Below are positions 1 through 20,123 of a stretch of DNA of 20,123 nt, in pieces. The DNA lies in the IMG/VR virus record IMGVR_UViG_3300021076_000644, positions 1 through 20,123 of that record. One strand, given 5' to 3'. The stretch is from a virus. The position numbers and the translations under genes were made by a program. The notes under the pieces are model-generated. The model did not search any database. It saw nothing but the letters and a program-made list of their open reading frames with translations, and was not told the DNA's origin. Each line of letters begins with the position of its first letter. Within the stretch, counting starts at the first letter, position 1.

Positions 1-825
1 CTATCGCATCACCTTCAACGCATCCCACCAGATCGAGAAGCCACTACTGGCGGCGTCTTTTGTGTTCAACGGAACGAGCGAGATAATGTGGGTTCCGAGG
101 GGAAGGTTTTGAACCTGAAGCAACTGGGAAGAAGCCGCGGCCGCTGGCGTATAGAAATCAACAGTCCCCACAACTGTTGGAACCGATCCATTCCGTGACA
201 TCGTCTGCACTAAAACAGATGCCTGGCCGCCGCCTGGTCCTGTCGGAGCCCAGAACTGGAAGCCATAGCCGCTATAGCAATATGCCGCCGAGTCAGTAAG
301 CACAGTGCCACCATTCGCGAAATGGCACCCACTCTTTGCACTTGCATCCGTCGCCAGAGTCCAGGTCCCCGATAGAGCGGCAACCATGCGATCGCCATTG
401 TCGTTCAGCAACATCCGCCAGATCGCGTCATTCTGCCAATCGCCGGGGTAGTTGATCATCGGCGCCAGTGGCATCTCGTCGAAAAGAACCTGCTGAATCG
501 CCCAATGATTATGCGAGGTAGGCACCGGCTCGACCGGCTGACTGAAGCGGCCGACATAATGCCGTCCGCCTCCTTCGTGATCGATGACCGTGAAGAAGCC
601 GTCGCGATATTGCTCGTAATACCACTTCAGTTTGCGTGCATGTATTGCCAGCTTGTCGGCCCAGCTGAACGAAAACTGGTGGCCAGTATCCGTAATCTCG
701 CGGAAGTTGGCTGCTCCCTGGTTGGCCTTGGCGTTCAGGTGTGTCAGCGGCCGCTTCTTCTGGAATCCATAATCGGGATTCAGCGAATGCGTGGGCGTCG
801 GGTTGAGGATATCGAGTTGAGACAT
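1..825 (-). CDS. Distal tail protein, possibly with C-terminal carbohydrate-binding-like domain
   Basis: This is a complete 274-residue protein whose ATG directly abuts the TAG of the tape measure gene (TAGATG), with GGGGAGAGG just upstream as ribosome binding site. The first gene after the tape measure in siphovirus tails normally encodes a distal tail or tail-tip protein. The N-terminal part (about 1-130) is rich in aromatic residues, with segments such as FSFSWADKLAIHARKLKWYY and a GFFTVIDHEGGG stretch, as in tail-tip base proteins. Residues about 150-274 form a second beta-rich segment beginning LSGTWTLATDASAKSG and ending FSIWWDALKV. That resembles galactose-binding or CBM-like jelly-roll modules, though this is inference from the pattern only. 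I do not recognise an exact family. The role as a tail-tip component comes mainly from gene order; receptor or polysaccharide binding by the C-terminal half is a suggestion. Confidence 0.6.
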   Translation of the reverse strand: MSQLDILNPTPTHSLNPDYGFQKKRPLTHLNAKANQGAANFREITDTGHQFSFSWADKLAIHARKLKWYYEQYRDGFFTVIDHEGGGRHYVGRFSQPVEPVPTSHNHWAIQQVLFDEMPLAPMINYPGDWQNDAIWRMLLNDNGDRMVAALSGTWTLATDASAKSGCHFANGGTVLTDSAAYCYSGYGFQFWAPTGPGGGQASVLVQTMSRNGSVPTVVGTVDFYTPAAAASSQLLQVQNLPLGTHIISLVPLNTKDAASSGFSIWWDALKVMR

Positions 826-3800
826 CTATCCTCTCCCCACGCCGCTATATTGACGATTTGCCTGATTGATGGCGGAAACCAGAGCCATGCCGCCGCCGCC
901 CCGCGCCCAGGTGGCCACCGATTGCGAGTCGAGCGCCTGAACGGTAAGGCTCACATTGGCGCCGCTGCCGGAGCTGGCCGGCATACGTGGCTGCACCGCG
1001 CTTGCATAGCTCACATTCCCCGCGTTGATTGCGCTCAGTAGCGGAGCGTGTGAGCGAGCCGCCATCGGTTGCACTACGAATTCGTCGGCGAGCATTTTGG
1101 CGAATCCCTCTCCGGGGCCTGTGCCAAAGTCGCCGAAGTCGTCCCCGACCCAGCCGCCGGTATGGTATTGCGCGGCAGACATCGTTACCTGGCTGCGGCC
1201 GCCGATCTCCTGACGTTGTAGGTTGGCCAGCACCGCGTTGATCTCCGGTGCGATGTTGGAGCTGTAATAACTGCGCGCCCCGCTGCCCATACTGGCGGTT
1301 GAGTTTTGCGAGGAAATCAGCAGGCTATTCAGTTCGGCAGCGAGCGATCCATATCCGGCGCGGCCCGATTCGTAATCCTGCATATCTTTCAGCAGTGTCG
1401 GCTGAACGGTGTTCACGTCCAGGCTCTCCGCCTGTCCCTTGCCCTGGTCGCCAAAGATTCCGGCCAGCAATCCGCCGACAGCGCCGGCGACCGCGCCGAT
1501 CGCGCCGCCCACCACGGTACCGAGGCCCGGCACGATACTCCCCAATGCCGCTCCAGCTTCCATGCCGCCCATGGCGCCGCCCATCGCTCCCGCGGTCGGG
1601 TTCGAGTTTTCGTAGGCTGAATAAATGCTGGTGGCTCCCATCAGCGTTCCACCTGCTATGCCCATTGCCGCCGCCCCATAGCCGCTTCCGGATGAGGCGA
1701 GGGATGAGCTTACTCCGGATCCGGCCGGTCCGAGCGACGATGCGTCAATCACGCTATTGCCGGCGGCGGTTGTATATGATCCGCCTCCGCTGCCCAGGTT
1801 CAGCGCCGGCGCGATCCCGGCCACGCCCTGGCTGCTCGCGTCCGCCGATCCGCTGTCGAATCCCCCGGTGGTGAGGCCCGCGGTTCCACCCCCGAAACTC
1901 CCCGAGCCGAATCCAGATGTGCCACCGCCAAAGCTGCCCGAACCTGCCGTCGATTGCAGCATAGTGGAGGCATTCAGCAGCGCCTGGCTCCCTGTGAGAA
2001 GCGTTGTACTGCCCTGCTGAAACGAGATCATTGCGGGGTTGGTCATCTGAGACGCGGCATGGTTCCCCAAGCCAAGAGCCGATTTGACATCTGTCAGCGG
2101 GTTGGCGCTGGTGCTCATCTGCGGCCCCATGCCGAAGAGGTATTGCAGCATTCCCCCGGTGGGGCCAGTGCTCTGAAACACCGAAAGCATCTCGTTCGCC
2201 ATCATCTGAAAGGCCGAATCCATGGCGCGCTTCTCGAAGAACTGCTCCGGATGAGCGAAAATACTCTGCAGACCATTGGCAAGCCTGTCGCGCGTTTCCT
2301 CTTGGCTCTTCTGCATCTGGGCTGCGGCCAGGTTCCATGCAGCCGTCACAGCTACCGAGCCCTCCTGTTCTGTCATCACCTGCGTCTTTACATCCTGCTG
2401 AACCTTGCGCACGCGCTCTTCATATTGATCCTCGATCGAAGCCATTGTCTGCTGCCACTCAGGCAAAAGGAGCCGGGCCGTTTCCTGTTCGTCCTTTGTC
2501 AGCTCTTCCATGGTGCGATGGTGCAATTGCTGGCGCTGCCGGTCGGCGTCCGCCTCCACTGCCACAGCCTGTTGTGCATAAACGCCCATGGCCATTCCGA
2601 GATCTCCGTAGTATTCGGTATCCGCCTGGGCCAGAGCTGCCAAATGGCGCTTTGTTTCGCTTTCTATGCGCGCATAGCCTTGCAGCTCTTCGCTATCGCT
2701 GGAGTTCATCAGCGACTGGATCTTCTCCTCGTAGGCGGTCTGTTGCTCGATGCCCTTCTGCAAGGATCCCTGCCGGGCAGAATCGCGTTGCGATTTGAAG
2801 TCAGCCGACTGCGCGGATGTCTCGACCCCGCCAATACCCACCGCTTTGCGCTCGGCAGCGTCAATCGCATCCAATTGGGTCTGCAGTTGTGCACTCAGCA
2901 ACTGCATACCCTTCATTCCTGCCTGGGCTGCCTCATCGGAGAGATGCTTGGTTTGCTCATCGAGCTGCTGTTGAAGTTTCAGCGCTTCCGCTCCAAACTT
3001 CTGCCGGGCGGCCGAGGTCTCAGCCAGTTCCGCGCGCTTTGAGATCTCACCCTCTTGAAACTTCCGGGTGATGGCGTCGATTTGCTCCATCTCCTGAGCC
3101 GCGCGCAACGCGTTGCCTTCAAGGCCTGCATTCCTGGCCTCGTTTTGCATCTGGATGATTTGATCGGTTTCCTGACGCTGCAGCTCTATTTCATCGGCGT
3201 GAGCCTTGGAGCGCGCGGCCGCGTCTGCCGTCTCGCGCTCCATTTGGCCGGTGTCGGATGCGCCTCTATTTCCACGCGAGGATTCTTCCACCTGCATATA
3301 TTGCTGTTTTTCCTTGTCGATATCGAGTTGCTTCTTCAATTCCGCTGTAATCTTCGCCTGTCCCTTCAGTGCCGCGTCTCCGGCGTGCTCGGCATCGATC
3401 TGCGCCATCATTTGCTGATGAAACAGCGCATTCTGAGCAGTAGAGATCTCCTGAGCCTGGGCGGCGGATTTTGCAGAAGATTCTGCCGCTCCATGGGCCT
3501 GCAGAATCTGATTCACGCCCATGCCGGCGACGCCGGTGTTTCCTGTAAGTAGCCCCAGAATTGTGTCCGACCAACCGGATGTTGACATGCTCTCCGCAGC
3601 CGACCGCATGTCGATCATCGAATTGCGCGCATGGTCAATGCGCTCGGTCGCAGTTTCAATCGAGTGGACGTTAATGAAATCCTTATCCGCCATTTCTAGT
3701 TGGGTTTTGTGAAACGCATCCTGCGCGGCGGTGATCGAGATGTACTTCTCGTAGGCGTTATAGATCGACTCACCCATATGGGCGAAAATGTCCACCGCTC

Positions 3801-4098
3801 CCACCGCGAGAAGCCCCGAGCCCATTCCGCCTATTACGCCACTCAATAGTTGGCTGTTCGCGATTGCCTTTTCCATCGCGCGGGGAATGCGCACGCCGAT
3901 ATCGTCGCGCAGTAGGCGGACGTTATCGAGCGATGTAAGGGCATGTGCGCCCACCTGGTCGAGTCCAGCACCGGCCTTGGCGCCCGCAGCCTCTCCGGCG
4001 GGTCCAATTGCGTTAAGCTGTGCGACAACCTGCTGCACCGCTTCAGGGGCGTTGCCGTCCGTGACGTTGATCGTGATTTGAACAACCTGGCCAGCCAT
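826..4098 (-). CDS. Tail tape measure protein
   Basis: At 1090 residues this is the longest gene in the window. It sets tail length and threads the tail lumen. The order is: an N-terminal segment starting MAGQVVQITINV; a hydrophobic stretch near residues 84-108 (LLSGVIGGMGSGLLAVGAV); a long Glu/Gln/Lys/Ala-rich region (about 140-640) of coiled-coil character; a Gly/Ser-rich stretch at about 715-790 with a 12-residue tandem repeat; a small-residue hydrophobic stretch at about 833-886 (GLGTVVGGAIGAVAGAVGG); and a C-terminus with an EFVVQPMAAR segment followed by a conserved-looking SAIN, as often seen in tape measure C-termini. The ATG abuts the TAG of the zinc-ribbon gene and AGAGG lies 9 nt upstream. 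By the usual rule of about 0.15 nm per residue the tail would be near 160 nm, an inference. Confidence 0.92.
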   Translation of the reverse strand: MAGQVVQITINVTDGNAPEAVQQVVAQLNAIGPAGEAAGAKAGAGLDQVGAHALTSLDNVRLLRDDIGVRIPRAMEKAIANSQLLSGVIGGMGSGLLAVGAVDIFAHMGESIYNAYEKYISITAAQDAFHKTQLEMADKDFINVHSIETATERIDHARNSMIDMRSAAESMSTSGWSDTILGLLTGNTGVAGMGVNQILQAHGAAESSAKSAAQAQEISTAQNALFHQQMMAQIDAEHAGDAALKGQAKITAELKKQLDIDKEKQQYMQVEESSRGNRGASDTGQMERETADAAARSKAHADEIELQRQETDQIIQMQNEARNAGLEGNALRAAQEMEQIDAITRKFQEGEISKRAELAETSAARQKFGAEALKLQQQLDEQTKHLSDEAAQAGMKGMQLLSAQLQTQLDAIDAAERKAVGIGGVETSAQSADFKSQRDSARQGSLQKGIEQQTAYEEKIQSLMNSSDSEELQGYARIESETKRHLAALAQADTEYYGDLGMAMGVYAQQAVAVEADADRQRQQLHHRTMEELTKDEQETARLLLPEWQQTMASIEDQYEERVRKVQQDVKTQVMTEQEGSVAVTAAWNLAAAQMQKSQEETRDRLANGLQSIFAHPEQFFEKRAMDSAFQMMANEMLSVFQSTGPTGGMLQYLFGMGPQMSTSANPLTDVKSALGLGNHAASQMTNPAMISFQQGSTTLLTGSQALLNASTMLQSTAGSGSFGGGTSGFGSGSFGGGTAGLTTGGFDSGSADASSQGVAGIAPALNLGSGGGSYTTAAGNSVIDASSLGPAGSGVSSSLASSGSGYGAAAMGIAGGTLMGATSIYSAYENSNPTAGAMGGAMGGMEAGAALGSIVPGLGTVVGGAIGAVAGAVGGLLAGIFGDQGKGQAESLDVNTVQPTLLKDMQDYESGRAGYGSLAAELNSLLISSQNSTASMGSGARSYYSSNIAPEINAVLANLQRQEIGGRSQVTMSAAQYHTGGWVGDDFGDFGTGPGEGFAKMLADEFVVQPMAARSHAPLLSAINAGNVSYASAVQPRMPASSGSGANVSLTVQALDSQSVATWARGGGGMALVSAINQANRQYSGVGRG
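1886..1944 (-). repeat. In-frame 36-bp direct repeat in tape measure gene (Gly/Ser segment)
   Basis: Two imperfect 23-bp copies (1886-1908 and 1922-1944) lie 36 bp apart. They encode two consecutive 12-residue units sharing SGSFGGGT within the Gly/Ser-rich linker of the tape measure protein. The period is a multiple of three, so copy-number change would keep the frame. The silent differences between the copies show that the duplication is not recent or that protein sequence is under selection. Confidence 0.6.
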
Positions 4099-4497
4099 CT
4101 ATGCAGACCTCTTTATGAACTCTGTTCCACATTTGTGGCAACTGGTGGCGAACGGAGAATCCTGAAACACGCCACAGATTCCACACGGTGGATGGTTGCG
4201 TTCGAACTCCGCACGGGCATCGGCTACGGCCATCAGTCCATCCGCCTCCATCACGGTAAAGGGACCATCGATCAGTGCGTATTTCTTGCACTTCTCAAGC
4301 CACAGAAGATATTCAGCCCGCTTGTAGTAGCCAGGCGAAAGCGTCAACGGCGGCAGTGATCCAAGGATGCGATCGCGGCCGTCGCCGTCGCTGTCGTCGA
4401 GTGAACGCGCGACGCGGCCATGGGCAAAGCCCTGCTCCAGCAGTTCGATAATTGCCTGCCGCAGCCCCTCCTCGTCGCGCGTCACTTCGGTGGTCAT
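4099..4497 (-). CDS. Small tail protein with C-terminal zinc ribbon
   Basis: This 132-residue protein lies between the probable tail assembly protein and the tape measure. Its ATG abuts the upstream TAA (TAAATG) and its own TAG abuts the tape measure ATG. The middle (about 58-103) is Tyr/Leu/Lys/Glu rich and probably helical. The C-terminus carries four cysteines in two knuckles, C105-x2-C108 and C120-x2-C123, separated by 11 residues, which is the usual spacing of a structural zinc ribbon. In long-tailed phages this position often holds the second tail assembly chaperone, sometimes made by a frameshift. I see no convincing slippery heptamer at the end of the preceding gene, so independent translation by coupling is likelier. 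The exact role is unknown. Confidence 0.65.
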   Translation of the reverse strand: MTTEVTRDEEGLRQAIIELLEQGFAHGRVARSLDDSDGDGRDRILGSLPPLTLSPGYYKRAEYLLWLEKCKKYALIDGPFTVMEADGLMAVADARAEFERNHPPCGICGVFQDSPFATSCHKCGTEFIKRSA

Positions 4498-5169
4498 TTA
4501 TTCCACATCCTCAAATTCTTCCGGAACCTGTGCAGCCGAAAGCAGTGGAAGAACGGCGGCTACCTTGTGGTAGGTGTCCATCGTCCGCGCGATCTCCTCG
4601 CGGCCCTCAATCGCAACGCCGTTGAATGCGTACCCACTGACGCTCACGATCAGCTCGTCGTAGATCGCAGCCAGCGTGCGCTGCGCTCCGCGATAGATGG
4701 TCATGCCTTTGCGGGATCCGCCGATCACCTGGGCGCGGCTGTCGTCATTCCGATAGCGGCGATATTGCTCCGCCGTCGGCACTTCGAACGTGTGAAGCAG
4801 GTTCTTATAGCGGCGCATCACATCGTTGTCGCCGGCAGACCACACCGCGCACAGACGCACAGTCTCGGGAGGAAGGGGTATGTCGTTCACCGGCTGTTCG
4901 AGCACGTAAGCAGAGGTGAGAACGTTGGCGACCGCCAGGCGGTGAGCCAGCGGGGCGTAGGCCGGATCTTCGCCCTGGCCGCTCAGCAGTGAATTGACCA
5001 GGTCGAGTCCGGAAGCGGTGGCGTCTACGTGCTGAACGATCTCGGTCCCTTTGCGCTCAGCGGTGGAGATGATGCCGTCGAAGTATTTGAACCACTCTTC
5101 GCACCGAACCCGAGGAACTAAAAATGTGACTGTGTGTGTGCCTTGCTTGACAACGATCTTGCGCGGCAA
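4498..5169 (-). CDS. Probable tail assembly protein (chaperone position); true N-terminus probably upstream
   Basis: The gene lies between the tail tube and the tape measure, where long-tailed phages encode the tail assembly chaperone that coats the tape measure. The product given here is 223 residues from a TTG at 5169, the only standard start codon in the open frame. It begins MPRKIVVKQGTHTVTFLVPR and runs into RCEEWFKYFDGI. The same frame stays open upstream to a TGA at 5335-5337. Just before the TTG it encodes KERGNFNFIDLALPRK, which reads as a natural continuation, so the TTG is probably internal. An ATT at 5254-5256 has AAGGAAGG six bases upstream and would give 252 residues. Alternatively a +1 shift from the 44-codon ORF at 5204-5338 would supply an ATG. 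The function is inferred from position; no catalytic motif is visible. Confidence 0.65.
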   Translation of the reverse strand: MPRKIVVKQGTHTVTFLVPRVRCEEWFKYFDGIISTAERKGTEIVQHVDATASGLDLVNSLLSGQGEDPAYAPLAHRLAVANVLTSAYVLEQPVNDIPLPPETVRLCAVWSAGDNDVMRRYKNLLHTFEVPTAEQYRRYRNDDSRAQVIGGSRKGMTIYRGAQRTLAAIYDELIVSVSGYAFNGVAIEGREEIARTMDTYHKVAAVLPLLSAAQVPEEFEDVE

Positions 5170-5196
5170 TGCGAGATCGATAAAGTTGAAGTTGCC

Positions 5197-5216
5197 CCGC
5201 TCCTTAAGCGGAGCGG
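5197..5216 (-). other. Stem-loop just upstream of or inside the tail assembly gene
   Basis: A perfect 7-bp inverted repeat, CCGCTCC and GGAGCGG, has a 6-base loop. On the minus strand the loop is GCTTAA, which contains the TAA ending the 44-codon ORF. No T-run follows, so it is not a simple terminator. Its position at the stop codon of one frame and within the open frame of the next gene could affect translation of the tail assembly protein. Confidence 0.5.
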
Positions 5217-5338
5217 CTGGTATGGTCGAGGATCCGACGGAATTCTTTGCGGAAATGGAGGACCTTCCTTTGTGTTTGGGATTTTGTGAGATTCCCAGGG
5301 TGGAGGACCCTGTCGTGCCTGAGGCCCGCGCAGCTCAT
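5204..5338 (-). CDS. Possible 44-residue ORF upstream of the tail assembly gene
   Basis: An ATG at 5338 is preceded by GAGGG with a six-base spacer, a good ribosome binding site just after the tail tube terminator. The frame runs 44 codons to a TAA in the loop of the downstream stem-loop. The peptide is basic, with a segment RKVLHFRKEFRRILDHTSR. It overlaps the open upstream extension of the tail assembly gene in another frame. It may be a real small gene, a leader peptide controlling the next gene, or the true 5' end of the tail assembly protein joined by a +1 shift. I recognise no family. Confidence 0.3.
   Translation of the reverse strand: MSCAGLRHDRVLHPGNLTKSQTQRKVLHFRKEFRRILDHTSRSA
5263..5270 (-). 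promoter_or_regulatory. Strong Shine-Dalgarno-like AAGGAAGG facing an ATT codon
   Basis: AAGGAAGG lies exactly six bases before the ATT at 5254-5256, in the frame of the tail assembly protein. No ATG, GTG or TTG occurs in that frame between the upstream TGA and the TTG at 5169. ATT starts are rare but known (infC). The match could be chance; it is recorded because it may decide the start. Confidence 0.3.
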
Positions 5339-5349
5339 GCGGAACCCTC

Positions 5350-5375
5350 AAAAAGGCCGCCGTAGCACGCGGCCT
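5350..5375 (-). terminator. Rho-independent terminator after the tail tube gene
   Basis: On the minus strand the hairpin has a 7-bp stem (AGGCCGC and GCGGCCT) with an 8-base loop, followed at once by TTTTT. It lies about 75 bases after the tail tube stop codon. It would limit read-through from the highly expressed tube gene into the tail assembly and tape measure genes. Confidence 0.75.
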
Positions 5376-5451
5376 GTACATCGGAGAAAAAGCACCGGAG
5401 CGCGTCCCAGATCAACCGCGCCCCGGTGGAGGAAATCTATTCCGGGTGGCG

Positions 5452-6465
5452 CTAAGCCCCGATCAGATACGCCGTGGCCTGGCTGTTGGTGACCGCGGCG
5501 GTCATCACGCCGCTACCGCCCTGGTTGTAGATGGTGGTCTCGTCACCTTCGATCTGCCAGATGACGTTGTTCCCGCTCGCTCCCAGCTTGGTCGTCTTCA
5601 GGTTGCAGTACGGGAAATCGATGTTCACGATCGATGTCCCGCTGGTGCCGGTGAAGTTCACTTCCTGTAGCTCGTTGGTGTTGAAGATCGGCCGAATGTC
5701 TTCCGTGCTGCTGGCCGCGATGGTGGCGCTGAAGCTCACCTTGCGCGGTCCGGTCAGCGGGAACGCACCGAAGAGTCCCAGGCCCGGCGCGATGTGATTC
5801 TTGACGCCCGTGCTGATCTTGACAGTGCCGGACATGAAGCGCCCGATCTTGGACGCCGCCGCGCCATGCGCGCCGATCGAGAAGACAACATCGGAGCCCA
5901 GGAGATAAGCGTAGGAGGCAGGGAGCGCCGGCAGAGCGGCAATCACTCCATCCACCCAGATGCCGGTCCCGACAAAGCTCGCTTCCAGGGTGATCGGTCC
6001 GCGCGCCGGAAAGGTGATGGTCAGATCTGCCAGACCCATGTCCACCAGCGTCCAGAAGACCGCCGCGGTGTCTTGCAGGTAGATGCTCTGAGCGCAGGCC
6101 TGCGAGGTGGTTTCATCGAAGCTGAGGGTATGAAGGTACGGCCCCGCGCCGGTGATGATGTCCTTGCCCATGGCGAAGGCCAGTAGCTGGCCCATGAGCC
6201 AGTCGTCGGCATCCGCCTTGAAGCTGAAAGACGAATCCCAGCCGGTGATCAGGCCCTGGGTCGCGAACTCCGTTCCCTTGCCCGCCAGCGCCTTGTCGCT
6301 ATAGCGGGTCTGTTTCAGCTCGCCGACTGCCGAGCCGTCGAACTTTTGGCGACGCGTCATGCTTGCGCCAGCGACCGCGGTGTTGTAGACAGCCTGTTTG
6401 TTGGCGCTCAGCACCAGGTTGCGTGCCGTTATTTTCTGGAACTCAAAATTGTACGGTCCAGCCAT
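5452..6465 (-). CDS. Major tail tube protein (siphovirus type)
   Basis: The product is 337 residues from the ATG at 6465, which overlaps the upstream stop as TGATG; an in-frame GTG one codon earlier is the less likely start. The protein begins MAGPYNFEFQK and is mostly beta-strand forming, with few charges and many Thr/Ser/Gly. It contains TITFPARGPITLEASFVGTG and ends with a segment DETTIYNQGG near residue 315. These features, the length and a terminator directly after it suit the abundant tube subunit of a non-contractile tail. No sheath-like gene of about 500 residues precedes it, as it would in Mu (gpL then gpM). The order connector genes, tube, assembly protein, tape measure is the normal siphovirus order. 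The tube assignment rests on order plus overall character, not on a defining motif. Confidence 0.75.
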   Translation of the reverse strand: MAGPYNFEFQKITARNLVLSANKQAVYNTAVAGASMTRRQKFDGSAVGELKQTRYSDKALAGKGTEFATQGLITGWDSSFSFKADADDWLMGQLLAFAMGKDIITGAGPYLHTLSFDETTSQACAQSIYLQDTAAVFWTLVDMGLADLTITFPARGPITLEASFVGTGIWVDGVIAALPALPASYAYLLGSDVVFSIGAHGAAASKIGRFMSGTVKISTGVKNHIAPGLGLFGAFPLTGPRKVSFSATIAASSTEDIRPIFNTNELQEVNFTGTSGTSIVNIDFPYCNLKTTKLGASGNNVIWQIEGDETTIYNQGGSGVMTAAVTNSQATAYLIGA

Positions 6466-6767
6466 CACTCACCATCCTTCGCGCCGCGCTTGCGCGATGA
6501 GCCGCGCGGCTGTTCGTCTTCGCTCACGGCTGTGGCCGCGGTCTCTACTTCTTCCGGGACTTCTTCCAGAATCGGTTCGCCTTCAAAGCGCTCGTGGCGC
6601 AGAAGGTGGTTCCACTCGTAGCTGCGTTCCACTTCCTGGGGTTCTCCGGCCACAAAGTGAAAGTGCCGGCGTCCGTTCGCCCAGCCAACTGTGCCGGCGT
6701 CGCCGGCCATGCGCAACCCGGCGTCGCTGAGGCGAATCATCACGAAATCAGGGCGTAGTCTGCTCAT
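6465..6767 (-). CDS. Small protein in the Mu gp38 position
   Basis: A 100-residue protein whose ATG overlaps the stop of the upstream gene as TGATG; its own TGA overlaps the tail tube ATG the same way. A longer in-frame ORF extends upstream, but that part lies inside the gp37-like gene in another frame and is a shadow. The N-terminal half starts MSRLRPDFVMIRLSDAGLRM and includes GWANGRRHFHFVAGEPQEVE. The C-terminal 35 residues are acidic then basic and low in complexity (ILEEVPEEVETAATAVSEDE, then RKRGAK), suggesting a disordered tail. It probably belongs to the connector or tail-completion set, from position only. Confidence 0.6.
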   Translation of the reverse strand: MSRLRPDFVMIRLSDAGLRMAGDAGTVGWANGRRHFHFVAGEPQEVERSYEWNHLLRHERFEGEPILEEVPEEVETAATAVSEDEQPRGSSRKRGAKDGE

Positions 6768-7267
6768 CACTCGTCCTCGTTTCCGGCCGCATACGTGCCT
6801 GGGAACTGTGCGATGCCGGGGACTTCCACGGCGATCACATAAACAGTGCGTACCGGCGCGCCCGACCTGCCCTGCAAAGCTCCCGTGACGCCCATCAGCC
6901 GCACCGGCTCCGAGACGGAACCGTCGGGGAGCGCAAGCCGCGCGCCCGCCAATACTGGAAGCACCTGAGCAACCAGCGAGAGGGTGTCGGTGCGTTGCGC
7001 CTCCAGCGAGGTAAGATTCTCCGCCGCGCACCAAATGTCGATCTGATGGCTCGTGTCGTCATAGGTCAACGCCTGGTTGTCGCTGTTGCACGCATATTTG
7101 CTATTGGAGTAAAAGGTCCGCACAGACGGCGGATCGAAGACCAGCTCCCCGTTCTCGTCAGTATCCAGATCGCCGATCGACCCGACGTTGGCGGCAGGAA
7201 GCGCGCCGGCCAAAAGCACATGAAGCGCCGTTTCCGCATCGCCTGGAAGGAACATAGAGGCGGCCAT
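6767..7267 (-). CDS. Mu gp37-like tail-completion protein
   Basis: A 166-residue protein between the G morphogenesis protein and the gp38-position gene. The start overlaps the G stop as TAATG. It contains NSKYACNSDNQALTYDDTSH and a central helix (LEAQRTDTLSLVAQVLPVL). The C-terminal beta region includes VRTVYVIAVEVPG. In Mu-like phages this slot holds gp37 (DUF1834), a tail terminator or completion protein. The assignment follows gene order and the layout of a short alpha/beta protein with paired C-terminal strands; I cannot confirm the family by search. Confidence 0.55.
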   Translation of the reverse strand: MAASMFLPGDAETALHVLLAGALPAANVGSIGDLDTDENGELVFDPPSVRTFYSNSKYACNSDNQALTYDDTSHQIDIWCAAENLTSLEAQRTDTLSLVAQVLPVLAGARLALPDGSVSEPVRLMGVTGALQGRSGAPVRTVYVIAVEVPGIAQFPGTYAAGNEDE

Positions 7268-7884
7268 TATTTGATCTCCAATCCGGAAGCCTTGGCAGCC
7301 TGGGCAGCGTAGATCTGCGCCTCCTGCTGGATGCGCGCGGGATCTTCAGGGCGGAAGACCAGGAAAGGCCTGGCCGGGATGTGGATGTGACGGGTGAATC
7401 CTTTGACGTTGACCGTCCCGATACCGCTTGAGGTCTTGCGGTGCACGGTCTGCTTGCGTCCAAGCTTGTTGGTGATCTGCTCGCGGCTGAAGGTGTCGCG
7501 GCCGCGCTGCCGGCGGACGTAGCTGTACGGTCTTACCGTCTGGCTTCCGTCAAAGCCCTCCTGGTGAACCCCGGCATAACTGAGCGCCGTACCAATCACC
7601 ACCGAATTTCCCTGGACGGCGAAGGTGATCGAATTCAGAAGGAGGCCCTTGTCGATTAGAAGCTTGTGCCCGGCGGAGTACTTCCGCCAGCTGAGGGAGA
7701 CCGGGCTCAATGCAGCCCAGGATCCGGAGGGAGATCCGCTCTCGCGAAAAGTCTGGCGCACGCTCTCAAGCTGGCCCATGCCGATGATGCGGAGCAGCTC
7801 TTCCTTGCGCTGCAGCGTCAGAGCGAACTGCGACAGCGAGACCGTCACATTCGAGGCGTCGGATTTGATGACGACTGCGGACAT
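7267..7884 (-). CDS. Phage virion morphogenesis protein (Mu gpG family)
   Basis: The 205-residue product has the pattern of the Mu G / phage tail-completion family. This includes SWAALSPVSLSWRKYSAGHK near residues 55-75, then LLIDKGLLLNSITF, then VVIGTALSYAGVHQEGF near 97-113, and PARPFLVFRPED near 175-187. That is the usual order of 'W..L', 'K.L...G.L..SI', 'VG....YA..HQ.G' and 'PARPFL' in the family. The protein acts at the head-tail joint during assembly. The region about 115-165 is unusually basic (Arg/Lys rich). It starts as TGATG on the DUF1320 gene and ends as TAATG on the next gene. In Mu the gene lies right after F; here it is downstream of the capsid among the connector genes. Confidence 0.85.
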   Translation of the reverse strand: MSAVVIKSDASNVTVSLSQFALTLQRKEELLRIIGMGQLESVRQTFRESGSPSGSWAALSPVSLSWRKYSAGHKLLIDKGLLLNSITFAVQGNSVVIGTALSYAGVHQEGFDGSQTVRPYSYVRRQRGRDTFSREQITNKLGRKQTVHRKTSSGIGTVNVKGFTRHIHIPARPFLVFRPEDPARIQQEAQIYAAQAAKASGLEIK

Positions 7885-8330
7885 CAGATGAACCCCTCGA
7901 TATGGCGATCGTTGAAGCGCAGGTGATGGTCGCGGTTGCTGACCTGCGGGCCGGCCGTGGAACTCTGGGAGACCTGCTGGGTTGCCGGCTGATCGAGCGA
8001 GGCCTTGCAGTTGGCAACGTCCTTCAGGAACTGAATGGCGTCCTCGTAGCCCTGGCGAACGATTTCAGTCGGCTGCAAACCGCCGCGGCGCCTACGGAAG
8101 AGCAGGTATAGCGCGATGTCGATGGTCTTCGCTGTCACCATGTCGCAGGGCTGCAGGGGTGTCACATATCGCGCCCGGCAATAGGAATCGACCGTCCCGC
8201 TGGCTTCCTCCAACACGGCGGAAACCACCGCCGCGTTGATGGTGGCCGAGCTGTCGTCGCAGGTGAGCTGGGTCAGCTCGGTCACTGTCAGGCGCAGCGG
8301 GCAAAGGTCGGATTGTTGAGCGTAGGCCAT
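7884..8330 (-). CDS. DUF1320 family protein (Mu gp36-like head-tail connector)
   Basis: 148 residues. It matches the DUF1320/gp36 layout: an N-terminal YAQQSDLCPL segment resembling the 'Y....DL' opening, a helix with INAAVVSAVLEEASGTVDSY, the RARYVTPLQP loop (about 52-62), and a helical stretch TIDIALYLLFRRRR. In Mu-like phages gp36 follows the capsid and gp35 genes, as it does here. It is thought to be a head completion or adaptor protein on the portal side. The upstream ribosome binding site is weak (GAAAGTGA). The C-terminal 40 residues are Gln/Ser/His rich and outside the usual family core. Confidence 0.8.
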   Translation of the reverse strand: MAYAQQSDLCPLRLTVTELTQLTCDDSSATINAAVVSAVLEEASGTVDSYCRARYVTPLQPCDMVTAKTIDIALYLLFRRRRGGLQPTEIVRQGYEDAIQFLKDVANCKASLDQPATQQVSQSSTAGPQVSNRDHHLRFNDRHIEGFI

Positions 8331-8375
8331 CGGTCACTTTCATCGTCAGTGCGTTTTATGAAGCGAGTCCGCTGC

Positions 8376-8705
8376 TTACTTGACGGGCTCGACGTGACCG
8401 ATCGCAATCTGCTGGGCCGCGTCGGTTTCATCCAGCTCGATGGTCGAGCCAGGGCGGTAGATCTTGAACGGGGGCTGAGACTTGGCAACCTTCGCGCCGG
8501 CGGGGTGCTCCCCGAGGATGTTGCGCAACACGCGGTAGGGCTTGGTTTTCTGCGTCGGTGCAACCGTTGACGGCTTTGCTTTGAGCTGTGCGGCGGGTTC
8601 GGTCGGCGCGGCGGCTTCGGACGGTGCCGCGGGTTCGGATGGCGCGGCGGGTTTGGTCGGATTGGTCGAACCTGCGGTTCTGGTCTTCGGGTCATCCTTG
8701 GGCAT
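8376..8705 (-). CDS. Mu gp35-like small protein with Ala/Pro/Glu repeats
   Basis: 109 residues immediately after the capsid gene, with AGGAG six bases before the ATG. The N-terminus is low complexity, with PAAPSE-type hexapeptides repeated three times at about residues 20-37. It is followed by a folded-looking C-terminus (about 55-109) ending IYRPGSTIELDETDAAQQIA then a Gly-His-Val turn. That C-terminal pattern (proline-glycine, beta strand, acidic residue, helix, G-x-V) is typical of the small FluMu gp35-type proteins that follow the capsid gene in Mu-like phages. Its role is probably capsid-associated. The repeat part is probably disordered. Confidence 0.65.
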   Translation of the reverse strand: MPKDDPKTRTAGSTNPTKPAAPSEPAAPSEAAAPTEPAAQLKAKPSTVAPTQKTKPYRVLRNILGEHPAGAKVAKSQPPFKIYRPGSTIELDETDAAQQIAIGHVEPVK

Positions 8706-8738
8706 TTTCTTCTCCTGGCGAAAGTCGGTGACTCTGTG

Positions 8739-8770
8739 AAAAGAGGCGCGCCATCCACCAGCGCGCCTCT
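8739..8770 (-). terminator. Rho-independent terminator after the capsid gene
   Basis: A perfect 10-bp stem (AGAGGCGCGC and GCGCGCCTCT) has a 9-base loop. On the minus strand it is followed by TTTT, counting one base of the stem. It lies 17 bases after the capsid stop codon and ahead of the gp35-like ribosome binding site. It would reduce transcription downstream of the most abundant virion protein. Confidence 0.8.
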
Positions 8771-8787
8771 CGATTCAGTTGCGGCGC

Positions 8788-9843
8788 TTAGCCTTCCAGG
8801 TCGCTGGCGATGGTGCCCATGCTGACCGGCGGATAGGTGCCGAGGCAGTTGAGGATCGGGATGCCGGTTTCGGGAGCGGTGGGGCGCAGATCGTAATACC
8901 AATCGACGCTCTGCCAGTACTTCTTCTCCGAGAGGTGCGGTTCGATCCACTCCTGCACGCCATAACCGTCAACGGTGCCGAAGGGCGCGGCGATGACATT
9001 GCCGTCTCCGGCCTGGCCGCCCGCCCAGACGAACGTCTTGGCGCAGGAAATGTCCTCCTGCGTGGGAACTGGCTGCGCGTAGCCGAGGAAGCAGTTATTG
9101 CCCCAGACCCACGACGGAACGTTCTGCTGGTTGAGGCTGATAGCGCTGCCCACGATCACCTTGACGCCGAAAAGCTGGCTGAGCATCTCGTTGGTGATGA
9201 TGCCGCCGCCGTTGGTGAACTTGAAACGGTCGATGGTGTCGGGGTGGTTGCGCAGCACCAGGGCAACCGGGTCGGAGATGCACAGCACCATGTCGGCATC
9301 CTGGATGCCCGCCTGGCGCAGAACCGACTTGTACTGCTCGATGAGTACAACCGGATGCGATCCGGTGCCGGTTTCGGCCACGGCAGGATAGTTGTCGAAC
9401 TGGTTGGCCGTCACCAGGCTGACGCCGTTCGGGTAATTGCTGGTGCTCATCAGCATGCTGACGATCCGGGTCTCGCGATCGAGATGGATCTGGTTGATCA
9501 GCTGATTGGTCAGCGACTTCTTGGTGCTGAAACCCAAGCCCAGGCCGTAGGCCTCAGACTCGAAGGGAACAAAGCTCTCCAGCGCGTGCGACTGGCACAT
9601 GTACGGAGCGGTCGAGTAGCTGCGGCGCGTGGTGGTCGGACGGTCTCCGGGTGCGCGCAGCGTGGATCCGGGAACGCGGAAATCATCGCGATTCCAGACC
9701 ACATACTGGAAGCTCTGGCGTGCGACGGGCACCTTGGGTGCGAAGTAGTCGCCGACCATCGCGTTGTTCTTGAACTCCTTGGCGAAGTTGGAGAGGGCAA
9801 CGTTGATTGCACCCGCCGGCATCAGTCCTGTAAAACCGCCCAT
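8788..9843 (-). CDS. Major capsid protein
   Basis: The product is 351 residues from the ATG at 9843. That start has AGGAGG eight bases upstream, whereas a TTG ten codons earlier would place the ribosome binding site inside the gene. It opens MGGFTGLMPAGAINVALSNF and carries FAPKVPVARQSFQYVVWNRD (about 34-54), RETRIVSMLM, a central segment VLCISDPVALVLRNHPDTID, and TNGGGIITNEMLSQLFGVKV. This is the arrangement of HK97-fold capsid proteins found after a decoration protein in Mu-like siphophages. The N-arm, E-loop-like segment and a P-domain with a long helix are plausible but not modelled. No separate scaffold is needed because the I-type protein upstream supplies it. A strong terminator follows. 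Confidence comes from position, length and the typical 'RET..V..ll......Y' pattern. Confidence 0.85.
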   Translation of the reverse strand: MGGFTGLMPAGAINVALSNFAKEFKNNAMVGDYFAPKVPVARQSFQYVVWNRDDFRVPGSTLRAPGDRPTTTRRSYSTAPYMCQSHALESFVPFESEAYGLGLGFSTKKSLTNQLINQIHLDRETRIVSMLMSTSNYPNGVSLVTANQFDNYPAVAETGTGSHPVVLIEQYKSVLRQAGIQDADMVLCISDPVALVLRNHPDTIDRFKFTNGGGIITNEMLSQLFGVKVIVGSAISLNQQNVPSWVWGNNCFLGYAQPVPTQEDISCAKTFVWAGGQAGDGNVIAAPFGTVDGYGVQEWIEPHLSEKKYWQSVDWYYDLRPTAPETGIPILNCLGTYPPVSMGTIASDLEG

Positions 9844-9851
9844 GGAAACAT

Positions 9852-9857
9852 CCTCCT
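9852..9857 (-). promoter_or_regulatory. Ribosome binding site deciding the capsid start
   Basis: AGGAGG is placed eight bases before the ATG at 9843. It excludes the longer reading from the TTG at 9873, in which this site would be coding sequence. Confidence 0.8.
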
Positions 9858-9897
9858 GCCGCGTCGCGGCCAATCCGTTTGCTGCTTAACCAGGCGA

Positions 9898-9914
9898 GGG
9901 TGGCTGAGCCACCC
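9898..9914 (-). other. Stem-loop between decoration and capsid genes
   Basis: A perfect 7-bp stem (GGGTGGC and GCCACCC) with a 3-base loop lies 22 bases after the decoration protein stop codon. No T-run follows on the minus strand, so it looks like an RNA-stabilising or processing hairpin rather than a terminator. Confidence 0.55.
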
Positions 9915-9935
9915 CCACCATGTCCGGGCTCCCGT

Positions 9936-10658
9936 TTAGGTAAGCGTGGCCGTACCGCCGAGCCCGCGAATGTTCCAAACAGTCGCCATCGCTTCCAGTT
10001 CGGCATAGTCGCCCTGGGCTGCAAACGTGAGAATGTGTTTGGAACCATTGATGCCGTTTGCCGCGGTGGTCACGGTGTGCGCATGCGCCGTTTCGGCAGT
10101 GATGAAAATGTTGGTGCCATCCTGCAATGCGGTGGGCTGGGCCAAGGTCATTGCAATCGCGGCCCCGGATCCGAGACCGGCCGCGCCGGATGCAACCGGG
10201 ATTGCGCCGGCGGCAACGTAGTGCGTCACCGGGTCGCCCTGACTGTTCGAAGCAGGAGGAGTAACAGTGGCACAGATGAAGTCGCCTGCGTTGGGGTTGC
10301 CATCTTCAGCGATAGCCAGAATCGGCTGACCAGGACCAGCCGGGATTGCCTGCCCGAGGGCATTGTTCGTGAGCGGCTGGCCGGCCGTCACGGTGGCGCC
10401 AATCTGCAACACAGTCTGGCCGCGGGTGATGATCGCAACAGGGACAACCGGGACCGTCGCGTTGAGGGGCACCATCTGGTCTTCCTCGATCACACCGATG
10501 CAGCGTTGACCGGCGGCCGTGGGAAGTGCGCAGTGAAACTGGTCCGTGCCATACGTCACGAAAAGACCGCGAAGGAAGCCGACGAGGGCGGCTGCCAGCA
10601 GGCTCTCTTTTTCCTGCGGCCCCTTGGGATATTTGTTCTCGACATTGATGTTGGACAT
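9936..10658 (-). CDS. Capsid decoration / head-stabilising protein
   Basis: 240 residues with a strong ribosome binding site (AGGAGGGG, seven bases before the ATG). The gene sits between the I-type protease/scaffold and the capsid gene, where Mu-like siphophages place a head decoration protein. Residues 25-135 form a Gly- and beta-rich domain (VTYGTDQFHCALPTAAGQRC, QTVLQIGATVTAGQPL, then the I-x-AIAEDGNPNAGDFICATV segment) that resembles DUF2190-type cement proteins. Residues about 140-240 are a second domain with NIFITAETAHAHTVTTAANG and a final AELEAMATVWNI. This may be an outward domain of the capsid surface. It has almost no charged residues after position 130. The function is inferred from position and fold character. 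Confidence 0.65.
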   Translation of the reverse strand: MSNINVENKYPKGPQEKESLLAAALVGFLRGLFVTYGTDQFHCALPTAAGQRCIGVIEEDQMVPLNATVPVVPVAIITRGQTVLQIGATVTAGQPLTNNALGQAIPAGPGQPILAIAEDGNPNAGDFICATVTPPASNSQGDPVTHYVAAGAIPVASGAAGLGSGAAIAMTLAQPTALQDGTNIFITAETAHAHTVTTAANGINGSKHILTFAAQGDYAELEAMATVWNIRGLGGTATLT

Positions 10659-10693
10659 CGACTTGCCCCTCCTGAGGGCCGCTGTTCAAAGTG

Positions 10694-10719
10694 TGCCGGG
10701 CGAGTGTGGCAGCCCGGCA
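10694..10719 (-). other. Stem-loop between protease/scaffold and decoration genes
   Basis: A perfect 7-bp stem (TGCCGGG and CCCGGCA) with a 12-base loop, about 50 bases after the protease stop codon. On the minus strand CACTTTG follows, too weak a T-run to call a terminator. It may mark an RNA processing point ahead of the decoration and capsid genes. Confidence 0.45.
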
Positions 10720-10769
10720 TAACCACGACGCCAGACCGTCGCCGCCCATTCTGCAGGCGCGTGGGGTTC

Positions 10770-11876
10770 CTAAACCTGGCTGGCTACCGCTCCGCCCGGC
10801 CGGGTCCACTCGGGATGCTCGTTCGCGACCTGGTCAAGCGCTTCGCTGAAAGAGATGGACTTCTCCCTCTGAAGCGCCTTGGCCGCATCGGTAAGAGGAT
10901 CGCCGGTCAGGCCCTTGGGCGCCCCGATCGCCGGTGTGCCGGTATGCAGCCGGCCGACGGGAACAATGGCCGGAATGCTCTCCATGAAGTTCACCAGCAG
11001 GTCCAACGGCGCGATCGCCTTCTTCTGGTCGCCCTCACCGAAGTCAACCGTGGTAGTCAGCTTGGCCAGCTCCGCGAACAGCTCCGGAACGCCGGACTTG
11101 TCGAATGCCGGGATCCACCTGCCGGTGTTCTTGAGCTTGGTCATTGCGGCCAGGGCACGCTGCCCCGTCTCGCCGAGAGCCAGAATGCGCTCGCGTTCCG
11201 CGAACTGCGCGGACTGCTGATCGAGCAGCGTCTTCTGCGCGGCGAGCTGTGCCTGCAGCGGACTCAAGGCGGCGGCGACGGCTTCGGCGGCGATCCGCTT
11301 GGCGTCGTCTTCGCTGAAGGTTTTGGGAGCGCTACTGCCGCCAAACAATCCGGCGAGGACCTCCCTGATCTGATCGGCCACGGTTTTTTCTGTTACTTGA
11401 ACTCCCACTTGACTCTCCTCGCCGAAGTTCAACTCAATGAACTCCCGCCCCTTGTCGTCGAATTTGACATCCTGCAGCCCCTTGACGGCCGGCGGCTGCG
11501 CGCCCAGGTAGCCCACATGGCGAAGCCCGGTCACGTTGCCGTCTGCATCGGTATAGAAGGAAGCTGAACGCTTCTTGAATCGCCCCGCCTGGCGCAGTTC
11601 GTTGAACTGCGGATCCACTTGCTTCTCCTGCGCAACCAGAACGTCGCCGTTCATGGCCACACGATCGATCCACCCGAACGCCGGAAGATTGTCCGCCGGA
11701 TGTCCGATGGTTACGGGGGCCTCGTGGAAAGCTGGGTTATAGTTGCGCACCACGCGGTCAAGATCCTCGCGCGAGATGCGGCCTTTTCCCTGAGAGCGAT
11801 AATCGCCTGCCCTGAATATTTCAATCCAGGGACCAGGCGTGCTCCCGTTCAGCGTCGGTATGGTTGCGGTTGCCAC
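10770..11876 (-). CDS. Mu I-type prohead protease and scaffold
   Basis: 368 residues starting at a GTG with only a poor ribosome binding site; an in-frame TGA about 27 bases upstream leaves little choice of start. The N-terminal domain (about 15-135) matches Mu gpI peptidases: PWIEIFRAGDYRSQGKGRIS, then APVTIGHPADNLPAFGWIDR (53-72), then FKKRSASFYTD (100-110) with candidate catalytic serine S104, and HVGYLGAQPPAVKGL (120-134). In this family the protease matures the prohead, and its C-terminal part or an internal product Z serves as scaffold. Residues about 185-255 are an Ala/Gln/Glu-rich coiled coil (AAALSPLQAQLAAQKTLLDQ), fitting a scaffold. An internal start for a separate scaffold could not be fixed. 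The stem-loops before the gene suggest some control at the RNA level. Confidence 0.88.
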   Translation of the reverse strand: MATATIPTLNGSTPGPWIEIFRAGDYRSQGKGRISREDLDRVVRNYNPAFHEAPVTIGHPADNLPAFGWIDRVAMNGDVLVAQEKQVDPQFNELRQAGRFKKRSASFYTDADGNVTGLRHVGYLGAQPPAVKGLQDVKFDDKGREFIELNFGEESQVGVQVTEKTVADQIREVLAGLFGGSSAPKTFSEDDAKRIAAEAVAAALSPLQAQLAAQKTLLDQQSAQFAERERILALGETGQRALAAMTKLKNTGRWIPAFDKSGVPELFAELAKLTTTVDFGEGDQKKAIAPLDLLVNFMESIPAIVPVGRLHTGTPAIGAPKGLTGDPLTDAAKALQREKSISFSEALDQVANEHPEWTRPGGAVASQV

Positions 11877-11918
11877 TGAAGCTATATTCGATCTATCTAT
11901 TCAAAACACCTGCATACG

Positions 11919-11935
11919 GAGGACAAGCGGTCCTC
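11919..11935 (-). other. Small hairpin in the leader of the protease gene
   Basis: GAGGAC and GTCCTC form a 6-bp stem with a 5-base loop, 43 bases before the GTG of the protease/scaffold gene. A second small hairpin (GAGTT and AACTC, 11942-11955) lies next to it. Neither is followed by a T-run. They fill the intergenic stretch between the inserted gene and the protease, in which no ORF or convincing promoter was found. Confidence 0.4.
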
Positions 11936-12003
11936 TATGGCGAGTTAGTCAACTCGGGCCGTGAGATGTGACAGCTCGCACGACCCATGTTTTTAGGCAC
12001 TGC

Positions 12004-12034
12004 AGGCACCGTTTGCGCAATCGCGACGGTGCCT
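12004..12034 (-). other. Hairpin at the end of the inserted gene (weak terminator candidate)
   Basis: A perfect 9-bp stem (AGGCACCGT and ACGGTGCCT) has a 13-base loop that includes the palindrome TTGCGCAA. One arm overlaps the stop codon of the gene at 12033. On the minus strand the hairpin is followed by GCAGTGCCTAAAAA, without a T-run, so it would be an imperfect terminator or a site for RNA processing. Confidence 0.5.
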
Positions 12035-12695
12035 ACGCAACCTGTTCCTGAGTCGCCGCTTTGGCTTCGTCGTATTGCTTGATTGCCCAGGCGATTGCAT
12101 AGCAGCACCACACAAAACGGGGTGTGTACTCTTTCAGATCCCACTCCCATGCGTCGGTGAATTCTAACGTCTGCCCTTCGATTTCGTGAGAGAAGTCTCG
12201 AAGTGCCCGGTGAGCCTCTTCCTCGCCATCGCCCCCACAGCAAAGGACCTGCTCGTCGATTTCCGACCGGATTTCTTCCTGTTCTGTATCAGTCAGATCG
12301 CAATCCTTGATCCACTCATCGACGTACTCATTGACGCGTTTTTTGAAGCGATCCTCTGAGAACTCCATTGCCCCGCAAGTCCGGCCTCCGCAACGGTCAA
12401 CAGCCTCCAGCTTCTCTGCCCAATAGTCTGTATTGATGAACAGCTTCGCTGGATCGTTGGAAGGGCGCGTCCTGAAAAACTCGAACATATCCTTGAGACG
12501 ACTGAAAACGAAGCATCCCATGTCTCCGGAATAAGCCAAGTATCCCGGCCACGTCACGATATTGAAATGTTGATTCCACGAATGCTCACCCTTGCTCGCG
12601 AACCGCAGATGGCGATAGATTCCGTCGTCTTTCAAGACTTCCATCTCGTGATTCGACACATCCTTCAGAAAAACATCTTCCGTCATTTCCCTCAT
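12033..12695 (-). CDS. Phage accessory protein of unknown function (moron)
   Basis: The product is 220 residues from the ATG at 12695, which has GAGGGG five bases upstream; a GTG eight codons earlier is less likely. It opens MREMTEDVFLKDVSNHEMEV and has the hallmark segment WPGYLAYSGDMGCFVFSRLK followed by DMFEFFRT. That is the signature of a hypothetical protein I have seen in many temperate phages and plasmids, where it has no proven function. The C-terminal half is acidic with several Cys and Trp residues (CGGRTCGAMEF, QVLCCGGDGEEE, FVWCCYAIAWAIKQYDEAKA). Two sampled lines of this gene are 47-50% GC against 67% in a sampled portal line. It separates MuF from the I-type protease, which are near neighbours in Mu. 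This points to later acquisition. Confidence 0.8.
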   Translation of the reverse strand: MREMTEDVFLKDVSNHEMEVLKDDGIYRHLRFASKGEHSWNQHFNIVTWPGYLAYSGDMGCFVFSRLKDMFEFFRTRPSNDPAKLFINTDYWAEKLEAVDRCGGRTCGAMEFSEDRFKKRVNEYVDEWIKDCDLTDTEQEEIRSEIDEQVLCCGGDGEEEAHRALRDFSHEIEGQTLEFTDAWEWDLKEYTPRFVWCCYAIAWAIKQYDEAKAATQEQVA

Positions 12696-12700
12696 CAAGT

Positions 12701-12706
12701 CCCCTC
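12701..12706 (-). promoter_or_regulatory. Ribosome binding site deciding the start of the inserted gene
   Basis: GAGGGG lies five bases before the ATG at 12695. It is inside the reading frame if the upstream GTG at 12719 is used, which argues for the shorter protein. Confidence 0.7.
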
Positions 12707-12735
12707 TTTCATTTGGCACCGTAGCGCCTATTCAG

Positions 12736-13560
12736 CTAGAACACCTTCCCAAACCCCGCCTGGGGAACCTTCAACTGTGCCAACAGCGGCAGGCGGGAAT
12801 AGCCTGGTTCGTTCGCGTCCTTGTCGGCATTAAGAGCTTCACTCTCCAGAATCGGAACCACAGAACACCGGCAGTTGAATCCGTTCGGCGGATAGATCTT
12901 CCTCCATACCGGATCCTGAGCCCGAGCCGTGAATCCGTCGAGAACCATGTGTTCCGGCCGCACTCGATCATCGCCCACCGTCCAGTACTGCCAGAACGGC
13001 AGTACGGCAGTGACCGACTCATCCGTCATTTGCTCATACCGGCCAAGGGAGTACGCCTTCTGCATTGCCGTGTTGAAAGCCGTGTCGAGCGTGAAGGCGT
13101 TCAGTTGCGCGATGCCGGCATCGTCCGTGATCTTGTTCACTGCCGCTTCGAAGTCAGCAGCAGTCTCGCCCTTCTGAGCTACTTCTGCCAATGCGGCCTG
13201 GATCTTCTGGATGAGGCGGAGATCGGCCGCGCCGGCCAGAGTGAAAGCGTCCTTCTTATACTGCGCAGTGAGGCCGTCGAAGATCTCCTTGGTGACCGGA
13301 GTCAAATCGCGGATGTATTCGGCAGCGTCGTCGCCGGGGAGATCGGTGGAGAAGCTGCCATAGAGATCATCGTCATCGAAGTTGACGTGGCGCGATCCGG
13401 CGGCGACAGGCAGCTTGCGCCCCGTCTTCTTGTGGGCAAGCTTCACCACTTGGACGCGGCCCAACAGATTGGCGGCCGCCAGGTGACGAGCGAGCATATT
13501 TCCGACGCGGGCCTGGATCTCGTGACTGCGCGTCGGCATCATGTGGAAGCGAAGCGCCAT
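12736..13560 (-). CDS. MuF-type phage head morphogenesis protein
   Basis: 274 residues, coupled to the portal gene by a TGATG overlap. The C-terminal region carries the MuF (PF04233) signature: FNTAMQKAYSLGRYEQM (162-178), FWQYWTVGDDRVRPEHMVLD (189-208) and PPNGFNCRCSVVPI (224-237) with its paired cysteines. MuF proteins sit next to the portal and enter the prohead as minor head proteins. At 274 residues it is shorter than Mu gpF (over 400). What remains is essentially the core domain plus about 100 N-terminal residues, with no extra C-terminal toxin or protease domain. It ends QAGFGKVF. It would work with the portal, the large terminase and the I-type protease during head assembly. Confidence 0.9.
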   Translation of the reverse strand: MALRFHMMPTRSHEIQARVGNMLARHLAAANLLGRVQVVKLAHKKTGRKLPVAAGSRHVNFDDDDLYGSFSTDLPGDDAAEYIRDLTPVTKEIFDGLTAQYKKDAFTLAGAADLRLIQKIQAALAEVAQKGETAADFEAAVNKITDDAGIAQLNAFTLDTAFNTAMQKAYSLGRYEQMTDESVTAVLPFWQYWTVGDDRVRPEHMVLDGFTARAQDPVWRKIYPPNGFNCRCSVVPILESEALNADKDANEPGYSRLPLLAQLKVPQAGFGKVF

Positions 13561-15122
13561 CAGGACACCTTGACGGGAACCGCGGCTCCGGTGATCTCCG
13601 CCGCCCGTTCCTTATAGGCTGTGCCGGCATCCGCCTTCAATTGTTCGAAGAGCTGGTCGAATTCCTTCAGTTCGGTCTCGGCCTGTTTTTCTGCCTCTGC
13701 GAATGCAGAATGCTTAACCCCCAGAAGCGAAGCGAGCAAGGTTGTTTCCTTATCTCCATCCAGATTCGCATCTCGAATATTTGCGATCAGGCGGTTGCGT
13801 TGCGCCTCGCTGAAACTGGGGGCAGAAGTATCGCGCAGAGCAACCGAGGGTGCGCTGATATCCGGCACCAGTATGTCGTCCGGGTTCTCTCCCGCTGCCA
13901 GCGGGGTGTCGTAGCGGTCCGACACGTAGCCGACGCTGAACTTCTTGCCCATGCGCTGGAGGCCAGTATCGATCGTCAAGCGGACCTCAAGATCCTCGGG
14001 TTCCTCCAGGTCAAAGTGCCAGGTGGGTATCGGAGCTTTCGGCCCGAAATTCCACATCACCAGAGGGCGCACCAATTGGCGGTTGATGACCGATTCCAAC
14101 TGTCTGCAGAGTTCGATCGAGCGTTTGTCGAGCGTGTCGGCATGAGTGTCGCCCTGGGCTTTGGATCCGCCTCCGCCTTCGTTCCCGAAGCTGGTCAGGG
14201 TTTCACCCAGCACCCGGCGGGCGATCGAGTACTGCATCGCCTGGAAGAACTTCATGTACACGTCGGGGTTCTGCGCGCGGGCGACCTTGAGCAGCTCCTG
14301 GTCATACTTGAAGGACTGAGGAACCGCGATCGCAGTCCGCTCGACAATCGCCTGGGCTATATCCGCTGCCTGCTGCTTCTCAGCCTGGTTGTCCGGATCG
14401 TTGTAGTAAACGACGGCGGTGCCAGGTCCCTTTTCTGCGTACTGCACCCAAAGCCGCTGCATGTTGCGCTTGAACCAGCTAGGCCAAAAGACACTCTGCA
14501 GCAGAGGTCTTCCCATGCGGTTGCGGCCGCGCTTCCGGTGGGTGAAGACGATGAACTTCTCTTCCGGTACCGGGGTTCCCTCGGATGCCCAGGGCTGGGC
14601 CAGGTACTGCAGCGGGCCGACCTGTGGGTAGTAGCGGTTTCCAAAAAGGAACAACTCCTGGGGGCAATCGGCGATGTCAACCAGGGACGCCTGGCCGGCA
14701 CTCACATCGAACACCATCTCCTGCACGCTGAAGCCGTAGCCAGGCGCGTCGAGCATGCAATCGAGCACCGCGTGAAAGTCCAGACCAGCAAGCTGCTTTT
14801 CGATAAAGGTCTGGGTTTCGAGCGCCGCAGGCGAATCGTCGTACGCGTCCACGCTGCGATCGCGCTCCATCACGCTCAGGCGGAGCGTATCCAGGCAGTT
14901 CGCCACATCCTCATCTTTGGCCTCCAGTTCGCGGTAATAGGCCATCATCTCCGGCTGGTTGAAGGTCATCGCCTGCCAGATCGCCGAGGGATTGCGCGTG
15001 CCGCCAAAGGCCATAGAGTTCCGGTAGAGCGACATCTGCGTCAGATAGAGCGCCTGATCAGTGACGATCTGGCCCTTCTGCGGCGCCGGGGGAACAGCTT
15101 GAACGGGAGCTTCGTCTGCCAT
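13560..15122 (-). CDS. Portal protein, DUF935 family (Mu gp29-like)
   Basis: 520 residues, with TGATG overlaps with both the terminase upstream and MuF downstream. The N-terminal part has YYRELEAKDEDVANCLDTLR (62-81), the 'damage'-type motif of DUF935 proteins. The middle has KFIVFTHRKRGRNRMGRPLL, then WFKRNMQRLWVQYAEKGPGT. The C-terminal core has RRVLGETLTSFGNEGGGGSK followed by a helix ELCRQLESVINRQLVRPLVM. The dodecameric portal forms the DNA channel at one head vertex and binds the terminase. The last 100 residues are Glu/Lys/Ala rich and likely helical (FAEAEKQAETELKEFDQLFE). The start ATG and short N-terminal Pro/Ala stretch are normal for the family. Confidence 0.92.
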   Translation of the reverse strand: MADEAPVQAVPPAPQKGQIVTDQALYLTQMSLYRNSMAFGGTRNPSAIWQAMTFNQPEMMAYYRELEAKDEDVANCLDTLRLSVMERDRSVDAYDDSPAALETQTFIEKQLAGLDFHAVLDCMLDAPGYGFSVQEMVFDVSAGQASLVDIADCPQELFLFGNRYYPQVGPLQYLAQPWASEGTPVPEEKFIVFTHRKRGRNRMGRPLLQSVFWPSWFKRNMQRLWVQYAEKGPGTAVVYYNDPDNQAEKQQAADIAQAIVERTAIAVPQSFKYDQELLKVARAQNPDVYMKFFQAMQYSIARRVLGETLTSFGNEGGGGSKAQGDTHADTLDKRSIELCRQLESVINRQLVRPLVMWNFGPKAPIPTWHFDLEEPEDLEVRLTIDTGLQRMGKKFSVGYVSDRYDTPLAAGENPDDILVPDISAPSVALRDTSAPSFSEAQRNRLIANIRDANLDGDKETTLLASLLGVKHSAFAEAEKQAETELKEFDQLFEQLKADAGTAYKERAAEITGAAVPVKVS

Positions 15123-16549
15123 CAGAGATACCCTCTTGTCTGCGATGCTGTGGTTTCGGTCGGGGGCACCTGCAAGCCGAGCCCGCAGATTCCTGTGTCG
15201 GCGGCCAGGTCAGCCAGAGCTTTTGCCCAGAATGCATCGGCGTGGGCGAAAAGCTTCTTCTTCACTCCACCGGCGACGGCCGTATCCACTTCGATCCGGG
15301 GAGCGTCGAAGGTGACGCCCGAGGCTGTAGCCTGGCGCTTGATGGCCTGCAACTCGGCGCGGATCTGCGGGTCATAAGGGATCCGGCTGCGATGTTGCTC
15401 CATCCTTTTCTTGATCCGGATGGCTAGGTCTGTCTTCATCCGGACGCCATTGTCGTTCGATCCCGAAAAGCTGACGCCCATCAGCCGGCCTTCGTTCTCC
15501 AGGTTCAGCAGGTCATATAAGCCGACGCCCATGCCGGTCGAATCGATGGCCGACCTGGTTGTCATCCTGACAAGTGGGTTCAGGCGCTTCGCCTGGTCGG
15601 GGAAGCTCATCGCGTGCAGCTTGATGATGGCGCGGGTCCAGGCTACGTCGCCGATCTGCTCATCCAGCCAGGCGCAAGTGGCGTCGTGAACCCGGCCGAC
15701 ATCGATCCCCATGTTCAGCCGGCCGCGCGGGTGAAAGTCCGGAGGCAGGTCGATGGTTGCGCCGGCATCTTCGCAAGCCGTAATCAGATCCAGAGCCAGC
15801 CAGGCCCCGGTGGACTTGAGGAAGACACAGCAGAACTCCTGATTCCAGGTATCCTCGTCGTTCAGGCCGAGGCGCATCCCCTCAATATCGATTGGGCAGC
15901 CCTCGGCTACCGCCCGGTAGACATCCACCCAATGGCCGCTCCAACCATTCCGCTTGACGGGCAATTGCGCCGGCGCGACTCCCATCTCAAGCCCGAGGTC
16001 GCGGGCGATATCGAAGAACTTGCCCTGTTCTCCGTTGGGCGTGGAGAGCACTTCCAGGGAGTTTCCCAGCGCCACCTGGCGAAAGACAGCCGCAAAGATC
16101 GCATAGCTGTCTTCGTGGTGGGCGAATTCGTCGAGAACCGCGTCGCCCGGATAACCGCGGGCCGTGCGCGGGTTGGCCGGCAGAGCAATGATGCGGCTGC
16201 CGTTCGGAAAGGTGATCTTGCTCTGAATGGCCTCGATCCGGCCAATCGCGTCCACGAAATCCTCGTTGGCGATCATCTGCGCAGTGCCGCCCATAAGCTG
16301 GCAGAGCTTGGCGCAGGTCTCGACGAACTCGACAGATTGAGCCTTGGAGGCCGACAAGACAGTCGTCGTCCGCCCTGGGATCCGCATCGAGATCTCGACC
16401 CGGCGATAGGCGGTGGCGAACGAGTACCCGATACGGGCCGACTTCACGGCGCATTTGAAGCGCGTGTCATCATCAATCCAGCGCTGCTGGTACGGCCGCA
16501 TTTGCAGCACTGCAGGCAGCTTGATCTGGTGGTCCAGAACCTCAATCAT
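15122..16549 (-). CDS. Large terminase subunit (Mu gp28-like)
   Basis: 475 residues. The ATPase domain has a variant Walker A, KSARIGYS (36-43), the form seen in Mu gp28-type terminases (KS-R-x-GYS). Its Walker B is AVLDEFAHHED (137-147) with D140 and E141, and the coupling motif is STPNG (169-173). The nuclease domain has NMGIDVGRVHDA (279-290) with D283 and AIDSTGMGVGLYDLL (334-348) with D336, as expected for an RNase H-like fold. The enzyme packs DNA through the portal and cuts it. In Mu-like phages cutting occurs in host DNA flanking the integrated copy. The gene overlaps the small subunit gene by 8 bases and the portal gene by TGATG. Confidence 0.94.
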   Translation of the reverse strand: MIEVLDHQIKLPAVLQMRPYQQRWIDDDTRFKCAVKSARIGYSFATAYRRVEISMRIPGRTTTVLSASKAQSVEFVETCAKLCQLMGGTAQMIANEDFVDAIGRIEAIQSKITFPNGSRIIALPANPRTARGYPGDAVLDEFAHHEDSYAIFAAVFRQVALGNSLEVLSTPNGEQGKFFDIARDLGLEMGVAPAQLPVKRNGWSGHWVDVYRAVAEGCPIDIEGMRLGLNDEDTWNQEFCCVFLKSTGAWLALDLITACEDAGATIDLPPDFHPRGRLNMGIDVGRVHDATCAWLDEQIGDVAWTRAIIKLHAMSFPDQAKRLNPLVRMTTRSAIDSTGMGVGLYDLLNLENEGRLMGVSFSGSNDNGVRMKTDLAIRIKKRMEQHRSRIPYDPQIRAELQAIKRQATASGVTFDAPRIEVDTAVAGGVKKKLFAHADAFWAKALADLAADTGICGLGLQVPPTETTASQTRGYL

Positions 16550-17246
16550 GGGCGATCACCAGAGGGGGCAACCCAAAGGTGCGCTCGCGCAACAGGTTGA
16601 TATCGTCCAGCGAGAACTGGCCGGTGCCCTTCTTGGCGGCCTCTTTGGTTGCATTGTCCACGTTCTCGCGAGCTGTCCTTTCGCGCTCTTCAAGCAACGT
16701 GATCCGCCGCTGGTCCACCTCGACGCGCTTGGCTTGCAGCTCCACCCGCTGCATGCGGCTCATGGCCAGGGTCAGGTCCTTCAGTCCATCGGCGAACCCG
16801 GTCTTGTCGTCTTTCCCGTGGGTCTGAATCAGATTGAAGACCTGGTCGCGGAGGGCATTGATCACGGCATTGTTGGCGCCGTCGAGATCGTTGCCGGCGA
16901 AGGCGGAGGCGAATTCGCGCGCCTGGGCGCTTTCGACCAGCACCCGCTTCCGCGCCTGGCTGACCCGCAGATCGAACCAGCGGTGCAGGCTGGACTTCGG
17001 AAGCCGCATCAAAGGGAACTGCTCCAGCACCCTCAGGTCCAGCTTTTCCCAGTCCACAAAGCCGCCCCCATCGTCCGCCCACTGGGCGCTGTATGGTCGG
17101 GAGGACTGCTCCTCGATCTCCACCCAGGTGCGGCCCCAGTCATACAGCTTCTCGATCGCCGCGCGCACGCTCTGCGGCAGAAGGTCGATCTTGAGCGGCT
17201 GGTGTGCCTTGCGCTCTTCTCCGGTTTTAGGTCTGGGCTTGGTCAT
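16542..17246 (-). CDS. Small terminase subunit, DUF3486 family (Mu gp27-like)
   Basis: 234 residues. The N-terminus has the DUF3486 signature: KIDLLPQSVRAAIEKL (19-34), then GRTWVEIEEQ, and LPKSSLHRWFDLRVSQARKR (82-101), which together form a DNA-binding helix-turn-helix region. The C-terminal half is mostly helical, with a coiled stretch from about 150 to 210. DUF3486 proteins lie directly before the large terminase in Mu-like phages and are taken to be the small subunit that recognises the packaging site. A three-base gap separates it from the upstream wHTH gene. A Trp/Asp/Gly insertion at about 50-70 (SAQWADDGGGFVDWEKLD) seems specific to this protein. Confidence 0.88.
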   Translation of the reverse strand: MTKPRPKTGEERKAHQPLKIDLLPQSVRAAIEKLYDWGRTWVEIEEQSSRPYSAQWADDGGGFVDWEKLDLRVLEQFPLMRLPKSSLHRWFDLRVSQARKRVLVESAQAREFASAFAGNDLDGANNAVINALRDQVFNLIQTHGKDDKTGFADGLKDLTLAMSRMQRVELQAKRVEVDQRRITLLEERERTARENVDNATKEAAKKGTGQFSLDDINLLRERTFGLPPLVIAHD

Positions 17247-17249
17247 GGT

Positions 17250-17570
17250 CTAGTCAAGCAAAACGTCGTCGTTGCTCTTGCGCCGTCCTACCAGGCCGAG
17301 GCCTTTGGCGGTCAGAGCGATCTCAGTGATCACTTTTCGGCCGGTCATCTCATCGGTCCGTTGATGGAAGTCGAGGTATTCCAGGATCTGCAGATCCTGC
17401 AGCAACGTCAGGACCTGGTCGCGCCCCACGCTCTGGCCCAGCTCCTGCATCATGGCGAAAACCTCAAAGTCGTCCATGCGCGAGAGCTGCGCCTCGTGCC
17501 CTTGGCGTACCAACTTCAAGATGATGCCGCGCCGCCGCCTCACCAACACAAGTTCACGCTCTCCGCTCAT
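17250..17570 (-). CDS. Small winged-helix protein in the Mu gp26 position
   Basis: 106 residues starting at an ATG with GGGGAG eight bases upstream and overlapping the preceding gene by 17 bases. The layout is a basic N-terminal helix (LVRRRRGIILKLV), a second helix (FEVFAMMQELG), a recognition-helix-like segment (VGRDQVLTLLQDLQILEYLD, about 48-67) and a beta wing ending ITEIALTAKGLGLVGRR. This matches the VpaChn25_0724-type family found between DUF2730 and DUF3486 genes in Mu-like phages. The fold suggests DNA binding, perhaps in packaging or late control. The family match is from memory of the pattern, not a search. Confidence 0.65.
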   Translation of the reverse strand: MSGERELVLVRRRRGIILKLVRQGHEAQLSRMDDFEVFAMMQELGQSVGRDQVLTLLQDLQILEYLDFHQRTDEMTGRKVITEIALTAKGLGLVGRRKSNDDVLLD

Positions 17571-18105
17571 CGCCTACTCTCCCCTCGTCATGGCGCTCGC
17601 TCGCAATGCCGCTCAGGCGCGCATGTATGCCCTGGACTGAAACGGCCACCTTATCCATCACCGCATCCTGCTTGTCGAGCCGCTCGCAGATTGAGCCCAG
17701 TTCCCGGCCCGCGTAGATTGCCAGCCGTCTCACCTCTTCCGCCTGCCTGCCGCCCTGGTCGGCCAACTTGGTAAAGGCGTCGGCCTGACGCTCGCCGGCC
17801 TGCGCCTGCCGCTGCACGCCATCCACGACCGAGCTAAATGTGGTCTGGATCGTGTCGTTCATCCGCGACATGAAACGGCCCAGAAACATCAACAGCAACA
17901 ACGCAAGGAACGGCCATGGCCCCCATTGCGCCAAAAGCGTGAACCCAGCCTGGGGCTGCCGTTGCAACAGCTCGAAGGCGGCCAGAATCACCGCGGCGCC
18001 CCCGGCCGAGGAAAGCGCAACCTTGATATGCGACACCCAACCGTTCCGAAAGCCGAGGGCCACCTGCGCGTGCGGAATCTCAGAACCCAATCCCAATGTC
18101 GTCAC
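17554..18105 (-). CDS. Membrane protein with C-terminal coiled coil (Mu gp25 position)
   Basis: 183 residues, overlapping the upstream gene by ATGA. Two hydrophobic segments lie at about 27-46 (IKVALSSAGGAAVILAAF) and 62-80 (GPWPFLALLLLMFLG). They are followed by a long amphipathic region (85-165) rich in Gln, Glu, Ala and Arg, with heptad-like spacing and no Pro. The C-terminal 20 residues are highly charged. DUF2730 proteins with one membrane helix and a coiled coil occupy this slot in Mu-like phages. This protein is longer and has an extra membrane segment. It may be a structural or spanin-like lysis helper or a packaging-zone membrane protein. I do not assign a function. Confidence 0.55.
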   Translation of the reverse strand: MTTLGLGSEIPHAQVALGFRNGWVSHIKVALSSAGGAAVILAAFELLQRQPQAGFTLLAQWGPWPFLALLLLMFLGRFMSRMNDTIQTTFSSVVDGVQRQAQAGERQADAFTKLADQGGRQAEEVRRLAIYAGRELGSICERLDKQDAVMDKVAVSVQGIHARLSGIASERHDEGRVGDERRA

Positions 18106-18647
18106 CGGACCTGGACCCCCTTGAGGGCGTCGGGAACGTCCCCTAAGGTATCCATCCCCGTTTTTTGCGCAATGGAGGCAGCCGTGACTTCGTGAATCAT
18201 CGCGGCGACGGCAGGTGAGGTCTGATTGATGGTGGTCGCGACATGCGGCGCGAGCGCCCCAAAGAGCTGCGCGACCTCAGCGGCCGTCGATGCGGATATA
18301 TGAAGGCTCGCGCCGGCGGAGGAAAGCAGAGCGGGAGCCGCCGCATATCCAATACTGGTGGCCGCCTGCTCCGCGTCCTGCACAGCCTGTGCCGATTTTC
18401 CGGAGCGCAGATCCGTGCTGACCTGGGCGACACCCTGCAGCGCTGTCAGCAGCTCCGCCTGGTGCCGGTTCGTCTTTGCAGCCAGACCGCAGATCGACAA
18501 GCCAATTCCGAGCACGGTCAGAGCATCCACCGGCTCCAGCTTTCCATAGCAGACGCCGGCCACCGCCGCCGCCATCACCACCCCGCCGCCGAAGATGGTT
18601 TTCTTACCCTGCCACCAGGTCACCACTGCCGCCCAAAACTTCGCCAT
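18102..18647 (-). CDS. Holin-like small membrane protein (first gene of the late operon)
   Basis: 181 residues with GGAGG six bases before the ATG. The N-terminus is WW-QGKK, a short basic stretch ahead of a membrane segment (17-35, TIFGGGVVMAAAVAGVCYG). A second hydrophobic stretch follows at 41-57 (DALTVLGIGLSICGLAA). The pair of helices linked by a short acidic turn resembles small phage holins. The remaining 120 residues are Ala/Ser/Thr rich and probably helical (AQAVQDAEQAATSIG, STAAEVAQLFGALAP), far longer than in a simple holin. No endolysin is seen in the window, so a lysis role is a guess from topology and position. It directly overlaps the next membrane gene. Confidence 0.5.
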   Translation of the reverse strand: MAKFWAAVVTWWQGKKTIFGGGVVMAAAVAGVCYGKLEPVDALTVLGIGLSICGLAAKTNRHQAELLTALQGVAQVSTDLRSGKSAQAVQDAEQAATSIGYAAAPALLSSAGASLHISASTAAEVAQLFGALAPHVATTINQTSPAVAAMIHEVTAASIAQKTGMDTLGDVPDALKGVQVR

Positions 18648-18788
18648 TTTCTTCCTCCAGCCTCAAAATTTCTCTGGCGGGTCAGACCGGCCCCGAAAAA
18701 AGTCGGTTCCCGGCATTTAAACCCCGCGTCGTACCCGTTCACTTGAAAAATCGGTACTACCCTGGCTTACTCAGGCCGCCGACGCCTT

Positions 18789-18810
18789 AAAACGCCAATT
18801 TGGCGGTTTT
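18789..18810. terminator. Bidirectional Rho-independent terminator
   Basis: A stem CGCCA and TGGCG with a 3-base loop is followed by TTTT on the minus strand and, after one extra G, by TTTT on the plus strand. It lies 23 bases beyond the PLD gene stop codon. It isolates the accessory leader from the late operon, whose first gene begins 142 bases further on. The late promoter is presumably in that gap, but no clear -10/-35 pair stood out. Confidence 0.75.
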
Positions 18811-18832
18811 CGCCTTCTGGCTAAAAATCGGT

Positions 18833-19462
18833 TCATTCCGGAGGCGCATCGGCGGCCGCCGGCGTCGCCTGTTTCGTCGCCCCGACATCCACCGCCTGGG
18901 CGACCGTCAGGTTGTTCGAGCGCCCCCACATTTCCGTGAATTGTTTCGAGAAGGCTCCCAGCGCCGCCAGATCGCTACTGAAGATAGCGGAGTTGTCTTG
19001 CCGGGATTCACCCTGCTCGCTGAAGTTGGCCGACCCGTCGCGCAGCATCCTGCTGTCAACTTCATAGCTCTTCAGGTGCATCAACACCTTCGAGTACTTC
19101 ACCCGGATCTCGACGCCAGGCAGCCCTATCAGGTCATGCAGCGGAATCCGCGCACATGTGACGTCGCTGCGGCATTCGGCCTGCAGCTCGCCGCGATCGA
19201 GGTAGATGCGGATCTTTACCCCGGCCTGAGCCCGGCTCACCAGCGACTGCACGATAGCGGCGTCGGTCAGTGAGAAGGCGGCCAGGTCGATCGTCCTGGT
19301 CGCGGAATCGAGCATCATCGTGTCAGCCTTTTCCAGGTTGACGCCAGGCGAGTAATAGGTGAGGGGGAAGCCAGCCTGCGCGTAAGCCTCCTGAACGCAT
19401 CCGGAGGCGTTGAAGCAAAGGATCAACAACATCCAAATCAAACCGCTCATGCGAATTCTCAT
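18833..19462 (-). CDS. Exported single-HKD phospholipase D-family protein (nuclease-like)
   Basis: 209 residues from the ATG at 19462, which overlaps the upstream stop as ATGA. An ORF reading 26 codons further upstream lies inside that gene. The N-terminus is an export signal: basic start, hydrophobic core (GLIWMLLILCFNASGC), then AYAQA. The ASGC could be a lipobox with C22, or cleavage may follow AQA. The catalytic motif is H129-x-K131-x4-D136 (HLKSYEVD), followed by GSANFS (143-148) and a downstream D/N segment. One HKD motif implies a homodimer, as in the small Nuc/BfiI-type enzymes; typical mature size fits. It is likely a periplasmic or membrane-anchored nuclease or phosphodiesterase. 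The last 25 residues are Ala/Pro rich. A bidirectional terminator follows. Confidence 0.8.
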   Translation of the reverse strand: MRIRMSGLIWMLLILCFNASGCVQEAYAQAGFPLTYYSPGVNLEKADTMMLDSATRTIDLAAFSLTDAAIVQSLVSRAQAGVKIRIYLDRGELQAECRSDVTCARIPLHDLIGLPGVEIRVKYSKVLMHLKSYEVDSRMLRDGSANFSEQGESRQDNSAIFSSDLAALGAFSKQFTEMWGRSNNLTVAQAVDVGATKQATPAAADAPPE

Positions 19463-19722
19463 AGGTCTACCGACTCCACCAGCGCCTGAATTTTGGCGAT
19501 CACCAGGCCCTCTGGAACAAAAAAAGGTTTGGAGGTGCATTGAATCGACAAGGTTTGGTCCGGCTCGCTATAGGTCCATTGAGCCGAATAGCCAAAGCCC
19601 GAAGCTGTGCCCGTATCCCCGCAAATGCTGGTGGCGTCGGCCTGCGCATGGATGCGCGCCCGCACCGCGAGGTACTTGCGCCGCGTGATCTTGCTGAACG
19701 AGATCGGCTTCATGGCTGCCAT
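19459..19722 (-). CDS. Small protein of unknown function upstream of the PLD gene
   Basis: 87 residues. GGGAG lies seven bases before the ATG at 19722, favouring that start over the Met three codons later. The protein opens with a basic stretch (MAAMKPISFSKITRRKYLAV). It continues with GFGYSAQWTYSEPDQTLSIQ and a C-terminal KPFFVPEGLVIAKIQALVES, suggesting a small alpha/beta or beta fold. It has two cysteines and no membrane segment or export signal. It shares an ATGA overlap with the PLD gene, so the two are translated together and may work together, for example as an immunity or partner protein. I do not recognise a named family. Confidence 0.55.
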   Translation of the reverse strand: MAAMKPISFSKITRRKYLAVRARIHAQADATSICGDTGTASGFGYSAQWTYSEPDQTLSIQCTSKPFFVPEGLVIAKIQALVESVDL

Positions 19723-19744
19723 CTATGTGCTCCCACATCTGCAA

Positions 19745-19785
19745 CGGCATCCGGCCCACTCTGGTTGAAGCTGGGCCGGATGCCG
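19745..19785. other. Long perfect hairpin between cold-shock gene and accessory cassette
   Basis: A perfect 14-bp stem (CGGCATCCGGCCCA and TGGGCCGGATGCCG) has a 13-base loop. It lies about 100 bases after the cold-shock stop codon and 23 bases before the next start. Only TT follows on the minus strand, so it is a poor Rho-independent terminator but a very stable RNA structure. Alternatively it could be a protein-binding palindrome. It is the strongest inverted repeat in the window. Confidence 0.7.
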
Positions 19786-19883
19786 GTGGGTTGGTTGAGT
19801 TCCCCAGGTAAGCGCCATTGCGGTTTGCTGTGCGGCGAAATATGGCAATCCGGGGTGGTACGCTCTGCGGCCAAAGGAGCGGC

Positions 19884-20123
19884 CTAGTTGATCCTGGTCA
19901 CCGCATCGGCCTGGGGCCCCTTGGCGCCCATCACAATGCCGAACTCGACGGCATCGCCCTCGTTGAGAGATTTGTACCCGGCCTCGTCAATCGCCGAGTA
20001 GTGAACGAAAACATCCGGCCCATCTTCGCGCCCAATAAATCCGTAACCCTTGACGCTGTTGAACCACTTCACCGTGCCCTTGAGTCTCTTGTCCACGTCC
20101 TCTTGCCTTTCTGTCGTCGGCAT
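19884..20123 (-). CDS. Cold-shock domain protein (CspA family)
   Basis: A single cold-shock domain with [20 protein letters not shown] containing the RNP1-like KGYGFIG, and VFVHYSAI as RNP2. It ends with a typical [10 protein letters not shown] segment. The full reading gives 79 residues from an ATG at the very edge of the window. A GTG at 20096 would give the family's usual 70 residues, with AAAGG about nine bases before it, and may be the true start. Such proteins bind single-stranded RNA or DNA and melt structure in mRNA. The gene shares strand with the phage genes but is separated from them by a strong hairpin. It may be phage-borne or a host gene at the edge. Confidence 0.9.

Follow-up and report, generated by a model that had tools for sequence, protein, structure and literature searches.

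A probable exported nuclease of the Nuc/NucT type in the late region of Mu-like Acidobacteriaceae phages

The phospholipase D (PLD) superfamily includes lipid hydrolases as well as nucleases. Phospholipase D and cardiolipin synthase carry two HKD motifs within one chain, and members of the Nuc/NucT branch have a signal sequence, are exported and are active as nucleases in the form of a homodimer. NucT of Helicobacter pylori, a membrane-associated nuclease of the periplasm, acts preferentially on single strands (PMC5714352). The phage-encoded PLD protein studied here shares with NucT (6EHI) the single-HKD PLD fold, and the N-terminal signal and periplasmic site of NucT find a parallel in the export proposed for the phage protein. 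In contrast to the phage gene, nucT is chromosomal; identity between the two proteins is only ~16-17%, and an invariant cysteine pair is the phage family's own. The NCBIfam equivalog for NucT (NF010492) gave 36.9 bits against a cut-off of 297. Nuc of plasmid pKM101 (1BYR/1BYS) has the same HxKx4Dx6GSxNF motif and, of all proteins with a solved structure, is the closest by sequence (E 7.5e-7), although identity in the fold alignment is ~21% and Nuc sits on an IncN plasmid. We know of neither a P87 gene, the small partner described below, nor a leader element beside Nuc.

Other described systems are further removed. Wolbachia phage WO also encodes a PLD domain protein, but it was found only with a PLD query of the L151 type, at 25% identity, and its gene lies beside a patatin gene near the tail genes instead of in a slot between lysis genes and the terminase small subunit gene (terS). 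Large phages of Klebsiella, Yersinia and Xanthomonas carry PF01223-type nuclease genes, one of them annotated as periplasmic, but the fold differs from that of PLD and the genes have another genome location. DrmC of the DISARM system contains a PLD-like domain; the NCBIfam DrmC model gave 24.9 bits against a cut-off of 133, and the PADLOC DrmC matches were weak. In the open-access literature, we found no direct precedent for a phage lysis module that includes a periplasmic nuclease.

Sequence, predicted fold and putative export of the PLD protein

The PLD gene was identified on a window of 20,123 bases, i.e. the whole stretch of DNA that was analysed, which is a complete virus record but only part of a phage genome (Table 1). 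The conserved start of the gene is the ATG at 19462, inside the TGA of the P87 gene. An open reading frame of 235 aa from 19540 was rejected as too long and not the conserved form. The sequence-only reading had described a complete HKD motif at residues 129-136 together with GSANFS; this numbering fits the 209-aa protein, and H129, K131, D136 and the GSANFS residues are retained in all 27 homologs. Each chain contains one PLD domain, a single PLDc_2 stretch, with one HKD motif instead of the two per chain of the phospholipase D and cardiolipin synthase type.

An AlphaFold model of the protein (pLDDT 81.6) had NucT (6ehi) as its top fold match (Foldseek E 3.8e-10), with Zucchini and Nuc (1byr, E 5.6e-8) close behind. 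By motif, sequence and relatedness of the predicted fold, the PLD protein is placed in the Nuc/NucT nuclease branch. Neither the PLD protein nor P87 of the window had a match among 50,697 phage records.

Table 1. Features of the locus, with positions in the window
Feature	Position	Strand	Remarks
terS, terminase small subunit (Mu gp27 family)	16542-17246	-	Phage_Mu_Gp27 E 4.1e-8
p106, 106-aa gene, conserved neighbour	17250-17570	-	synteny
tm183, membrane/coiled-coil protein, conserved neighbour	17554-18105	-	synteny
tm181, membrane protein, next gene after PLD, conserved neighbour	18102-18647	-	synteny
Inverted repeat, 10 nt, 1-nt spacing, 90% complementary	18789-18809	.	weak; not conserved in relatives
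PLD gene, 209 aa, single HKD motif, Nuc/NucT-type	18833-19462	-	PLDc_2 E 7.2e-16
GSANFS motif, residues 143-148	19019-19036	-	invariant, 27 homologs
Catalytic HKD motif H129-L-K131-xxxx-D136	19055-19078	-	invariant, 27 homologs
PLD leader, residues 1-30, MRIRMSGLIWMLLILCFNASGCVQEAYAQA, putative export signal with possible lipobox	19373-19462	-	type conserved in homologs
P87, 87 aa, overlaps PLD start by 4 nt	19459-19722	-	homologs in same place, most loci
Conserved element, single-stranded TACCTGGGGAACTCAACCAACC then hairpin	19736-19810	-	10 of 12 pairs covary; covariance-model score 53.3 bits
Hairpin arms of the upstream element	19742-19758 and 19772-19788	-	window

A hydrophobic N-terminal leader with a cysteine at the lipobox position and an AYA/Q site is conserved in most homologs, in agreement with the export signal or lipobox that had been read from the sequence. 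The PLD protein is thus probably exported, either as a lipoprotein or in a soluble periplasmic form. Cys97 and Cys103, invariant across the phage PLD family, would suit an oxidising compartment. At six loci (L006, L010, L037, L040, L041, L043), the PLD protein is extended at its N terminus by a transmembrane segment and a coiled-coil-like stretch, both of which precede a second hydrophobic segment; in these phages it may be an inner-membrane-anchored protein.

Downstream of the PLD gene, the bidirectional terminator proposed earlier was upheld only in so far as a weak inverted repeat exists. The terminator scan of this region did not report the repeat, and no consistent terminator follows the PLD gene in the relatives. 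Between PLD and the gene that follows it, a GGTAGTAC motif seemed to be shared, but it occurred in only 7 of the 34 loci.

A conserved late block with exchanged enzymes

The window contains Mu-like head genes, encoding a gp27-like terminase small subunit, a terminase large subunit (terL), Portal_Mu and Mu F. A scan of IMG/VR with the PLD protein retrieved 43 loci at 57-64% identity, and two more were obtained via P87. Almost all of these ~45 loci share the order P87, PLD, one or two membrane proteins, p106, terS, terL and portal. The window terminates before the endolysin region, and adjacency to lysis genes is known from relatives, in which endolysin genes lie upstream of the pair on the same strand (e.g. 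Phage_lysozyme, E 3e-36, in L002 and glucosaminidase, E 1e-32, in L036). The upstream region of L038 also contains a holin, and some relatives have weak Rz-like spanin candidates. A Mu transposase C domain was found in 10 of the 11 virus records tested, and the three genome contigs bearing the block were assigned to Acidobacteriaceae MAGs. The window is a Mu-like, temperate-type phage of the Acidobacteriaceae, a family of abundant soil and peat bacteria for which few phages have been described.

The prophage-type setting of the sequence-only reading is borne out by these data, and its gene pair, when sought in other phages, recurred in most of the related loci. Its description as an accessory cassette, in contrast, has to be given up: the pair belongs to a block of conserved synteny next to the packaging genes and downstream of the endolysin genes, and its recurrence there implies that the late/lysis region regularly includes it.

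Several further genes were seen around the block. A cold-shock protein gene lies upstream of P87-PLD on the same strand (window 19884-20123), and likewise in five related loci: L035 (4167-4430), L038 (2694-2912), L039, L045 (505-1029) and L046. Several phages, such as L003 (1481-2209), L013 (1919-2527) and L043 (2311-3075), have a second Mu F-like gene of shorter length upstream of their endolysin region. Downstream of the endolysin, L103 (2657-3490) and L133 encode a protein in which a lipoprotein-like domain is joined to a holin-like hydrophobic segment.

We used terS as the anchor for a second sample, so that phages were not chosen by their PLD gene; some bias remains, because the terS alignment was built from PLD-bearing phages. 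Among the 59 terS-anchored loci with at least 3 kb of upstream sequence, 39 had PLD and 43 had P87. Clustering by terS at 95% identity left 38 non-redundant phages. The slot was occupied by PLD in 25 of these, by an HNH-like protein in five and by a PF01223 protein in one; seven phages had none of these and no phage had two. Hence, the slot enzyme is not essential. The PF01223 protein (Serratia-type, Endonuclease_NS, a DNA/RNA non-specific endonuclease; E 1.7e-43) is that of L175/L186. A PF01223-type homolog in L185, with no terS block nearby, was left out of the slot count. The label HNH-like is based on a motif alone (GDHLISIEIGG...NLWPQP): profile searches of these proteins against Pfam, NCBIfam and PDB gave no meaningful match, and their plasmid-borne relatives are annotated as hypothetical. 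A firm member of a nuclease family other than PLD is therefore confined to the single phage L175/L186. Near the slot, we also noted an exported-looking protein of 545 aa (L128), Big2-like small proteins (among L128, L131 and L167) and, in L131, a 262-aa protein that appeared papain-like by eye and had no Pfam match.

The replacing genes carry leaders as well. The HNH-like leader of L101 resembles that of the PLD protein in L003 (score 128 versus a shuffled maximum of 42), and that of L194 resembles the PLD leader of L020 (64 versus 42); the leaders of L103, L133 and L176 are weakly or marginally similar to PLD leaders. At the DNA level, similarity between L101/L182 and the PLD phages runs through the end of P87 and the leader and stops where the leader ends. 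This breakpoint, together with the matching leaders, looks as if the catalytic part had been exchanged while the leader in front of it was kept.

The partner P87 and an upstream hairpin

The sequence-only reading had also proposed translational coupling of PLD to a cytoplasmic protein of 87 residues. The 4-nt overlap on which this depends is real: the stop codon of P87 and the start codon of PLD share an exact ATGA in 18 of the 24 distinct loci with both genes, which is more than chance and consistent with coupled translation. The predicted fold of P87 is small and alpha/beta (beta-alpha-beta4-alpha; model pLDDT 86). A fold search with this model returned nothing below E 1e-3, giving non-specific matches only and none to nuclease inhibitors, and P87 had no match in Pfam, PHROG or NCBIfam. 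A second small family with a P87-like pattern, P87b, occurs in tandem with P87 or replaces it, mostly in HNH-like or PF01223 phages (L024, 4410-4664; L103, 3510-3770; L175, 3270-3515).

A conserved element precedes the pair. Its hairpin of 12-16 bp with a CAACCA-type loop lies shortly before P87; in L037 and L040, it is the PLD gene that it precedes. Each of the 23 copies examined folds into the hairpin, and the stems score at least 32, whereas shuffled sequences reach no more than 29. Among 16 aligned copies, both sides had changed in 10 of the 12 stem pairs, and pairing was kept though the stem sequences differ. The covariance model matched the window and more than 40 other loci, several of which are copies of one phage; other copies lie, for instance, at 4467-4530 in L002 and 4619-4682 in L012. 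The element is also present in phages with an HNH-like protein or without a nuclease, and L194, retrieved by a 17-mer of the element alone, again has P87 followed by an HNH-like gene. An exact match of the 17-mer in L188 proved to be unrelated coding sequence. Several P87-bearing loci (e.g. L129) have no copy, and the element is thus not universal.

The element had no match in Rfam above the gathering score, and an exact 16-mer of it occurred in none of the 298 Acidobacteria genomes. On host chromosomes, the covariance model gave weak matches and no convincing copy; the strongest match was to an ordinary hairpin that follows an unrelated gene. The covarying hairpin is, in our view, a new candidate for a regulatory element and is restricted to these phages. 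As RNA, it might regulate translation or transcription; as DNA, it might be a site of binding or recombination.

Origin and function of the slot enzyme

More distant PLD relatives occur in ~26 of the 298 genomes of the host order, in ordinary chromosomal contexts outside any phage, and many of them have lipoprotein-like leaders. In the tree, the main group of phage PLD proteins has strong support (100/99), and L151, L152 and L158 form a second phage clade apart from it; a single phage clade was weakly rejected (AU p 0.043). The simplest reading of these relationships, and a proposal as to direction, is that PLD was captured from hosts, perhaps twice.

From sequence, predicted fold and slot exchange, we infer that the PLD protein is an exported Nuc/NucT-type nuclease, and likewise its secretion, nuclease activity and late timing. 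We consider it likely that such an exported nuclease occupies a dedicated late slot. In the proposed mechanism, Mu-like Acidobacteriaceae phages have a fixed slot between their lysis genes and their packaging genes; the nuclease fills this slot and would be translated together with P87 from a message bearing the conserved hairpin leader. Its site of action would be extracytoplasmic and its timing late: at lysis, it would cut nucleic acid both in the periplasm and in the surroundings of the cell. Candidate substrates are host DNA released with the virions and DNA injected by a competitor. Clearing of DNA at lysis is a tentative choice of biological target, and blocking of incoming DNA a somewhat less probable one. 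More tentatively than the nuclease itself, we further propose that the catalytic domain of the slot (PLD, HNH-like or Serratia-type) is exchanged behind a retained leader, and that a new phage-specific RNA or DNA hairpin governs the operon, possibly recognised by P87 or another phage factor.

The late-lysis nuclease is ranked as the most probable role, and superinfection exclusion is its main rival. According to the latter, a nuclease from the lysogen or infected cell destroys competing phage or plasmid DNA as it crosses the periplasm. The export-type leader, the kinship to Nuc and NucT and the Mu-like, transposase-bearing phage all favour exclusion, and differing nucleases in a single slot would fit an arms race. 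However, the gene lies among late lysis and packaging genes and not beside a repressor, and the channels through which many phages inject protect their DNA from periplasmic nucleases (PMC10975011). We therefore consider exclusion possible, at a probability clearly below that of the nuclease in its late slot. Less probable still is that PLD is a moron, i.e. a captured host gene that serves lysogenic conversion, such as nutrient salvage from environmental DNA, without a role in the phage cycle. The chromosomal relatives in Acidobacteria and the two phage clades, with capture that may have occurred twice, point in this direction, but the high prevalence, fixed place, fixed overlap and common leader element are unusual for a moron, which makes this reading rather unlikely.

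The sequence-only reading had offered P87 as an inhibitor or immunity factor, which would make PLD and P87 a toxin-immunity or enzyme-inhibitor pair. The conserved overlap, the small cytoplasmic partner that would be made first and a mild association between the two genes (Fisher p 0.04) are in line with such a pair, in which the partner should never occur alone. Yet P87 is present without any recognised nuclease in five of the 38 phages and with an HNH-like protein in others, PLD occurs without P87 in three of the 38, and P87 is missing beside all 20 chromosomal PLD relatives (20/20). Together with the lack of any fold match to nuclease inhibitors, this makes a PLD-specific inhibitor improbable. 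P87 may instead have a more general role in the operon, regulation included. Least probable of all, and in our view very unlikely, is a phospholipase that acts on the envelope during lysis and aids or replaces spanins. Although the gene is near endolysin genes, has a possible lipobox and belongs to a superfamily in which some proteins cleave lipids, its nearest relatives are nucleases, weak Rz-like spanin candidates are present in some relatives, and the same slot elsewhere holds a PF01223 nuclease or an HNH-like protein. This swap argues against lipid cleavage, and the earlier suggestion of an action on host envelope lipids is accordingly disfavoured. If unrelated nucleases share one slot, what they have in common should be an extracytoplasmic nuclease function.

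Within what was searchable, the gene family itself is known, and its phage setting, with the exchange of enzymes and the leader element, appears new. Extracytoplasmic nuclease activity is not usually counted as a lysis function. The replacement by unrelated nucleases at a fixed place provides indirect evidence that such activity is useful in the phage cycle.
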